Positions 1 to 64,000 of a stretch of 64,000 bases of DNA are shown here, piece after piece (position 1 is the stretch's first letter; each line of letters opens with the position of its first letter). This DNA is from Magnetospirillum gryphiswaldense MSR-1 v2. Lineage in GTDB: Bacteria > Pseudomonadota > Alphaproteobacteria > Rhodospirillales > Magnetospirillaceae. The notes beneath the pieces were generated by a model. The model ran no database searches. It was not told the DNA's origin and worked only from the letters and a program-made list of their open reading frames with translations. The translations under genes and the position numbers were made by a program. Location: positions 2,464,501-2,528,500 of the forward strand of contig NC_023065.1 of the NCBI RefSeq assembly GCF_000513295.1. The letters run 5' to 3'.

Positions 1-2
1 CG

Positions 3-518
3 CCCCTGGCGCTGGAGGCGGTCCGGCGCATCGACGCCCTGTTCGAGATCGAGCGCGCCATCAGCGGCCAGGACGCCGACCGGCGGCGGGCGATCCGCCA
101 GGAGCTCAGCGCCCCCCTGGTCGCCGACCTGGAACGATGGCTGACGGAGAAGCGCGCCGGTCTGTCGCGAGGCAACGATCTTGCCAAGGCCATGGACTAC
201 ATGCTGAAACGCTGGCCCGCCTTCACCCGCTTCCTCGACGACGGCCGCGTCTGCATGACCAACAATTCCGCCGAACGCGCCCTTCGTGGCATCGCGCTCG
301 GCCGGAAGTCCTGGCTCTTCGCCGGGTCCGACCGCGGTGGACAGCGTGCCGCCTCCATGTACAGCCTCATCGTCACAGCCAAGATGAACGACATCGATCC
401 GCAAGCCTGGCTGGCCGATGTCCTTGCACGGATCGCGGGTCACCCCGCCAGCCGCATCGACGAACTCCTGCCCTGGAACTGGCGGAACGCCAACCCGGCC
501 TCCGCCGTCGCCGCCTGA
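3..518 (+). pseudogene. IS66-family transposase TnpC, C-terminal part (cut by window edge)
   Basis: The frame is open from base 3 and ends at TGA 518. It encodes the last ~170 residues of an IS66 TnpC. The stretch [21 protein letters not shown] and the NNSAERALRGIALGRKSW block, which carries the last acidic residue of the DDE site, are typical. The same region recurs in three more tnpC copies in this window at about 60-90% identity by eye. The 5' part lies outside the window, so whether this copy is intact cannot be judged. Confidence 0.85.
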
Positions 519-629
519 CGCCGCCCCCCCCCTGCGTCCTTCACCGGATGGATACGTTAGTCAGGCCCTATCGGCGCCGACTTCCGCAGGACATTGGTGG
601 TTTCAGGCAATATTCCCCTGGTTTTGCCC

Positions 630-1658
630 TCAAGCGGGCGCACGTTTCCTCTCAAGCCACATGAGACGCAGCATGTTGTAGGCGAGGTTGATCATGCCGA
701 TCTTGGTTTCCGCCCTGGCCTTGCCGATGGTGCGGACGATGGCGGCCATTGGCCCCTTCTGGTGAGCGAAGATATAGCGCACCATGGATTTGAGGGCATT
801 GGCCTTGCGGGTTCTGTCTGGCATCGGCTTGCCCTTGGGCTTCTTGCGATGGACCTGCGAGACGAAGCCGTTCTTCGCCATAAACGTCTCGTTCTTTTCC
901 GAGCGATAGGCCGTGTCGGCCCAGACGCCGCTCGCCGTATTGGTCTTGTCGAGTAGATCGGGCAACCGGGCGCCATCATGGGCTGCCGCATCCGTCACCA
1001 GCCATTTGCGGATCAGCCCATGCGCCAGATCCGCCGGAACGTGGTTCTTGTAGCCGAGGGATGGGACGGCCAGATCCACTTGCGGCTGGCCATCCTCACG
1101 GGGCTTGGCCTTGGAATACTTCACCGTCCACCGCGTATCGCGGTCCTTTTGCCGCAATTTCGCTGGCTTGTCCTTCCAGGCGTCGGGAATGGTTCCGGCC
1201 TTGATCGCGGCCTTCTCACCATCGGTATTGCGCTGCTTGGGGGCGGCGACAATGGTGAATTGCCCGACATCGCCAGATAGCCTGCATCGAAGCGCTCGAA
1301 CAGACCCTTGATGGCGTTGGCCTTGGTCAGGTGCTCGCGGAAGGTCCAGATCGTGTTGGCATCGGGAACCGGATCGGAAATCCCAAGCCCAAGCCCAAGG
1401 AACCACTTCCAGGTCAGGCGGTCACGCATGAAATATTCCGTGGCCTCATCGCCCATGCAGGATCAGCACCTTGAACATCTGCACATGATCGAACGGCGGA
1501 CGACCACCTTTGGCGCCATTCGAGCGCGGAACCGTACGCTCCAGGTCAGGACGGAACCGCGCGAAATCGATCGTCCGGTTCAAGTGCTCCAGCACGTCGC
1601 CCTTCTTCGAAAGACCCGCCAGACATGCTTCAACGTCGAAAAAACCCGGTGCCTTCAT
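630..1658 (-). pseudogene. IS5-family transposase, frameshifted
   Basis: Three consecutive minus-strand pieces make one IS5-type transposase. The N-terminal piece (1658-1446, starting MKAPGFFD) ends in MFKVLILHGR. The middle piece (from 1456) has the RDRLTWKWFLGLGLG and ANTIWTFREHL motifs. The C-terminal piece (to 630) has WADTAYRSEKNE and ends with a typical IS5 tail (INLAYNMLRL). At least two frameshifts, near 1450 and near 1250, separate the pieces, so this copy is presumably dead. It lies between IS66 remnants. Confidence 0.8.
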
Positions 1659-1906
1659 TGCCCAACCTCACCGCCACGATCCCGTCATTGAATCAAAGCC
1701 CCGCCCTCATCGCCAGGGTTTTTGGAGGCGTCCAGCTTGCGAAAGCGGAGGCGCGGGACATTGCGGAGGCCGCCCTCGCGCAACTGGTCGCTCGTAGGAA
1801 GGCCGCCATGTTGGCGGAGGGCGACGCCCGCACCAAAGCGCCAGAACCACCAATTGCGCCCCTGTCGGACGCGCTGTGGATTCCCTTCTTCGATTTCTGG
1901 GGGTAA
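1625..1906 (+). CDS. Short uncertain ORF between IS fragments
   Basis: A 93-codon ORF begins inside the 5' end of the neighbouring IS5 transposase and runs outward. It is Ala-rich and ends in LWIPFFDFWG. I recognise no domain and see no good ribosome binding site. It may be a remnant of a gene cut by the IS5 insertion rather than a functional gene. Confidence 0.2.
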   Translation: MLQRRKNPVPSLPNLTATIPSLNQSPALIARVFGGVQLAKAEARDIAEAALAQLVARRKAAMLAEGDARTKAPEPPIAPLSDALWIPFFDFWG

Positions 1907-1935
1907 GCGGGGCGGCAATGAAATTAAGTAATTAA

Positions 1936-2035
1936 ATGGCGGAACCGCATGCCTACTTCGTCGATGCCATCAGCCGTATCGTCGCGGGCCATCCACAGAG
2001 CCGCCTCGACGAGCTTCTGCCCTGGGCTTACCAGA
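1936..2035 (+). pseudogene. IS66 TnpC C-terminal fragment
   Basis: About 33 codons encode a diverged version of the TnpC tail (AISRIVAGHPQSRLDELLPW), matching the tails at 420-480 and 20440-20520. The match stops abruptly after LLPWAY and the frame continues into unrelated sequence. A relic of a different IS66 copy. Confidence 0.6.
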
Positions 2036-2072
2036 TCCCCGCCGATCTCAAGGCCGTGGCCAGAGAACATCG

Positions 2073-2150
2073 CTTACGACCATTCTGCGAAACTTGGTCG
2101 CCAATGCCATACGCTACACCCAGAAGGGTAAGGTTCTGGCCGGGTGGGGG
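2073..2150 (+). pseudogene. Histidine kinase N-box fragment
   Basis: The frame starting at 2073 reads LTTILRNLVANAIRYTQKG. This is a clear N-box of a sensor histidine kinase (ATP-binding helix with N-x-x-x-N-A). Only about 25 codons are recognisable and no flanking kinase motifs are present. Probably a scrap of a kinase gene destroyed by IS activity. Confidence 0.45.
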
Positions 2151-2275
2151 CGCGATTGTCATCTTTCGCCATTCAACCACGGAAGATGTCCTTTATTCGG
2201 ACATGTGGAAAGTCTCGACCACCACCTTTTCGTTGAAAGCTATGATCAGATTGAACATCGGCATCGCATCCCCGA

Positions 2276-3739
2276 CAGTCGGTCTTCGTTGAAGGCCGGT
2301 CCCGGCGAGAGACTGCGCGATTATTCGGCGTTGCGCGCAAGACGGTGGACAAGATGTGCGCTTTCTCGGTGCCGCCGGGGTATCGGCGGAAGGAGCCAGC
2401 CGCACGGCCGAAGCTGGACAGGTTCACCGGGATCATCGACCAAATTCTGGCCAATGATCCCAAGATGCCGGTGAAGCAGCGACACACGGCGAAGCGGATC
2501 TTCGAGCGTCTCAAGGCCGAGCACGGGTTCACCGGCGGCTACACCATCATCAAAGAATATGTTGCCGAGCGGCGGCTTCGATCGAAGGAGATGTTCGTGC
2601 CGCTGTACCATCCACCCGGCCATGCGCAGGTGGATTTCGGCGAGGCGCTGTCCGTCATCGGCGGGGTGGAGTGCAAGATCCACTTCTTCTGCATGGACCT
2701 GCCGCACTCCGATGCGACCTTCGTAAAGGCGTATCCGGCGGAGACCACCGAGGCGTTTCTGGATGGTCACGTCGCCGCGTTCGACCGTTTCGGCGGCCTG
2801 CCGGTGTCGATCCTCTACGACAACACGACGCTGGCGGTGGCCAAGATTCTCGGCGACGGCAAGCGGAAGCGGACGAGGGCCTTCACCGAGTTGCAGTCCC
2901 ACTACCTGTTCACGGATCGCTTCGGGCGCCCCGGCAAGGGCAATGACAAGGGCAAGGTCGAGGGGTTGGTCGGCTACGCCCGGCGCAACTGGATGGTGCC
3001 CAAGCCGGTGGCCGCTGATTTCGACGCGCTCAATGCCATGTTGCTGGCTCGCAGTCTGGAGCGCCATGGTGATGTGCTGCGGGGCCACCACCAGACCATA
3101 GGTGAGCGGCTGGCCGCTGATCTTGCCGTCTTCCGTCCATTGCCTGCCGCTCCCTTCGAGCCGTGCGACAAACGCCCTGGCCGGGTCAGCTCGCTCAGCC
3201 TGGTGCGCTACCGCTGCAACGACTATTCGGTCCCGACCCAGTTCGGTCACCGCGAGGTGTTGGTGAAGGGGTTTGTCGATGAGGTGGTGATTGCCCACTG
3301 TAACGAGCTGATCGCCCGTCATCCCCGGTCATACGACAGTGCCGACTTCGTGTTCGATCCCCTGCATTATCTCGCCCTGCTGGAGCAGAAGACCGGCGCA
3401 CTGGACCAAGCCGCTCCACTCCAAGGATGGCAATTGCCCGATGTGTTCGCCGAGTTGCGCCGCCTGCTGGAAGCCCGCATGGACAAACGTGGACGACGGG
3501 AGTTCGTTCAGGTTCTGCGACTGCTGGAGGTCTTCCCGCTGGCGCCGGTGACGGCGGCGATCAAGGATGCCATCGAGCGTGGTGCCATCGCCTTCGATGC
3601 CATCAAGCACCTGACCTTATGCCGGATCGAGCGGCGTCCGCCGCGACTGGATCTGTCGGCCTATCCCTTCCTGCCCGGCATGGAGGTCAAGACCACGGCC
3701 GCCGCCGATTACATGGCCTTGCTGGGAGAAGCGACATGA
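2276..3739 (+). pseudogene. istA: IS21-family transposase IstA, copy 1, 5' truncated
   Basis: This IstA lacks only its first ~10-15 residues. Compared with the copy at 44244, homology begins at 2276 and the initiator region is replaced by unrelated sequence. The integrase core is visible: HAQVDFGEAL (first Asp), SILYDNTTLAV (second Asp) and NDKGKVEGLVGYARR (Glu). The C-terminal domain is complete and the stop TGA at 3737-3739 overlaps the istB start (ATGA). An internal ATG/GTG could give a shortened product, but the DNA-binding N-terminus is lost. Confidence 0.85.
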
Positions 3740-4050
3740 CGACATCAGCCGAGACGGCTCTGCCGCAGGTTCTGCTGGCCCATCACCTGAAAACCCTCAA
3801 GCTGCCGACCTTTCTGCGTGAATACGACAAGCAGGCCCAGCTCTGCGCCGCCGAGGGCATCGACCATTCCCGCTTTCCAGCGGTCAAATCGCTCGATAGC
3901 TTCGACTTCACCGCCATCCCCTCGCTCAACAAGATGCTGGTCCTCGATCTGGCGCGTTGCGACTACATCACCCGGCGCGAAAACGTCATCGCGCTGGGCA
4001 ATTCCGGCACCGGCAAGACGCACACGGCCCTAGCCCTTAGGCTGGCGGCC
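3736..4050 (+). pseudogene. istB: IS21 helper ATPase IstB, 3' truncated
   Basis: IstB is the AAA+ partner of IstA. The first ~105 residues are present, through the Walker A motif GNSGTGKTH. After LALRLAAC the sequence jumps at 4045 into the repeat that is also found at 18002, so Walker B and the rest are missing. The truncation point is exactly the left edge of that 1.1-kb direct repeat. A non-functional half of an IS21 element. Confidence 0.85.
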
Positions 4051-5182
4051 TGCCGGTTTCCTTTTTCCGCTTCCGGTGGAAGTGAGGCGTTTCAAATCGG
4101 CGGTGTCGCGACAGAAAGGCTAGACTTGCCATGGGACAGCGAGTTCACTGTGTACATGTATACGCTGATGCAGGCGGCGCCAAATATGCCGATAGCGACA
4201 AGTCCGGGTCCAATGCTAATGGTCAGGGGGGGGGGCCAAAAGCGCTCCCGAGAGCAATTTCGATGCCGCGAGCTTCATTCCGGTCATGGAGGGAGGGTAC
4301 ATGGGGACATCCAAGCCGTGTTGTGATGCTGATCAGTATACCATAGGACGAGATTAGCACGTCAAATTTTTGTTTGGGTTGGGCTTTGGCGTAAGCATCC
4401 GGTGAAAGCCGGAGGCCCCGCCGTAGCTTTCAGGCGGGGTGGGCGGCGATGCGGGCCAGCACATCGGCCAGCCAGGCTTGCGGATCAATATCGTTCATCT
4501 TGGCAGTGACGATCAGACTGTACATGGCCGCCGCTCGCTGCCCGCCACGCTCGGAGCCGGCGAACAGCCACGATTTCCGGCCCAAGGCGATTCCGCGGAG
4601 GGCGCGTTCAGCCGCATTGTTCGACAGGCAGACACGGCCATCATCAAGGAAGCGGGTGAAGGCGGGCCAGCGCTTGAGCACGTAGTCCATCGCTTTGGCG
4701 AGGTCATTGCCGCGCGAGAGCTTTGCGCGTTGCTCGCGCATCCAGCTTTCCAGATCGGCGACCAAGGGGGCGCTGAGTTCCTTGCGGACGGCGCGGCGCC
4801 GTTCGGCCGTCTCGCCACTGATGGTCCGCTCGATCTCGAACAGGGCGTCGATGCGCCGGACCGCCTCCAGCGCCAGCGGCGAGATCACGGCCGTGGTCTT
4901 GCCCTGCGCCTTGCGGCGGGCGCTCTCGGCGAGATCGGCCATGACGAAGAATGTGCGGCGGGCATGGACCCAGCAGGCCACTTCCAGGATCTGACCCGGC
5001 TCGCGGTCGGGCGCGCAGAGCTTGTTGTAGCCGCCATAGGCGTCGGCCTGGAACAACCCGGCATAGGTGGCCAAATGCCCCTGGGGATGCTCACCACCCC
5101 GGTCGCGGGAATAGTAGAACATGGCCGCTGGTGGAGTTTGCCCGCCGAAGGGGCGGTCGTCGCGCACGTAGACCCAACATCG
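4045..5182. repeat. 1.14-kb direct repeat, copy A
   Basis: Bases 4045-5182 match 18002-19138 without visible mismatch, apart from a poly-G tract of ten G (4226-4235) here and nine G (18183-18191) in the other copy. The repeat contains ~340 bp of unique sequence plus the 3' two-thirds of an IS66 tnpC. Immediately beyond 5182 the two copies diverge to related but different IS66 sequence, so the repeat end is a recombination junction inside tnpC. Confidence 0.85.
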
Positions 5183-5986
5183 GCCAGTGTCGGTCTTGCC
5201 CTTGGCCAGAACCGGCACGGTGGTGTCGTCGCCGTGCAGCCGTTCGGCGGCGAAGACATGGGCCTCGATGCGGCGGATCAGCGGCTCCAGCACGGCACAG
5301 CCGGCACCGACCTGATCGGCCAGGGTGGACAGGCTGAGCGGCACGCCTTCCTTGGCATAGCGCTCGGCCTGACGGTTGAGCGGCTGATGCTGGCCGAACT
5401 TCTCGAACAGAATCATCGCCAGCAGCGAAGGGCCGACCCAGCCGCGCGGGGTAACGTGGAACGGCGCCGGCGCTTGGCTGATCTTCTCGCAGTCGCGGCA
5501 GGTGAATTTCTCGCGGACCCGCTGGATCACCTTTCACTGGCGGGGGATTACCTCCAGCGTCTCGGTGATATCCTCGCCCAGCTTGCGCAGCCGGGCGCAG
5601 CAGGCGCAGGTGGCCGGCGCCGGCTCGACGATGCGCTCCCTCGGCAGGTGCTCGGGGAAAGGCTGGCGCGCCGGTCGCTGGCGGGCGAAGGCGGCCACGT
5701 TGGTGGTCTTGGCCACGGCTTGCTCGGCGGCGATCTCGTCCTCGGTGGCCGACGCCGCCAGCTCCTCGAACCGCAATTCCATCTGATCGATCAGCCGCGC
5801 CGTGTGTTCGGCGCGGGAACCATAAAGCGCGCGGTTCAGCTTCTCGATCTGCAGTTTCTGGTGGGCGATCAGCGCCTGATCGTCGGCGGCCTTGGCCCTC
5901 GCAACCGCCAGTTCCGCCTCGGCCCGAAGCAGCGCGGCCTTCAGCGCGGCGACATCATCGGACGGGGTTTGACGGCGGGTCTTCAT
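4430..5986 (-). pseudogene. IS66 TnpC transposase with in-frame stop
   Basis: A near full-length TnpC runs from ATG 5986. The N-terminal coiled region (LQIEKLNRALYG) is followed by the CxxC zinc element (CACCARL, later CRDCEK) and the DDE core with GDDTTVPVLAKG and FQADAYGGY. Codon 151 is TGA (5534-5536) where IS66 proteins normally have Trp in a PRQWK context, so one G-to-A change splits the gene. The C-terminus ends early after ARIAAHPA. Together with the tnpB and tnpA remnants upstream it forms a nearly complete but inactive IS66 element. Confidence 0.85.
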
Positions 5987-6044
5987 GCCCCGATGGAATC
6001 ACAAAATCCTACCGCTGACTCCTGAAAAATGATGGCGGGGCGGT

Positions 6045-6393
6045 CTATCCGGCACTTTGCGGACGGAACGTTTGGCGCGGGTGCCGCCAGTCGATCCCGT
6101 CCAGCATATAGGCGAGTTGCGCGGCCGAAATCGCCACCACGCCGTCGGCCGGAGACGGCCAGATGAAGCGCCCTTTCTCCAGGCGCTTGGCGTAGAGCGA
6201 CATGCCCAACCCGTCATGCCAGATGATCTTGATCATGTCGCCCCGGCGCCCCCCGGAAGACGAAAAGATCACCAGCATGGGGATCGCGCTGCAACGCCTC
6301 CTGCACCTGCAGCGCCAGGCCGTTCATGCCGCGCCGCATGTCGGTGCGGCCCACTGCCAGCCAGACGCGGACATTGCTCGGAACCGGGATCAT
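6045..6393 (-). pseudogene. IS66 accessory protein TnpB, frameshifted
   Basis: TnpB (IS66 Orf2) starts at ATG 6393, overlapping the tnpA stop as ATGA. It reads MIPVPSNVRVWLAVG, then GRTDMRRGMNGLAL. The frame breaks in a run of six G near 6253; five G would join FRG to RRGDMIKIIWHDG in the second frame, which then continues to the normal C-terminus at 6045. A +1 slip in a homopolymer inactivates it. Confidence 0.8.
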
Positions 6394-6764
6394 CGCCGCT
6401 CCAGCACATCGAGAACGCGGCGCAAGGCGCCCGCATCGACGTCGCTATCGACCCGGACGAACCGACCGTCCCCAAGCTCGATCTCGATCAAACCGCGCCG
6501 CGGGGCCGGCTCGGGCGTGACCGGCGCCACCGCCGCCGACGGGGTGACCTCCACCGGGAGCAGCACCGGCGCCCCATGCGGCCCAAGCTGGACATCCCGT
6601 GCCAGGCGCCGCCAGTAGAACAGAAGGCTCTGCGCCACCCCATGCCGGCGTGACACCTCAGCCACCGTCATCCCAGGCGCCAGCGTCTCCTCTACCAAAC
6701 GGATTTTCGCGTCCCAAGGCCAGCGACGCCGACGCTCAACACCCGACAGGACCTCGACTTTCAT
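6390..6764 (-). CDS. IS66 TnpA (helix-turn-helix Orf1)
   Basis: A 124-residue protein starting at ATG 6764. It has the KIRLVEETLAPGMTVAEVSR helix-turn-helix typical of IS66 Orf1 and the following SLLFYWRR motif. It is the first gene of the tnpA-tnpB-tnpC set and overlaps tnpB by four bases. Intact by itself, but its partners carry a frameshift and a nonsense codon. Confidence 0.85.
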   Translation of the reverse strand: MKVEVLSGVERRRRWPWDAKIRLVEETLAPGMTVAEVSRRHGVAQSLLFYWRRLARDVQLGPHGAPVLLPVEVTPSAAVAPVTPEPAPRRGLIEIELGDGRFVRVDSDVDAGALRRVLDVLERR

Positions 6765-7006
6765 CGTCAACCCGACCTTTAGTCCGACTAAAGGTCAAAC
6801 TTTCCGGCATCGGTCTCTGCTTGCCAAGGCGGCCTTCCCCGGAAGGAAACCCTTCAACCACCATCCCGAAATCAGATGACCAACCCGCCGACGGCCCGAT
6901 CATGGGCCAGAGTCTGTTGAAGTCGAGGCAGTCGCCGCAAGTGACCATGCACCACCAATCCACCGCTGCTAGCATAATCGGAAACGATTGGGCAACTTCC
7001 GTCGGG

Positions 7007-8203
7007 TTAAGCGCGGGGCCGTACAGACGAGGATGCATCATCGAACTGGCGCAGCGTCATGGTCCCGGCCTCCCTCTGCGTCACTTGGCTTACTATATAA
7101 TCAGCCTTGGCGACCTCCTCTATCGTGCCGCTATCCAGTTTTTCAAGCCCCCCCCCAACATTGATTAGAAAGTGAACGTGGCTCATCTGAGCCTGCATGG
7201 CGACGCTAATATTGAAAGATAATCCGCCCCGACCCGACAGGATGGCTTCGCCGGATGTAATCAGCCGGGACAGCTGTCTCCGCAAAAGTGACACAGCACT
7301 TGCATCGACCAATTTACGGATGGCGCGTAATCGTTCGATATCCGAAGGAGAGCATCCATGCTGCTCGACGCGCATCTGCACCAGCACCATGAGGTTGATC
7401 AAACGCTCCTCGGCATCGGCCACCACCAGATGCAACGCAGCAACCTCCTTACCTCCACCGGACGTCGCAATCCGCGCCAGAAGCTGCTCGACCTGGCGCG
7501 CGACTACGAATGCCTTGTCGATTACCGCACGGGTCTGCCGGTCTCCGCCCTCCTCCTCAACGTCATTGTCGACCGGGCTGACCGAGGCTCGCGCCCCCCC
7601 TGAGGATGGAGGTGGGGCTGGGGGCGCCAGAGGCAGAGCGCCCCCCTGCTGCTCTTGGCGTACCGCCCTTCGCTCGGATTTCGAGATAGCTGAATTCAGC
7701 TGCTCGGCAATTCGGTCCTCCGCCCGGCGAAATGGCCCCTGATAGCCCTTCGCGGACAGCCGCCGTCGGCAACGACCGCGATACATGTCCGTGGACAGGA
7801 AGGGACGCTTGCCGTCCATGGCGCAAACAAGCTTGGCCTGCACCGTCGTGAGAGAGGTTGGCATGGTGATGATTTCGCAGATCCCCGCATCCCGCACCTC
7901 CGCCAGCATCTCATGGGTCCAGTCCCTACCGATGCTGATAATCGGTAGATTATTGAGCGGAGCGGGCATATCCCAGCGGACGCAACGAGCGACAGCCGCC
8001 GCCCCCCCCCCAGGCAAATCATTTTGGATTATGATCAGGTCGAAAGCCTGATGACTTGCCCGGATGGCATAGGCGAGCCCCCCCACATCCGCCAGGAATT
8101 CGAACTCGTGCATCTTGACGCCAAGCAGCAGCTCCCGCATCACCCGCCGCAGACCGTCATCGGCAATTCCAATCAGTCCCCGACAAGCTGAAAGTGTCTT
8201 CAT
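7007..8203 (-). CDS. Degenerate receiver-domain regulator with C-terminal helical domain
   Basis: 398 residues from ATG 8203. Residues ~5-125 have a response-regulator fold pattern, but the usual phospho-acceptor Asp position (after FDLIII) is Gln. A basic linker follows, RGRCRRRLSAKGYQGPFRR, then a Pro/Gly-rich spacer and a C-terminal helical domain with AEERLINLMVLVQMRVEQHG. The same three-part plan recurs at 42462-44039 and 58201-59466, so this is one of three MAI paralogues. The coding strand contains runs of ten G (8002-8011) and nine G (7148-7156), both inside glycine codons. It is transcribed away from the DUF2798 gene. Role unknown; signalling is inferred. Confidence 0.65.
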   Translation of the reverse strand: MKTLSACRGLIGIADDGLRRVMRELLLGVKMHEFEFLADVGGLAYAIRASHQAFDLIIIQNDLPGGGAAAVARCVRWDMPAPLNNLPIISIGRDWTHEMLAEVRDAGICEIITMPTSLTTVQAKLVCAMDGKRPFLSTDMYRGRCRRRLSAKGYQGPFRRAEDRIAEQLNSAISKSERRAVRQEQQGGALPLAPPAPPPSSGGARASVSPVDNDVEEEGGDRQTRAVIDKAFVVARQVEQLLARIATSGGGKEVAALHLVVADAEERLINLMVLVQMRVEQHGCSPSDIERLRAIRKLVDASAVSLLRRQLSRLITSGEAILSGRGGLSFNISVAMQAQMSHVHFLINVGGGLEKLDSGTIEEVAKADYIVSQVTQREAGTMTLRQFDDASSSVRPRA

Positions 8204-8361
8204 TCAGCGTGTAAGCCCTATGAGTTAGTTCAGGGTCGGATCGAACCACTGCCAGCGTCGAAACACAACCCCCTTGTTTCGTGAGAATTAGTGACCGGAG
8301 ACCAACGAAGGCGGATCGAGCCCACACCGTCCATCACTGATCGAGCCGCCAGGAGTGCCTC

Positions 8362-8595
8362 ATGAGCAAGTTGCCCAAAACCCGATTCCATTTGGTCTTC
8401 TCCCTAATAATGGGGGCAATGATGATCTCACTGATGACCTTCGTCATCACGGCAGTCAATGTGGGTTTCGGGGCTGATTTCCTGGGGCGCTGGCTGAAGG
8501 CATTCGCCATCGCCTATGTGGTCGGCGTCCCGGTGATCTATTTCCTGGCGCCGGTGGCCCGGCGGCTAACGGGCCGCTTAGTCGAGATGCCTTAG
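8362..8595 (+). CDS. DUF2798-type small membrane protein
   Basis: 77 residues with two predicted transmembrane helices (~12-33 and ~42-63). The family pattern is visible: FHLVFSLIMGAMMISLMTF at the start and FLGRWLKAFAIAYVVGVP in the middle. A ribosome site (AGGAG) lies just before ATG 8362. Function unknown. It opens the plus-strand accessory cassette with the CDF gene that follows after ~165 bp. Confidence 0.65.
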   Translation: MSKLPKTRFHLVFSLIMGAMMISLMTFVITAVNVGFGADFLGRWLKAFAIAYVVGVPVIYFLAPVARRLTGRLVEMP

Positions 8596-8761
8596 CACTT
8601 AGCGCGAAACACCCATCAGTGGCGGGCACAAAAAGTAGGTGGGGGCAGAGCTCCTGACCACTGGGCAGGTCGCTCCCGCAAAGAGAATATGATTTAGCGC
8701 TTCCTCGGCCTCAGGATGGAGGCTATCTTTGCCCCGAACCTGCAAAGGACTGGCCGTTCAT

Positions 8762-9724
8762 ATGGGAAATTCTGGCTGCATAAGCTGCGTCGAAAAAGCT
8801 GCGCGGTTAGATCTGGGAGGCACGCTGGCCCAAGCGATATTCCGGAGCCTGCTTGGTGTGATGTCAGGCAGCATGGGCATGGCAGCACAGGGACTGTATT
8901 CCATTGGTGACGCCATCACCAAGAGCCTGACCCTCGCCAGCATCCGAATTTCCAAGATTCCTCCGAGCAAGACTTTTCCGTTTGGGGCAGGAAAGATTCT
9001 GTTCGTTACCTCGCTCATAATCGGAATATCCCTCATCGGGACCGGCGTCTTTCTAGCCAGCACGAGCTTCAATGAGCCGAACACCGTGGGGGCAACGGGC
9101 TCTCTGTTTGCCATCGTCGGCGTCATAGTCTCCGCTGCTTTTAGCGAATTGATGTCGCGCTATCTTTCATGCGTCGCCACGGAAAATGACAATATCGCGC
9201 TCCGTTCTGCGAGCCGTGACAATCGCATTGATGCGATCACCTCCATCGTCGTATTCGCCGGAATCGTTCTTTCCGATGCTGGAATTGCAGCCGCTGATCA
9301 CATCGCTGCGCTCCTCGTCTCCCTAATCGTCATGAATATCGGCAGAATCATCGCTTGGGATGCCATCAAAGGTCTTTTGGACGTCACAGTTCCGCGCGAC
9401 AAACTTGATAAAATCGCCCGCAAGTCACGGGCGACAAAGGGCGTTAGAGAAATCAAGTTGATCCGCGGCCGCAGCCTGGGCGAGTTCTGGGAAATATATA
9501 TGCATGTTTCAATTGACGAGATGCTGACGGTTGCTGAAAGCAACGCCATCGTCAACAGCCTTAGGGAGAATATCCTTGATAGTTTTCCAGAGGTGCAACA
9601 TGCGTGGATCATAACGGTGCCAGACACGAACCGAAATGACGATGTCCCAGATTACTGGGCAGATCATTTATTCGCGGACGCGATAAAACAAGATTCTGCG
9701 TCGCCAAGTCTCCCTTCTGATTGA
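8762..9724 (+). CDS. MamB/MamV-type cation diffusion facilitator
   Basis: About 320 residues from ATG 8762 (AAAGGA upstream). It resembles MamB: an N-terminal CxxC (CISC), then GVMSGSMGM in the place of GLMSGSVAL in MamB, a PFGAGK loop, and ALRSASRDNRIDAI aligned with the MamB segment ending DNRSDAI. CDF proteins are dimeric divalent-metal/proton antiporters. In helix 2 the usual D-x-x-x-D metal site is altered to Q...YSIGD, so one ligand is missing, as in other magnetosome CDFs. The C-terminal cytoplasmic domain is present. It is followed within 30 bp by a CZB gene and then a MamR paralogue. It may correspond to what is called MamV in other strains; that name is not certain. Confidence 0.75.
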   Translation: MGNSGCISCVEKAARLDLGGTLAQAIFRSLLGVMSGSMGMAAQGLYSIGDAITKSLTLASIRISKIPPSKTFPFGAGKILFVTSLIIGISLIGTGVFLASTSFNEPNTVGATGSLFAIVGVIVSAAFSELMSRYLSCVATENDNIALRSASRDNRIDAITSIVVFAGIVLSDAGIAAADHIAALLVSLIVMNIGRIIAWDAIKGLLDVTVPRDKLDKIARKSRATKGVREIKLIRGRSLGEFWEIYMHVSIDEMLTVAESNAIVNSLRENILDSFPEVQHAWIITVPDTNRNDDVPDYWADHLFADAIKQDSASPSLPSD

Positions 9725-9753
9725 TTTTACGCCATAACTCACGATGAGGCAGC

Positions 9754-10107
9754 ATGATTGACATATCGAAAGCGCGGCTGGTTCACCTCCGATGGCTGCT
9801 TCAGCTTGAAAAGAAGATCCGGCACGAATCTGCGCCAGCACTTGAGTCCTGCCGGACATGCGAACTCGGAAAATGGATTTATTCAGAGGCACTTGAAAAA
9901 TATAGTGCATACCCAGAGATTTCATTTCTGGAGAAACGTCATCGGCATTTTCATGAAACAGCCGATATTCTTGTAAAATTATTTGGGCAGCGTAATTTTG
10001 TGGAGGCAGAGGTTGCTCTCGACGAGCTAAAGCGTGATAGCCAAGACCTCATATTTATGCTGACTATGTTCGAATATCGCTACACTGGGTTCAATGAGAC
10101 CAGCTGA
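9754..10107 (+). CDS. CZB-domain (chemoreceptor zinc-binding) single-domain protein
   Basis: 117 residues from ATG 9754 with GAGG upstream. The whole protein fits the CZB four-helix domain: HLRWLLQLEKKIR (first His), then CELGKWIY with the conserved Cys-x-LG-x-W, and a helix with HRHFHETAD supplying further His ligands. CZB domains bind zinc, usually at the end of chemoreceptors or diguanylate cyclases. Here the domain stands alone between a CDF gene and a MamR-like gene, suggesting a metal-sensing or metal-buffering partner of the transporter (inference). Confidence 0.7.
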   Translation: MIDISKARLVHLRWLLQLEKKIRHESAPALESCRTCELGKWIYSEALEKYSAYPEISFLEKRHRHFHETADILVKLFGQRNFVEAEVALDELKRDSQDLIFMLTMFEYRYTGFNETS

Positions 10108-10120
10108 GGAGGAGAAACCC

Positions 10121-10426
10121 ATGGCCAAGTCATCCAGGTCACTTGTTTCCATTGACAAGATTCTGGAAATTTTAGCTTCGGCCGTTAGTATCGTTCTTGG
10201 ACTATTCGGACTTAGCCAACACTACGGCTCCAATACGATAAAGCCATCGCGTATCTATTCCAGCGGCGACGCTGCTGAATTTTTGGATATGGCTCGTCTG
10301 GATGTGCTCAAGCTCATCAAGAGTGGCGCAATCCAAGCCACCAAGGGTGGCAACGGCAACTATCTGATCGTCGGCCAGTCACTGATCAATTATCTGGCAT
10401 CACCCAATGTGTCATCCACTGACTAA
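10121..10426 (+). CDS. MamR paralogue with N-terminal hydrophobic segment
   Basis: 101 residues from ATG 10121, preceded by a strong AGGAGGAG. Residues ~50-95 match MamR closely: RIYSSGDAAEFLDMARLDVL here and RIYSSGEAAQLLGMERLQVL in MamR, followed in both by a basic region and a Y-[LR]-I motif. The block looks like a MerR/excisionase-type winged helix. The N-terminus differs from MamR and has a hydrophobic stretch (EILASAVSIVLGLFGL). It ends tail to tail with the FieF gene, overlapping by four bases. Confidence 0.7.
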   Translation: MAKSSRSLVSIDKILEILASAVSIVLGLFGLSQHYGSNTIKPSRIYSSGDAAEFLDMARLDVLKLIKSGAIQATKGGNGNYLIVGQSLINYLASPNVSSTD

Positions 10427-11382
10427 TCTTTCGGTCCAGCGTATTGGCCTGGAATAATAGGTCCTGCCTCGGCGCACCACGAGCGGTGGCGGGGCATGCC
10501 CACCGGTTCCTCGTGAATTTGGACCTCGGCGTCGGGATAGGCAGCAAGGATGAGGTCGATGGTTTCCTCGGTATAGCGATGCGCGTCACGCAGTGACAGG
10601 TTGGGGTTCATTTCGACATGGAGTTGGATAAATTTCTGCGGCCCCGCAGAACGGGTGCGCAGATCGTGAACTCCCTTGACCTCCGGGTGGGACAAGGCCA
10701 GATCCCGGATTTTGTGCCGCTCGTTGTCGGGTAATTCGCCATCGAGTAGAATCCCTACGGATTCGCTCAGGATCGTCTTCGCATTCCAGACCAGATAGAA
10801 GGCCACGCCGCATGCGAAGGCCGAATCAACCCAAAACACACCCGCCAGATCAGACAGCAGCAGAGAAAAGATGATGCCTACATGGATCATCACGTCTGCA
10901 GCATAGTGGATCGCATCGGCCTGAACGACCAGGGAGCCGGTCTTGCGGATCACATGGCGCTGATAGATTAGTAACCCGATGGTCAGAACGATGACCGCCG
11001 CCATGGCCCATGCTCCCAACTCGGCATGAGAGATGGGATGGGGGTGGCGTAAACGGTCAATGGCCTCGATGATGATCATAATGGCCACACCGAACAGGAA
11101 GACTGCTTCAGCCAGAACCGCCAGAGGTTCGACCTTTCCAAACCCGAAGCGATGGAACCGATTTGCTGGACTTAACGCCTTGCGAACCGCAACGAAGTTC
11201 ATCAACCCAACGCTAAAATCGAGGATGGAATCCATCATCGAGGTCAGGACGCTTATGGAATCGGTTATGGCCCATGCCCCGACCTTCAAGCCAATCATGA
11301 CGGTGGCGGTAGCCAAAGACGCTGCCGTCGCCGCTTTCTTCAGGCGAGCGACCTCTTCAGGTGCTAGAGCGGAATGTGTCAT
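10423..11382 (-). CDS. FieF-type ferrous iron/zinc CDF exporter
   Basis: 319 residues from ATG 11382 with AAGGA upstream. Typical FieF (YiiP) features are present: six membrane segments, TM2 with MMDSILDF supplying the two Asp ligands, the FGFGKVEPLA loop, TM5 with DAIHYAADV supplying His and Asp, and a cytoplasmic domain with VHDLRTRSAG and HVEMNPNLSL. All four residues of the transport site are kept, so active Fe2+/Zn2+ export by proton antiport is likely. It lies convergent to the CDF-CZB-MamR-like cluster and may balance iron brought in for magnetite. Confidence 0.85.
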   Translation of the reverse strand: MTHSALAPEEVARLKKAATAASLATATVMIGLKVGAWAITDSISVLTSMMDSILDFSVGLMNFVAVRKALSPANRFHRFGFGKVEPLAVLAEAVFLFGVAIMIIIEAIDRLRHPHPISHAELGAWAMAAVIVLTIGLLIYQRHVIRKTGSLVVQADAIHYAADVMIHVGIIFSLLLSDLAGVFWVDSAFACGVAFYLVWNAKTILSESVGILLDGELPDNERHKIRDLALSHPEVKGVHDLRTRSAGPQKFIQLHVEMNPNLSLRDAHRYTEETIDLILAAYPDAEVQIHEEPVGMPRHRSWCAEAGPIIPGQYAGPKD

Positions 11383-11553
11383 AGAGGCAATCCTTTGAAC
11401 TCTAATAATCCCGGTGCCCCCCAGACTCATCCGTTTATGGTGCAGCACTGATGCGACAATACCAATCTACCACTTCTCTCATCCTCGCTCTTGCCAAACA
11501 TTCCAAAACTGTCTGAATAGCCAGGGAATCCGCCGACTCCGATAATCGGGGGC

Positions 11554-11760
11554 ATGTGGAAATCCCTTCTCCGCGCCGTTGGCCTCGACCGCCGCCGCTC
11601 GTTTGACGCGGCTGGCGGCGGTCGGCGTTGGGACGGCGCCCGCACGGTGGATGGCATCAACTCTTCGATCCAGGCCGGCGCCACCACGGCGGCGCGGCGG
11701 GCCGGTTGGTACGCCCGCAACAATCCCTGGGTGTCGGCGGCGGAGCAGTCGCTGGCCGCC
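11554..11760 (+). pseudogene. Phage portal protein fragment
   Basis: About 65 codons resemble the N-terminus of a lambda-type portal protein (GGRRWDGARTVDGINSSI, then RRAGWYARNNPWV). Similarity stops near 11760 and the frame then runs through unrelated sequence. No other phage gene is nearby. A prophage relic. Confidence 0.5.
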
Positions 11761-11972
11761 AACGCGGTTCGACGCCAATGGCCGGCGCGTCGCCTATCAT
11801 TGCACTGCAAACCGCCCCGGCGATGCCCTAGTGCATTAAACCAATCAGAGGATTCACAACGGGTCTGATCCATGCGATTCTGTGGGCATGGCACAGACCG
11901 TCAGTATTATCGTTCGATCCGAAGACCGCGCGCGCTTGGACGCAGCCACATCCTCGGCGGTTTCGTTGTAAT

Positions 11973-12360
11973 TCAGAGTGTCCGGGCCGAGATCAGGTTC
12001 ATCAGGTTCCAACTCAGCTTGGCGCCGGCCTCGTACCAATGATTATCCATCAGGAACGAGTTGTGGTCGTACTGGCGGCTGGTGGAAAAGGTGATGCCGG
12101 GGAACAGCCGGGCGATGGCTTTCCTGGTGTCGTTGACGGTGATCCGGCTCTGATAACCTTGTTCCCGCAGATCGGCGTTGTTGAGGAAGGCCAGTTCCTC
12201 CATGCGGTCCAGGCTCAATTCCCAGGCCGGAACATTCATCTCGGCGGGCACGTCGAGCTTCAGCACCGTTCCCGGCGGCAGATTGATCAGCGCCGCCAGC
12301 TCGATCTCGGCGGTCGACAATTCCTGCTGGATGGCGGTCAGCTGACGCAGGGTCACCGCC
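11973..12360 (-). pseudogene. TolC-family outer membrane efflux protein fragment
   Basis: About 125 codons of a TolC-like protein: the helical segment LRQLTAIQQELSTAEIELAA, then LINLPPGT, and a strand region with FPGITFSTSRQYDHNSF. The N-terminal half and the C-terminus are missing. The nearby IS630 copy (from 12427) and other rearrangements have removed the rest. Confidence 0.65.
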
Positions 12361-12426
12361 CAAATGCAGGGTCTTGCAGCAACCTATTCCGTCGCCTGCG
12401 GTACGGAACCTGATGCGGCTTGCTTA

Positions 12427-13492
12427 GAGCATTTTCACATCGAGCGTCCATATCCGTCGTGGGCGAAGAAATTGGCGCATTCCTCGGGCGGAAACAGGTC
12501 GATGAGTTTTCCGATCACGTCCCATAAGGTGTTGATGGTGCGGGCTTGCGCCTTTCGCAGCAGGCTCTTGAGCTTGGCGAAGGCGAGCTCGATGGGATTG
12601 AGGTCTGGGGAGTAGGGCGGCAGATACCGCAGGGTGGCCCCTCGGGCTTCGATGAGTTGCTTGACCCCTGCCACCTTGTGGGCGGGCAGATTGTCCATTA
12701 CGACGATGTCGCCGGGCCGCAAGGTCGGAGCCAGGACCTGCTCGACATAGGCCAGGAAGATCGCGCCATTCATCGCCTTGTCGATGACGAAGGGGGCGGA
12801 GATTCCGTCATGCCGGAGCGCCCCGACGAAGGTGGTCATTTTCCAATGACCGTGCGGCACCGCAGCCAGCAGCCGCTGACCGCGCGGCGCCCGTCCGTAG
12901 CGCCGGGTCATGTTGGTCGATGCCCCGGTTTCATCAAGGAAGACCAAGCGGGTTGGGTCCAGCGCCGGCTGCTCGGCTCGCCAGGCGATGCGTCCTTCGG
13001 CTACGTCGGGACGTTCCTGCTCGGCAGCATGCGCACTCTTTTTTTCAGACTGAGGTCGAGCCGCTCAAGCGTGTTCCACAGGCCGCCGACGCTGATCGAC
13101 ACGCCCAATTCGGCCAGAACCCAGGCGCGCAACTCAGCCAGCGTGGCATCGGGCTCGACCTTGATCTGCGCCTGCAACGCCTCAAGGTGAGCCGCCAGCT
13201 TCTGTCCTGGCCGCCCAGGCCGTGGCTTCACCGTCGTCTCGCCGGTGGCCCGGCGGCGGCCTTGGGCCTTGTAGATGTACGAAACGCTCACCCGGAACAG
13301 CGGCGCCACCTCGTAGGCGCTCATGCCGCTGTCCACAGCCGCCAAAACTCTATCGCGCAAGTCCTGAGAATAGGACTGCCCTGAGCGCCACGTCATCGCA
13401 TCATCCTCGGGAGCGTTGTTACCGAAGATGTTGAATCACAAAATGACCTCAGGGGGAATCCTCTACCGATTCCGCTCGGCGTGAAACCGCTC
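12427..13492 (-). mobile_element. IS630-family element, copy 1 (1066 bp)
   Basis: The element is flanked by TA at 12425-12426 and 13493-13494, the target duplication expected for IS630. Imperfect terminal inverted repeats start GAGCATTTTCACATCGAGCG on one side and GAGCGGTTTCACGCCGAGCG on the other. The same 1066 bp recur at 45870-46935 in the same orientation. A 94-bp piece of the right end is found alone at 63298-63391. Confidence 0.9.
12435..13396 (-). CDS. IS630 transposase in two frames (copy 1)
   Basis: The N-terminal part (13396-13001, 131 aa) has the helix-turn-helix [18 protein letters not shown] and the RPGRPGQKL linker. The C-terminal part (12947-12435, 170 aa) has the DDE core: [19 protein letters not shown] and [16 protein letters not shown]. 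The parts are in different frames with a junction near 12950-13005. Because copy 2 shows the same split, the shift is either programmed or was inherited from an already broken parent. Confidence 0.8.
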
Positions 13493-13664
13493 TAAGTGCC
13501 GAGATCGGCGAAACCGTGCATGATTTTATGAGCTGGGAACCCAAGAAGTTCCAGAAAAGTCGCAAACGGGCGCTGCAACGCTATCGCTTCATCGACGACG
13601 CAACTCCTTGCCATGGCTGCGCGTCGTGGGTAGATTTTCCTTACTTCCTTACCAAGAGGCCGCC

Positions 13665-13889
13665 ATGCTGGCAAAATTGACCGCCAAGAACCAACTGACC
13701 CTGCCCAAGGCGTTGGTGTCGCATTATCCGGGCGCGGAATATTTCGACGTGACCGAGGAAAACGGACGCATCGTGTTGACGCCGGTACGCATCAACCAAG
13801 CCGATGCGGTGCGCGCCAAACTGGCCGAATTGGGCATGGATGATGCCGACATCGCCGATGCGGTGAATTGGGCGCGACGCGGGGCATGA
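13665..13889 (+). CDS. AbrB-family antitoxin
   Basis: 74 residues from ATG 13665. The swapped-hairpin AbrB/SpoVT start is clear (AKLTAKNQLTLPKALVSHYP), followed by EYFDVTEENGRIVLTPV. The C-terminal helix (AKLAELGMDDADIADAVNWA) probably binds the toxin. The stop overlaps the start of the PIN gene (ATGA), the normal arrangement of a type II pair. It likely autoregulates its promoter and neutralises the toxin. Confidence 0.8.
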   Translation: MLAKLTAKNQLTLPKALVSHYPGAEYFDVTEENGRIVLTPVRINQADAVRAKLAELGMDDADIADAVNWARRGA

Positions 13890-14308
13890 ACCGCCCGCGC
13901 ATCGTGCTGGATACAAACGTCTTGCTGTCGGCCCTGCTGTTCCAAAGCGGGGCCGTGGCATGGCTGCGCGGCTCGTGGCAATCGGGGGCGTTCACGCCGT
14001 TAATCAGCCACGACACCGCCGCCGAATTGCTGCGGGTGCTGACCTATCCCAAATTCCGCCTAAGCGAAGACGAACGCCAAGCCGTCTTGGCCGATTACCT
14101 GCCCTGGTGCGAAACGGTCATCATCCCCAATCCGCCGCCGACCATCCCCCAATGCCGCGATGCCTTCGATCATCCGTTTTTGGAATTGGCAATCGCCGGG
14201 CGTGCCGACGCGCTGGTGACCGGCGACCGCGATTTGTTGGCCCTGACACAGGAATTCCCCGTCCCCATCGTCACGCCCGCGCAGGCCGGGGACATGCTGG
14301 GGCGCTGA
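13886..14308 (+). CDS. PIN-domain ribonuclease toxin
   Basis: 140 residues from ATG 13886. PIN signature: IVLDTNVLLSALL (first catalytic Asp), the ELLRVLTYPKF segment with an acidic residue, DAFDHPFLELAIAG, and ADALVTGDRDLLAL (final acidic cluster). It belongs to the COG1569-like group of putative toxins that cut RNA. Paired with the upstream AbrB antitoxin, it may stabilise this part of the island against loss. Confidence 0.8.
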   Translation: MNRPRIVLDTNVLLSALLFQSGAVAWLRGSWQSGAFTPLISHDTAAELLRVLTYPKFRLSEDERQAVLADYLPWCETVIIPNPPPTIPQCRDAFDHPFLELAIAGRADALVTGDRDLLALTQEFPVPIVTPAQAGDMLGR

Positions 14309-14499
14309 TCCCCATATGAGCCAAGAGGTTTGCCGCGTCGAAGTCCGTGCAGGCAAGAAAAGCTGAAGAACAAATACCGCATCCGCACTTTCGATGATTT
14401 CGAAACCAGCATCGGCGATGTGATCGTCAACACTTTGGAAAGCGTTCGTTTCCTTGCCGACCATCAAACCGACAGCAACATCAGCCGCCAGAACATCCC

Positions 14500-14568
14500 C
14501 CCATAGTCGTTGCAGCGGTAGCGCACTAGGCTGAGCGAGCTGACCCGGCCAGGGCGTTTGTCGCACGC
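14500..14568 (-). pseudogene. IS21 istA fragment
   Basis: About 22 codons on the minus strand (CDKRPGRVSSLSLVRYRCN) are identical to residues encoded around 3164-3225 in istA copy 1. The block is bounded by unrelated sequence on both sides. A tiny scrap left by an IS21 rearrangement. Confidence 0.75.
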
Positions 14569-14572
14569 CACT

Positions 14573-14775
14573 GAAGGTGTGCCTGGCATGGGCACTGGAT
14601 TGAAGGTGAAAGTCCTTCGCGGGGCGAGTTGGTAGCAACCGCGAGCTGGAGGCAACTGCACGCAGGGTCCGCCGTCGTGAGACGCCCATGACCCTGGCGC
14701 CGCGAGGCCGTGTGGGGAAGAAGCCCGAGGCGAACCGCAGCACCGAACGGAAGTGAACCCCTGAGCCACTACCGG
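14573..14775 (+). ncRNA. Group II intron 5' domain I-like fragment
   Basis: The stretch starts GTGTGCCTGGCATGGGC and contains TGAAGGTGAAAGTCCTTC, then GGTAGCAACC and GAGGCAACTGC, later GGAAGTGAACCC. These are hallmarks of domain I of bacterial group II introns. No intron reverse transcriptase follows; an IS256 remnant begins at about 14808. Called from motif resemblance only. Confidence 0.45.
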
Positions 14776-14807
14776 CTTTGCACGCCGGGGGCGGTCGATG
14801 GTCTGCG

Positions 14808-15843
14808 CGTAATCGACGCGCATACCGTGATCGCGACCGGGAGACCCGAGCGGGCACGGTGGGACTGCGCATCCCCAGGCTGCGCAAGGGCAGCTATCTG
14901 CCATGTTTCCTGGAACCGCGCCGCATGGCGGAAAAGGCGCTGACCGCCGTCATCCAGGAAGCCTATGTCCAAGGCATCTCGACGCGCTCGGTGGACGATC
15001 TGGTCAAGGCCATGGGCATGACCGGCATTTCCAAAAGCCAGGTCTCGCGCCTGTGCGCCGAGATCGACGGCAAGATCTCCACCTTCCTGGAACGGCCACA
15101 TCGAGGGCGACTGGCCCTATGTCTGGCTCGACGCCACCTACGTCAAGGTCCGCCAGGACGGCCGCATCGTCAGCGTCGCGGTGACCATCGCGGTGGGCGC
15201 CAACAAAGCCGGGCGGCGTGAGGTGCTGGGCATGGCCATCGGTCCCAGCGAGGCCGAGACCTTCTGGACCGACTTCCTACGCAAGCTGGCACGGCGCGGC
15301 GTCAAGCTGGTGGTATCCGATGCCCATGAGGGCCTGAAGGCCGCCATCGCCAAGGTGCTCAACGCCACCTGGCAACGCTGCCGCGTCCACTTCATGCGCA
15401 ACGTGCTGGCCCACGCCGGGAAACAAGGCCGCCGCGTCGTCTCCGCCTTCATCGGCACCGCCTTCGCCCAGGAAAACGCCCCCGCCGCCCATGCCCAATG
15501 GCGTCAAGTCGCCGACCAACTCCGCCCCAGGGCGTACAAACTGGCCGACCTGATGGACGAGGCCGAGATGGACGTCCTTGCATACATGGACTTCCCGCAG
15601 ACCCTTCGCGCCAAACTGCACTCGACCAACCCTATCGAGCGTCTCAACGGCGAGATCAAGCGCCGCACCGAAGTGGTCGGCATCTTCCCCAACGAGGCCG
15701 CCATCACCCGCCTGATCTGCGCCATCCTCTTGGAGCAGAACGATGAATGGGCCGTCCAGCGATCCCGATACATGACCCTGGAAACCATCGCTACCATGGG
15801 CGATGATCCCCTCACCAGCCTGCCGCCCGTCGCGGCAGCCTGA
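14808..15843 (+). pseudogene. IS256-family transposase, truncated and frameshifted
   Basis: The 5' part (to about 15095) encodes [20 protein letters not shown] and [16 protein letters not shown]. One frameshift near 15095 moves to the frame with [15 protein letters not shown] (first Asp), KLVVSDAHEGLKAAI (second Asp), WQRCRVHFMRN and the Glu-containing STNPIERLNGEIKRRT. The first ~100 residues of a normal IS256 transposase are missing. Inactive. Confidence 0.85.
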
Positions 15844-15912
15844 TCAAACCGGCCAAGCCTGCCGGAGATCAAACGGCGATCTCGCTGTTACACCAATCCC
15901 AGGGACACGATC

Positions 15913-16249
15913 CAAGCAGGAACTCGGCCTCGGCCACTACGAAGGTCGAGGGTGGCGCGGATTCCACCACCACGCAGCCTTCTGCATCGCCGCCTACGGA
16001 TTCCTCATCACCGAGAGGAGTCTGATTCCCCCCTCAGGACTTTGCTCCGCCCCGATCCGCCAAGCGCCTGCCTTGCCCGACGGTTACCGACCCCGAGGAT
16101 CCGCCCGTCCGGCCTGAGCGCCACGTGACGACGTCGATCACCACCATACGGATTCGATTGACACGGGCACTCGCCCGACGATTACCAAGATGTCCTTGTT
16201 GCCAACGGCCAATTATTGAATATCGTTTGCTTATGACACAGTAGAGCTA
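15913..16249 (+). pseudogene. IS701-type element, 3' end remnant
   Basis: This 337-bp stretch matches the 3' end of the IS701-type element at about 61066-61400 with few differences. It encodes the transposase tail (LGLGHYEGRGWRGFHHHA) and the non-coding right end. The rest of the element is absent. Its right edge meets the end of the minus-strand gene at 16247. Confidence 0.8.
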
Positions 16250-16861
16250 GTCAGCGACCAGCGTCAGCTCTTCCTCGATCTTAGCCAGCTCGACCAGGAT
16301 TGCCGCCTGCTGCTTGAGCAAGTTCTCCTTGCGACGCTTGAGCTGGGCAACGCGCTTCGCGGGGTCAGGGAGATTGGCGGGCGATTCTGACGCGACCTTG
16401 CGCGCCATCTCACGCTTGAATGTGACGATCTCCTCGCGCTTCACCGTCGGCCGCAACAGCGGCGGCTCGGTTTGCCTGGCCAGGGTCAATTGCTCGTCGG
16501 TCAGGGTCGTGAATTGGTAAATGGTCGCGTAGGACGGCGGCAGCTCCTCGAGCAGCAGGCGCTTGCCATCGATGGCCTCGGCCACCTTGCGCAGCTGGTA
16601 ACTCACCTGGTAGCCGAATGGCAGTTGGTTGTCGACCATGGCCTGATACTCGCCGTGCTCAAGCCGTTCGGCTGCCTGGACGAGATAGCGGCCGATGGTC
16701 AGGAAGGTGTCCTGGGCATCACGCCACAGGCGCGAGATCTCCTCGACAAATTCCTCGCGCCGATCAAGCGTCAACACTGTGCCCTCAAGGCGGGCAATGC
16801 GTTCATCGCGCGATAGATGTCCGCGAGCTTGGGCCTTGGTGACTTGACGGAACCCGCTCAT
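16247..16861 (-). CDS. Plasmid-type partner protein of ParA, coiled-coil
   Basis: 204 residues from ATG 16861, two bases after the stop of the ParA-like gene. Highly charged and helical. The C-terminal third (PAKRVAQLKRRKENLLKQ) is a predicted coiled coil. The N-terminal part has KAQARGHLSRDERIARLEG. I do not recognise a named family; placement behind a ParA ATPase suggests a partition or DNA-binding partner such as a KfrA-like or ParB-substitute protein (inference). Its 3' end abuts the IS701 remnant. Confidence 0.55.
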   Translation of the reverse strand: MSGFRQVTKAQARGHLSRDERIARLEGTVLTLDRREEFVEEISRLWRDAQDTFLTIGRYLVQAAERLEHGEYQAMVDNQLPFGYQVSYQLRKVAEAIDGKRLLLEELPPSYATIYQFTTLTDEQLTLARQTEPPLLRPTVKREEIVTFKREMARKVASESPANLPDPAKRVAQLKRRKENLLKQQAAILVELAKIEEELTLVAD

Positions 16862-16863
16862 GG

Positions 16864-17493
16864 TCAAATCCCCATCTCGGCACGTACGAACGCCCACACA
16901 CCAGCGACATACTCGCTCCCCCTCCCGCCCTTAAGCTCGAGCAGGCCGATGCCGCGGGAGGAAGTGAACGCGATATCTTCGTAATCCGGCACCTCGATGG
17001 GGCAGACCCTGCCCTCCTTGACCAGGATAGCCTTGGCTTCGACAAAACTACGCGCGCGCGGCTTGACGCGGTTGAGCACGAAAGCGGCCTCGACTTGATT
17101 TTTGCGGACGAAGCGCATCCAGGGGCGGACGGAATCCAGGTCGTCGTCCGACTGGCCGGTCGGGATCAGCATCAGCGTGGCCACGTTTGCCAGCATCCTG
17201 AAGGACTCGGGGTGGTCCTCGATGGAGGGCGGCGTATCGATGATCAGGAGGTCGTGGACCTGGATGCCGTCCAGGGCGTCCTTGACGTCATCCTTAGCCA
17301 TGGTCGATTCGTAGTGCTGAATGGGCGCCATGTCGTCAGGGCGCTTGGAATACCACTTGGTCAGACTGCGCTGCATATCGAGGTCTAACGTCGCCACCGA
17401 CAATCCGTCGATAGCCGCGGCGACGGCGAGGTTGCGCGATAGCGTGGCTTTGCCGATGCCGCCCTTGGGCCCCGAGATCACAAGCCTGCGCAT
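16864..17493 (-). CDS. ParA/MinD-type ATPase
   Basis: 209 residues from ATG 17493. Deviant Walker A (SGPKGGIGKATLSRN), A' region (VATLDLDMQRSLTKW) and Walker B (DLLIIDTPPSIED) identify a small ParA-type partition ATPase like those on plasmids and ICEs. The Walker A has Ala before Thr where Thr-Thr or Ser-Thr is usual. It forms an operon with the gene at 16247. A perfect 34-bp palindrome lies 63 bp upstream of its start. Confidence 0.8.
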   Translation of the reverse strand: MRRLVISGPKGGIGKATLSRNLAVAAAIDGLSVATLDLDMQRSLTKWYSKRPDDMAPIQHYESTMAKDDVKDALDGIQVHDLLIIDTPPSIEDHPESFRMLANVATLMLIPTGQSDDDLDSVRPWMRFVRKNQVEAAFVLNRVKPRARSFVEAKAILVKEGRVCPIEVPDYEDIAFTSSRGIGLLELKGGRGSEYVAGVWAFVRAEMGI

Positions 17494-17555
17494 TGCTGTA
17501 CCCCCATTTCGTATTATGACGTTGTGGGGTATAACAGCATGTGGTCGCGCGGGGA

Positions 17556-17589
17556 ATTCCAAACCTAAGACATGTCTTAGGTTTGGAAT
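17556..17589. promoter_or_regulatory. Perfect 34-bp palindrome upstream of parA-like gene
   Basis: Each half is 17 bp (ATTCCAAACCTAAGACA and its reverse complement), with no central spacer. It lies in the gap between the end of the gene at 17649 and the ParA start at 17493. It could be an autoregulatory operator, a centromere-like partition site or a transcription terminator of the upstream gene; no T-run follows on the minus strand. Confidence 0.65.
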
Positions 17590-17648
17590 ACAGAAAGGGC
17601 CGGAGGCTTTTGCCATCCGGCCCAGTGTCCGCCCGCAGAAGGCGAAGC

Positions 17649-17963
17649 TCAGTCGTCCTCGTCCTTCTTGTGGGTCTTGCTGGGTTTGCGTTTTAGAAGC
17701 TGGCTCATAACATCGGCCTGAGAGCTTGCCCTGGGGGCTTCGGCCAATGGGGCTGCCGGCAGTGTCGGTGTCGGTGCCGACGCGGCTGCGGCGGGCTTGA
17801 TGGACTCCACGGGAGGGGGCGCAGGAAGGGGTGTCGTGAGGGCGGCGACAATCACGCTGTCGTCCTGCTCCATCTCCCTCGCCAATTTTGTGATATCCGT
17901 AGCTGCGCCAACAATGCCTCTGATGATGGCAAGGGCCGCCTCTTTATTGTCACTACCGCTCAT
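17649..17963 (-). CDS. Small Ala/Pro-rich MAI protein
   Basis: 104 residues from ATG 17963. The N-terminal ~30 residues (SGSDNKEAALAIIRGIVGAATD) form an amphipathic helix region. A Pro/Ala-rich middle and a very charged tail (KRKPSKTHKKDEDD) follow. The N-terminus resembles the truncated ORF at 44043 (AKDDNKIAALAMIQGIIDSATE). No known family. Confidence 0.55.
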   Translation of the reverse strand: MSGSDNKEAALAIIRGIVGAATDITKLAREMEQDDSVIVAALTTPLPAPPPVESIKPAAAASAPTPTLPAAPLAEAPRASSQADVMSQLLKRKPSKTHKKDEDD

Positions 17964-18001
17964 TATGTCATTGTCTCTGCCGTGAGTGACCGTCAAGCCG
18001 C

Positions 18002-19138
18002 GCGGCCTGCCGGTTTCCTTTTTCCGCTTCCGGTGGAAGTGAGGCGTTTCAAATCGGCGGTGTCGCGACAGAAAGGCTAGACTTGCCATGGGACAGCGAG
18101 TTCACTGTGTACATGTATACGCTGATGCAGGCGGCGCCAAATATGCCGATAGCGACAAGTCCGGGTCCAATGCTAATGGTCAGGGGGGGGGCCAAAAGCG
18201 CTCCCGAGAGCAATTTCGATGCCGCGAGCTTCATTCCGGTCATGGAGGGAGGGTACATGGGGACATCCAAGCCGTGTTGTGATGCTGATCAGTATACCAT
18301 AGGACGAGATTAGCACGTCAAATTTTTGTTTGGGTTGGGCTTTGGCGTAAGCATCCGGTGAAAGCCGGAGGCCCCGCCGTAGCTTTCAGGCGGGGTGGGC
18401 GGCGATGCGGGCCAGCACATCGGCCAGCCAGGCTTGCGGATCAATATCGTTCATCTTGGCAGTGACGATCAGACTGTACATGGCCGCCGCTCGCTGCCCG
18501 CCACGCTCGGAGCCGGCGAACAGCCACGATTTCCGGCCCAAGGCGATTCCGCGGAGGGCGCGTTCAGCCGCATTGTTCGACAGGCAGACACGGCCATCAT
18601 CAAGGAAGCGGGTGAAGGCGGGCCAGCGCTTGAGCACGTAGTCCATCGCTTTGGCGAGGTCATTGCCGCGCGAGAGCTTTGCGCGTTGCTCGCGCATCCA
18701 GCTTTCCAGATCGGCGACCAAGGGGGCGCTGAGTTCCTTGCGGACGGCGCGGCGCCGTTCGGCCGTCTCGCCACTGATGGTCCGCTCGATCTCGAACAGG
18801 GCGTCGATGCGCCGGACCGCCTCCAGCGCCAGCGGCGAGATCACGGCCGTGGTCTTGCCCTGCGCCTTGCGGCGGGCGCTCTCGGCGAGATCGGCCATGA
18901 CGAAGAATGTGCGGCGGGCATGGACCCAGCAGGCCACTTCCAGGATCTGACCCGGCTCGCGGTCGGGCGCGCAGAGCTTGTTGTAGCCGCCATAGGCGTC
19001 GGCCTGGAACAACCCGGCATAGGTGGCCAAATGCCCCTGGGGATGCTCACCACCCCGGTCGCGGGAATAGTAGAACATGGCCGCTGGTGGAGTTTGCCCG
19101 CCGAAGGGGCGGTCGTCGCGCACGTAGACCCAACATCG
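18002..19138. repeat. 1.14-kb direct repeat, copy B
   Basis: Matches 4045-5182; the only difference seen is nine instead of ten G at 18183-18191. It joins the region downstream of the ParA operon to an IS66 tnpC. The right edge lies inside tnpC at the point where the two copies become different IS66 variants. Confidence 0.85.
18049..18243 (-). CDS. Possible small membrane protein, poly-G interrupted in copy A
   Basis: 64 codons from ATG 18243 encode one strongly hydrophobic segment (ISIGPGLVAIGIFGAACISV) after a short basic start (KLAASKLLSGALLA). The frame passes through the C9/G9 tract; in copy A (about 4092-4287) ten G shift the frame. No clear Shine-Dalgarno site is seen, so the call is weak. 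Confidence 0.3.
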   Translation of the reverse strand: MTGMKLAASKLLSGALLAPPLTISIGPGLVAIGIFGAACISVYMYTVNSLSHGKSSLSVATPPI

Positions 19139-19382
19139 CCCGGTATCGGTCTTGCCCTTGGCCAGGACCGGCACGGTCGTGTCGTCGCCGTGCAGGCGCT
19201 CGGCGGCGAAGACATGGGCCTCGATCCGTCGGATCAGCGGCTCCAGCGCCGCGCAGCCGGCCCCCACCTGATCGGCCAAAGTGGACAAGCTGAGCGGCAC
19301 GCCCTCCTTGGCATAGCGCTCGGCCTGGCGGTTGAGCGGCTGATGCTGACCGAATTTCTCGAACAGGATCATCGCCAGCAGT
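18386..19382 (-). pseudogene. IS66 TnpC, N-terminally truncated (copy 2)
   Basis: The C-terminal ~330 residues of TnpC, from LLAMILFEKFGQHQPLN to the same premature end ARIAAHPA as the copy at 4430. The N-terminal ~170 residues are lost at 19382, where unrelated sequence begins. Bases 18386-19138 are the same as in the first copy; 19139-19382 are a diverged variant, so the gene is a mosaic. Confidence 0.85.
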
Positions 19383-19470
19383 GATACCGCTCGACGTCCG
19401 AAGTGGCTCATCGGGGCTTCCCCTGAAACGCGGGGTGTAATTCACTGGCTCCACCAGATTGGGGGGAGCC

Positions 19471-19594
19471 ATGAGCGGTCGTCTCAAGATATCGGAAGCC
19501 AAGACATCTTCGGAACTTCGCGGTTGGGCACGGCATTGCGGCAGCGGGCGGGCTGCCGCGCGAGCCTATGCCATTGCCAATGCGCTCGATGGGC
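19471..19594 (+). pseudogene. N-terminal fragment of a second IS630-type transposase
   Basis: About 41 codons (MSGRLKISEAKTSSELRGW, then RAYAIANALDG) resemble the N-terminal helix-turn-helix entry of IS630-type transposases different from the 1066-bp element. The frame fuses at 19595 with an IS66 tnpC on the same strand, showing an illegitimate junction. Confidence 0.5.
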
Positions 19595-20558
19595 TGATCC
19601 GCCGCATCGAGGCCCATGTCTTCGCCGCCGAACGGCTGCACGGCGACGACACCACCGTGCCGGTTCTGGCCAAGGGCAAGACCGACACTGGCCGATGTTG
19701 GGTCTACGTGCGCGACGACCGCCCCTTCGGTGGACAAGCCCCGCCGGGCGCGCAGGCGCCCGATTCAAATGACTGCGGCCTTCGCCGCCGGCAGCCATGT
19801 TCTACTACTCGCGCGACCGAGGCGGCGAGCATCCCCAGGCCCATCTGGCCGCATATAGCGGGCTGTTCCAGGCCGACGCCTATGGCGGCTATGGCAAGGT
19901 TTATGCGCCAGACCGCACGCCGGGCCCGATTCTGGCGGCGGCCTGCTGGGTCCATGCGCGGCGTCCGTTCTTCATCATGGCCGATCTCGCCGAGAACGCG
20001 CGGCGCAAGGCGCGCGGCAAGACCACGGCGCCGATTTCACCGTTGGCCCTGGAGGCGGTCCAACGCATCGACGCGCTGTTCGAGATCGAGCGGACGATCA
20101 ACGGCCAGACCGCCGAGCAGCGCCGTGCCGTCCGCCAGGAGCTCAGCGCCCCCTTGGTTGCAGATCTGGAAGGCTGGCTGCGCGGACAGCGCGCCAAGCT
20201 CTCGCGCGGCAACGATCTCGCCAAGGCCATGGACTACATGCTCAAGCGCTGGCACGCATTCACCCGCTTCCTCGACGACGGTCGCGTCTGCCTGCCCAAC
20301 AATGCCGCCGAACGCGCCCTGCGCGGCTTCGCCTTGGGCCGGAAATCCTGGTTGTTCGCCGGTTCGGATCGCGGTGGCCAGCGTGCCGCCGCCATCTACA
20401 GCCTGATCGTCACCGCCAAGATGAACGACATCGATCCGCAAGCCTGGCTGGCCGACGTCCTGGCCCGCATCGCCGCGCATCCCGCCAACCGGATCGATGA
20501 ACTCCTGCCTTGGAACTGGCGTCCGCTGCCGCGCGTCGCCGACAGTCAGGCAGCCTGA
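19595..20558 (+). pseudogene. IS66 TnpC (copy 3), 5' truncated with a ~50-bp insertion
   Basis: Homology to TnpC starts at LIRRIEAHVFAAERLHGDD. At about 19743-19794 some 50 bp of foreign sequence break the frame just before [11 protein letters not shown]. From 19797 the frame is open to TGA 20558 and has a full C-terminus (IDELLPWNW) longer than in the two minus-strand copies. No N-terminal domain or tnpA/tnpB. Confidence 0.85.
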
Positions 20559-20712
20559 TCAAAGCAGCACTCACCTGCGGTTCTCACCGGATGCTTACGC
20601 TCGGCGCCACGGATTTCTGTCTCATCTTCGTTCCCTTCGGTCACTACGATGAGCCAGAAATCCTCCGTTACGCAAATGCCCCGATTTGTTCCACGGGTGC
20701 TGACGTCAGACA

Positions 20713-20803
20713 CACCCGTTCCTTCATTCTGGACAGGACGGCTCCGACGCCGAGCGGAACGCCATGGGATCCGGACATGATGCGCTTACCATAGCGGATC
20801 AGG
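20713..20803 (-). pseudogene. Fragment of the receiver-hemerythrin gene
   Basis: About 91 bp on the minus strand are nearly identical to 43768-43858 within the gene at 42462. They encode SLIRYGKRIMSGSHGVPLGV and then SRMKERV. The fragment directly adjoins the stop codon of the coiled-coil gene at 20804, marking a past rearrangement. Confidence 0.8.
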
Positions 20804-22039
20804 CTACTGCGACAAGTTGCCTGCGGCGATGGCCAGCACTTGGGCCGCCTTGCGCCGACGGTCATCGACATCGGCGGAGGTGAAGGTGACATCCTGATAG
20901 CGGCCCTGTACGGCCCGGCGGTCGCCATCGTCGCCGAAAGCGATGGTCAGCACCGCGTTCGGATACATGGAATGGGCGAGGCTGACCACCCGGTCCACCA
21001 CTTCGTGGGGAGATGCCGGCCCACTGGCGGTGTCCAAAGGAATGGCGGTGGCGAGCCGGATATCGAATACGGCGCCGAGGCCGGTGCGATCTTCGGCCGA
21101 GGTCTGGGTTTCGACCACCGCGGTAATCTGAACCGGAAACAGCGCGCCCGACACGGCGCCGCCATACACCACCGGAACACGATGTTCTGCCACAATCTCG
21201 CCGACACCACTCGGTTCGGCATGGAGCGCCCTTCCGGCGGCCAGTTCGCGTCGGGCCAACTCGGCCGCCGCCCGCGCCTTCGCGGCCGTTTCCTCCGCAG
21301 CAGTCCGGCCCTCGGCGACCACCTGCATGCGCTCCTGTAATTCGGCGTTGCGGGTCCTCTCTTCGACCAATTGCGCGTCGAGGCTACGGGCTTTTTCCTC
21401 AATGCCGATCAGGGCGGATAAATGTTTACTCTGGGAGTCTACCTGAGCCCGCAACTGCCGAACTTGATCCAACGTCAGGGTCAGTTGCCCAATGGCCTCG
21501 GCCGCATCCGACCGGGCGGCCTCGATCTGCTCAGCCGCCACCGCGCGAGTGGCCTCGACCTGCTCTGAGGCCGAGCGGCGAACATCCTCGACCGAGCGGC
21601 GCAGGTCGTCGATCTCGGCGCTCAGCGTTTCGGTCCGAATGCGAGCCGCCACAAGGTCCTGATCGGCATGGTGCCGCTCCGCCTCAAGGGCGTCACGAAT
21701 CACGGCCATGATGGCATCCCCGTGATCGCCGATGCCTGACATAGGGACAGGGGCCCGTACCTTCTCGGCCAGCGCTTCGGGTTCGGGTTTGGGAAGGGAA
21801 GGGAAGGGGGTATCGAAGGCCGCGGTGGGAAGGCCGTCCTCGTCGCCCTCACATTCCTGCAGCAGAGCGACGATGTCCGTCTCCTCCATGGCTGCGGGCT
21901 GTTGGGCTATCAACGCCTGGTCCGTGTTGTCGTCCGGCAACGGTTCCACCTGCCCGCTGACGATATGAAGGCGCCTGGGCATTGGTTCGTCACCGTCAAA
22001 CGGAAGGGGGTCCGCAATATTTTTCATGACCGAGCCCAT
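20804..22039 (-). CDS. Coiled-coil protein, unknown function
   Basis: 411 residues from ATG 22039 (a second ATG at 22027 is possible). The N-terminal ~100 residues are acidic and Pro-rich. Residues ~110-290 form a long Ala/Glu/Arg-rich coiled coil (VEATRAVAAEQIEAARSDAA). A C-terminal globular domain of ~110 residues (VVYGGAVSGALFPVQITAVV onward) follows. No transmembrane segment or catalytic motif is visible. It lies downstream of mamU on the same strand, but ~320 bp and an IS66 scrap separate them, so co-transcription is unclear. Confidence 0.6.
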   Translation of the reverse strand: MGSVMKNIADPLPFDGDEPMPRRLHIVSGQVEPLPDDNTDQALIAQQPAAMEETDIVALLQECEGDEDGLPTAAFDTPFPSLPKPEPEALAEKVRAPVPMSGIGDHGDAIMAVIRDALEAERHHADQDLVAARIRTETLSAEIDDLRRSVEDVRRSASEQVEATRAVAAEQIEAARSDAAEAIGQLTLTLDQVRQLRAQVDSQSKHLSALIGIEEKARSLDAQLVEERTRNAELQERMQVVAEGRTAAEETAAKARAAAELARRELAAGRALHAEPSGVGEIVAEHRVPVVYGGAVSGALFPVQITAVVETQTSAEDRTGLGAVFDIRLATAIPLDTASGPASPHEVVDRVVSLAHSMYPNAVLTIAFGDDGDRRAVQGRYQDVTFTSADVDDRRRKAAQVLAIAAGNLSQ

Positions 22040-22256
22040 CTCTTCGGGGCAACGTGAACAAAAGTTTCCAATTCATTGGTAACACGGGATTAAAAACGGC
22101 GCAACGCGCAAGCGTAGATTCGGTCGCGCCAAAAGTATCAGTCAACGCACTGTAATCTGACACTCCCCCCTTTGAATGAAATAACCATGCAGGGATAAGA
22201 TCTCGAGGAAGCCTACCCACGCCGGCCTAGTCGGCTCCGGGGCCACCCTGCTGACC

Positions 22257-22312
22257 GATCAGGCTGCCTGACTGTCGGCGACGCGCGGCAGCGGGCGCCA
22301 GTTCCATGGCAG
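22257..22312 (-). repeat. IS66 tnpC 3'-end scrap, inverted copy of 20505-20560
   Basis: 56 bp are the reverse complement of 20505-20560 with two mismatches seen. They encode part of the TnpC tail ([15 protein letters not shown]). The two scraps bracket the coiled-coil gene as inverted repeats and could support inversion of that gene. Confidence 0.8.
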
Positions 22313-22357
22313 TAGGGCGGTATGGAAGGCAACTGCACCACCATGGCCATGGCGGCG

Positions 22358-23251
22358 TTATTTCGGAACCAGTATGGAAAGCGCTCCGGGCAGAATGTCG
22401 AAGCGGAAGGGACCTTCCATTTTCTCCACCTCGCCATCAATGGAAATCAGCGGCTTGCGCTGTTCGGTTTGAACCTCCAGCCAGTGCATCTCACCCTGGA
22501 ACAAGGCTTCGTTGCTGGCCCACCGCCCCATAGCGGCCTGAAGTCCCAATTCCATGAGCCCGACCGGTCCGGCGCTGCGCCCCACATAAACCCCCAGGGA
22601 TCCGCCATCCATCCGTTCACGCTCCAGCAGGAACGGGTCGGAGTCCCGGCACAGATTGTTGGAAATCATCAGGAAGCTTGTGGCGATCCGGGCGCGCCCC
22701 CCTGGGCTGGACAATTCCGCCTCCACAATCCGATAGCGCCGCGCCACTCCGCTCAATCCGGCCAGGGCGCCTTCAAGAAAGCTTCCCCCCTTGCGCCGGA
22801 CCCGGTCGCGCGACTGAATGAATTCGGGAAAGGCGCCGAAACAGGCTCGGATAAGGAAATAACGATCATTGACCCGTCCCACATCCATGGGAGTCTGGAC
22901 GGCTCCCGCCAAGGCCACCGCCGCCTGGGCCAGATCCAACGGCATTCCGATCTGACGCGCCATGTAGTTCATGGTGCCCAGGGGCAGGACACCCAGCGAT
23001 TTGCCGCTTGCGAGCACATGTTCGAGAGCCCGTGACAGAGATCCGTCACCGCCGCCGATGATGATCGCCCGTATGTCGGGATCGCGGCAAGCCTTCCGGA
23101 CCATCCGCCCCATGTCCTTACCTTCGGCAAGAATGATCGCGGCATCATGCCCAAGCGAGCCCCAAACGACCGATAGTCGCTCCGTCACGGCGGAGGGCGA
23201 CATCCGAAGCACGGTTCCGGCCCGCGCATTGATGATTGCGGCGATCCGCAT
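22358..23251 (-). CDS. mamU: MamU, diacylglycerol kinase-like protein
   Basis: 297 residues from ATG 23251. The lipid/sphingosine kinase catalytic fold is evident: nucleotide-binding [14 protein letters not shown], then [17 protein letters not shown], and a C-terminal beta domain ending [11 protein letters not shown]. The family phosphorylates lipid substrates at the membrane. MamU is the last gene of the mamAB operon; deletion studies elsewhere gave at most mild effects. It follows mamT by ~41 bp. Confidence 0.9.
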
Positions 23252-23292
23252 CTTCCACACAGCCCCTGTTCAGCGAAGGACGACACCGGCGC

Positions 23293-23817
23293 TTACAACA
23301 GCCATTTAATGCCGGACTTCTTTTCCACAGGCACCTTGACCACAATGTCATGGCACTTAATGCAGCGCCCGGCAGGCGGATGCGGCTGGCGCGTCGTGGG
23401 AAGAATGGGAGGCCCCAGTTTGCGGACCCGCGACAGGTTTTCCAGTACGGCGCCATAGGGCGTCTTGAACTGTGATCCGGCAGCGGGGCCACCGACCATC
23501 AGATGGCATTGGATGCAATCCCCCACATAGGGATGGGGCATGCCTGTCCCCGGCATTACCGGCGGGATATGACGAATGGTCATCAGCTTGTACTGAAGCG
23601 GCGGCTCAATGAGATGCTCCAGCGGCGACAGAATCGAAGGCTCCATGGGCAAGGGCAGCCGCCCCAACAAAAGCCCCTCCGCCCGACGGGGCGATGTGGC
23701 GGGGGAGATGCCGGCGGAGAGGGACAGCTCATCCCAATAGAGTCCCAGTCCGACCACCATCAGCAAGGTGATCGAGATCAAGGTCATCCAGCGACGGCCG
23801 CCCCCTGGCGTACCCAT
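23293..23817 (-). CDS. mamT: MamT, magnetochrome (c-type cytochrome) protein
   Basis: 174 residues from ATG 23817 (GTG 23823 is an alternative). One N-terminal membrane anchor (LISITLLMVVGLGLYW) places the rest in the magnetosome lumen/periplasm. Two CxxCH haem sites are seen (DCIQCH and RCIKCH), each preceded by a PHP motif as in other magnetochrome domains. MamT is thought to act with MamP and MamE in setting the Fe(II)/Fe(III) ratio for magnetite. Confidence 0.95.
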   Translation of the reverse strand: MGTPGGGRRWMTLISITLLMVVGLGLYWDELSLSAGISPATSPRRAEGLLLGRLPLPMEPSILSPLEHLIEPPLQYKLMTIRHIPPVMPGTGMPHPYVGDCIQCHLMVGGPAAGSQFKTPYGAVLENLSRVRKLGPPILPTTRQPHPPAGRCIKCHDIVVKVPVEKKSGIKWLL

Positions 23818-23842
23818 GTTCACCCTCTCTGTCCCATATGGC

Positions 23843-24385
23843 TCACTGCACGGTCATCCACAGCGCCAAACCCTCGTCATCGCGCAACTTGCATGTCCGC
23901 CCCCCCACCAGAACGGACTTGGCGTAAAGCTCGGCATTGGGACGTCCCGCATCGAACAAGAAACCAATGCCGCTGATCCGCGCCCCGTCAAAGGACGGGC
24001 AGCCAATCTGGTTGAGATAGGATTGCGGCGCCACCGAAATTTCCTGCAAGGCCCCTGTACCGTTGTCGATCCAGACATGGACCTGCCCCCAGCCCACATC
24101 ATTGCCGATGCTGGCAACCTGGGTGACGCGCCCGCTGAACTGCAGGGGCTTGGCTGGCGTGAAGGGGGATAACCCAGGCAAGGCGGCGGGAAGGGCCTGC
24201 GCGGCGCCAGAGGACACGGCGGTGGCGGTCTTGCCTTCCCCACGGGTAAAGCGATCGGGAAGCAGGGCTATAACAACCAGAATCAAGACTAGAGCGCCCC
24301 CGATTCCAAGCACGGATTGAGCGGTCAAAGCGCCTTCCACCGCGCCCCGGATGCGGGCTACCACTTGATCAGGCCGAAAGTCCAT
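23843..24385 (-). CDS. mamS: MamS, magnetosome crystal maturation protein
   Basis: 180 residues from ATG 24385. A single N-terminal membrane helix (GIGGALVLILVVIALL) is followed by a soluble domain with an OB-like beta pattern (FSGRVTQVASIGNDVGWGQV). Known mutants make small, misshapen crystals. It lies between mamB (16 bp) and mamT (25 bp), co-transcribed. Confidence 0.95.
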   Translation of the reverse strand: MDFRPDQVVARIRGAVEGALTAQSVLGIGGALVLILVVIALLPDRFTRGEGKTATAVSSGAAQALPAALPGLSPFTPAKPLQFSGRVTQVASIGNDVGWGQVHVWIDNGTGALQEISVAPQSYLNQIGCPSFDGARISGIGFLFDAGRPNAELYAKSVLVGGRTCKLRDDEGLALWMTVQ

Positions 24386-24401
24386 GATTCCCCTCTCCTG
24401 A

Positions 24402-25295
24402 TCAGACCCGGACCGTCACTGCGGCGGGAGCCGGGCTGACGAACAGGCGGATATCTCGGGCGTGTGGGATTTCATCCTGGATGCGCTGGCGTACCGCCTC
24501 GGCCACCATCGAGCTGTCCTTGATCCGCAAATTGGGATCGACGCGCAGACGGATATCGAACTGCACGTCCTCGCCCACATGGCGTCCACGCAGAAAATAG
24601 ATGCTGTGGACCAGCGGCGTATCCGTGGCGATCTGCCAAGCCGTCTGCAACAGTTCGGTATCCACGGAGCTGTCCATCAGGCCGTGAACCGCCTTTCCGA
24701 TCAATTCCAGACCGATGTGACCGACCAGGGCCGACACGCCGATGGCGGCGATGGTGTCGGCGATGGGAAAACCGATCACCGAGGCGATCACTCCAACCAT
24801 CACCGCCGCCGAGGAAATGGCGTCCGAACGGTTGTCCCAGGCATTGGCGATGATGGCCGGGCTGTTATTTTCGTTGCCAACACAGATCTGGTAGCGATAC
24901 ATCAGCTCGTTGACGATCACCGTCACCGACGCGCCCAAGGCGGCGAAAATGCTGGGCGCCTCGTATGTGCCCGAAATCAGCTTCACCACCGACCCATACA
25001 TCAGGAAGCTGGCGCCTATCAGCAGCAGCGACCCCACGATGGCCGACGAGATGTATTGGATATTTCCGTATCCGAACGGGTAGCGCTCATCCGCAGGCTT
25101 ATTCGAGATCTTAAGACTCAGCTGGGTCACGCCGCTGGCAACCACATCGGCACCCGAATGCAGCGAATCGGCCACCAGAGCGACGCTGCCGCTCATCAGC
25201 CCCAAGATGCCTTTGAAAAGGGTCATGCAGATATCGGCGGTGAATGCCCACCACACGACCTCTTCCCGGCAGTCTCTGCAATTTTCGAACTTCAT
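24402..25295 (-). CDS. mamB: MamB, magnetosome CDF transporter and membrane-nucleating protein
   Basis: 297 residues from ATG 25295, overlapping the mamR stop as ATGA. CDF features are present: N-terminal CxxC (CRDC), TM2 ALVADSLHSGADV with metal ligands, the YPFGYGNIQY loop, TM5 NAWDNRSDAI and a C-terminal domain with the FLRGRHVGEDVQFDI metal-site region. MamB forms a complex with MamM, transports iron into the magnetosome and is needed for membrane invagination. Confidence 0.97.
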   Translation of the reverse strand: MKFENCRDCREEVVWWAFTADICMTLFKGILGLMSGSVALVADSLHSGADVVASGVTQLSLKISNKPADERYPFGYGNIQYISSAIVGSLLLIGASFLMYGSVVKLISGTYEAPSIFAALGASVTVIVNELMYRYQICVGNENNSPAIIANAWDNRSDAISSAAVMVGVIASVIGFPIADTIAAIGVSALVGHIGLELIGKAVHGLMDSSVDTELLQTAWQIATDTPLVHSIYFLRGRHVGEDVQFDIRLRVDPNLRIKDSSMVAEAVRQRIQDEIPHARDIRLFVSPAPAAVTVRV

Positions 25296-25510
25296 CGGTT
25301 CATGTATTCCACAAGATTGGAGCCCAGGATTCGATAATTATCGCCAACCTTCTTCGCCTTGATCGTCCCCGCCCGGACCATCTCAAGCACCTGCAGCCGT
25401 TCCATTCCCAGCAACTGCGCCGCTTCACCGCTGCTATAGATGCGGTGCGGCAGAATTTCCTCGCCAAATACCTTGTCCACCAGAGCCATGGCGCCCTGAA
25501 CAAAGGTCAT
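25292..25510 (-). CDS. mamR: MamR, small putative DNA-binding-like protein
   Basis: 72 residues from ATG 25510. Residues 22-70 resemble an excisionase/MerR winged helix (RIYSSGEAAQLLGMERLQVL, then IKAKKVGDNYRILG). In known strains its loss affects crystal number and size. It overlaps mamB by four bases. A paralogue sits at 10121-10426. Confidence 0.95.
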   Translation of the reverse strand: MTFVQGAMALVDKVFGEEILPHRIYSSGEAAQLLGMERLQVLEMVRAGTIKAKKVGDNYRILGSNLVEYMNR

Positions 25511-25542
25511 CAAGGCACTTCCCTTGATCACTGCTGTCCAAA

Positions 25543-26361
25543 TCAATTCTTGGATTCCTGCGAATGGGTGAGAGGCAGTAGTTCCTGGAAAATCTGTGGC
25601 GTAATGATCGGCGTGTCGCCTGCAGGCTTTTCGTGGAAATACTCCACGCGCTTGAACCCGGTGATCATTGCCAGATAATCCCACGGCCACTTGGTGATTG
25701 CCACATTATAGGTCGCGGCAGATGCGTTAAATTCCTCCCTCTTGCTGGCGATCCGGTCTTCCATATCCACCAGCGAGGTCATCATATGCTTGTAGGTATC
25801 CGCCGACTGAACGGTGGGATACTGCTCGACAATGGCCATCAGCCGCCCCAGCGCGTTGCCGAAACCACCATCGGCCCCCAACAGGGCCTTGCCGGCCCCG
25901 CCATCGCCCAGCAATTTTCCGATTCCGCCCTGCTTCATCAATTGCTCGATGGCCGAACCGATCGGGCCGCCCTTGCCGGCTTCCACGGACTCCTTACGCT
26001 TGTCGGAAGTGTGAGAGAAGATGGAGTGTTCCAAAGCGGCATGATTCAGCGTCAACTTGACCAAATTGCCAAACAGATTGTCGCGGCGTTGAATCATGAC
26101 CTCGAAATTGGAGCGCTTGGCCTGGGCATCCTCGTACATGGTGACAAAGGCGTTATAGCGCATCAGCAAGGTGGTGATGAAGGCAACCAGCGACAGCACC
26201 GAGATGGCCAGCATGAGTTGCACCGGCCCCCGTCCCATGCGCCGGGGCGATTCCTCAACCACATACAATTGGGCCAGCAGTTCCTCCGACTGCTTGACCC
26301 GTTGTAGGGTAATGGATTCGACCTTATCGACCGAACTGGCGTCCGCATCGCTTACTGCCAT
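25543..26361 (-). CDS. mamQ: MamQ, LemA-like magnetosome membrane protein
   Basis: 272 residues from ATG 26361. One membrane helix near residues 45-65 (LMLAISVLSLVAFITTLL) precedes a LemA-type helical domain: YNAFVTMYEDAQAKRSNFEV, RRDNLFGNL and ASKREEFNASAATYN. MamQ is one of the few proteins essential for magnetosome membrane formation, with MamI, L and B. It lies 50 bp after mamA. Confidence 0.95.
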   Translation of the reverse strand: MAVSDADASSVDKVESITLQRVKQSEELLAQLYVVEESPRRMGRGPVQLMLAISVLSLVAFITTLLMRYNAFVTMYEDAQAKRSNFEVMIQRRDNLFGNLVKLTLNHAALEHSIFSHTSDKRKESVEAGKGGPIGSAIEQLMKQGGIGKLLGDGGAGKALLGADGGFGNALGRLMAIVEQYPTVQSADTYKHMMTSLVDMEDRIASKREEFNASAATYNVAITKWPWDYLAMITGFKRVEYFHEKPAGDTPIITPQIFQELLPLTHSQESKN

Positions 26362-26411
26362 ATCCGCCTCGTTGCTATCGTCATCTCAATGAGACCTTCT
26401 ACATCGACTGC

Positions 26412-27065
26412 TTAGACGGCCGAACGTTCATCGAGTTCATTGGCCTTCTTAAAATGCGGCAAAGCCTCTTCGTGCGAGCCCATCTGCTCGTAGCTGTACG
26501 CGATTGCGCGATGCACCTTGCCTTCATTGGGACGCAGCCCCAAAGCGATCTTGAAACTGTCGATGGCTTCGTCAAAGCGGCCCAGATTATCCAGCGCCAC
26601 CCCGAGACGGAAGCGGACATTGAAATTCACCGGATTGGCTTCCGCCACCTTGACCAGTAGAGGCACGGCCAAATCATATTTTTGCACCTGCACATAGGTC
26701 AGGCCAAGGACGGTCGCGACCTTGATGTTGTCAGGCGCATCGGCGATGGAGCGCTCAAGCAACTCGGTGCCGCGATCAACGGCCCCGGTCTTAACGTAGG
26801 CGATTCCCAAATGCAGCGCCACTTCCACGTCGAAGGCATCGGCATCGTAAACCTGCTCGAGCATCACCACTGCCTCGGAATAACGACCGGCTTTGGCGTG
26901 AGAGATGCCCTTGTCGCGGTAATACACCTGACGAATGTCATCATTGACCGAAAAGGCCGACCGGAAAGCATCGACCATATTCGCACCGAGCTTCTTCGCC
27001 ACGGATAGGCCGTAGTGAGTATACAGGGTAACTTCATCAAGCATATTCGACGGCTTGCTAGACAT
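26412..27065 (-). CDS. mamA: MamA, TPR magnetosome-coat protein
   Basis: 217 residues from ATG 27065; a TTG four codons earlier is less likely. Sequential TPR motifs span residues ~35-215 (GISHAKAGRYSEAVVMLEQV; LGIAYVKTGAVDRGTELLE; RLGVALDNLGRFDEAIDSF). MamA self-assembles on the cytosolic face of the magnetosome and acts as a scaffold and in organelle activation. No membrane segment. Confidence 0.97.
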   Translation of the reverse strand: MSSKPSNMLDEVTLYTHYGLSVAKKLGANMVDAFRSAFSVNDDIRQVYYRDKGISHAKAGRYSEAVVMLEQVYDADAFDVEVALHLGIAYVKTGAVDRGTELLERSIADAPDNIKVATVLGLTYVQVQKYDLAVPLLVKVAEANPVNFNVRFRLGVALDNLGRFDEAIDSFKIALGLRPNEGKVHRAIAYSYEQMGSHEEALPHFKKANELDERSAV

Positions 27066-27099
27066 ACTGTTCTCCAAAATCCCAATCCGGTGGCTCTGG

Positions 27100-27912
27100 C
27101 TAATTTATCACGTGGCAAGCTTCGCACGGGCCACGAACTTCGTGGGGACTGACGCCCCGGGTAACCGCATCACGCGTTATGGCCGAAGGCGGCAGGCTGA
27201 TGAGATCAGGATCGGGCGACAATTCGAATCCCTGGCCTACCGGATGGCAATCGGTGCAGGCGCCGCGATATCCATGGGGCCGAGGATCGCCCGGAAGGAT
27301 CATGGGGGCGCCTTCCAACTGGGCAAAGCCCAAACCGCCTTCGGCCGCGCGCAAAACCACGGTCAGTTTGCGCAAGACCGGGGTGCCGGGACGGTTGTCC
27401 TTACGGATCACGCTGATCCGCGCCTCGGACCGGTTCGCCACATTGCGGGTAGCTGCCTGGAAATTTTCCATATTGGTGACTGGAGTGTCATCAATCCGAA
27501 CGACGACATCCCCCCCCAACAGACCGCTGAACGCCGCGTTCAAAGTAACCTCGCCCAACAGAACGCCCTGCACTCCACGAGGATAGTTCAACTTTCGGGC
27601 CAGTTCCTCGGTCATCAGACGTCCGTCCATGCCCTGCCAATGGCCTTCAAAGACCTTGAGATTGCGCGGAACGAAATTGGGCAAGGGCGACTCCATTGCA
27701 GCCACGGTACCACCCGCCGCGGCCATGGGCTCCACCGCCATGGCCACATTGGTCGCCTGCGGAAAAGCAATCGGGGCAGCGACCGGAGCCGCAGTCGACA
27801 TCTGAGGCGAAACGCTGATCGACTGAGGAGCAACGACGCCCCCCTGCCGCCCAATGACAAGCACCAGTGCAAAAACGACACCCACCACCAGCAGGACGAG
27901 TTTGCTATTCAT
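27100..27912 (-). CDS. mamP: MamP, PDZ-magnetochrome iron oxidase
   Basis: 270 residues from ATG 27912. An N-terminal anchor (KLVLLVVGVVFALVLVIG) is followed by a PDZ domain (~100-190: YPRGVQGVLLGEV, DVVVRIDDTPV) and two magnetochrome motifs, ACTDCH and PCEACH, near the C-terminus. MamP binds haem c and oxidises Fe(II) to Fe(III) during magnetite growth. It follows mamO by 27 bp. Confidence 0.97.
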   Translation of the reverse strand: MNSKLVLLVVGVVFALVLVIGRQGGVVAPQSISVSPQMSTAAPVAAPIAFPQATNVAMAVEPMAAAGGTVAAMESPLPNFVPRNLKVFEGHWQGMDGRLMTEELARKLNYPRGVQGVLLGEVTLNAAFSGLLGGDVVVRIDDTPVTNMENFQAATRNVANRSEARISVIRKDNRPGTPVLRKLTVVLRAAEGGLGFAQLEGAPMILPGDPRPHGYRGACTDCHPVGQGFELSPDPDLISLPPSAITRDAVTRGVSPHEVRGPCEACHVIN

Positions 27913-27939
27913 TCCCGGCTAATCCCAAAACCATATCCA

Positions 27940-29838
27940 TCACACCGTTGTCAGCATCTTGATGGCGATAGCGGCCATGGTTGCCGCATAGATACCCTTA
28001 AGCACCCGGACAGGCAACACCCGCATCAACCGAGCGCCGAGAATGCCGCCAACATAAGCACCTGGGATCATCACCAGCGCCAATGTTACCGGAGCCTCCC
28101 AATGAATAAGACCGGTGCTGCCGCCATGAATAAAGGCTACCACTGAACCGGCGACCGAGGCCCAGAACACCAGGACCGAACTGTTGGCAATGGCGTTCTG
28201 CAGACTGATCCGCCCAATATAACGCTGCAACGGAACCTCGATGACGCCGCCGCTGATCCCGAGAATGCCGCTGAACAGGCCCATGGGCAGCCCCAGCACC
28301 GCTGAACGGGTCGGCCCCTCTGGCAAAGCAATGCCGCTGGTCTTGGGCCTGGTTGTTCCTTCCGCCAGAGCCATCAGTTCGTCCATCTCATCGCCAGCCT
28401 CGGCGGCAGCAATGGCTTCAGCCGTATCCTCCCCCGCATTGGGTTGCAGAATTTCCAACACCGCCTTGCCTGCCATGATCAGGGCGAAGAGACCAAGCAG
28501 CACGCCCACCACGGAATCTCCGATGGCGTTACCGATGAAATAACCGATGACCACGCCAGCGACGCCCCAAGGGATCAGCGGTTTCACCTTGTCCCACTGA
28601 ACCAGTTGGGCCTTATCATTGCGAAGCGCCGCTGCGCCATAGACCACGACATTGGTCAGGAAGACCACCGGCCGGATCAGATACATGCCATAGCCGAAGA
28701 AGACCATCATGCCAGCGACCTGAAGCACTCCGCCGCCCATGGTCATCATGCCACCCGTGACACCGGCCGCCAGGGCAAGCATGCCTAGGCCGAGAATATC
28801 GGCGATGGAATATCCGCCGATCTTGGCCCCTCCCACATGGTCGGTATCGACAAACGGCATGCCCGAGGGAATCCCGGTCGTCACCGTCCCTTGCACCACA
28901 TTCATGCCCATTCCCGGTACGGCGGTCGGCCCTCCGACCACCGCTTTGGCCTTAGACCACCAGCTAGAGGATCCCATGGCCACAGTTTGGGCCGCGGGAG
29001 GAGCAACTCCCGCGGCGCCACCGGTCTTGAATCGCACGACGTCCTGAAGATGGGAGACGATCACCTGAGCAGGAACGGTAAAGCCTTCGACCTTGCCGGT
29101 GGGACCGGTTGCGGCAATGTTGATACCGACCAGATCACCCTGAGCATTGACCAGAGGCCCGCCGGTCTGCTCCCAGCTATAGACCGCGTCGGAACGCAGC
29201 AGATGGGTGATCTGAGTGGTCCCCACCGCCAGCGGAGCATCGGAGGATTGCACCATGCCCTGCCGTACCAGAGGCGCACCGGCCATGTTCCGACCGAAGG
29301 CGAAAACCTGCTGGCCGGGGACCACGGTTTGAATGTTTGCCATGCGGAAATGCAAGAACTTCTCGGTCGTCTGCAACTTCAGCAGCGCGAGATTATGGCC
29401 CGGAATGGTCTTGACCACCTGGGCGGGAAACCGACGGATTCCAGCAGAGGTGGCAACCTGGACCGTGATGTCCGGCACATTGGCGACGGAATGCAGGGTC
29501 GTAATGACATAGCCATTGGCGCCAACGATGGCACCCGAAGCGACGGGACCGGCATTGACGCCGCCGCCCCCCACACCGACCACCGCCGGTGGTACTGTAT
29601 AGTACAGCCGCTGCACATCAGGCATGGCGACGTTGCGGACCAGGAATTGGCCGACCGACATATCGTCGCTACCACGGAAGTAGTCGTCCTCGTCGTAGTT
29701 GTCGAGGAGATAGGCCCCCCAGGCGAAAGTCACTAGGATCAGGAACGCCAGGATGGAGACAGGCGCTTTCCACGACCGCTCGCAAAAGACGATTTTGTTG
29801 GTGGGCTGATCACCCATGGTCTCGCCAATTTCAATCAT
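27940..29838 (-). CDS. mamO: MamO, degenerate protease fused to a TauE-like membrane domain
   Basis: 632 residues from ATG 29838. An N-terminal membrane helix precedes an HtrA-like trypsin fold: ITTLHSVANVP keeps the His, HNLALLKL has Asn where the catalytic Asp is normal, and EQTGGPLVN has Thr where the Ser is normal. The triad is therefore lost, consistent with its known pseudoprotease role in activating MamE and binding metal. The C-terminal half has ~8 membrane helices of the TauE/SafE type. Essential for crystal formation in studied strains. Confidence 0.97.
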   Translation of the reverse strand: MIEIGETMGDQPTNKIVFCERSWKAPVSILAFLILVTFAWGAYLLDNYDEDDYFRGSDDMSVGQFLVRNVAMPDVQRLYYTVPPAVVGVGGGGVNAGPVASGAIVGANGYVITTLHSVANVPDITVQVATSAGIRRFPAQVVKTIPGHNLALLKLQTTEKFLHFRMANIQTVVPGQQVFAFGRNMAGAPLVRQGMVQSSDAPLAVGTTQITHLLRSDAVYSWEQTGGPLVNAQGDLVGINIAATGPTGKVEGFTVPAQVIVSHLQDVVRFKTGGAAGVAPPAAQTVAMGSSSWWSKAKAVVGGPTAVPGMGMNVVQGTVTTGIPSGMPFVDTDHVGGAKIGGYSIADILGLGMLALAAGVTGGMMTMGGGVLQVAGMMVFFGYGMYLIRPVVFLTNVVVYGAAALRNDKAQLVQWDKVKPLIPWGVAGVVIGYFIGNAIGDSVVGVLLGLFALIMAGKAVLEILQPNAGEDTAEAIAAAEAGDEMDELMALAEGTTRPKTSGIALPEGPTRSAVLGLPMGLFSGILGISGGVIEVPLQRYIGRISLQNAIANSSVLVFWASVAGSVVAFIHGGSTGLIHWEAPVTLALVMIPGAYVGGILGARLMRVLPVRVLKGIYAATMAAIAIKMLTTV

Positions 29839-29878
29839 GGCCGCTTTCCACGTTCATTCGAGTTCCTGTCGTCATCGG

Positions 29879-31192
29879 TCATCCTGCGAGAACGGCGATG
29901 TACACGGTCGACAACACCAAAAAAATCCCCATCAGCGGCAATCCCCAACGGACATATTCCCGATGGGTGAATTGCAATCCCGCGGCGGCAGCCGAAGCCA
30001 ATTCCGGGTGCCGCTTCACGAAGCCGGAATATTGGTTCATGGCCAACGCACCGGCGGTGGCGCCCGATAGCGCGGCACACGAGCCGGCCATGATGCCAAG
30101 GGCCAGCGCCCACCAAGCCGCCTGTCCATCGCCGTCCAGGCGAAGCGTCGCCGCCACCGGGGCGAAAACCGCAGCCGAAGTGCCGCCGCCGACGAAAATG
30201 GTTACGCCCGCCGCCATCCACATCAGCAGAATGGCTCTTACGCGGTCATGCCCGGCGGTAACTCCTTCAAGCCAAGCCACGGCCCAATCGAGAATCCCAA
30301 CCGAGGTCAACGCTCCCACCATCACGAACAATCCGCCAAAGAATAAGATATCGCTGCCGCCGCAGGCGGAAAAGAATTCCTCGTCCTTGAAGCGCCCCAG
30401 CGCCAGCGCAGTGAGACCGGCGACAAAGGCGATCCAGCCCGGCCGAACCTTCAGCGGTCCCGCCAGAACCAACCCAATGACGGTAATGAAAAAAATGATC
30501 AGCCCATAGCGCAGGAGCCGATGGTCGATATCGCTGTACCGTAGCTGCTCGCCTCTAACCCAAGCTAAATCCACGGGAATTTCCGCCTTCTTCCAGTCGC
30601 CCTGGCGGTACTCGAAAAACAAGAAAGTCACCGCCAGCAAGATCAGACAGGCCGGCATCATTCCACCGATGAAATCATTGAAATGAAGCTTGCCTGCCGA
30701 GGCCAGGATCATATTGGGAAAATCGCCGATCATGGTCGAGGAACCGCCCAGATTGGCGGCGATAATCTCAGCAATGATCACGGGTACCGGATCAATTCCA
30801 GTGCGGAAACATACGGTCAGCGTAACCGGAACGACTACGGCCACTGTGATAAGACTGTTACTGGCCAAAGAAATCCCGTAGGTCACCAAAGCCATCATCA
30901 CCAGAATCCAGCGCCCTTGGCCCTGCGACAATTCCGCCGTCCCGGCCGCCAAATAGGCATAGACGCCGGATCGGGCCAAAAGAGCGGAGATGGCAGCCAT
31001 GCCGAAGATCAACGCAAGGGTCTCGAAATAAATCGACTGCACGGCCATACGCGGGGTGTAGGTGCCGCTGATGGTTCCAATCACCACCAACACCGCTGCT
31101 CCGGCCAAAACGGCCAGATGGCTGCCCTCCGCCCACCGATAGATTACGGCGAACGTCGCGATGAACACAGCGAGGGTGATAAATCCAACCAC
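29879..31192 (-). CDS. mamN: MamN, ArsB/NhaD-like ion transporter
   Basis: 437 residues starting at GTG 31192, directly after the mamM stop with no gap. About 11-12 hydrophobic helices; the ion transporter superfamily pattern is visible (ASNSLITVAVVVPVTLT, then EIIAANLGGSSTMIGDFPN). It is thought to remove protons released by magnetite precipitation. Required for crystals. Confidence 0.95.
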   Translation of the reverse strand: MVGFITLAVFIATFAVIYRWAEGSHLAVLAGAAVLVVIGTISGTYTPRMAVQSIYFETLALIFGMAAISALLARSGVYAYLAAGTAELSQGQGRWILVMMALVTYGISLASNSLITVAVVVPVTLTVCFRTGIDPVPVIIAEIIAANLGGSSTMIGDFPNMILASAGKLHFNDFIGGMMPACLILLAVTFLFFEYRQGDWKKAEIPVDLAWVRGEQLRYSDIDHRLLRYGLIIFFITVIGLVLAGPLKVRPGWIAFVAGLTALALGRFKDEEFFSACGGSDILFFGGLFVMVGALTSVGILDWAVAWLEGVTAGHDRVRAILLMWMAAGVTIFVGGGTSAAVFAPVAATLRLDGDGQAAWWALALGIMAGSCAALSGATAGALAMNQYSGFVKRHPELASAAAAGLQFTHREYVRWGLPLMGIFLVLSTVYIAVLAG

Positions 31193-32149
31193 CTAGTTAT
31201 CCACCTTGGACAGCATGACCTCGTCGAAACTCAGCGGCTGATCGGAGAAACTCGGCTTGGTCGTATCGCCGATTTCGCGCGCTTCTGCGCTGACATGCAG
31301 GGATTCGATGCGGCGTATCTTTCCGCAGACAGCGGCCTGCACCGCCTCGCAAATTTCATGCGCCTGTTCCACGGTGTTCTCGGGATCGACGCCAATAATC
31401 ATGTCGGCCCAGATGTCTTGGCCCACATAGCGAGCCCGCAGATGGATGACGCCCCTGACCCCAGGAACGCGCTCCGCCGCCTCAACAATCCGGTTCTGCA
31501 CCGCCTCACCCGCGGTGTGATCCATCAGCCCACGATAGGCATCCATGAAGACGACCTTACCCAGCAGAAGCAGGTCGATGGTCTCCCACAGAGCGACCGC
31601 GGGATCAATCCAGGGCATATTGAGATAATGGGCGCCGATGATACCCAGCGCGACCGCGCCCGAGGCGGTGGCGTCGCCATGGTGATGCTTGGCCATGGTC
31701 TTGATGAGGGGGCTGTTAGTCTCAATGGCGACACAGCGGGAATAGAAATACATGCCCACATTGACGCCGATGGAAACCAGGGCCGCCCACAGCACGATCA
31801 GGTGTGGCGTCCGGTGCAGGCTCTCGTCCAACAGGATCTGGACGGCATGGACCAGCAGGTAGCCGGTCAGCACGATGAAGACCACGCTGACCACCATGGA
31901 CAGGATGAATTCGACCTTGCCATGGCCGTAGGGATGCTCGGCATCCAGCGGCTTGCTGGAAATGGTGGTCCCAATAATCACCATCAGGGCGTTCAGCATG
32001 TCCTTCAGCGAATACATGGCATCGGCGAGCATAGCCTGCGATCCACCGATCAGGCCGACGAATGCCTTCATCACCATGAGCACGGTACTCACCGCCAGGC
32101 CAACCCAGCCGATGCTCCTGCTGCAGACCGCGCAACCGCTCTTCCTCAT
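31193..32149 (-). CDS. mamM: MamM, magnetosome CDF iron transporter
   Basis: 318 residues from ATG 32149. CDF motifs: TM2 MLADAMYSLKDMLNAL (one Asp kept, Tyr at the other ligand), HPYGHGKVEF, TM5 AKHHHGDATA, and a C-terminal cytosolic domain of ~100 residues with two metal sites. MamM stabilises MamB and transports iron. An N-terminal CxxC (CAVC) matches that in MamB. Confidence 0.97.
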   Translation of the reverse strand: MRKSGCAVCSRSIGWVGLAVSTVLMVMKAFVGLIGGSQAMLADAMYSLKDMLNALMVIIGTTISSKPLDAEHPYGHGKVEFILSMVVSVVFIVLTGYLLVHAVQILLDESLHRTPHLIVLWAALVSIGVNVGMYFYSRCVAIETNSPLIKTMAKHHHGDATASGAVALGIIGAHYLNMPWIDPAVALWETIDLLLLGKVVFMDAYRGLMDHTAGEAVQNRIVEAAERVPGVRGVIHLRARYVGQDIWADMIIGVDPENTVEQAHEICEAVQAAVCGKIRRIESLHVSAEAREIGDTTKPSFSDQPLSFDEVMLSKVDN

Positions 32150-32197
32150 CCTTACCTACTCCAAAGCCCCGGCCCAGCTCCGACGGAGCATGGAATG

Positions 32198-32434
32198 TCA
32201 GCGCTTAATGACGATGTTTTTCCCAGGCAGTTTATGCTTGCGCCGTTTCATAACATTCGCAAACACCAACACAATCCCAATGGCGAAACCAAGAAAAAAC
32301 GTAATGCCAAGAACCACGAAATGTGGCGCAAGCATTATCAGTGGCCCAAATCGGGTTTCCACCATATGGGCGTTGGACGATGCCAGCAGCAGGATCAAGC
32401 CGCCGAACACCAACGATCCGATCACTCTTACCAT
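32198..32434 (-). CDS. mamL: MamL, small essential membrane protein
   Basis: 78 residues from ATG 32434. Two membrane helices (VIGSLVFGGLILLLASS and LAPHFVVLGITFFLGFAIG) and a basic C-terminus (MKRRKHKLPGK, IVIKR). MamL is essential for membrane invagination; the basic tail may interact with phospholipid heads. The frame is open ~46 codons further upstream, but the short form matches the known protein. Confidence 0.95.
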   Translation of the reverse strand: MVRVIGSLVFGGLILLLASSNAHMVETRFGPLIMLAPHFVVLGITFFLGFAIGIVLVFANVMKRRKHKLPGKNIVIKR

Positions 32435-32486
32435 ACCAATGTCCTGGACAGCCACGCATCTTCGCCAACCAAAATGACATCCCCCA

Positions 32487-33530
32487 TCACTGACCGGAAA
32501 CGTCACCAAGCTGACACCAATACTGGGGCGGAAGTTCTTCTGCCAGCCGCAGAGCGCCCCGGCAACCATCAAAAGTCGGGTCCTTGACGCAAGTCACGTC
32601 CGCATTGCCGAACGGGCGCAGTTTATCTTTCACATAGGCTGCCAAACCGCGAATCCGCGAGCCGCCGCCGGCAAATACGATATTTTGCAGCACGGTGGCC
32701 TGATATTCCGGCTGGAAGGACCGCAACAAAATCTCGATGCTTTCAATGATATCGGGCATCAGCGCTTCGCAGGCGATCTTTACCGATTCGGTCACATCGC
32801 AACGCACGGGCTTGCCGGCGGCGCGGAACTCGAAGGTGGCTGCTTCGCCGCGCGCGCCGACGAATGAAAATTGCTCTTTCACCGCGCAGGCCACATTCGT
32901 ATTCATTTGCAATTCGGGATGGCGTTCCAAAATGGCGTTCTGCAGGCGCTCGTCCAGATAATTGCCCGCCTTGGTCAGGGTCACCTGATCCTCGGGTCCG
33001 GGCACGGTGCCCTTTAGGGCGCAGATATCCGTGGTCCCGGCGCCGATATCGACAATGATGGTATTGTTCAGCTTGTCCAAGCCATAGCCGACCATGAACG
33101 GCTCGGATACCACCAGCGCGGTGTGAACCACTTCTTGGGCCATCTTAAGCAACAGCGCCTTGTTGGCTCCCGACGCTCGGGCCGGCACGCCGATGACCGC
33201 GCAAATCTCGTCGTTGGCGCCCGGCTCCGCCGACTTCACCACATGGGTCAGCAGGTGACGCGCCACCTCGATGTCGCGGTCACTGATCTCGCTGAGCACA
33301 CCGTCCTGGAGCGGATAGCGGAGATCCAGATAGGAGCGCATCTCGAAGGCTTCATCGCCAACCACATAGGGGCGACCGAGCAGCTTCAAGCCAATGACAT
33401 CCTTCGGGTATCCAACCACTGACTTCAGCAGGAACTTCTTTCCCCGGCTCGTCATCACCGCGGTATGGGAAGTCCCAAGGTCGATGCCAAGGAACAACCT
33501 GTTCTTGGCCTGGCCTTCACCTTCACTCAT
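32487..33530 (-). CDS. mamK: MamK, actin-like filament protein
   Basis: 347 residues from ATG 33530. Actin/MreB superfamily motifs: FLGIDLGTSHTAVMTS (phosphate 1), IIVDIGAGTTDICAL (phosphate 2) and NIVFAGGGSRIRGLA (adenosine). MamK polymerises into the cytoskeletal track that positions the magnetosome chain, through MamJ. The frame is open upstream to 33599, overlapping the mamJ 3' end, so slightly longer starts have been used in annotations. Confidence 0.97.
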   Translation of the reverse strand: MSEGEGQAKNRLFLGIDLGTSHTAVMTSRGKKFLLKSVVGYPKDVIGLKLLGRPYVVGDEAFEMRSYLDLRYPLQDGVLSEISDRDIEVARHLLTHVVKSAEPGANDEICAVIGVPARASGANKALLLKMAQEVVHTALVVSEPFMVGYGLDKLNNTIIVDIGAGTTDICALKGTVPGPEDQVTLTKAGNYLDERLQNAILERHPELQMNTNVACAVKEQFSFVGARGEAATFEFRAAGKPVRCDVTESVKIACEALMPDIIESIEILLRSFQPEYQATVLQNIVFAGGGSRIRGLAAYVKDKLRPFGNADVTCVKDPTFDGCRGALRLAEELPPQYWCQLGDVSGQ

Positions 33531-33573
33531 TTTGTCACTCCGTTCGCGTGCTAACAGATCAATCCACAGGTCT

Positions 33574-34974
33574 CTATTTATTCTTATCTTCAGCATCACA
33601 TTTCGGCGATGAACAACTACCGCAACTTACCTCGATAGTTTGCGCCAACCGGCGCGTCCCGGCGACCACATTGCTTCCAACGAGGCGGCCTCCCTTGACC
33701 ACTCCATCGACGAATCCGCCGCCAATAGTGAACACACCCCGCACCGCCGATCCGGCGACGCCGAAAATCCCCCCCAGAAGGTCTTCCACGGGAACTTCCT
33801 GAACCGGGGCGCGCTTCTTAACTGACGCGGTGATCTTGTTAGGCTGGCGGGTGGCTTCGACCGCCACAGCAACGGCGGGAGCAGCAATAGCAGCAGCCTC
33901 ATCCAGAAGCTCGGCAAGACGGGAGCTTTCAGCAGGTGCGGGATTAGCGATCAAATCCGCTGATGCAACGCTCTCCGCCTGCGAATACTCGAACTCGGTC
34001 ACCAACTCGACTACCTCGTCGATAAGGACAGGTTCCAGTTCAACCCTGATGGCTTCGATCTCGATCGCCGGCTCAACCGGCGCGGGTTCCGGCTCGACTT
34101 CGGCGGCTTCGGCTTCGATCTCGATCACCGGCTCGACCGGCGCGGGTTCCGGCTCGACTTCGGCGGCTTCGGCTTCGATCTCGATCACCGGCTCAACCGG
34201 CGCGGGTTCCGGCTCGACTTCGGCGGCTTCGGCTTCGATCTCGATCACCGGCTCGACCAGCGCGGGTTCCGGCTCGATGGAAACTTCAACCTCGGCATTC
34301 GCTTCCGGCTGGACATCAATCACCAGATCAGACACGGCAAGCACAGAATCCGACTGCGTCAGCGAAGGAGCTACGACGCCCTCCTCAGAGGATTCTGCAT
34401 TCCCGGCCAGCGGGGCTGTTCGCCAGATCGGCTGTGCCCAACGGTTGACCAGATCGGCAACCGGCGCAGGTTCCGGCTCGACTTCGGCGGCTTCGGCTTC
34501 GATCTCGATCACCGGCTCGACCAGCGCGGGTTCCGGCTCGATGGAAACTTCAACCTCGGCATCCGTTTCCGGCTGGACATCAATCACCAGATCAGACACG
34601 GCAAGCACAGAATCCGACTGCGTCAGCGAAGGAGCTACGACGCCCTCCTCAGAGGATTCTGCATTCCCGGCCAGCGGGGCTGTTCGCCAGATCGGCTGTG
34701 ACCAACGGTTGACCAGATCGGCAACCGGCACAGGGTCCTGGGAACGAATGGGGGCGGAAGGAGGTTGTGCCGTCTCGACCAGCCCCCCTTGATTAGCTGA
34801 CCACGGCGAACTTTCAAGCAAGCTAGCCCAAATGTCGCCCTGCACCGGCTTGGCCGCCGCAGCAAGGTTCGGCGAGGGATGGACCGTCACCGAAACAATC
34901 TCCGGCCCCGTCGAGATCTTTTGATCGCCATCGCCAGGAAGGTCCGTGCCGCGATCACGCCGGTTTTTTGCCAT
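33574..34974 (-). CDS. mamJ: MamJ, acidic chain-assembly protein
   Basis: 466 residues from ATG 34974. A very acidic central region carries two copies of an 88-residue unit (DNA period 264 bp, about 34261 and 34525) and at least three tandem 20-residue Pro/Glu units (60-bp period at about 34060-34260; EPEPAPVEPVIEIEAEAAEV). A C-terminal Ala/Gly region (FGVAGSAVRGVFTIGGGFVD) follows. MamJ links magnetosomes to MamK filaments. The tandem DNA repeats make copy number prone to change. Confidence 0.97.
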   Translation of the reverse strand: MAKNRRDRGTDLPGDGDQKISTGPEIVSVTVHPSPNLAAAAKPVQGDIWASLLESSPWSANQGGLVETAQPPSAPIRSQDPVPVADLVNRWSQPIWRTAPLAGNAESSEEGVVAPSLTQSDSVLAVSDLVIDVQPETDAEVEVSIEPEPALVEPVIEIEAEAAEVEPEPAPVADLVNRWAQPIWRTAPLAGNAESSEEGVVAPSLTQSDSVLAVSDLVIDVQPEANAEVEVSIEPEPALVEPVIEIEAEAAEVEPEPAPVEPVIEIEAEAAEVEPEPAPVEPVIEIEAEAAEVEPEPAPVEPAIEIEAIRVELEPVLIDEVVELVTEFEYSQAESVASADLIANPAPAESSRLAELLDEAAAIAAPAVAVAVEATRQPNKITASVKKRAPVQEVPVEDLLGGIFGVAGSAVRGVFTIGGGFVDGVVKGGRLVGSNVVAGTRRLAQTIEVSCGSCSSPKCDAEDKNK

Positions 34975-34989
34975 TATCCCGCTCCACCC

Positions 34990-37308
34990 TCAAAGAACAA
35001 TCCAGAACTCTTGGCCATTGCGATGGACCTTGAGCAAAATCTGCTGCCCGGCGGCCGTCGCCGCCTTAATGGCGGCATCAAGCCGAGCGGGGCTTGTCAC
35101 CGGCCGATTATTTACCTCGATGATAAGATCATTGGCCTGAAGCCCCGCCACTGCGGCGCGTGATCCGGCCAACACCTCGGCCACCTGAGCCCCTTTACCC
35201 CCCCCGGCAACAGGAGTAGCGCCCGGCATGCCGACCACCGGCTGCGGAGCCATAAAAGTCTCGATCTCCATCCCCAGCCAGTTGAACTCGGTCGGCACCT
35301 TCGGAATAACAGGCTGAACGCCAGGAACCGTGGGAGCGCCCCCCGCCATCACGACCGGAGCCGTAGGTGCCTGAACCACGGCAGCCGCCAGACCCGATGG
35401 GCCGGTGACAAGAGACATGTTGCTCACATCGCCGGCACGCAGGACTCCGATTCGCACCGAACGACCGTTGGGCATCTCGGCCATGATGGCTGCCACTTCC
35501 TCGGGTTGATGCACGGGACGGCCATCGACTTTGAGGATAACGTCGCCAGGACGCAGCCCCGCAGATGCGGCAGGGGTATTGGGAGTAACGCCGTTCACGA
35601 ACACCCCGCGACCAGCAGGCAGGTTAGCCTGCAGCCCCAGACGCTGGGTCAAGGGGGTCAAAGCCGCCCCCAGGAGCGAGGCCCGGCTACCACCACTTCC
35701 GGCAACAGCCCCCTGCCCACCGCGCGGCCCCTGGATATTGATGGCCAGGCTCCCTGGCGGCTGGGAAAAGCGATAGGCGCCCCCAGCTCCCGGCGCGGCG
35801 ATGGGAGCCGCGCCGACGGAGCCGATGATCTGATGGCAGCTGGCGCAGTTCATGTTCTGCCGACCGTCCGTGTGAGGGTTGGCGGCATTGGCCCGAATCG
35901 CCGGTGCGGGTTGCTGCGGTGCGGCAATGGGCATCATCGGTTGGCCAAAGGCGATCGGACCGGCTGCCGCACCACCGACGAACTGGTGGCATGTGTTGCA
36001 GGTCATGTTTTGCCGACCATCGGTGTGAGGTGATACGGCATTCGCGGGAATCGGCGGTGGCGGCACGGGAGCAGCCACGGGCATCATCGGCGCCTGGAAA
36101 CCATTACCGGCGGGAATAATATCGTGACAATTGCTGCAATCCATGTTCTGGCGGCCATCCACATGCGGCGACGGAGTACCCGCAGCAATCACCGGACCTG
36201 CCGCACCGACACCGACACCCATGGGCCGCTGCATGGCCACCAGTCCCATGGCCGGCCCCTCGGCGGTGGATGTCGGCAACCAGCCCACTTCATCCAGTGC
36301 GAAAAGGCGGGCCTGATTGCTGGGCACGGCAAAGCCGATCCCAGCAAACGCACCATTGGGGGTATAGATTGCCGTATTGATGCCGACGACCGTGCCGTTG
36401 GCCGCCACCAGTGGACCGCCGGAATTACCCTGATTGATCGCCGCGTCGGTCTGCAGCAGGTTGGAGTGCGTCATCCCTTCGATGACCATGGTTTTGCGCT
36501 TGGCGGAAATGATGCCGCGGCTGACGGTCATATCCAGGCCGAAGGGAGTCCCGATGGCGATCACCTCGTCAGCGACGTTCACCGCATCGCTGTCGCCCAG
36601 AACCGCAGCGGTAAGCTGGACCTTGGGGGTGATCTTGAGCAAAGCGAGATCCAGCGCCTCATCCATCTTGACGATCTCGCCGGAATAGCGGATCGAACCC
36701 ACATCGTCCTTTACGGTGACGTACACCGAATTGGCCCCGCGCACCACATGGTAATTGGTGACGATGAAGCCGTCATTGCGGACGATAACGCCGGTGCCGA
36801 TATTCTCCACCGACCGAGTGGTGGGATTGGCGAAACGGGGAAGACCGTCGGGATTGACCAACCCCAAGGGATCGGGCATGACTTGGCCGCCGGATGAGGA
36901 GGCGGTCACGCTAACCACGCTATTGCGCAGAAGGGTTACGACGCCGGTGAACGGGCCACCGCTCACCACCGGGGCCGGTCCAAAATCCACCACCGGAGGG
37001 AAGGTCGCGATAGCACCGGCAGCCGAGGGCGGCGCCACGCGCGCCCTAGCCGGAACCGACATCGCCGGATCGACCACCGCCGACGGCGCGCCATGCTGCG
37101 CAGGAACGTTCACTGCGCCGCGTGCGCCTGTCATCTGCTCCATCATGGCGCCCAGGCGAAGACCGCCCGAGGACTGCCGATAGATGAACGCGCCGAACAG
37201 GACGACCAGGGCGACAACGCCCATGAGCATCAGGTAGCGCTTCAGGTCTTTGCCGCAAGAGACATTGGAACGGCCACCGTCTTCCACATCACCATTGAAC
37301 ATGGTCAT
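34990..37308 (-). CDS. mamE: MamE, HtrA-type protease with magnetochrome and PDZ domains
   Basis: 772 residues from ATG 37308, overlapping mamI by ATGA. An N-terminal membrane helix is followed by a trypsin-like domain with an intact triad (IVTNYHVV, EALDLALLKI, INQGNSGGPLV). Three CxxCH sites follow, each after DGRQNM (CSNCH, CNTCH, CASCH), then two PDZ domains (~540-630 and ~690-765). It cleaves itself, MamO and MamP, and controls the switch to crystal maturation. Confidence 0.97.
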   Translation of the reverse strand: MTMFNGDVEDGGRSNVSCGKDLKRYLMLMGVVALVVLFGAFIYRQSSGGLRLGAMMEQMTGARGAVNVPAQHGAPSAVVDPAMSVPARARVAPPSAAGAIATFPPVVDFGPAPVVSGGPFTGVVTLLRNSVVSVTASSSGGQVMPDPLGLVNPDGLPRFANPTTRSVENIGTGVIVRNDGFIVTNYHVVRGANSVYVTVKDDVGSIRYSGEIVKMDEALDLALLKITPKVQLTAAVLGDSDAVNVADEVIAIGTPFGLDMTVSRGIISAKRKTMVIEGMTHSNLLQTDAAINQGNSGGPLVAANGTVVGINTAIYTPNGAFAGIGFAVPSNQARLFALDEVGWLPTSTAEGPAMGLVAMQRPMGVGVGAAGPVIAAGTPSPHVDGRQNMDCSNCHDIIPAGNGFQAPMMPVAAPVPPPPIPANAVSPHTDGRQNMTCNTCHQFVGGAAAGPIAFGQPMMPIAAPQQPAPAIRANAANPHTDGRQNMNCASCHQIIGSVGAAPIAAPGAGGAYRFSQPPGSLAINIQGPRGGQGAVAGSGGSRASLLGAALTPLTQRLGLQANLPAGRGVFVNGVTPNTPAASAGLRPGDVILKVDGRPVHQPEEVAAIMAEMPNGRSVRIGVLRAGDVSNMSLVTGPSGLAAAVVQAPTAPVVMAGGAPTVPGVQPVIPKVPTEFNWLGMEIETFMAPQPVVGMPGATPVAGGGKGAQVAEVLAGSRAAVAGLQANDLIIEVNNRPVTSPARLDAAIKAATAAGQQILLKVHRNGQEFWIVL

Positions 37309-37517
37309 CAACCATCGATGTTAGGGTCTGAGTTCGCCCTCTTACCGGCAGGAGGCACTCGCACCGACTGGACCCCTGCGGCCAGCGCAACCAAGCCGAA
37401 GATGATCAGAGCCACCGGCACCGCACCACGCAGAAACTCGGTCACCGACCACCACCACGCCGTCAGCCCCAGCAATCCAATGGCAAGCGCCAGCAGCCCG
37501 AAAATCACGCTTGGCAT
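37308..37517 (-). CDS. mamI: MamI, small essential membrane protein
   Basis: 69 residues from ATG 37517, preceded by GGAGAA. Two membrane helices (VIFGLLALAIGLLGLTAWWW and VALIIFGLVALAAGV) and a short basic tail. MamI is one of the proteins required for membrane invagination. It sits between mamH (37 bp upstream) and mamE (4-bp overlap). Confidence 0.95.
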   Translation of the reverse strand: MPSVIFGLLALAIGLLGLTAWWWSVTEFLRGAVPVALIIFGLVALAAGVQSVRVPPAGKRANSDPNIDG

Positions 37518-37554
37518 AAACGTTCTCCAGTCTTGATACAGAACACAAGCGGCG

Positions 37555-38841
37555 CTAGGCCACTTCGTCATCCCCTGGGGTGTTACCCCCGCCAACCCCA
37601 CGCGCCTCACTTTTCACAAGACGCAACGCATATGCTGATATAATCAAATTTCCAACGCCCGTAAAGATAAAAGGCGCAGGAGGGCCAATGTAATCAAATA
37701 AAAACCCACCAATCTGAACAAAAAAAATAATTCCCAGGCACCCAATAACATTAAATGCGCCGAGAACAGAACCGAGCAAGTCTTTTGGTGCATGATCAAC
37801 GGTTAGTATTTGCGGAGCAACAAAGCAACCAGCTTGCCCGGCCGAAACCAACAGAATAGGAAACACAATAAATCCGTCAAATGGATTGACCACAAATCCG
37901 AGCATTATAAATCCAAGGGCGGATAGCATCATCCCCAATAAAACGGCCTGAATGCGCCCGAAACGCTCGATAAACGAGCGCCAGACCGGAATCGAGAGCA
38001 TGACCACCGCCCCCATCAATCCGATCAACATGCCCGCCCTTGCAGCCGCCTCCGCCTGCCCGACCTTTACGAGGTCGGCGAAGTAGATGAACCACAGCAT
38101 GAGGAACAGTCCGACAAACACCATATCGCTTCGAGCGAACAATGAACTTGCAAAGGCCAGCCGCAGGCGCGGCTCCGCCTTCACCAGATCCCAAACGGCC
38201 CGCCAGGGGACAGAGGTCTCGACGGTGCGCGGAGCCACATCCACGAGAAATTTGCGCGCCAGCCAAGCACCGGCCACGGAAATGGCCGCAGTCAGCAACA
38301 TGGTCACCGTAATACCCGCATGGCCAGGGATCTGCATCAGGACCGCATAGACCAGCGTCACGCCGAACGCCATCATAAAGGCGGTATTGGACAGCAGCCG
38401 AGCCCGGTTGCTGTCGTCACTGAAATCACCGGCCAGGGCCGACAATTGCGGCCACACAGCACCGCTGCCCGCAGACATGATGACCCGCGAAACGTAGTAG
38501 ACCACCAGCGCCCCAATGGAGGCTCCGCCAACCCAGGGACTTAGCGGCGCGATCACAGCGCCGACCGCAGCGACGAGAAAGCCCGCCACGATGATCCGGA
38601 CCCGGCCAATGCGATCTGACAGGTAACCAAGATAGGCAAAGATGAAAAGATCAAGGACCTCGGTCACCACCTGCACATTGGCATTGACTGCCCCGGCAGT
38701 CTCGAAGGGGATATTAAGAACGTTTCGCAAAAAAAGCGGCTGAATAGCAACGACGAGAGTCATGAAAACCATGCACAACGCCGACAATAAATAAAGGGCG
38801 TTGCGCTGGTGCCCCTCAACTTCTGATCTGCCAGGTTCCAT
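37555..38841 (-). CDS. mamH: MamH, major facilitator superfamily transporter
   Basis: 428 residues from ATG 38841 (in-frame GTG 38850 is possible, with GGAGGTG before it). Twelve hydrophobic helices and the MFS loop 2-3 motif ([17 protein letters not shown]). MamH is the first gene of the mamAB operon and contributes to iron uptake for magnetite. Divergent from the DUF445 gene. Confidence 0.95.
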
Positions 38842-38872
38842 TCCCGTCACAATTCACCTCCAATTCGCACGG

Positions 38873-38903
38873 ACTATAGCAACGAATCGAGGTCGGTTGA
38901 CAA
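38873..38903 (-). promoter_or_regulatory. Candidate mamAB operon promoter (PmamH)
   Basis: On the minus strand TTGTCA (38903-38898) and TATAGT (38878-38873) are separated by 19 bp, about 30 bp before the mamH start, with GGAGGTG in between. The -35 box overlaps TTGACA on the plus strand (38897-38902), which could drive the divergent DUF445 gene. Motif match only; the known mamH promoter lies in this gap. Confidence 0.5.
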
Positions 38904-39029
38904 GCCATAAAAACTGGGTTCATACGAAGGAACCTCGCAATGTGGCGCACTTAGCGGCTAGCACATTTCGCGCATCTGCTCGAAACAAGACGTCACATCT
39001 TTGCGCCATCGCCTACCGATCAGGATGCC

Positions 39030-40277
39030 ATGCTCTCTTTCTTGGAAGATAAGGATAATCGAACGCAACAAGCCGGCCTCACGCGGATGCGGACTTATGC
39101 AACGACTTTGCTTGCCTTCGTCACTGCAATCTTTGCATTTGCAGTTTGGGGCTTGGAAACATGGCCATGGCTAGCGCCGGTCAAGGCCTTCGCCGAAGCC
39201 GCGCTGGTTGGCGGCGTTGCCGACTGGTTCGCGGTAACCGCCCTGTTTCGCCGTCCATTTGGACTTCCCATCCCCCATACCGCTGTCATTCCCCGAAATC
39301 ATGGCCGAATTGCCGCCGCCATCGGGCGGTTCGTCGCTGACAACCTTCTGGCGTCACAGGCTCTAGCCCAATGTCTGGAGGAATTAGACACCGCCGGCCG
39401 CCTGGGACGCTGGCTCGGCCAGCCCGACACGAGGCCGATGATCGCGGCACGCATCGCCGGGTCGCTCCCCCCCATCGTATATACGATTGGGGAAGAGCGG
39501 TGGCGTGACGCCATCGGCGGCGGGCTGCGCAAGGTGGTGGATACCGCCATTACCGGACCGCGCATGGCCCACATCCTCTCCTATATAGTCGGTCGGGGCT
39601 ATCATCACGCCATCATGGATTATCTGGTAACCGAGGCCCGGTCTTTCGTGGCCCAGAATCGCCCGTTCATTCACAAGAAAGTCGCAAAAGAATGCCCGGA
39701 ATGGCTCCCCCTATGGGTCGAGACCCAGATCGCGCAGGGGGTATCCCATGGCATTGACGGATCGCTGGCCGAATTAACCTCCCACGATCATCCCTGGCGG
39801 CGAAAATTCGAGATGTTCCTTCACGAAACCATTGACGGCATGGCCCATGCCCCTTTTTTCGCCCAACGGATCGAGGACGTGAAACGGCAGGTTCTCGGCG
39901 ACCCCGCCGTGGATGACTACCTCCAACAGATCGGAGCCAGTGCCTATGCCCACCTGATGGGCGGAGCCGAGACCGTGGAAACCGTAATTGAAGGCGCGCT
40001 GCGCGAAATCAGTCGGAGGCTGGAGCACGACCCCGCCATGCGGGCGAGCTTGAATCGCTGGCTGCGTGATGCCGCCGAGGCGCTGCTGGTCCCCCGGCGG
40101 GAACTGATCGGCTCGTTGATCACCGATCTGGTCATGCGCTGGCGAACCGCCGTGCTGATCGAAAAGCTGGAAAACCACGTGGGCAAGGACCTGCAATATA
40201 TCCGCATCAATGGCACGGTGGTCGGTGGCCTGGTCGGACTGGTCATTTACGCGGTTACGAGCCTGGTCCGGCATTAG
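39030..40277 (+). CDS. DUF445 (YjiN-like) membrane protein
   Basis: 415 residues from ATG 39030. DUF445 pattern: an N-terminal membrane helix, then ALVGGVADWFAVTALFRRPF with GLPIPHTAVIPRN, a long helical soluble part and a C-terminal membrane helix (INGTVVGGLVGLVIYAVTSL). Function unknown in general. Its divergent position to mamH, sharing a ~190-bp promoter gap, is conserved in related islands as far as I recall. Confidence 0.8.
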   Translation: MLSFLEDKDNRTQQAGLTRMRTYATTLLAFVTAIFAFAVWGLETWPWLAPVKAFAEAALVGGVADWFAVTALFRRPFGLPIPHTAVIPRNHGRIAAAIGRFVADNLLASQALAQCLEELDTAGRLGRWLGQPDTRPMIAARIAGSLPPIVYTIGEERWRDAIGGGLRKVVDTAITGPRMAHILSYIVGRGYHHAIMDYLVTEARSFVAQNRPFIHKKVAKECPEWLPLWVETQIAQGVSHGIDGSLAELTSHDHPWRRKFEMFLHETIDGMAHAPFFAQRIEDVKRQVLGDPAVDDYLQQIGASAYAHLMGGAETVETVIEGALREISRRLEHDPAMRASLNRWLRDAAEALLVPRRELIGSLITDLVMRWRTAVLIEKLENHVGKDLQYIRINGTVVGGLVGLVIYAVTSLVRH

Positions 40278-40313
40278 GAATGTGGAGGGCAGCGCGTTGT
40301 TTGTTAGCTAAGA

Positions 40314-41215
<902 letters not shown>

Positions 41216-41324
41216 CGATTCATTGAACTCAAGAACCTTCCGGACGGGTCTAAACAACGCGAAGGCAGAACTGTTCGGGAACATGGCCTTCATGCTGCCC
41301 GACATGCGCTCCACCTCCGACCGC

Positions 41325-41670
41325 TATCCCCCCGGAAGCCGCCATTTGTCGGGAACGTCCGCTGTAGCCCCCTTGTGCCAAATCCAGCCATCCTGCCTGC
41401 GGCCAGTGAGCCTGCCCCCCTGCCCCGTCGGCGTTGGGGCATGCACACATGTCGACCGTCCCCAATACAGGGGTGCGCCCAGCTTGGTGTGAGCGTTATC
41501 CGCACTAGTCCTGCCGGGATCGCTGCGCTTGCCCGGCAAATGTGGCGCCATCCGATCCCACTGATGATCCTTTAAGATCAAACGGACCCCGCTCATTCAA
41601 GCCTCCTTCTCGATAAGGAGTTTGAATCAGATTTTGGGGTCCGCGGGAATCCTGAATGTCAACGCCCTCT
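41325..41670 (-). pseudogene. Remnant of the IS5-type element found intact at 61.4 kb
   Basis: The 5' end (SGVRLILKDHQWDRMAPHLP, PGKRSDPGRT) and the left terminal repeat (GCGTTGACATTC at 41656-41670) match the element at 61403-62240. The remainder is replaced by unrelated sequence after about 40 codons. A degraded copy on the opposite strand. Confidence 0.7.
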
Positions 41671-41963
41671 AGCTTGCATACATTTTCTCCTTTACCTGCC
41701 CCATATGGAGGCGGTATGCATTTAGCCATAGGCTGGAGCATGGCGAATACTGGGTACTTCATGGTCGTCGCTGACAAGCGTCGTGCGTGAAAGCCTCTTA
41801 CACGATAATCATCAGGATGAGACTGAGCTTTTTGGCGGCGACTTGAACACTGATCGGCCCAATACAATCGGCAAATTGTGGTGCAAATTCACGAGCAGCT
41901 GGAAGTTGCCGACAAAATCTGCCAGCATATGAAAGTTAATTATCGCCGTTCCGGAGCTGGCCC

Positions 41964-42413
41964 ATGTTTGACTTCACCGATGATTTGTCGGTCGGGAACG
42001 AGGCTATCGATGCGGATCACCGCGCATTCTTCGAGGTGGCGCGGCTCATCCATGAATCTGTGCATGGAGGTAAACACGATTTGATCATCCTGAGCGCCCT
42101 CCTCATGCTGGATGAGTATGTTGAAGGGCACTTCTATCGCGAAGAGAAGGCGATGAAGGCTGTGGGATACCCACGGCTCGCCGGACATCGTCATCGCCAT
42201 CGGGTCTTCCGTGGACGCGTCAGGGCAATTGTCGAAGCCTATCGGGAAGGCACCATGTCGGTTGCCGACAACCTTTCGACACTCGTCGTGCAATGGCTCC
42301 GAAGCCACATCACGAATGACGATCTCCAATACAAGACTTGGATCACCCACTCATCCGTCGATTCCCGACCGCTGGTCTATCTTACCATGGAAGCGGAGCT
42401 TGCGCACCGATAA
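41964..42413 (+). CDS. Bacteriohemerythrin
   Basis: 149 residues from ATG 41964. The di-iron hemerythrin motifs are complete: AIDADHRAFF (first His), YVEGHFYREEKAM (His and Glu), RHRHRVF and WLRSHITNDD (last His and Asp). Single-domain hemerythrins bind O2 and may deliver or sense it. The next gene, 49 bp downstream, also contains a hemerythrin domain, so the two are probably co-transcribed. Confidence 0.9.
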   Translation: MFDFTDDLSVGNEAIDADHRAFFEVARLIHESVHGGKHDLIILSALLMLDEYVEGHFYREEKAMKAVGYPRLAGHRHRHRVFRGRVRAIVEAYREGTMSVADNLSTLVVQWLRSHITNDDLQYKTWITHSSVDSRPLVYLTMEAELAHR

Positions 42414-42461
42414 CACGGTTGTCTCGCCGCGTCCCATATCAGATGAACTGGGGGTTTACTG

Positions 42462-44039
42462 ATGATGGCGCGCCCGCCGTTACGCGGCCCAATTGATGTT
42501 CTGGTAGCGGTAGCGATGCCGGCGGTATGCAGACTTCTCGTCGGCCTAATTCGCGAGATGGGCATCAATGAAGTGACGGTCGTTGATTCGGTCGATTTCG
42601 CCACCCTGAAACTCCGTCATGCCAGCATAACCTTCAATCTGATTCTCTGCGACAGACTGGGCGGTGCGGGCCACCTCGACCTCTTGAAATTGGTACGCTG
42701 GGGCCGGCACGGTCTTGCTCCGTCGATCCCAGTTATCTGCGTCGGTGAGGAATGGACCGGTGACGAACTGCTTGCCAATCGTGACGCCGGGGCGACGGCG
42801 ACCTTAGCCTTGCCGCTCACGAAGCACACGCTGAAGGTGGCGGTTGAAACTGCGATTGCTGAGCGGCGTGAGTTCGTAGACACCCCCACATTCCGTGGCA
42901 TCGATCGCCGGCATAGCCGTATCAAGGGCTATAAGGGACCGTTCCGCAGGGCGACCGATGCCAACCGCGCCAAAGCCCACGGATCACAAGTTGGCCAGGG
43001 GAATGTTGGGCCAACTGAGCCACAAGAAATCTCCGCTTACGATGAAGAATTGAGCGTTCCTGTCAAACCGGATTTCGGCTGGTCGAAAGCGATCGAGACG
43101 GGAAGAAACGACATCGACAGCCAGCATCGCGGCATCATCGACATCATGAACGATCTAAACGAGGTCCCCGACACCGAGGATGGGGACGGCACCAAGGTTG
43201 AAAGGGCTCTTATCGCACTAAAGGACTACGTTAAGATACATTTTTCCCACGAAGAACAGTTGATGGATAGCTTTGATTATGACGACCGCAAGCGGCACAA
43301 GAAGCTTCACTCGGCGTTTGTAGCGAAAATTGAGACCCTAAAGGCGGGCAGCCTCACTTCGCCTGACGTCCGTCGCAAACTGCTTGGCATCGTCTACAAT
43401 TGGCTGATGTCGCACATCACCTGCGTCGATCGAATCATGATCGCCCAATTGAACGGCGAACAGGGTTCCTCGGGGATTGACCCCAATGAGAAGCAGACGA
43501 CCATCGTCATCGACGACGCCCTCATGATCGTCCGCGATATCCAAAAGCTGACCGTGAAATTGTCCGGAATGGACGATGGCCCCCGAAAGGTGGCCTTGTG
43601 CCGGCGGATCGCCGAAGAGACCGAGCGTCTGATTAATCTGATGGGGTTGGCCTGCGATCGCATCGAGATGTCTGGGTGCAGTACCTTTCACATACGTCGC
43701 CTCGGCGACATCCGAGCCGCCGTCAATTTCAACGCCGACTGCATGGCCCAAGACGCCGCCCGTAGCCTGATCCGCTATGGCAAGCGCATCATGTCCGGAT
43801 CCCATGGCGTTCCGCTCGGCGTCGGAGCCGTCCTGTCCAGAATGAAGGAACGGGTGCAACTCCTGATCCATGTCATCGGCGGCCACGACGCCATGAGTTT
43901 GGCGGCGAAAGCCGCCGTAACGGAGGCCATGGACATCGCAGATGCCGTTCACGCGCTGGAATCCAAGATGTCGGCGGGACTTACAGAAATCCATCTATTG
44001 GCAACAGCAAACTGCTACGACCAGACGGGGCGCGATTGA
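42462..44039 (+). CDS. Receiver-hemerythrin regulator with C-terminal helical domain
   Basis: 525 residues from ATG 42462. A receiver domain (~1-125) retains the phospho-acceptor position (FNLILCDRLGG). The basic linker RGIDRRHSRIKGYKGPFRR follows. A hemerythrin domain (~205-330) has DIDSQHRGI, HFSHEEQLM, RHKKLHSAF and WLMSHITCVD. The C-terminal domain (~345-515; AEETERLINLMGLACDRIEM) is shared with the proteins at 7007 and 58201. A stand-alone output of combined phosphorylation and O2/iron sensing is inferred. Part of this gene recurs at 20713-20803. Confidence 0.8.
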   Translation: MMARPPLRGPIDVLVAVAMPAVCRLLVGLIREMGINEVTVVDSVDFATLKLRHASITFNLILCDRLGGAGHLDLLKLVRWGRHGLAPSIPVICVGEEWTGDELLANRDAGATATLALPLTKHTLKVAVETAIAERREFVDTPTFRGIDRRHSRIKGYKGPFRRATDANRAKAHGSQVGQGNVGPTEPQEISAYDEELSVPVKPDFGWSKAIETGRNDIDSQHRGIIDIMNDLNEVPDTEDGDGTKVERALIALKDYVKIHFSHEEQLMDSFDYDDRKRHKKLHSAFVAKIETLKAGSLTSPDVRRKLLGIVYNWLMSHITCVDRIMIAQLNGEQGSSGIDPNEKQTTIVIDDALMIVRDIQKLTVKLSGMDDGPRKVALCRRIAEETERLINLMGLACDRIEMSGCSTFHIRRLGDIRAAVNFNADCMAQDAARSLIRYGKRIMSGSHGVPLGVGAVLSRMKERVQLLIHVIGGHDAMSLAAKAAVTEAMDIADAVHALESKMSAGLTEIHLLATANCYDQTGRD

Positions 44040-44042
44040 CCC

Positions 44043-44180
44043 ATGGCAAAAGACGACAACAAGATTGCCGCACTCGCCATGATCCAAGGGATCATCGACA
44101 GCGCGACCGAACTGGCGGCGGTGGCGAGTGTGCGCGCCGGAGAGAAAGTAGGCCATGGATCGGCGCCGTTGTGGTGCTGA
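44043..44180 (+). pseudogene. Truncated paralogue of the small Ala/Pro-rich protein at 17649
   Basis: 45 codons from ATG 44043, starting three bases after the regulator stop. The first ~25 residues (AKDDNKIAALAMIQGIIDSATE) match the start of the protein at 17649-17963. The frame then runs into the left end of an IS21 element and stops at 44180. The gene was cut by that insertion. Confidence 0.55.
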
Positions 44181-44243
44181 GGGCTGCGTAAAAGTCGGCC
44201 AGTGATATGCCCTTCGTTTCTGATGATGACGAAGGGCGGGAGC

Positions 44244-45113
44244 ATGAAGCCCGTGGATCTTTATCTGTTGGTGCGGCAGTCGGTCTTCGTTGAAGGCCGG
44301 TCCCGGCGAGAGACTGCGCGATTATTCGGCGTTGCGCGCAAGACGGTGGACAAGATGTGCGCTTTCTCGGTGCCGCCGGGGTATCGGCGGAAGGAGCCAG
44401 CCGCACGGCCGAAGCTGGACAGGTTCACCGGGATCATCGACCAAATTCTGGCCAATGATCCCAAGATGCCGGTGAAGCAGCGACACACGGCGAAGCGGAT
44501 CTTCGAGCGTCTCAAGGCCGAGCACGGGTTCACCGGCGGCTACACCATCATCAAAGAATATGTTGCCGAGCGGCGGTTTCGATCGAAGGAGATGTTCGTG
44601 CCGCTGTACCATCCACCCGGCCATGCGCAGGTGGATTTCGGCGAGGCGCTGTCCGTCATCGGCGGGGTGGAGTGCAAGATCCACTTCTTCTGCATGGACC
44701 TGCCGCACTCCGATGCGACCTTCGTAAAGGCGTATCCGGCGGAGACCACCGAGGCGTTTCTGGATGGTCACGTCGCCGCGTTCGACCGTTTCGGCGGCCT
44801 GCCGGTGTCGATCCTCTACAACAACACGACGCTGGCGGTGGCCAAGATTCTCGGCGACGGCAAGCGGAAGCGGACGAGGGCCTTCACCGAGTTGCAGTCC
44901 CACTACCTGTTCACGGATCGCTTCGGGCGCCCCGGCAAGGGCAATGACAAGGGCAAGGTCGAGGGGTTGGTCGGCTACGCCCGGCGCAACTGGATGGTGC
45001 CCAAGCCGGTGGCCGCTGATTTCGACGCGCTCAATGCCATGTTGCTGGCTCGCAGTCTGGAGCGCCATGGTGATGTGCTGCGGGGCCACCACCAGACCAT
45101 AGGTGAGCGGCTG
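44244..45113 (+). pseudogene. istA: IS21 IstA, copy 2, 3' truncated
   Basis: The natural N-terminus is present (MKPVDLYLLVRQSVFVEG, then HTH). Bases 44277-45113 match 2276-3112 with few differences. One of these changes the catalytic SILYDNT to SILYNNT (Asp to Asn at about 44818). After 45113 the frame passes into foreign sequence. The copy is dead by both truncation and active-site loss. Confidence 0.85.
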
Positions 45114-45114
45114 T

Positions 45115-45320
45115 GGCCCCGTCCTGTGCCTTGGGCCAACGGAATTCGCCATCTTCCAGCCGCCTGGCGACCAGCACCATGCCCGAGCCATCCCAGAAGA
45201 TCAGTTTCACCCGATCCGCCCGTTTCGCCAGGAACACATAAATCGCGCCCGAGAATGGATCGGCGCCCATGGCCTCGCGGACCAGGGCGGACAGCCCCTC
45301 GGCTCCGCACCCTGCTCGCA
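45115..45320 (-). pseudogene. TnpB fragment of another IS66-type element
   Basis: About 68 codons on the minus strand (GLSALVREAMGADPFSGAIY, FLAKRADRVKLIFWDGSG, LEDGEFRWPKAQDG) match IS66 Orf2 of a group distinct from the one at 6045. Both ends are cut. It is joined directly to IS21 on one side and to a MerR fragment on the other. Confidence 0.75.
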
Positions 45321-45512
45321 TTGGCGGCGCGACCAGATTTGCCTTGTGCCGATGCAGACCAGATGGTTGCCCGCCAACTCGGCGAGGTGGAACGGAAAAT
45401 CGCCGATCTCGTCCTGCTTCGACAGGAATTACGTAAGATGACCAATTGCTGCGGCGAGGTCGTCGCTGAATGCCAGATCATTGGATCAATCGCTGCGCCG
45501 CATGACTCCTGA
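45304..45512 (+). pseudogene. MerR-family regulator, C-terminal fragment
   Basis: About 65 codons ending at TGA 45512 (DLPCADADQMVARQLGEVER, KIADLVLLRQELRKMTNCC, VVAECQIIGSIA) resemble the dimerisation helix and metal-binding C-terminus of MerR/ZntR/CadR-type regulators, including paired Cys residues. The DNA-binding half is lost. A relic of a metal-response gene. Confidence 0.6.
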
Positions 45513-45550
45513 CGGAAATCCCTAAAAGCCGTCGGCCGAGAAAAACTTAA

Positions 45551-45579
45551 TTGACAATGATTTGCAATTGCGGTATATC
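45551..45579 (+). promoter_or_regulatory. Sigma-70-like promoter of the small Gly/Ala-rich gene
   Basis: TTGACA (45551-45556) and TATATC (45574-45579) are 17 bp apart, 43 bp before ATG 45622. The spacer contains GCAATTGC, a short palindrome that could be a Fur/Mur-type half-site. Sequence match only. Confidence 0.5.
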
Positions 45580-45621
45580 TGCGTTCGTGAGTTATTCTCA
45601 AAAACAGCCGATAGGTGTCCC

Positions 45622-45870
45622 ATGAGCCGTCAACCCACCGCGTTCACCTCCTCTGCGGGTTCTCGTACTATCGTTCGCTCCACCGTCGCCGGAGCTGGTA
45701 GCGCTGTCGCGGCGGGAACCGCCAAGGCTGCGGGTTTCCTGACCATGGGCAAGATGGCTGGCGTCGGGGTTGGCGCTTTGGCTGGCGGTCCGCTGGGTGC
45801 CGCCGTGGCTGTCGGCTTGATGGCGGGCTTAATTTTTGGCTCTGCCGCCGCCCGCCATCGCCGCAGCTAG
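45622..45870 (+). CDS. Small Gly/Ala-rich hydrophobic MAI protein
   Basis: 82 residues from ATG 45622. The second half is one or two Gly/Ala-rich membrane segments (MAGVGVGALAGGPLGAAVAV), followed by RHRRS. The style resembles MamC/MamD/Mms6-type magnetosome proteins, but I see no clear homologue. The stop TAG uses TA of the IS630 target and G of the IS; without the IS the same codon would be TAA, so the protein is unchanged by the insertion. Confidence 0.6.
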   Translation: MSRQPTAFTSSAGSRTIVRSTVAGAGSAVAAGTAKAAGFLTMGKMAGVGVGALAGGPLGAAVAVGLMAGLIFGSAAARHRRS

Positions 45871-46935
45871 AGCATTTTCACATCGAGCGTCCATATCCGT
45901 CGTGGGCGAAGAAATTGGCGCATTCCTCGGGCGGAAACAGGTCGATGAGTTTTCCGATCACGTCCCATAAGGTGTTGATGGTGCGGGCTTGCGCCTTTCG
46001 CAGCAGGCTCTTGAGCTTGGCGAAGGCGAGCTCGATGGGATTGAGGTCTGGGGAGTAGGGCGGCAGATACCGCAGGGTGGCCCCTCGGGCTTCGATGAGT
46101 TGCTTGACCCCTGCCACCTTGTGGGCGGGCAGATTGTCCATTACGACGATGTCGCCGGGCCGCAAGGTCGGAGCCAGGACCTGCTCGACATAGGCCAGGA
46201 AGATCGCGCCATTCATCGCCTTGTCGATGACGAAGGGGGCGGAGATTCCGTCATGCCGGAGCGCCCCGACGAAGGTGGTCATTTTCCAATGACCGTGCGG
46301 CACCGCAGCCAGCAGCCGCTGACCGCGCGGCGCCCGTCCGTAGCGCCGGGTCATGTTGGTCGATGCCCCGGTTTCATCAAGGAAGACCAAGCGGGTTGGG
46401 TCCAGCGCCGGCTGCTCGGCTCGCCAGGCGATGCGTCCTTCGGCTACGTCGGGACGTTCCTGCTCGGCAGCATGCGCACTCTTTTTTTCAGACTGAGGTC
46501 GAGCCGCTCAAGCGTGTTCCACAGGCCGCCGACGCTGATCGACACGCCCAATTCGGCCAGAACCCAGGCGCGCAACTCAGCCAGCGTGGCATCGGGCTCG
46601 ACCTTGATCTGCGCCTGCAACGCCTCAAGGTGAGCCGCCAGCTTCTGTCCTGGCCGCCCAGGCCGTGGCTTCACCGTCGTCTCGCCGGTGGCCCGGCGGC
46701 GGCCTTGGGCCTTGTAGATGTACGAAACGCTCACCCGGAACAGCGGCGCCACCTCGTAGGCGCTCATGCCGCTGTCCACAGCCGCCAAAACTCTATCGCG
46801 CAAGTCCTGAGAATAGGACTGCCCTGAGCGCCACGTCATCGCATCATCCTCGGGAGCGTTGTTACCGAAGATGTTGAATCACAAAATGACCTCAGGGGGA
46901 ATCCTCTACCGATTCCGCTCGGCGTGAAACCGCTC
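45870..46935 (-). mobile_element. IS630-family element, copy 2 (1066 bp)
   Basis: Same length, orientation and terminal repeats as 12427-13492, flanked by TA at 45868-45869 and 46936-46937. The transposase is again in two frames: 46839-46444 (HTH part) and 46390-45878 (DDE part with [10 protein letters not shown] and [12 protein letters not shown]). The translated parts show no difference from copy 1. The two copies form 1066-bp direct repeats around the entire mamAB operon. Confidence 0.9.
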
Positions 46936-46936
46936 T

Positions 46937-47800
46937 AATCTGCTATCAGCGGGTGAGGGCCAGTTGATCGAAAAACTGAAAAGCGAGGGCAACAATAGCT
47001 CCGCCGATATCTTCCAGACTACCGACGTGGCTCGTCTCAACCGTGCACGGGTCGAGGGGCTGCTGCTGCCAATATCGTCGCCGGTTCTTGACAATAGCGT
47101 CCCCACAAAGTACCGAGACCCCCAGGGCTATTGGTTCGGCCAGTCGGCTCGTGCGCGAGTGATCTTTTTCAGTAAGGACCGCGTCAAGCCCTCCGATCTT
47201 TCCACCTTCGATGACTTGGCCTCCCCGAAATGGAAGGGGCGCGTTTGCGTGTGCAGTTCGGCTTCTGCCTATAACCAATCGCTGCTGGCGGGAATGATTG
47301 CCGTTGATGGGGCGGAAGTTTCAGAAAAGTGGGCCAAGGGTGTAGTCGATAACATGGCCAGGAAGCCGCAAGGCGGCGACCGCGATCAGATTGCCGCCGT
47401 CGCATCGGGACAATGCGACATCGCCATTGCCAATACCTATTACTTTGCGGGAATGCTGACATCCGACAAGGCCGAGGAGCGCGACGCAGCGAACAAGGTC
47501 GCGCTGTTCTGGCCAGGGCAGCAGGGGCGTGGCACGCATATGAATATCTCGGGAGCGGGTGTCACCAAGTCCGCCAAGAACAAGGCAGAGGCGATCAAGC
47601 TGGTGGAGTTCCTCTCAGGGGCCGAAGCGCAGCAGTTTTACGCCGAGGCCAACAACGAGTTCCCCGTTCTTCCTGGGGCCAAGCGCTCGCAGCTCGTATC
47701 GTCCTGGGGAGATTTCAAGGAGGAGACGATCAACGTCGCCATGTTGGGAGAGAACAACGTCCAATCTATTCGTATCTTTGATCGGGTTGGCTGGGGGTAA
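46937..47800 (+). pseudogene. Ferric-iron ABC transporter binding protein (FbpA/FutA-like), N-terminally truncated
   Basis: The frame is open from the IS630 junction to TAA 47800 (~287 codons). Features of iron-binding periplasmic proteins: SSADIFQTTDVARLNRA, YRDPQGYWFGQSARARV, FDDLASPKWKGRVCV, a Tyr pair in CDIAIANTYYFAGML and GRGTHMNISGAGVTKSAKN. The signal peptide and first ~60 residues are missing, so the product cannot be exported. The truncation predates the IS, since the upstream gene's stop codon was already fused here. Confidence 0.8.
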
Positions 47801-48020
47801 TCTTCCAACGAAATTGTGCGCGCCCCGGATTGAACCTAAGGGGCATCGGAGCGCCCCACGCCGGCGCGGCGCCATCATGAATGCCCGTTCTTGGCACACA
47901 AGGGCCTCAGCGGACGTTCCCGCCGGATGGCCGCTGTCGGGGGCACAGCGGTCAGAGGCAGAGAGTGGGGCAGAGAGAGCACATCGGGGTGAATGACGAC
48001 AGTGTTCTTGTTCGGTTCTG

Positions 48021-48055
48021 CCAGGGCGTTGTTTAGATAACAACCAACGCCCTGG
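48021..48055 (-). terminator. Hairpin downstream of mamC
   Basis: An 11-bp perfect stem (CCAGGGCGTTG / CAACGCCCTGG) with a 13-nt loop lies 41 bp beyond the mamC stop. No U-run follows on the minus strand, so it may act as a 3' mRNA-stabilising hairpin or weak terminator of mamGFDC. Confidence 0.5.
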
Positions 48056-48095
48056 CCTCCGCCGGTGTCTGAATGCCGTGAACCAGCCCAATATT

Positions 48096-48473
48096 TCAGG
48101 CCAATTCTTCCCTCAGAATGTCTTCGTCGGACGCTGTCGCCTCGGCGGACTTGCCGTGACGCAATTCCTTCTCGATGAAATCGACACCCAGGTCCCAGGC
48201 GTATTTGGCGGCGACGCCGGCGATTAGGGCGGCTCCCAACGAGACCACCAACCCACCGCCGACGGCGGTGGCGGCGACGGCGGAGAAAGCGGTGGCAAGC
48301 CCGGCGCCGGCGGCTTCCTTGCCGGTGTCGATGGCCGCTTCTGTGCCGGTTATCTGCTTGTCCTTCAAAAGGCGGGCATTCTTGGCAAGGGCGGCGGCGC
48401 CACCGACAATGCCGCCGAGAATGCCGATTCCAGGGACGGATTTCGCCAAGTACGGCGCAAGTTGAAAGCTCAT
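48096..48473 (-). CDS. mamC: MamC, major magnetosome membrane protein
   Basis: 125 residues from ATG 48473. Two membrane helices ([18 protein letters not shown] and [16 protein letters not shown]) enclose a lumenal loop ([20 protein letters not shown]) that is known to interact with magnetite. MamC is the most abundant magnetosome protein and affects crystal size. Last gene of mamGFDC, 29 bp after mamD. Confidence 0.95.
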
Positions 48474-48502
48474 CGCTGTTGTCCTTAATTCAAGGGTCAG
48501 GC

Positions 48503-49447
48503 TTATTCCTCGCCGACAGCCGCCAGAAGAGCGTCATCGGAAACATCGGGAGCGCCATGGCGGCGGCGCGCCCAGGTATAAAGCGCGACAACACCCGCTA
48601 GGCCGATAGCCCCTAGGGCGAACGGCCCCCAGGCGCCGAGGCCCAGGCCAAGCCCGAGGCCAACACCTTTGGCTGTCAGCATGGCGCTGCCAGCGGCGGC
48701 GGCAGTGACGGGGGTGATCGTACTGGCGCCCGTGGCCATCAGGGTGGTGGCGGATCCGGCCCCGATAGCCGCCGCTCCGCCCGTGCCGGTGACGGCGGCG
48801 GGTACGAACTTGGCGACGACGGCGCCGCTGCCCACCGCCTTGCCGACCCCGGTCGCCATGGGCTTCAGGACCAGGAATTTACCGGTGGTGCCGCCAATGA
48901 CGGGGCTGGGGGCGACGGTGAAGGTCTTGCCGACCAAGCCGCCGGTCTGGGTCATGGCGTTCTGAATGTTGATGGCCACCATATCACCACCGCCAACCGG
49001 ATTCAGATAGAGCATGCCCGCCGCTTTGGTTCCGGCGGCTACGGGGGGCTGGGCGACGATGAAGCTCTTACCCGCCAGGGCGGGAAGCTTGATGGCCGCG
49101 CCGGTGCCCTCGACCTTCATCATGACCAGCTGACCGGTTCCGGCCACGGCAGCGCCGGTCTTGGCTCCCGCCGCCGGGGTCAAGGCAATCCAGTTTCCGA
49201 TGCCGCCGATGGTGGTCGGGGTCTTTCCGACCAGCACGGTCTTTCCCATCAGGGCCTGCAACTCCGTCACCTGCCGTGCCGCGTCCAGTTTGACGATGAT
49301 AGGGGCCTGCCCGGCGGTGGTTGGGGTTATGGTGGCCAGATTGGTCGTGGCCGAGACTGACGAGACCGTCGCCGTCTGACCGGCAAGTGCCCCGACCTGG
49401 GACGCCTGCATGGCGCTTTCGACCTTGGCGAGAAAAAGGTCCTGCAT
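48503..49447 (-). CDS. mamD: MamD (Mms7-type), crystal-associated protein
   Basis: 314 residues from ATG 49447. A long region of repeated Gly/Ala/Thr/Val segments of ~45 residues ([51 protein letters not shown]) is followed by a C-terminal LG-rich membrane segment ([17 protein letters not shown]) as in Mms6 and MamG, and an acidic tail. It is tightly bound to magnetite and controls crystal size. Confidence 0.95.
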
Positions 49448-49567
49448 GGTATTGGCCTTTCCTGAGACGAAACTGCGCCTACATGGCAGAAGCCGCTTGG
49501 GACTCCAAAGCAAAGGACTCCGGTCGCGTGCTTGCGCTGCTGTCCGGGTCCGTTAGATCGCTCGCCG

Positions 49568-49903
49568 TCAGATCAGGGCGACTACATGGCTGATCAGGGG
49601 CAGACGCCAGGTGCGGCGCAGCGCCACCGAGACCAAGCCGACCACGGACAGCATCAGGACGCCCATGGACGAGAAGCCGAAGAGCCACTTGCCGATGCCC
49701 GGCAGATGCAGCGCGAACATGGCCAGGATGCTCCACATCCACAGCACCAGCCCCTGCTTGGCATGGAAGTACACATATTCGTCATCGCGGCTCATAAGCA
49801 GCGGGACGAAGCAGAGGATGCCCAGATAGCTAGCGCCCGCCATCAGATATGAACGGCAGTTGCCGCCAGCGGTTTTAGTTTCGATCAAAATAGTCTCGGC
49901 CAT
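49568..49903 (-). CDS. mamF: MamF, DUF4870/Tic20-like membrane protein
   Basis: 111 residues from ATG 49903. Three membrane helices with the family motif [20 protein letters not shown] followed by [14 protein letters not shown]. Very close to MmsF at 51323. It contributes to crystal size control. Between mamG and mamD. Confidence 0.95.
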
Positions 49904-49917
49904 TGCTTTGCCCTCGC

Positions 49918-50171
49918 TTAAGCAGGCTCGGCGGAGGCCTCAGCCTGCGCTTTGCGATTCTTCAGATAATCACATAGGGAGGCGGCGCAAGCCAATCCGG
50001 CAACGCCGAGAAGAACGGGACCCCAAGCACCGAGGCCAAGCCCCAGCCCCAGGCACACCCCCTTGCCGGCCAGCAAGGTGCTGCCGACAGCAGCGGCAGA
50101 GACCGGAGGGGCGGCACTCCGCCACCGACGCCAAGGGCGGTTCCGCCAACTCCCGCGATGCCCTTGATCAT
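49918..50171 (-). pseudogene. mamG: MamG (Mms5-type) with one-base deletion in this sequence
   Basis: From ATG 50171 (GGAG upstream) the frame reads IKGIAGVGGTALGVGGGV and then goes out of frame near 50118. Shifting by one base restores [33 protein letters not shown] and a normal end at TAA 49918. Adding one G (GTGCC to GTGGCC) gives exactly 84 codons, the known MamG length. Either a real inactivating deletion or a sequence error. First gene of mamGFDC. Confidence 0.85.
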
Positions 50172-50269
50172 CTGATCTCCGGCAAGTGTATGCACGATTC
50201 CCTCTCTGCCCCTTAAAATCGACGCAGGGAATTTATTGGAGAACTAAGAGCTAGTAAAGCGAAAAAGTT

Positions 50270-50294
50270 GAGAATAGATATCAATTTCTGTCAA
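50270..50294 (-). promoter_or_regulatory. Fur-box-like site and -35 element upstream of mamG
   Basis: On the minus strand TTGACA (50294-50289) is followed immediately by a 19-bp segment matching the classical Fur box at about 13 of 19 positions (GAAATTGATATCTATTCTC). It lies ~100 bp upstream of mamG, where the strong mamGFDC promoter must be. No good -10 was found. Iron control is an inference. Confidence 0.4.
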
Positions 50295-50505
50295 GGTGGC
50301 TTCAGGCGACGGGGTGTGCAAAAATAGAGTTATTCCTTATGCTGTCGTGGGCGCTTAGGTAGGGCTGACTGGACTCCACCTGTCAATTCCTTCCCTGGTC
50401 ATCGCTGCGCGCCATGCCTGCCAAACAGGGTGCTTTGCTCACGGTGGCAGATTTCTGTGGGGAGGTTTAAGGTGGTGGTGGTCATTGGCGTTAAGGGATC
50501 GTCCC

Positions 50506-50655
50506 GTGCTTACTCTTTGGGATTTGTCGACAATTATTGGGCTTGTGGTTTTGGCGGGAGCTGCGGTGCTTCGCTGTGTCCACAAGAACCGCGACAGCGG
50601 GGCCGGGTGCAACAGGGGCTGCTGTCAAAACCCGCGCAGAGGCAAATGCGAATAA
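50506..50655 (+). CDS. FeoB-associated-like Cys-rich small membrane protein
   Basis: A 49-codon ORF from GTG 50506 with AAGGGA seven bases upstream, ending TAA 50655. A single membrane helix (TIIGLVVLAGAAVLRCV) is followed by a basic, Cys-rich tail (CNRGCCQNPRRGKC; five Cys in all). This plan matches the short FeoB-associated Cys-rich proteins encoded beside ferrous-iron transporters. It lies ~170 bp before mms6 on the same strand. No FeoB gene is in the window. Confidence 0.5.
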   Translation: MLTLWDLSTIIGLVVLAGAAVLRCVHKNRDSGAGCNRGCCQNPRRGKCE

Positions 50656-50827
50656 CCCGCAGCTAGCGGGGGCGGTGCAGATAATAATCGCTCGTAACTT
50701 CCATGTAATAGTGTTTTTTAGCCCCATACAGGTTGTCCTATTCGGCAACCTCATGGTATTGAATTGTATGTCTGGTGAGGCTGATGTTTTTCAGTCCCGC
50801 ACTACTTGATTGCTAAGGAGAACTCTG

Positions 50828-51307
50828 GTGCCTGCTCAGATCGCCAACGGAATGGTTTGCCCCCCTGGGGTTCCGGTCGGAACCAAGGCCGCCGCCCTGG
50901 GTGAAATGGAACGCGAAGGCGCGACTGCCAAGGTTGGCGCGGGCAAGGTTGGCGCGGGCAAGGTTGGCGCTGCCAAGGCCGGAGCCGCGCCCGCCGCGGC
51001 GCAGGGGGCTGGAACCAAGGTTGTCGCGGCGCAGGGGGCTGGAACCAAGGTTGTCGCGGCGCAGGGCGCTGGGGCCAAGGCCGCTGCGGTTGGCGTTGGG
51101 AAGGTCGGCGCCGGCGCCAAGGCTGTCGGCGGCACCATCTGGTCCGGTAAGGGGCTTGCCCTGGGGCTCGGTATGGGCCTTGGGGCTTGGGGGCCGCTCA
51201 TCCTCGGTGTCGTCGGGGCCGGGGCAGTCTACGCCTATATGAAGAGCCGTGATATCGAAGCGGCACAGAGCGATGAAGAAGTCGAACTGCGCGACGCGCT
51301 GTCCTGA
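50828..51307 (+). CDS. mms6: Mms6, magnetite-binding crystal-shape protein
   Basis: 159 residues from GTG 50828 with AAGGAG seven bases upstream. An Ala/Gly/Lys-rich repeat region (15-bp units KVGAG and two adjacent 30-bp units coding AAQGAGTKVV) is followed by an LG-rich membrane segment (GLALGLGMGLGAWGPLILG) and an acidic C-terminus (RDIEAAQSDEEVELRD) that binds iron. It shapes magnetite crystals. First gene of the mms6 operon. In-frame repeats may vary in number between strains. Confidence 0.95.
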   Translation: MPAQIANGMVCPPGVPVGTKAAALGEMEREGATAKVGAGKVGAGKVGAAKAGAAPAAAQGAGTKVVAAQGAGTKVVAAQGAGAKAAAVGVGKVGAGAKAVGGTIWSGKGLALGLGMGLGAWGPLILGVVGAGAVYAYMKSRDIEAAQSDEEVELRDALS

Positions 51308-51322
51308 ACGGGGGGGGGGGAC

Positions 51323-51646
51323 ATGGTTGAAGCAATCCTTCGGAGCACTCTTGGCGCGCGCACGACCGTCATGGCGGCGCTGTCTTATCTCAGCGTCCTG
51401 TGCTTCGTTCCGCTGCTGGTGGATCGGGACGACGAGTTTGTCTACTTCCACGCCAAGCAGGGTCTGGTGATCTGGATGTGGGGCGTGCTGGCGCTGTTCG
51501 CGCTGCATGTTCCCGTTCTGGGGAAGTGGATTTTCGGGTTTTCATCCATGGGGGTCCTGGTATTCTCCCTTCTGGGCTTGGTCTCCGTGGTGTTCCAGCG
51601 GGCATGGAAACTGCCCGTGGTCAGCTGGGTGGCCGACCGGATCTGA
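51323..51646 (+). CDS. mmsF: MmsF, crystal size and shape regulator
   Basis: 107 residues from ATG 51323. DUF4870-like, three membrane helices, with [20 protein letters not shown] as in MamF. MmsF controls crystal size and shape in known strains. Its start is preceded by eleven G (51310-51320) that must serve as the Shine-Dalgarno sequence, 15 bp after mms6. Confidence 0.95.
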
Positions 51647-51821
51647 GGTTCGGCCTCGGGTGATTTACGTCTGATGCCCGGCTGTGCAGGGCATCAGCTG
51701 TTTCAGGACCGTTTCATCTATAATATTAATGTCTTGCCAAAGGGATCGGTGATCGTGAAAATCGCCGTTGCGGGGCGGTTGGGCCCGGTTGCAGGCCGCG
51801 CAGCTAGCGGAAGCGGAGCCA

Positions 51822-52865
51822 ATGGACATCAACGAAAAGGCACCGGGACCGAGTGGTCGCCGTCCGGCTCGACGCCGGGATGGTGGTGGACAGGTCCTGG
51901 TTCTGTATCTGGCCATCGCCGTGGTCGTAGCCGTGCTGGCATGGCCTTGGTTGGCACCTCGCCTTGGGAGTTTTCCTGGCTCATTGCTGTCCTGGATAGG
52001 TGACGGCGGATCTGTTGGCGCTCCGCGTCCCGCGACCCTGGATGAACGGATGGATATGGTGGAAGCCGCCCTGGCTCCCCTGGCTATGCGGATCGCGGAG
52101 GCCGACCGGCGCCTAGCCATGCTAGAGGCTAATCCCCGCACGGCGGGGGAAGACCCTCGTAAAGAGGCGGCTGGTGTTTCCGCCGATCCGGAGCAGATGT
52201 CTTGGATGGCGGCGGAGATCGCAACGCTTAAAGGGGACTTGGAGATTGTTCGCAAGTTGGCGGCGGATGAAGGGGGCGCAACCAAGCTCTCCGGTGCGGT
52301 GGAGAAGGCGGAGGCGGCTTTCCGACGTATCGCCGAGCGGCGGGATCGCGCGCCCTTGTTCCTGGCCGCACTCGGACAATTGCGGGAAGCGGTTGACCGG
52401 GGCAGTCCTTACCCTGCACAGATGAAAGCGGCCATGATACTGGCCGAGAAAGGCACCGCCGATAAGCTGGCGCCGCTGGTGATGGGCTCGGCGACGGGAA
52501 TCGTCACCCGTGTGGGTTTGGCCGAAAGTTTTCGGGTGACGGCCGCCGCGGCACGTAAGCTTGATGTCCCCGCGGATTCCGGTTGGGTGCCACCAAATAT
52601 CCGGCGGTGGCTGGGAGGTGCGGTATTGATCAGACGCACCGAGGGGGGCGAAGAGGGGCTGGATGGTATCCTGAACAGCACTTCCCGGTTGCTGGCCGGG
52701 GGCGATTTAGCCGGGGCTGCCGCCTTGCTCCGTCGCGCGGAAGGGCCGTCCCTTGCGGCCATCCAACCCTGGCTGGAGGCGGCGGAATTGCGTCTGTCCG
52801 CGGATGCTGCATTGTCTGAATTGTCGGCGATGGCCATGACCGTCGCCTCGTCTCGAGACGAGTGA
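51822..52865 (+). CDS. mms36: Mms36, mitofilin-like membrane protein
   Basis: 347 residues from ATG 51822; the predicted mass of about 36 kDa fits the name. One membrane helix near residues 25-47 (VLVLYLAIAVVVAVLAWPWL), then a coiled coil (VEAALAPLAMRIAEADRRLA) and helical repeats with LGQLREAVDRGSPYPAQMK. The plan is that of the mitofilin/Mic60-like proteins next to hemY in alphaproteobacteria. It negatively affects crystal size in known mutants. Followed by mms48 after 3 bp. Confidence 0.85.
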   Translation: MDINEKAPGPSGRRPARRRDGGGQVLVLYLAIAVVVAVLAWPWLAPRLGSFPGSLLSWIGDGGSVGAPRPATLDERMDMVEAALAPLAMRIAEADRRLAMLEANPRTAGEDPRKEAAGVSADPEQMSWMAAEIATLKGDLEIVRKLAADEGGATKLSGAVEKAEAAFRRIAERRDRAPLFLAALGQLREAVDRGSPYPAQMKAAMILAEKGTADKLAPLVMGSATGIVTRVGLAESFRVTAAAARKLDVPADSGWVPPNIRRWLGGAVLIRRTEGGEEGLDGILNSTSRLLAGGDLAGAAALLRRAEGPSLAAIQPWLEAAELRLSADAALSELSAMAMTVASSRDE

Positions 52866-52868
52866 TCC

Positions 52869-54218
52869 ATGCTATTACGCCTGATCGTCCTGTTGATTTT
52901 CATGTCGCCGGTTGTGTTTGCCACCCTGTGGTTCTCAGACAATGTCGGATCGGTGCAGGTGGAATGGCTTGGCTGGCACGTGGACAGCAATATGCCGGTT
53001 CTTCTGGCCGTGATCCTGGTGGTGTTTCTGATTTTTTCCGCCCTGTCGCGTCTTTCGGCATTGGTGGCCGACCTACCCTCCAAACTGGGGAAATCCCGGC
53101 AGGCACGGGGGCTGGAAAAAGGCATGAGTGCCTTGCTGGCGGCCCTGGATGCGGCAGAGAGTGGGGATGTCGGCGAAGGCCGCCGCTTCGCGGCCGAGGC
53201 TGCGCGGCTGCTGAACAATCCCGGACTTGCCGCCCGCCTGGACCGGCTTTTGCCGCGCCCGCCCGCACAGCCGGTGGCGCCGACCCGGTTGGAGGCCGCG
53301 AAGGGGCGTCTGTTCGCGCGAAAGCCGGGCCCGCCACCACCGCCGACTCCGGTGGTGGATAAGATACAGCCTGTCGTCGTTGAAAAACTCGCCGCCGCTC
53401 CCGCCGGGCCGAGCCGAGAGGATTTAGAGGCCTTTTCCGCCAAGATCCGGGCTGGGGAATGGGGGGCAGCCCAGGCCTGGATTGGTGAGGCGGTTCTGGC
53501 TGGTCGGCTGACGCCCTTGGTGGCTGCGCGGTGGCGATCGGTGGCGCTTGAGGGACAAGCTTTGGAGGCATCCCCCGGTGATCCCGCTCGTCCCTTGCGT
53601 CTGGCGCGCGAGGCTATGGCGGCGGACCAGACTTTTCTGCCTCCTGCGTTGCACGTGATCCGGGCCGAGGTTTCCGAGGGACGCAAGGCAGAGGCCGAGA
53701 CCCTGCTGGCGTCCGTTTGGCCGCATGTTCCTGCTCGAGTGCTGCTTGATGCTTGTGCACCATTGTGGCGCGACGAGGATCAGGATGCTTGCCTGAAGAG
53801 GCTGGAGGCCCTGGCGGCAATCGCCCCCCATCATCCCGATGGGCACTTGGCCGCCGGAGAGGCTGCCTTTGCCGTTCAGAAATGGGGGGTGGCACGCCGC
53901 CACATCATGGCGGCATTGAAGATCGCTCCCGATGCGCTGGGATGTCGGCTGATGGCCGAAATCGAGGAAAGGGAGCCTGGAGGGTCGGCGCGGTCGGCTG
54001 AGATCTGGCGGCGGCGGGAGCATGAGGCTTCGCTCTCTCCTGCTTGGGTCTGTGGTGCTTGTGCTCGCGTGGTGGAGGCGTGGGCGGCTTGTTGCCCGTC
54101 CTGCGCTGGTGTCGCCACCATTGAGTGGACGCGGTCGGTTAAGGCCGAGGAGGCGTTGCTGCCACCCGCCACAACTGCGTCGAGCATGGAGACGCCGCGA
54201 CTGTTCCGCAGTACATGA
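52869..54218 (+). CDS. mms48: Mms48, HemY-like TPR membrane protein
   Basis: 449 residues from ATG 52869, about 48 kDa. Two N-terminal membrane helices and the HemY-type start (FSDNVGSVQVEWLGWHVDSN) are followed by TPR-like helices (KWGVARRHIMAALKI) and a C-terminal Cys cluster (VCGACARVVEAWAACCPSC) resembling a zinc ribbon. HemY proteins accompany haem synthesis genes; this is the MAI paralogue. Last gene of the mms6 operon. Confidence 0.85.
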   Translation: MLLRLIVLLIFMSPVVFATLWFSDNVGSVQVEWLGWHVDSNMPVLLAVILVVFLIFSALSRLSALVADLPSKLGKSRQARGLEKGMSALLAALDAAESGDVGEGRRFAAEAARLLNNPGLAARLDRLLPRPPAQPVAPTRLEAAKGRLFARKPGPPPPPTPVVDKIQPVVVEKLAAAPAGPSREDLEAFSAKIRAGEWGAAQAWIGEAVLAGRLTPLVAARWRSVALEGQALEASPGDPARPLRLAREAMAADQTFLPPALHVIRAEVSEGRKAEAETLLASVWPHVPARVLLDACAPLWRDEDQDACLKRLEALAAIAPHHPDGHLAAGEAAFAVQKWGVARRHIMAALKIAPDALGCRLMAEIEEREPGGSARSAEIWRRREHEASLSPAWVCGACARVVEAWAACCPSCAGVATIEWTRSVKAEEALLPPATTASSMETPRLFRST

Positions 54219-54226
54219 GGGCATCG

Positions 54227-54249
54227 CGTTGTTTGTTAACTAAACAACG
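54227..54249 (+). terminator. Hairpin after mms48
   Basis: An 8-bp stem (CGTTGTTT / AAACAACG) with a 7-nt loop starts 8 bp after the mms48 stop. The same CGCGTTGTTTGTTA-CTAA sequence occurs after the DUF445 gene at 40293-40311, where an IS5 element begins. Probably a terminator or mRNA-end hairpin. Confidence 0.45.
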
Positions 54250-54315
54250 TTAAGGTGGACTTGCCCGGAAAGAGTGGAGAGCGTGCTGTGATAAAACTGC
54301 ACGAGGGATACTGTT

Positions 54316-54803
54316 ATGTCTGGTTCAAGGATGAAGGCGTTCACGGAGGAATTCCGGCGAGAAGCGATCCGTCTGGTTCAAACCAGCGACCGCACCATCG
54401 GCGAGGTAGCGGATAATCTTGGGATTGGGAAGTCGATGCTTGGCAAGTGGCTGGCTCGGCACCGCGAGACCGAGTTGCTGTCAGGCCCACATGACGATGT
54501 GCAAAAAGAGTTGGCACGGCTTCGGCGATAAAACGAAATTCTTCGTGCCGAGCGTGGCCTGTTAAAAAAAACAGCGGCCTTCTTCGCGAAGGAGACAAGT
54601 CGATGATGTTTCGAATCATCGGCGAGAAGAAGGCCAAGGAATTGTCTCTCGCTCGGATATGCGCTCTGTTTGGCGTCAGCGCCAGCGGCTTCTATGCCTG
54701 GAAACGGCGCAAGCCCAGTCTGCGGCAGTTGGACGACATGGCGAGGCCTTTGCTGTCCCCTCAGGCTCCATTACCGCGCCAGCGGTTTCGTTCAATCCCC
54801 TAG
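54316..54803 (+). pseudogene. IS3-family orfA with nonsense codon and truncated orfB
   Basis: OrfA from ATG 54316 has the HTH (FTEEFRREAIRLVQTSDRTI) and stops at TAA 54529-54531, where LRR-E-NEILRAER is expected (GAA to TAA). The leucine-zipper part and the overlapping orfB start (54603, KKAKELSLARICALFGVSAS) follow, but orfB ends after ~65 codons without its DDE core. Inactive. Confidence 0.8.
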
Positions 54804-54917
54804 CTGACGACACGCCCTACTCCTTCCGTCTCCACAAAACCTTTACGATAAGTTTTCCAAAATATCACGGCCCGGTGTATGATCTGAATGTTCGAATAGA
54901 TAGATCGATTGCATGTG

Positions 54918-55991
54918 ATGGGAAACGTACACCACCTACAACATCTTGGCCAAGGGGCTGGCGACTGGAACGCTTGGCGCCAGCAGGAGCCTGATGTGCG
55001 ACCGGATCTGACCAGCGCCAATCTGCGAGGAGCCAACCTTGCCGGGATGGATCTCAGCGGCTCGCTGCTGTCCCTTGCCAATCTGCGCAAGGCAGTTCTG
55101 TCGGGGGCGAATCTCAGGGACAGCAACCTTCCTCGGGCCAGCCTTGAAGACGCCGACCTCTCCGGCGCGAAGCTGCAGGGCGCCAACCTTGCCGGCGCAA
55201 CTTTGCTGCGCGCTAACTTCTCCGGCGCCAATATGCGCATGGCCAATCTGGCCGGCGCCAACTTGGCCGGAAGGATGGATCTGTCCGGAGTTGACTTGAC
55301 CGGGGCCAATCTTGCCGGGGCCAAGCTGATGGGCGCCAATTTCTCCGGCGCAACGCTGACCGGAGCCAATCTTGCTGGCGCCGACGCCCGCAACGCCAAT
55401 TTCTCCGGCGCTGACCTGACCGATGCTGTAACCGCAGGCACTCTGCTGGATGGCGCCAACATGTCCGGCGCAGTCATTCGTCGATCCTCCTCGCGCACCC
55501 AGGCCCCCGACGCCGTTCCGGAACCGGAGGCCCCGCAATCCTATGATGAGGCTGAGGCGGAGCCCCTACCGGTCCTTCCTGACAAAGCCCCAGCCTCCAC
55601 CGATCGTACCCCCCCTCCGGAGCCGATCGAGCTTCCGCCAAACGACTTGGATGTTGGGCTTGATGCCGAGGAAGCGTGGGACGACAAAATCCCCGATGAG
55701 CAGGAAACATCACCCGCGATCGAAGCAGAGGTCGAGTCCGGGATTGAATTGGAACAGCCTGAGCCGCCGATGAGCCTGTCTGACGAGGATATGGCGGGAG
55801 GCATGGCCGAACTGACAGATTTCGCCCCCGTCGCCAAGCCCGTTCCGCCTCGACTGGCCGAGTCGGAGATTTCCGACCTTCTGTCCACCACCGATCTGGA
55901 AGCCCCCCCACCCCCCCCCTGTTCCAGGGCAATGAGATCCTCGATGATGAGGCAGACAGCCCGTTCTACACTTATGAGACCCGGGACCTAG
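54918..55991 (+). CDS. Pentapeptide-repeat protein, N-terminal part of a split gene
   Basis: From ATG 54918 (TTG 54909 possible). Residues ~30-185 are about 28 A-[ND]-L-x-x pentapeptides (ANLRGANLAGMDLSG; ANFSGANMRMANLAGANLAG), forming a right-handed quadrilateral beta-helix. An acidic, Pro-rich linker follows (~190-330). At a run of nine C (55911-55919) the frame goes off and ends at 55991. With ten C the frame would continue as LFQGNEILDDEAD into the ORF ending at 56506. Confidence 0.65.
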   Translation: MGNVHHLQHLGQGAGDWNAWRQQEPDVRPDLTSANLRGANLAGMDLSGSLLSLANLRKAVLSGANLRDSNLPRASLEDADLSGAKLQGANLAGATLLRANFSGANMRMANLAGANLAGRMDLSGVDLTGANLAGAKLMGANFSGATLTGANLAGADARNANFSGADLTDAVTAGTLLDGANMSGAVIRRSSSRTQAPDAVPEPEAPQSYDEAEAEPLPVLPDKAPASTDRTPPPEPIELPPNDLDVGLDAEEAWDDKIPDEQETSPAIEAEVESGIELEQPEPPMSLSDEDMAGGMAELTDFAPVAKPVPPRLAESEISDLLSTTDLEAPPPPPCSRAMRSSMMRQTARSTLMRPGT

Positions 55992-56506
55992 CGATTCTCG
56001 CCTTGTATTCGGATCAGCTAAGACGGAAGACCAAGGCTGAAAAGGCCATGCTTCTTAACTTGCTGGTCCAATATAACCGTAATTTCCTGGGTCAGGACGT
56101 CAGCGTCCCGATGACAACCAGCGGGAACGCCATTCTTGTCGGATTCGGCGACCCGACCAATGCGCTGCGCTGTGGCGGGCTGTATATCAGCATGCTGCGC
56201 GATATGCATGTGGACTCATATGTGGCGGTCAACTGGAGCATGGCGACGGTCCGCATCGACCCCGAAGGGACCGAGAGCGACGAACTCATCGCCAATTCCA
56301 TTTCCCCGTCGGCGCGTCTGACGCCGGTGGGAGTTGTCGGTGAGGTTCTTGTACTGGAGGAGTTATACTCCAATCCCCAGACACAGCGGGACCTCTTCAC
56401 CTTCGAGCGCGTCGCCCGGAAGTGGAAAGCCACCAACGACACCCAGAGCGAGGGTATTGACGTTATCTGCTACAGCGTTCGCAGCAATCAGCCTCCCCGC
56501 CCCTAA
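55922..56506 (+). CDS. C-terminal part of the split gene: degenerate nucleotide-cyclase-like domain
   Basis: The frame is open from 55922; the first ordinary start is near 56003. The protein looks like a class III cyclase homology domain: SGNAILVGFGDPTNALRCGG in the place of the cyclase GDGFLAVF-DP--AL core, and NSISPSARLTPVGVVGEVLV in the place of the VNIAARL...GEILV segment. The metal-binding Asp residues are not evident, so catalysis is unlikely. A fusion to the upstream pentapeptide protein is probable. Confidence 0.55.
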   Translation, partial: FQGNEILDDEADSPFYTYETRDLAILALYSDQLRRKTKAEKAMLLNLLVQYNRNFLGQDVSVPMTTSGNAILVGFGDPTNALRCGGLYISMLRDMHVDSYVAVNWSMATVRIDPEGTESDELIANSISPSARLTPVGVVGEVLVLEELYSNPQTQRDLFTFERVARKWKATNDTQSEGIDVICYSVRSNQPPRP

Positions 56507-56533
56507 CCTTGCTCCATCAAGGCGACGGTTACC

Positions 56534-56857
56534 TTACCGCCGCCACATCCAGGCCTTGAATCGCGCCGAGAGTTTCGACGGAATTCTCAACTGTATCCGG
56601 GATCCAGGCCCCAACGCGCGCTGAGCCGCCGAACGGACGAGGAACACGATGACCGTTCCCACGGCAACCGCGACAAAAAGCTGCACAAACAAAACCGCTA
56701 CTGTCAGGCCCAGTGCCGCGACGACGAGTGTCCGTATCCAGCTGCCAGAGCTCATCGCCTTGAGACGCATGTTGAATCGGAAAGGATGATCTGGCTCCAC
56801 TTTTGATGCCTTCACAGTATGAGTTCCGGCCAAAGCAGCGCGGACGGGTCGATTCAT
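56534..56857 (-). CDS. Small membrane protein, unknown
   Basis: 107 residues from ATG 56857. Two adjacent hydrophobic segments (LVVAALGLTVAVLFVQLFVA and AVAVGTVIVFLVR), then a basic tail (RIPSKLSARFKAWMWRR). The frame is open further upstream through a G7 run (56908-56914), so a longer start is possible. No recognised domain. Convergent with the pentapeptide gene. Confidence 0.5.
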   Translation of the reverse strand: MNRPVRAALAGTHTVKASKVEPDHPFRFNMRLKAMSSGSWIRTLVVAALGLTVAVLFVQLFVAVAVGTVIVFLVRSAAQRALGPGSRIQLRIPSKLSARFKAWMWRR

Positions 56858-57091
56858 CGCCAAGGAACCTGCGCCAGTCAAGCGATTATTGATATCCAGA
56901 TTGGGCGCCCCCCCTGAATTGCGAGTATATTTATCACCTGGAATAGCCAATCACATGATACTCTTCGAACCTCGCCTCGCCCTGGGGCGTCCGGTCTTTG
57001 GCGAGACACCAAAAATCCGCAGCGCACAAATCATCTATTTTCAAAACATCCCTTAACGATACGAGTTGGCTATGTAGCAGTGAGGTCGTTC

Positions 57092-57571
57092 ATGGAACAG
57101 AACAATACACTTCCTGAATGGAACGATAAGTTCTCGGTAAACGTTGATGTCATCGATGAAGACCATCAGGCGTTCTTTCGCCTGGCGGCGCTGATGCAAG
57201 ATGTGGTATCCAGTCCGAGCAATGAACAAACCTATCTGATCGAAACGGCCATCAACATCCTTGAGGAATATATCGAGGGCCATTTCCTACGAGAGCAACT
57301 CGCCATGGCCAAAATCGACTACCCTCAATTGGCCGAACATATCAGCGCCCACGACGCCTTTGACGATCGCGTCACCCTTCTCATCAAGGAATACCGGACG
57401 AACCACGATCTTACGACCATCCTCGCTCTGGCGCGATTGGTCGCTGACTGGCTTACTCAACACATTCAGGGCGTAGATTTACAATATAAAGGACTTCTAA
57501 CCAACGAGAATGTGGATAACCGCGCCTTGGTCTATCTGGCAGCAGGCCTGGATCCAGTGTTTGCTCCATAG
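57092..57571 (+). CDS. Bacteriohemerythrin
   Basis: 159 residues from ATG 57092 with GAGG upstream. Di-iron motifs: DVIDEDHQAFFRLA, YIEGHFLREQLAM, EHISAHDAFDDRV and WLTQHIQGVDLQYK. Closest in the window to the hemerythrin at 41964 (same C-terminal NVDNRALVYL in place of SVDSRPLVYL), so the two are paralogues. O2 binding or sensing is inferred from the family. Confidence 0.9.
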   Translation: MEQNNTLPEWNDKFSVNVDVIDEDHQAFFRLAALMQDVVSSPSNEQTYLIETAINILEEYIEGHFLREQLAMAKIDYPQLAEHISAHDAFDDRVTLLIKEYRTNHDLTTILALARLVADWLTQHIQGVDLQYKGLLTNENVDNRALVYLAAGLDPVFAP

Positions 57572-57722
57572 CCCGAACCGGTCGAGATCTTCAGAACAGC
57601 GCGAGACGATTCTTCTTTGCCGCGCCCGTGGTTCGGTTCTTGCCATCCGCCACGACATGATTGCTGATTTCCGTGTATTCAGAAAGAATACGATTATCTG
57701 CGGTACCTCTGGTGTGTAAGAG

Positions 57723-58208
57723 ATGGCTCCCCCTTCTATACAGTCTGTCGCTCTGGCGAACCTGCAGAAATCCCGTGAATTCCTGCTAAAAGTTCTGGAC
57801 GTCTGCGGCAAGCTTCCAGACGCGCCGGGGACGCCTTCCGATCAGGCAGTGATTGCCGCCGTCGCTCAATTGGCGCAGATGACCGAAGCCGTCATTCAGG
57901 GCGGCGGCATTGTCCAAACGGCGGAAACATCTCCGGACAATCTCGGCTCCCCGGATACGAAGACCAGGCGCCAGGAGGTCATCTTGCAAATGTGTCTTCA
58001 GCAGAGTGAACAGCACTGGCTGCAGGCCAGACGCCTCAAATCCGAGAATGACGCTCTCCGCCGCGGATTAAAACAGGTCGAGGCCGATGTGGTCGCTGCC
58101 AGATTGGCTCTGCCATCGTATCCGGCGGCTCCGCCAAAACCGTCCCCGGTGCCGAAGCCCGTAGCCGCCGCACGCCCCCCCGAACGACAGAAACTTCAGA
58201 TCAAGTAG
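57723..58208 (+). CDS. Unknown helical protein with Pro-rich C-terminus
   Basis: 161 residues from ATG 57723 (AAGAG upstream). Helical N-terminal two thirds, including a predicted coiled coil (SENDALRRGLKQVEADVVAA), then a Pro/Lys tail (AAPPKPSPVPKPVAAARPPE). No signal peptide or membrane segment. It converges with the regulator gene on the other strand, overlapping by ~8 bp. Confidence 0.5.
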   Translation: MAPPSIQSVALANLQKSREFLLKVLDVCGKLPDAPGTPSDQAVIAAVAQLAQMTEAVIQGGGIVQTAETSPDNLGSPDTKTRRQEVILQMCLQQSEQHWLQARRLKSENDALRRGLKQVEADVVAARLALPSYPAAPPKPSPVPKPVAAARPPERQKLQIK

Positions 58209-59466
58209 TCCCGCCACCGTTGACACGAGACCGCAGGAGGTCCGCGACTGCGTTCTGACTGGCTGCGCCTCCGTCCTCGACAGGGCGCACACCCCGCCGC
58301 TGCCGCTTATTTCGTTCAAGGTCGACCAAGCTAAACTGATCAGCCTCCATTTGCTGAAGCTTTCCGATTCCTTCCCATGCGAAATCCAGCTTCCGCTTCA
58401 TGCTCTCGTTGGTTTTGCGCCCCCCCAGAATCACTTCGATTTCCTCCACCGACGCCAATCGCTCCCGCAGCTGGTCGCTGCCACCCAACACAATCTCCCC
58501 GCCGTACAGAAACCTCTCCATATCGGTAACGATGGCATCCAGCCTGGAATTAGACATCTGCCGCAATATATCGGTGAAGAGAGTCGTCAACTTCTTGATA
58601 TTCTGCCGCACAGCCTCAACTTGAGGCCGACCAGAGTTCTCGTCGAGATCCACCAGTTTTATGAGATTAACAAGCCGTTCAGCCGCCTCCATGATCTCAG
58701 AGCGCACTTCTCCTCTCGTCTGCTCGTCGTCGGCCGCATGCAAGGCTCGCTTCAAATGCTCAATTCTGGCCGCAATTTCATTCACGCCGATGAAGATGAT
58801 AGATGTTTGGGAATCAAGCGACTCGTCATTCTCGAGCACCGCCTTGGGGTGCAAAAGCCCATGCCGCTTCGAGGCTGAAGCCGCATAAACGGAGAAACGC
58901 TCTCCACTCTTTCCGGGCAAGTCCACAGTCCCAGCGGAAGGGGAGGAGGCCGATAGAGACGGGGCCGGCAGAGCCTGGTCGGTGACACGACGGAGCGCCC
59001 CATTGTAAGTATGGGGCACGGAGTTCCGCCGACAAGGCCCCCGATAGGTCGCATTCGAGATCATCTCCCGATGGTCGCCCAGCGCCCGATTGACGTTTTT
59101 TAGCATGCTGCGGGTATTGATAGGCAGGGTTACGATGCAATTCGCGCCAGAATTTCGCATCGCCGCCAAATCGCTGACATCCATATGACCTGTGATGCCA
59201 ATTATCGCTCCAACCGCAGCCCCCTCGGGCGTTTCCATGCGGATGCACCGAACCATATGGAGGGGTTCGTCCGTTGTTTTGCCTGCGCAAACTATGACAT
59301 CATAAGCGGTCGATGATACCAATTGAACGGCATCGGCGACGTCCCCCGCCGTCTGCACATCGGCAAACCCGATCTGATGCAAGGACGTCACGATCAATCC
59401 ACTGAGAAAATCGTCCTTCGCAACGACAAGGCAGGCCTTGCCCAAGAAGGGAGTATTCAAAGACAT
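58201..59466 (-). CDS. Degenerate receiver-domain regulator with C-terminal helical domain
   Basis: 421 residues from ATG 59466. Receiver-like domain (~1-125: KACLVVAKDDFLSGLIVTSL; YDVIVCAGK, with Ala at the phospho-acceptor position). The linker RGPCRRNSVPHTYNGALRR follows, then a Ser/Pro spacer and a C-terminal helical domain (AAERLVNLIKLVDLDENSGR). Third member of the family seen at 7007 and 42462. Ten G (59477-59468) stand directly before the ATG and are the only possible Shine-Dalgarno sequence. Confidence 0.65.
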   Translation of the reverse strand: MSLNTPFLGKACLVVAKDDFLSGLIVTSLHQIGFADVQTAGDVADAVQLVSSTAYDVIVCAGKTTDEPLHMVRCIRMETPEGAAVGAIIGITGHMDVSDLAAMRNSGANCIVTLPINTRSMLKNVNRALGDHREMISNATYRGPCRRNSVPHTYNGALRRVTDQALPAPSLSASSPSAGTVDLPGKSGERFSVYAASASKRHGLLHPKAVLENDESLDSQTSIIFIGVNEIAARIEHLKRALHAADDEQTRGEVRSEIMEAAERLVNLIKLVDLDENSGRPQVEAVRQNIKKLTTLFTDILRQMSNSRLDAIVTDMERFLYGGEIVLGGSDQLRERLASVEEIEVILGGRKTNESMKRKLDFAWEGIGKLQQMEADQFSLVDLERNKRQRRGVRPVEDGGAASQNAVADLLRSRVNGGGTT

Positions 59467-59757
59467 TCCCCCCCCCCCTGGCCAAAAGTGCTTTTCGCTG
59501 CCCATATCCCAGAGAAACTGTTAATAAATGCGGAAAACGCCCCCCCCTTGAACTCCGTGTATTGAAGCATGATTATGCCCCTCTTTCAAACCCCTTGTGA
59601 ATCAGGCGGATATTGCGGCCTCCTAGACCCATAGGGGTGGCAAAACTCCTACAGGAGTGATTCGTCCGCCCCCACCAATGACATCGGCATCCGATTGCGC
59701 TCACCCGGTTGCCGCACGCCTCGCCGGTCCCTGCGTCGGCAACGACAGGAGACAAAA

Positions 59758-59910
59758 ATGGGGCCGGAGAAAGAGGTGCCCTCGCCTGAAGCGGAAAGCG
59801 CACGGGACGCCAAGATGCCGGAACCGACATTTTTGACTCGCCCCCCCCAAAAAAAGCCGAGGGGAAAAACCCGCCCGTCATCCTCCAATCCTAATTCCAC
59901 TGCGTCATAA
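59758..59910 (+). CDS. Short charged ORF with good ribosome site
   Basis: 50 codons from ATG 59758, preceded by AGGAGA. The sequence is rich in Pro, Lys and Glu (GPEKEVPSPEAESARDAK; KKPRGKTRPSSS) and contains a C7 run. No known family; may be a small MAI gene or chance. It ends just before the IS701-type element. Confidence 0.35.
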   Translation: MGPEKEVPSPEAESARDAKMPEPTFLTRPPQKKPRGKTRPSSSNPNSTAS

Positions 59911-59960
59911 ATCAAGTTATGGTAAGAATGGAGATTCGGTCTGCTCGATAGGGGGTGAGC

Positions 59961-61268
59961 ATGGGTCTCCATGGAATGTCTGGCGACAGTGAATCGCGAT
60001 TTGAGTCGTATGTCGAGGACCTTTGCCGCGCAGTTCGCCATGCCGACCGGGCGGCGCCATTGCGGGCGTATTGCCTGGGTCTGATGCTGCCGGGCGACCG
60101 CAAGAGCGTCGAGCCGATGGCGGCGCGGGTGGAGCCGGGGCGCGTGCAGGCGGCGCACCAGTCGATGCATCACTTCGTCGCCAAGGCCGACTGGTCGGAC
60201 GAGGCGATGCTGGCGGCGGTGCGGGCGACGGTGCTTCCGGCCATCGAGCGGCACGTCAAATTGCGCACCTGGATCATCGACGACACCGGCCTTCCCAAGA
60301 AGGGCGTCCACTCGGTGGGCGTGGCCCGGCAGTATTGCGGCCAACTTGGCAAGCAGGACAATTGCCAGGTGGCCGTGACGCTGTCGGTAGCCAATGACCA
60401 TGCCAGCCTGCCCATCGCCTACCGCCTCTATCTGCCCGAGGGCTGGGCATCGGACCCGGCGCGGCGCCACAGGGCGGGCGTGCCCGACGACGTCACATTC
60501 CGCACCAAGCCGCAGCTCGCCCTGGAGCAGGTCCGCGCCGCCCTGGCCGAGGGCGTGGCGCCGGGAGTGGTGTTGGCCGATGCCGGATACGGCGTTGATA
60601 CCGCCTTTCGCACCGGCCTGTCCCGGCTCGGTCTGACTTACGCCGTCGGCATTCAGTCCACCGCCAGCCTGTGGAGGCCGGGCGAGGCGCCATTGCCGCC
60701 CAAGCCATGGAGCGGTCGAGGCCGACCGCCGTCGCTGGTCCGCCACGACCCCGAGCACAAACCGGTTTCGGCCAAGGAAATGGCGACCTCGTTGCCGCCC
60801 GCGGCGTGGCAGACGGTGACTTGGCGCGAGGGCACCAACATCGTGCTGAGTTCGCGCTTCGCCGCCATCCGGGTGCGTCCCGCCCACCGCGACACCTTGC
60901 ACTCCGAACCCAGACCGGAAGAATGGTTCTTGGTCGAGTGGCCCGAGGATGAAGCCGAACCGACCAAATACTGGTTCTCCACCTTGCCCGATGACATGAA
61001 GCTGGCCGACCTCGTCGAAATCACCAAGTTGCGCTGGCGTATCGAGCGCGATTTCCAGAACCTCAAGCAGGAACTCGGCCTCGGCCACTACGAAGGTCGA
61101 GGGTGGCGCGGATTCCACCACCACGCAGCGCTGTGCATCGCCGCCTACGGATTCCTCATCACCGAGAGGAGTCTGATTCCCCCCTCAGGACTTTGCTCCG
61201 CCCCGATCCGCCAAGCGCCTGCCTTACCCGACGGTTACCGACCCCGAGGATCCGCCCGTCCGGCCTGA
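59961..61268 (+). CDS. IS701-family transposase
   Basis: 435 residues from ATG 59961 (GTG 59955 possible). IS701 hallmarks: IIDDTGLPKKGVHSVGVARQ (first Asp), ANDHASLPIAYRLYLPEGWA, VLADAGYGVDTAFRTGL (second Asp) and LRWRIERDFQNLKQELGLG (Glu). The frame is intact, so this copy may be active. Its right end continues to about 61398. A 337-bp 3' remnant of the same element is at 15913. Confidence 0.9.
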   Translation: MGLHGMSGDSESRFESYVEDLCRAVRHADRAAPLRAYCLGLMLPGDRKSVEPMAARVEPGRVQAAHQSMHHFVAKADWSDEAMLAAVRATVLPAIERHVKLRTWIIDDTGLPKKGVHSVGVARQYCGQLGKQDNCQVAVTLSVANDHASLPIAYRLYLPEGWASDPARRHRAGVPDDVTFRTKPQLALEQVRAALAEGVAPGVVLADAGYGVDTAFRTGLSRLGLTYAVGIQSTASLWRPGEAPLPPKPWSGRGRPPSLVRHDPEHKPVSAKEMATSLPPAAWQTVTWREGTNIVLSSRFAAIRVRPAHRDTLHSEPRPEEWFLVEWPEDEAEPTKYWFSTLPDDMKLADLVEITKLRWRIERDFQNLKQELGLGHYEGRGWRGFHHHAALCIAAYGFLITERSLIPPSGLCSAPIRQAPALPDGYRPRGSARPA

Positions 61269-61402
61269 GCGCCACGTGATGACGTCGATCACCACCATAC
61301 GGATTCGATTGACACGGGCACTCGCCCGACGATTACCAAGATGTCCTTGTTGCCAAAGGCCAATTATTGAATATCGTTTGTTTGTGACACAGTAGAACTA
61401 AG

Positions 61403-62240
61403 TGGCGTTGACATTTAGGATTCCCCCGGCCTTGGAAATCTGATTCAAACTCCTTTTCGGGAAGGAGGCTTGAATGAGCGGTGTCCGTTTGATCTTGAAG
61501 GATCACCAGTGGGAGCGGATGGAACCGCACTTGCCTGGCAAGCGCAGCGATCCCGGCCGGACAGGTGCCGATAACCGCCTTTTCCCGGAAGCGGTGCTGT
61601 GGCTGGCGCGAACGGGTTCGCCGTGGCGCGATCTGCCGGCCTTTTTCGGTAATTGGAACAGCGCGTTTGTCCGCTTTTCCCGCTGGTCCAAGGACGGGGT
61701 GTGGGATCGGCTGTTTGCCATGATGGCCAACGACCCCGACTTCGAATACGTCATGATCGACTCGACCATCGTCCGGGCGCACCAACATGCGGCGGGTAAA
61801 AAGGGGGGCCTGAAGCTCGTGCGATCGGTCGTTCGCGCGGCGGGCTGACCACCAAAATCCACGCCATCGTCGATGCCTTGGGCAATCCGCTCCGCTTCAT
61901 CCTGACGCCAGGCCAAGCGAGTGACTATACAGAGGCCGAGGCATTGATCGCCGATATTCCGGCAGAACACGTTCTTGCCGACAAAGGCTACGATTCCGGC
62001 GCGTTCCGAGACGCAATCCACGCTCAGGATGCCGTCCCGGTTATTCCTCCCCGGAAAACGTCGCCGCAGGTTCCTTGCGATTACGCCCTCTATTGCGAGC
62101 GCAACCTCATCGAGCGTTTTCTCCAGAAGATCAAACATTTCCGCCGGATCGCAACCCGCTACGACCAGACCCCCAGGGCGTTCTTGTCCATCCTCTGCCT
62201 CGTCAGCGCATTCATCTGGACTAAATGAATGTCAACGCGA
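61403..62240 (+). mobile_element. IS5-family element with two-frame transposase
   Basis: Bounded by GCGTTGACATTT on the left and ATGTCAACGC on the right. Frame 1 (61474-61848) has SGVRLILKDHQWERMEPHLP and YVMIDSTIVRAHQHAAGKKG. Frame 2 (open through 61800 to 62228) has GLTTKIHAIVDALGNPLRF, VLADKGYDSGAFRD and NLIERFLQKIKHFRRIATRY. The switch falls at AAAAAGGGGGG (61798-61808), a plausible slippery site, so a fused product by programmed frameshift is likely. Confidence 0.85.
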
Positions 62241-62259
62241 CCTAGGGTGCGCAGGAGCT

Positions 62260-62400
62260 CTTTCTCCATGTGGTGGTTGATCGCTTGATCGCGGGACAAA
62301 GCCCGGTTCAGATCTATCGGGAATATCGTGGCATGACCCACGAGGCCCTGGCCCCAAAAGCGGGAGTCAGCATTGAAACCCTGACGACGCCGACGCCCTG
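62260..62400 (+). pseudogene. Xre-type HTH antitoxin fragment
   Basis: In one frame the stretch reads VVDRLIAGQSPVQIYREYRG and MTHEALAPKAGVSIETL, the start of a helix-turn-helix antitoxin. It then breaks off without a full domain. No toxin is adjacent. A relic. Confidence 0.45.
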
Positions 62401-62451
62401 GAGATTGATGTCAAAAAGATGATATAAGCATACTTCGCAGTCCCCACTCCC

Positions 62452-62868
62452 TCAGAGTCCAGGCGATTGCTTCCGAATCGGCGAAGCCGTCGGAGAGGCG
62501 GCGATACGGGGCGTGGTGCCGGAACGCGGAGCAGAGGACGGTTTTCTCACTGCTTTCGGCCCCCAAAGAATCAAGGCGATCCCATCCTTCACCCGGATCA
62601 GAATTCGGACGATTCCGCGCTCGGCCCCCGCCATGCGCTTGAAGACATGATAGGCGCGCCGCCGCCCGCTTCCCTGACCGACTTGGCTATAGGTCTTGAA
62701 GCGCACGTTTCGAACCACCCGCTGACCGAAGCGGGTTCTCAGGAATGCCAGCAGCAGGCCGTTCTTGGCCAGCCAAGCGACGAGAATGACCATGGCGTGC
62801 GCGAACACGCCCTTGATGAGAACCCCGAACAGAAACAGCAAGATTCCGGCAATGATCGCAGTTAGCAT
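62452..62868 (-). CDS. Small membrane protein, unknown
   Basis: 138 residues from ATG 62868. One or two hydrophobic segments at the N-terminus (IIAGILLFLFGVLIKGVF; AMVILVAWLAKNGLLLAFL), a basic middle (RRRAYHVFKRMAGAERGIV) and a Ser/Pro/Arg tail. No recognised family. Similar in style to the small membrane protein at 56534. Confidence 0.5.
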   Translation of the reverse strand: MLTAIIAGILLFLFGVLIKGVFAHAMVILVAWLAKNGLLLAFLRTRFGQRVVRNVRFKTYSQVGQGSGRRRAYHVFKRMAGAERGIVRILIRVKDGIALILWGPKAVRKPSSAPRSGTTPRIAASPTASPIRKQSPGL

Positions 62869-62959
62869 GGCCGCTTTCCAAACAGGTGAACCGCCCCCGA
62901 TTCTCGGATGAAATCGGAGTGGTACGGACTATAATGGAGAGACTGCAAAACTTCACCCC

Positions 62960-63235
62960 CTATGGCTGCAAGCCTCGGGGGTCGCGGAAAATCCGCTCCT
63001 CATCGATTCGGCGTAGCGCCTCCTCGATCTGGCGGGCGACGTCCCCGCGAGAGGCAAGCTGCAGAATAGACTTGCCTCGAAAATGCGGCTGCGGCTCGGT
63101 CAGCCAAACCTGGGCCCTGGCCTCATCGCCGAACACCTGTTGGGCCAAAACGGTCAACCGCCGAATTCGGGCGGATAAGTGGTCGCCGACGACTGATGTG
63201 GGCTCGCTAGCCGAGGAATTGTCACCAGTCAGCAA
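62960..63235 (-). CDS. Xre/MbcA/ParS-type antitoxin toxin-binding domain protein
   Basis: About 91 codons; the 5' end is uncertain (TTG 63235, no ATG nearby). The C-terminal ~50 residues fit the DUF2384 toxin-binding domain (FGDEARAQVWLTEPQPHFRG, then LASRGDVARQIEEALRRI). Such proteins pair with RES-domain toxins, but none is next to it. Probably an orphan or truncated antitoxin. Confidence 0.5.
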   Translation of the reverse strand: MLTGDNSSASEPTSVVGDHLSARIRRLTVLAQQVFGDEARAQVWLTEPQPHFRGKSILQLASRGDVARQIEEALRRIDEERIFRDPRGLQP

Positions 63236-63297
63236 GATGCGGATTTTATCAATGTTTCAGCCCCCTAATTGACCGGACAGGTCCTATCGCTTAGCTA

Positions 63298-63391
63298 GAG
63301 CGGTTTCACGCCGAGCGGAATCGGTAGAGGATTCCCCCTGAGGTCATTTTGTGATTCAACATCTTCGGTAACAACGCTCCCGAGGATGACC
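63298..63391 (-). repeat. Solo end of the IS630 element
   Basis: 94 bp match the right terminal part of the 1066-bp IS630 element (from GAGCGGTTTCACGCCGAGCG onward, in reverse) and stop at CCCGAGGATGA. It marks a third, deleted copy of the element. Confidence 0.85.
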
Positions 63392-63492
63392 CGCGAGGGG
63401 ACAGCGGATGTCGTGCGCTAATGGACTTTTCAGTTGATGTGCGCGCGCTAAAGTGGATTATCCATTAGGACACATACTCTCGCGAGGGGAAA

Positions 63493-64000
63493 ATGGACGA
63501 TCTAGAGTGGGCGCGTTGGGGGGCGAAATACATTTACGATTTCAGGACCGCTAAGCACGAAGAATTTAATTATGCGATGGAAGATAACAAAGCGAAATCA
63601 GGTTATGCACCATTCAAAGGGCACGACGTTCCAAAGTCTATAATATCGATGTTCTATCACGATTCGATGGAGATATTTTCTGACTCAACTATTCCAGGAC
63701 AAAAATTTGGATCCCCTGCGGAGTTTGAGAGGGAAGTTATATCATATAAAAGCACGCTTGAGGGATGGCTTAGGGCGCTGAATCGCACTGCCGAAGAAGT
63801 GAAGGATTCTGACGCAGACATACCACACCCACTGTACGTCGTGCTTTCCTTGGTTGAGTCCATGAAAACAGCGATTGATTTTGTTCTTTCGAAGCGGGTG
63901 GCAATAACACCATCGACCTGCTGGTTTACACTCTCGCGTATTGCGCGTCGGCTCCACGAGTCAGTCCTATCGCTTAAGAAACACCCTCACGGCGGAACGA
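63493..64000 (+). CDS. Unknown protein, cut by window edge
   Basis: Open from ATG 63493 (GAGGGG seven bases upstream) to the end of the window, at least 169 codons. It starts MDDLEWARWGAKYIYDFRTA and contains HPLYVVLSLVESMKTAIDFV. It is clearly more AT-rich than its surroundings, suggesting recent acquisition. No motif recognised. Confidence 0.55.
   Translation, partial: MDDLEWARWGAKYIYDFRTAKHEEFNYAMEDNKAKSGYAPFKGHDVPKSIISMFYHDSMEIFSDSTIPGQKFGSPAEFEREVISYKSTLEGWLRALNRTAEEVKDSDADIPHPLYVVLSLVESMKTAIDFVLSKRVAITPSTCWFTLSRIARRLHESVLSLKKHPHGGT

Follow-up and report, generated by a model that had tools for sequence, protein, structure and literature searches.

A family of four proteins of Magnetospirillum gryphiswaldense MSR-1 (P1–P4) is best read, from sequence comparison, as Cle-type CheY-like proteins without phosphorylation control, to which a hemerythrin domain and/or a new helical domain has been added. 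P1, P2 and P3 are encoded in the window, by which we mean the whole stretch of 64,000 nucleotides analysed (positions 2464501–2528500 of the single 4,365,796-base contig NC_023065.1). The window contains mamK, mamE, mamH, mamV, mamC, mamD and mamU, each above its curated cut-off. The three genes and the domains of P1 are located as follows.

42462–44039, plus strand: P1, 525 amino acids; pseudo-receiver, Arg-rich linker, hemerythrin and helical C-domain
42498–42857, plus strand: CheY-like receiver of P1, residues 13–132 (AlphaFold2, Foldseek and residue table), with Asp64 kept and Leu117 at the position of the switch lysine
42864–42959, plus strand: Arg-rich linker of P1, residues 135–166, FRGIDRR..YKGPFRR..D, homologous to the c-di-GMP-binding peptide of CleD
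43077–43451, plus strand: hemerythrin domain of P1, residues 206–330, with H222, H260, E264, H279, H283, H318 and D323
43482–44012, plus strand: C-domain of P1, residues 341–517, five helices predicted by AlphaFold2, with the ERLINLM core
7007–8203, minus strand: P2; pseudo-receiver (Gln at the Asp position), Arg-rich linker and C-domain
58201–59466, minus strand: P3; pseudo-receiver (Ala at the Asp position), Arg-rich linker, C-domain and the tail AASQNAVADLL

Paralogy and overall architecture

The receiver halves align pairwise by BLASTP with E values of 1e-22 (P1/P2), 2.7e-12 (P1/P3) and 3.9e-13 (P2/P3), and the C-terminal halves with 5.9e-20, 0.002 and 0.016 for the same pairs. With 300 shuffles of each pair, the true scores were never reached in either half. 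The C-terminal link to P3 is weak pairwise and firm by profile, P3 orthologues outside the model scoring 1.9e-73 to 7e-30. The start of P3 at 59466 agrees with its orthologues, whose proteins open with MSLN. On these alignments P1, P2 and P3 are paralogues. The initial annotation had given all three a receiver-like N-terminus, a basic linker with RG..RR and YxG[PA][FL]RR, and a C-terminal region that aligns around an AEERLINLM-like core, and each of these assignments holds. All of P1–P4 share the linker residues G, RR, Y, G, RR and D, and the core reads ETERLINLM, AEERLINLM and AAERLVNLI in the three proteins.

The view of three paralogues in one island stands for the window and has to be widened by a fourth member. 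P4 (L025:7036-8304) was found by a whole-genome search with P1, some 240 kb past that gene and about 220 kb past the window. It is surrounded by frames that by eye resemble transposase genes, and a CetB-like PAS gene ends 28 bp before it. In genome G038, which we take to be strain AMB-1, orthologues of all four are found within 15 kb after mamB-S-T-U-V. At 20704–20811 (minus strand) of the window, inside a 92-residue open frame, a fragment of 36 residues is 89 per cent identical to P1 433–468; it is the remnant of a second P1-like gene.

The AlphaFold2 model of P1 (mean pLDDT 70.5) consists of the receiver (13–132), a disordered linker, a four-helix hemerythrin unit and a five-helix C-domain.

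The receiver and its phosphorylation site

The fold of the receiver is that of CheY. CheY is the best Foldseek match of the P1 receiver model (E 5.7e-5, TMt 0.87) and comes first in the PDB with a profile of the four receivers (E 1.2e-14). The residue table confirms the earlier observation that, among the window proteins, only P1 has the phospho-acceptor Asp, P2 having Gln and P3 Ala. The Asp of P1 is not part of a complete phosphorylation site, because Leu replaces the switch Lys and Ala-Met replaces the acidic pair of β1. Conservation was counted in 46 proteins that have both receiver and C-domain; duplicates with identical last 60 residues were removed, near-identical orthologues were kept and C-domain hits below 150 residues were dropped. 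The switch Lys is found in none of the 46 and the phospho-Asp in 14, so that none of them has the full active site by which response regulators are phosphorylated (acidic pair with Asp and Lys). The 14 proteins that keep the Asp are exactly the 14 that have a hemerythrin domain. This points to some remaining use of the residue, and the Asp may still matter in the receiver–hemerythrin–C proteins. As the receivers are pseudo-receivers, an ordinary phosphorylated sensory system is unlikely.

Six canonical receiver-linker proteins (L183–L188) from MamK-negative Rhodospirillales share the receiver family and the linker. They differ in that Asp and Lys are both intact (6/6 each) and in that their frames, of 164–238 residues, have neither hemerythrin nor C-domain. 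In four of the six the C-terminus is an SQ-type tail (for example LSQAEVEALL or LSQSELDALF). A further protein, L026:5943-7040 (minus strand), has a receiver with the switch Lys, a partial Arg-rich linker and then, by eye, a cNMP-binding-like domain, an architecture that recalls the ARR-cNMP combination mentioned in PMC5677366.

The arginine-rich linker

The linker had been treated as an unnamed feature of the family; it is a known module. With a profile of five family linkers, the single PDB match at E ≤ 1 is 6SFT (E 1.5e-6), a CleD peptide that binds cyclic di-GMP. The same entry is the sole match at E ≤ 1 for the P1 linker alone (E 0.0045) and is also found with a receiver-plus-linker profile (E 1.9e-5). 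By sequence, then, the linker is homologous to the arginine-rich cyclic-di-GMP-binding module of Cle proteins. In these proteins a tandem [Y/F]xGP[D/E][R/K]R peptide binds cyclic di-GMP and an Arg in helix 4 of the receiver contributes, according to Nesper 2017 (PMC5677366). The same study describes the phosphorylation residues of CleA and CleD as dispensable and both proteins as docking on FliM.

Each of the four linker arginines is present in 45 of the 46 receiver-C proteins, the closing Asp in 44 and the helix-4 Arg in 41. A relaxed tandem motif ([YFH]xGxx[RK]R) is matched by 45/46. The strict motif ([YF]xGPx[RK]R) occurs twice in 28/46 over whole sequences (27 with a narrower search window), and among P1–P4 only P4 has it twice. 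The deviation is at the Pro, in the first repeat of P1 (FRGIDRR) and P2 (YRGRCRR) and in the second repeat of P3 (YNGALRR). The helix-4 Arg is R107 in P1–P4, equated with R113 of CleD by its place in helix 4. Features of c-di-GMP binding are thus kept while most of those of phosphorylation have been lost, as Cle-type control would lead one to expect.

CheY-like fold, tandem Arg-rich linker and helix-4 Arg are the features on which we assign the family to Cle, in which it would form a new variant. It differs from the described Cle proteins in the loss of the switch Lys from all 46 proteins and of the phospho-Asp from 32, in the hemerythrin inserted in P1, and in the unnamed five-helix C-domain. 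It also differs in that its fused forms occur almost only in MamK-positive genomes, with genes beside mam genes and PAS/MCP pairs. The combination of receiver-linker with hemerythrin has already been seen, since the nine ARR proteins reported in PMC5677366 carry cNMP-binding, hemerythrin or adenylosuccinate-synthetase domains. In the titles and abstract openings of a mostly open-access literature, we found no description of Cle-type proteins in a magnetosome island.

The hemerythrin domain and neighbouring hemerythrins

The hemerythrin domain that had been proposed for P1 scores above both curated cut-offs (92.3 bits over 84 for NF033749; 55.8 over 25.3 for PF01814). Its seven residues in the pattern H-H-E-H-H-H-D, which we take to be the di-iron ligands, are invariant in five orthologues, and the domain is complete-looking. 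Stand-alone bacteriohemerythrins neighbour P1 and P3.

41964–42413, plus strand: stand-alone bacteriohemerythrin, 48 bp upstream of P1 (NF033749, 93.4 bits over 84)
57092–57571, plus strand: stand-alone bacteriohemerythrin, two genes from P3 (NF033749, 91.9 bits)
57723–58208, plus strand: 161-residue protein without known domain adjoining P3, a recurrent neighbour

The domain of P1 is set apart from these by its fusion between linker and C-domain. The order pentapeptide protein, hemerythrin, 161-residue protein and P3 recurs in L096. In the whole genome (G000), hemerythrin is matched 32 times and CheZ four times. L025:1357-2850 (minus strand), at a distance of about 4.2 kb from P4, combines a GGDEF domain (TIGR00254, 154.9 over 37.4 bits) with a C-terminal hemerythrin (TIGR02481, 83.1 over 51.75) and is a candidate oxygen-linked diguanylate cyclase.

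The C-terminal domain

Modelled alone (AlphaFold2, 17 sequences), the C-domain forms five helices with a pLDDT of 81.6 and a pTM of 0.67. Foldseek gave no PDB match at E ≤ 0.001; the best E value is 0.13, and the TM score does not exceed 0.42 among the 50 matches listed. Because the alignment behind the model is shallow, the domain could still have a known fold. A Pfam scan of 27 members returned 24 families at E ≤ 1, each from one member only and none in common, and NCBIfam has no family for the C-domain of P1, P2 or P3. Neither scan found a DNA-binding or enzymatic domain. The domain is therefore, as first proposed, unnamed in Pfam and NCBIfam, and it matches no known common output domain there. 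Weak sequence hits in the PDB (designed constructs, E 0.007–0.07; the CheA entry 6y1y, 0.74; 2ixn, 0.85; 4z0t, 1.9) were judged to be noise from helical composition. Our guess is that the domain serves oligomerisation or docking.

Standalone C-domain proteins, with frames mostly of 190–270 residues, are present in 11 MamK-negative genomes. The genes around standalone copies looked unrelated at the eight loci read, which include two from MamK-positive genomes.

C-terminal tails and a small partner protein

P3, P4 and several other members end in a short SQ tail (AASQNAVADLL, ADSQDAAFKRL, AASQADVM..), which P1 and P2 of MSR-1 lack. A small protein family carries a similar tail.

58204–58266, minus strand: C-terminal tail of P3, AASQNAVADLLRSR.., like the tails of canonical receiver-linker proteins (LSQAEVEALL)
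17649–17963, minus strand: small protein of 104 residues with the tail ASSQADVMSQLLKRK, intact copy
44043–44180, plus strand: truncated N-terminal remnant of the small SQ-tailed protein (match 44043–44144), directly after P1 and before an IS21 transposase gene

The CheZ tails of relatives mostly read (D/N/S)QAEIDxLL or QAEIDxLLASFD, and FliM of MSR-1 carries NQDEIDSLL. This resemblance suggests that the SQ tail is a CheY-docking peptide, and the scoring supports this for part of the family only. Against a threshold of 5.55 bits (the 95th percentile of 327 background tails), the CheZ-tail score is high in 1/14 receiver–hemerythrin–C, 5/32 receiver–C and 3/12 hemerythrin–C proteins (9/58 fused proteins) and in 0/17 standalone C-domain proteins. 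The tail of L069 scores 17.5 bits, exceeding all 327 background tails. The tails, together with an ERxxN motif, had raised the idea that the C-domain is a CheZ homologue. It is not supported: hhalign against 20 CheZ sequences gave a probability of 1.2 per cent and CheZ appeared neither in the Pfam hits nor among the Foldseek matches listed.

The small SQ-tailed protein is found in 20 of 317 genomes, all MamK-positive, and in several of them its gene is directly behind a receiver-C gene. In the window (16247–18089, minus strand) the SQADV-tailed small protein is followed by the gene of an ATPase that by eye is ParA-like and then by that of a 204-residue protein. Some bacteria rely on ParA-like proteins to position their chemoreceptor arrays.

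Gene neighbourhoods

Neighbouring genes were identified with a home-made gene finder and seed BLAST rather than taken from curated annotation. At L108 (strain SS-4), L111 (PR1) and L087 (genome G038), the P1 orthologue is the last gene after a PAS gene, a short MCP gene and the gene of a 459-residue hemerythrin/receiver protein, with gaps of 14–30 bp. At L172, the copy nearer mamK in G038, the order is PAS, MCP (both by NCBIfam), hemerythrin and, after 0.9 kb, P1. The PAS–MCP pair of L172 fits Amb0995/Amb0994, matched by description and not by locus tag, in which an MCP without sensory domain beside a PAS gene is implicated in magnetotaxis (PMC12442639; PMC6056624). PAS–MCP pairs of the bipartite CetB/CetA chemoreceptor kind, to which Amb0994/Amb0995 belong, share operons with P1 orthologues; the family members themselves are soluble CheY-like proteins and not receptors. 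Beside P1–P3 in the window no chemoreceptor-like gene was found. Orthologues of P2 and P4 adjoin mamV or are one gene away from it (in the window, L086, L089, L097 and L098), the copy near P2 being as follows.

8729–9724, plus strand: mamV (NF040994)

The 459-residue protein near P1 orthologues (L108:1902-3281, L087:8031-9410, L172:7068-8447) has the order hemerythrin, receiver, single YxGPERR and helical region, and a protein of the MSR-1 genome (L189) resembles its second half by eye. Two IS630-family transposase copies (window 12435–13396 and 45878–46839, minus strand) flank the central island; the former scores 140.2 bits over 100 and the latter has the same listed translation start. The described MtxA has a signal peptide and other domains, and identity with it was set aside on that description.

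Distribution across genomes

Among 317 genomes of Rhodospirillales, MamK is present in 36, the C-domain in 37 and both in 25. Proteins that fuse the C-domain to receiver or hemerythrin, counted by reading the loci and leaving out one 191-residue hit of G015, occur in 24/36 MamK-positive and 1/281 MamK-negative genomes (Fisher p 4e-26, kinship ignored). The association is also seen within the two genera that hold both kinds of genome, where 15/15 MamK-positive and 0/15 MamK-negative genomes have fused proteins (p ~6e-9; g1, 4/4 vs 0/9; g16, 11/11 vs 0/6). The sole MamK-negative exception, G011, is 80 per cent complete; its congener G012 has MamK and only standalone C-domain forms. Linkage alone does not explain the co-occurrence with mamK, because in G038 copies lie about 1.4 and about 2.4 Mb from the island mamK. 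The C-domain is absent from 11 MamK-positive genomes, which are of other families, and so is not required for carrying magnetosomes. In 398 genomes drawn across the phylum it was found (E ≤ 1e-6) in two only, both of the source genome's family. Scanning the named-genome collection for the P1 family produced 179 pattern matches, of which 15 were confirmed as loci; those that belong to named isolates come, we believe, from magnetotactic strains. The proposed link to magnetosomes thus survives for the family, which tracks the magnetosome genes. It does not extend to the C-domain by itself, whose standalone copies in MamK-negative genomes exclude a domain exclusive to magnetosome-bearing genomes.

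Published deletions

Two large deletions in the island are relevant, A3 and A4, which cover P1 and P2 as placed by position and not by tag. A3 (mgr4079-4088, 9.8 kb) includes two hemerythrin-like genes and, judged by gene numbers, is situated between mamGFDC and mamAB (PMC3197154); in the window, a hemerythrin gene and P1 are found between mamH (38.8 kb) and mamC (48.1 kb). A4 (mgr4106-4146, 27.8 kb) follows mamAB, on the side of P2. Magnetosomes are reported as normal in both, and the A2 deletion, on the side of P3, was not obtained (PMC3197154). This fits a role of P1 and P2 outside biomineralisation, and a tie to magnetosome formation, as the first reading might imply, is not indicated. The main text of PMC3197154 uses neither "motility" nor "swimming".

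Discussion

Taken as a whole, we lean towards a role in motor control or taxis, in which the family would act as phosphorylation-independent CheY mimics that read c-di-GMP, with an oxygen input in P1. Magnetotactic Rhodospirillales would have taken a lineage of Cle-type CheY-like regulators into their magnetosome island, the receiver keeping the CheY fold and losing phosphorylation control. The retained Arg-rich linker probably binds a cyclic-di-GMP dimer. In P1 the di-iron hemerythrin inserted after the linker would bind oxygen; the five-helix C-domain of all members would probably mediate oligomerisation or docking. Several members, and the small partner, end in an SQxxV tail reminiscent of the peptides with which FliM and CheZ bind CheY. 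Cyclic di-GMP, together with oxygen in P1, would expose or hide the CheY-like surface, which would either compete with CheY~P at FliM or act at the neighbouring PAS/MCP receptor. Oxygen and cyclic di-GMP would in this way set the swimming reversal during magnetic alignment. The PAS–MCP operons of P1 orthologues point to taxis, and oxygen-tuned regulation of the motor or of a chemoreceptor in magneto-aerotaxis is the likely role.

Several observations count against the motor or taxis role. The linkers of P1, P2 and P3 each deviate in one repeat, and all 14 receiver–hemerythrin–C proteins keep the phospho-Asp. P1 and P2 lack the SQ tail, the CheZ-tail score is high in only 9/58 fused proteins, and the C-domain has no profile link to CheZ. 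The window has no recognised chemoreceptor-like gene beside P1–P3, and 11 MamK-positive genomes do without the C-domain. In M. gryphiswaldense, magnetic alignment is described as unimpaired in bipartite-receptor deletions (PMC12442639).

The retained Asp and the CheY-like fold would also suit ordinary response regulators, with Asp64 of P1 phosphorylated by an island or chemotaxis kinase, output through the C-domain, and P2 and P3 as decoys. The universal loss of the switch Lys, the missing acidic pair of P1 and the conservation of the linker instead make this very improbable. Should the hemerythrin sense oxygen and the C-domain act on magnetosome proteins or on gene expression, the proteins would be oxygen-dependent regulators of magnetosome formation. 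Their position among mam operons, their tracking of mamK and the frequent neighbour mamV agree with such regulators, but neither a DNA-binding nor an enzymatic domain came up in Pfam or NCBIfam, magnetosomes were wild-type in the A3 and A4 deletions (PMC3197154) and the neighbours include chemoreceptor, PAS and hemerythrin genes; we consider it improbable.

A C-domain that is a divergent CheZ-like phosphatase or a sink for CheY~P, so that the proteins drain CheY~P, is about as improbable. The CheZ-like tails of some members, L069 above all, speak for it; the negligible profile probability, the failure to find CheZ in Pfam or among the Foldseek matches listed, and the tailless P1 and P2 speak against. 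Finally, the genes might be hitch-hiking remnants without present function. Transposase genes are all around, the window holds both the C-domain fragment and the truncated partner, and the deletions showed no magnetosome phenotype (PMC3197154). Against this stand four intact open reading frames, linker arginines kept in 45/46 proteins and the copies far from the island mamK in G038, and we give remnants very little weight.

The initial annotation had suggested an undescribed magnetosome-linked sensory system. The unnamed C-domain and the tracking of mamK agree with this; the linker, being a Cle module, and the pseudo-receivers do not. A bolder extension is that the island contains a dedicated module for control of the flagellar motor, in which four pseudo-CheY proteins (reading c-di-GMP and, in one, oxygen), the new helical domain and the SQADV-tailed partner would set reversal while cells swim in magnetic alignment, together with the island's PAS/MCP receptor of the Amb0994/0995 type. 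We put this forward tentatively and regard it as rather doubtful.

More than half of the M. gryphiswaldense island is said to lack obvious function (PMC3197154), and the coupling of oxygen sensing to magnetically aligned swimming is debated (PMC12442639). A readout of c-di-GMP and oxygen in the same genes, with an Amb0994-type receptor beside them in relatives, offers a concrete molecular hypothesis, and the Cle family gains an unnamed helical domain. The family may help to link oxygen to magnetically guided swimming. If the island does contain the dedicated motor-control module, it would be a package for steering as well as for building the magnet.
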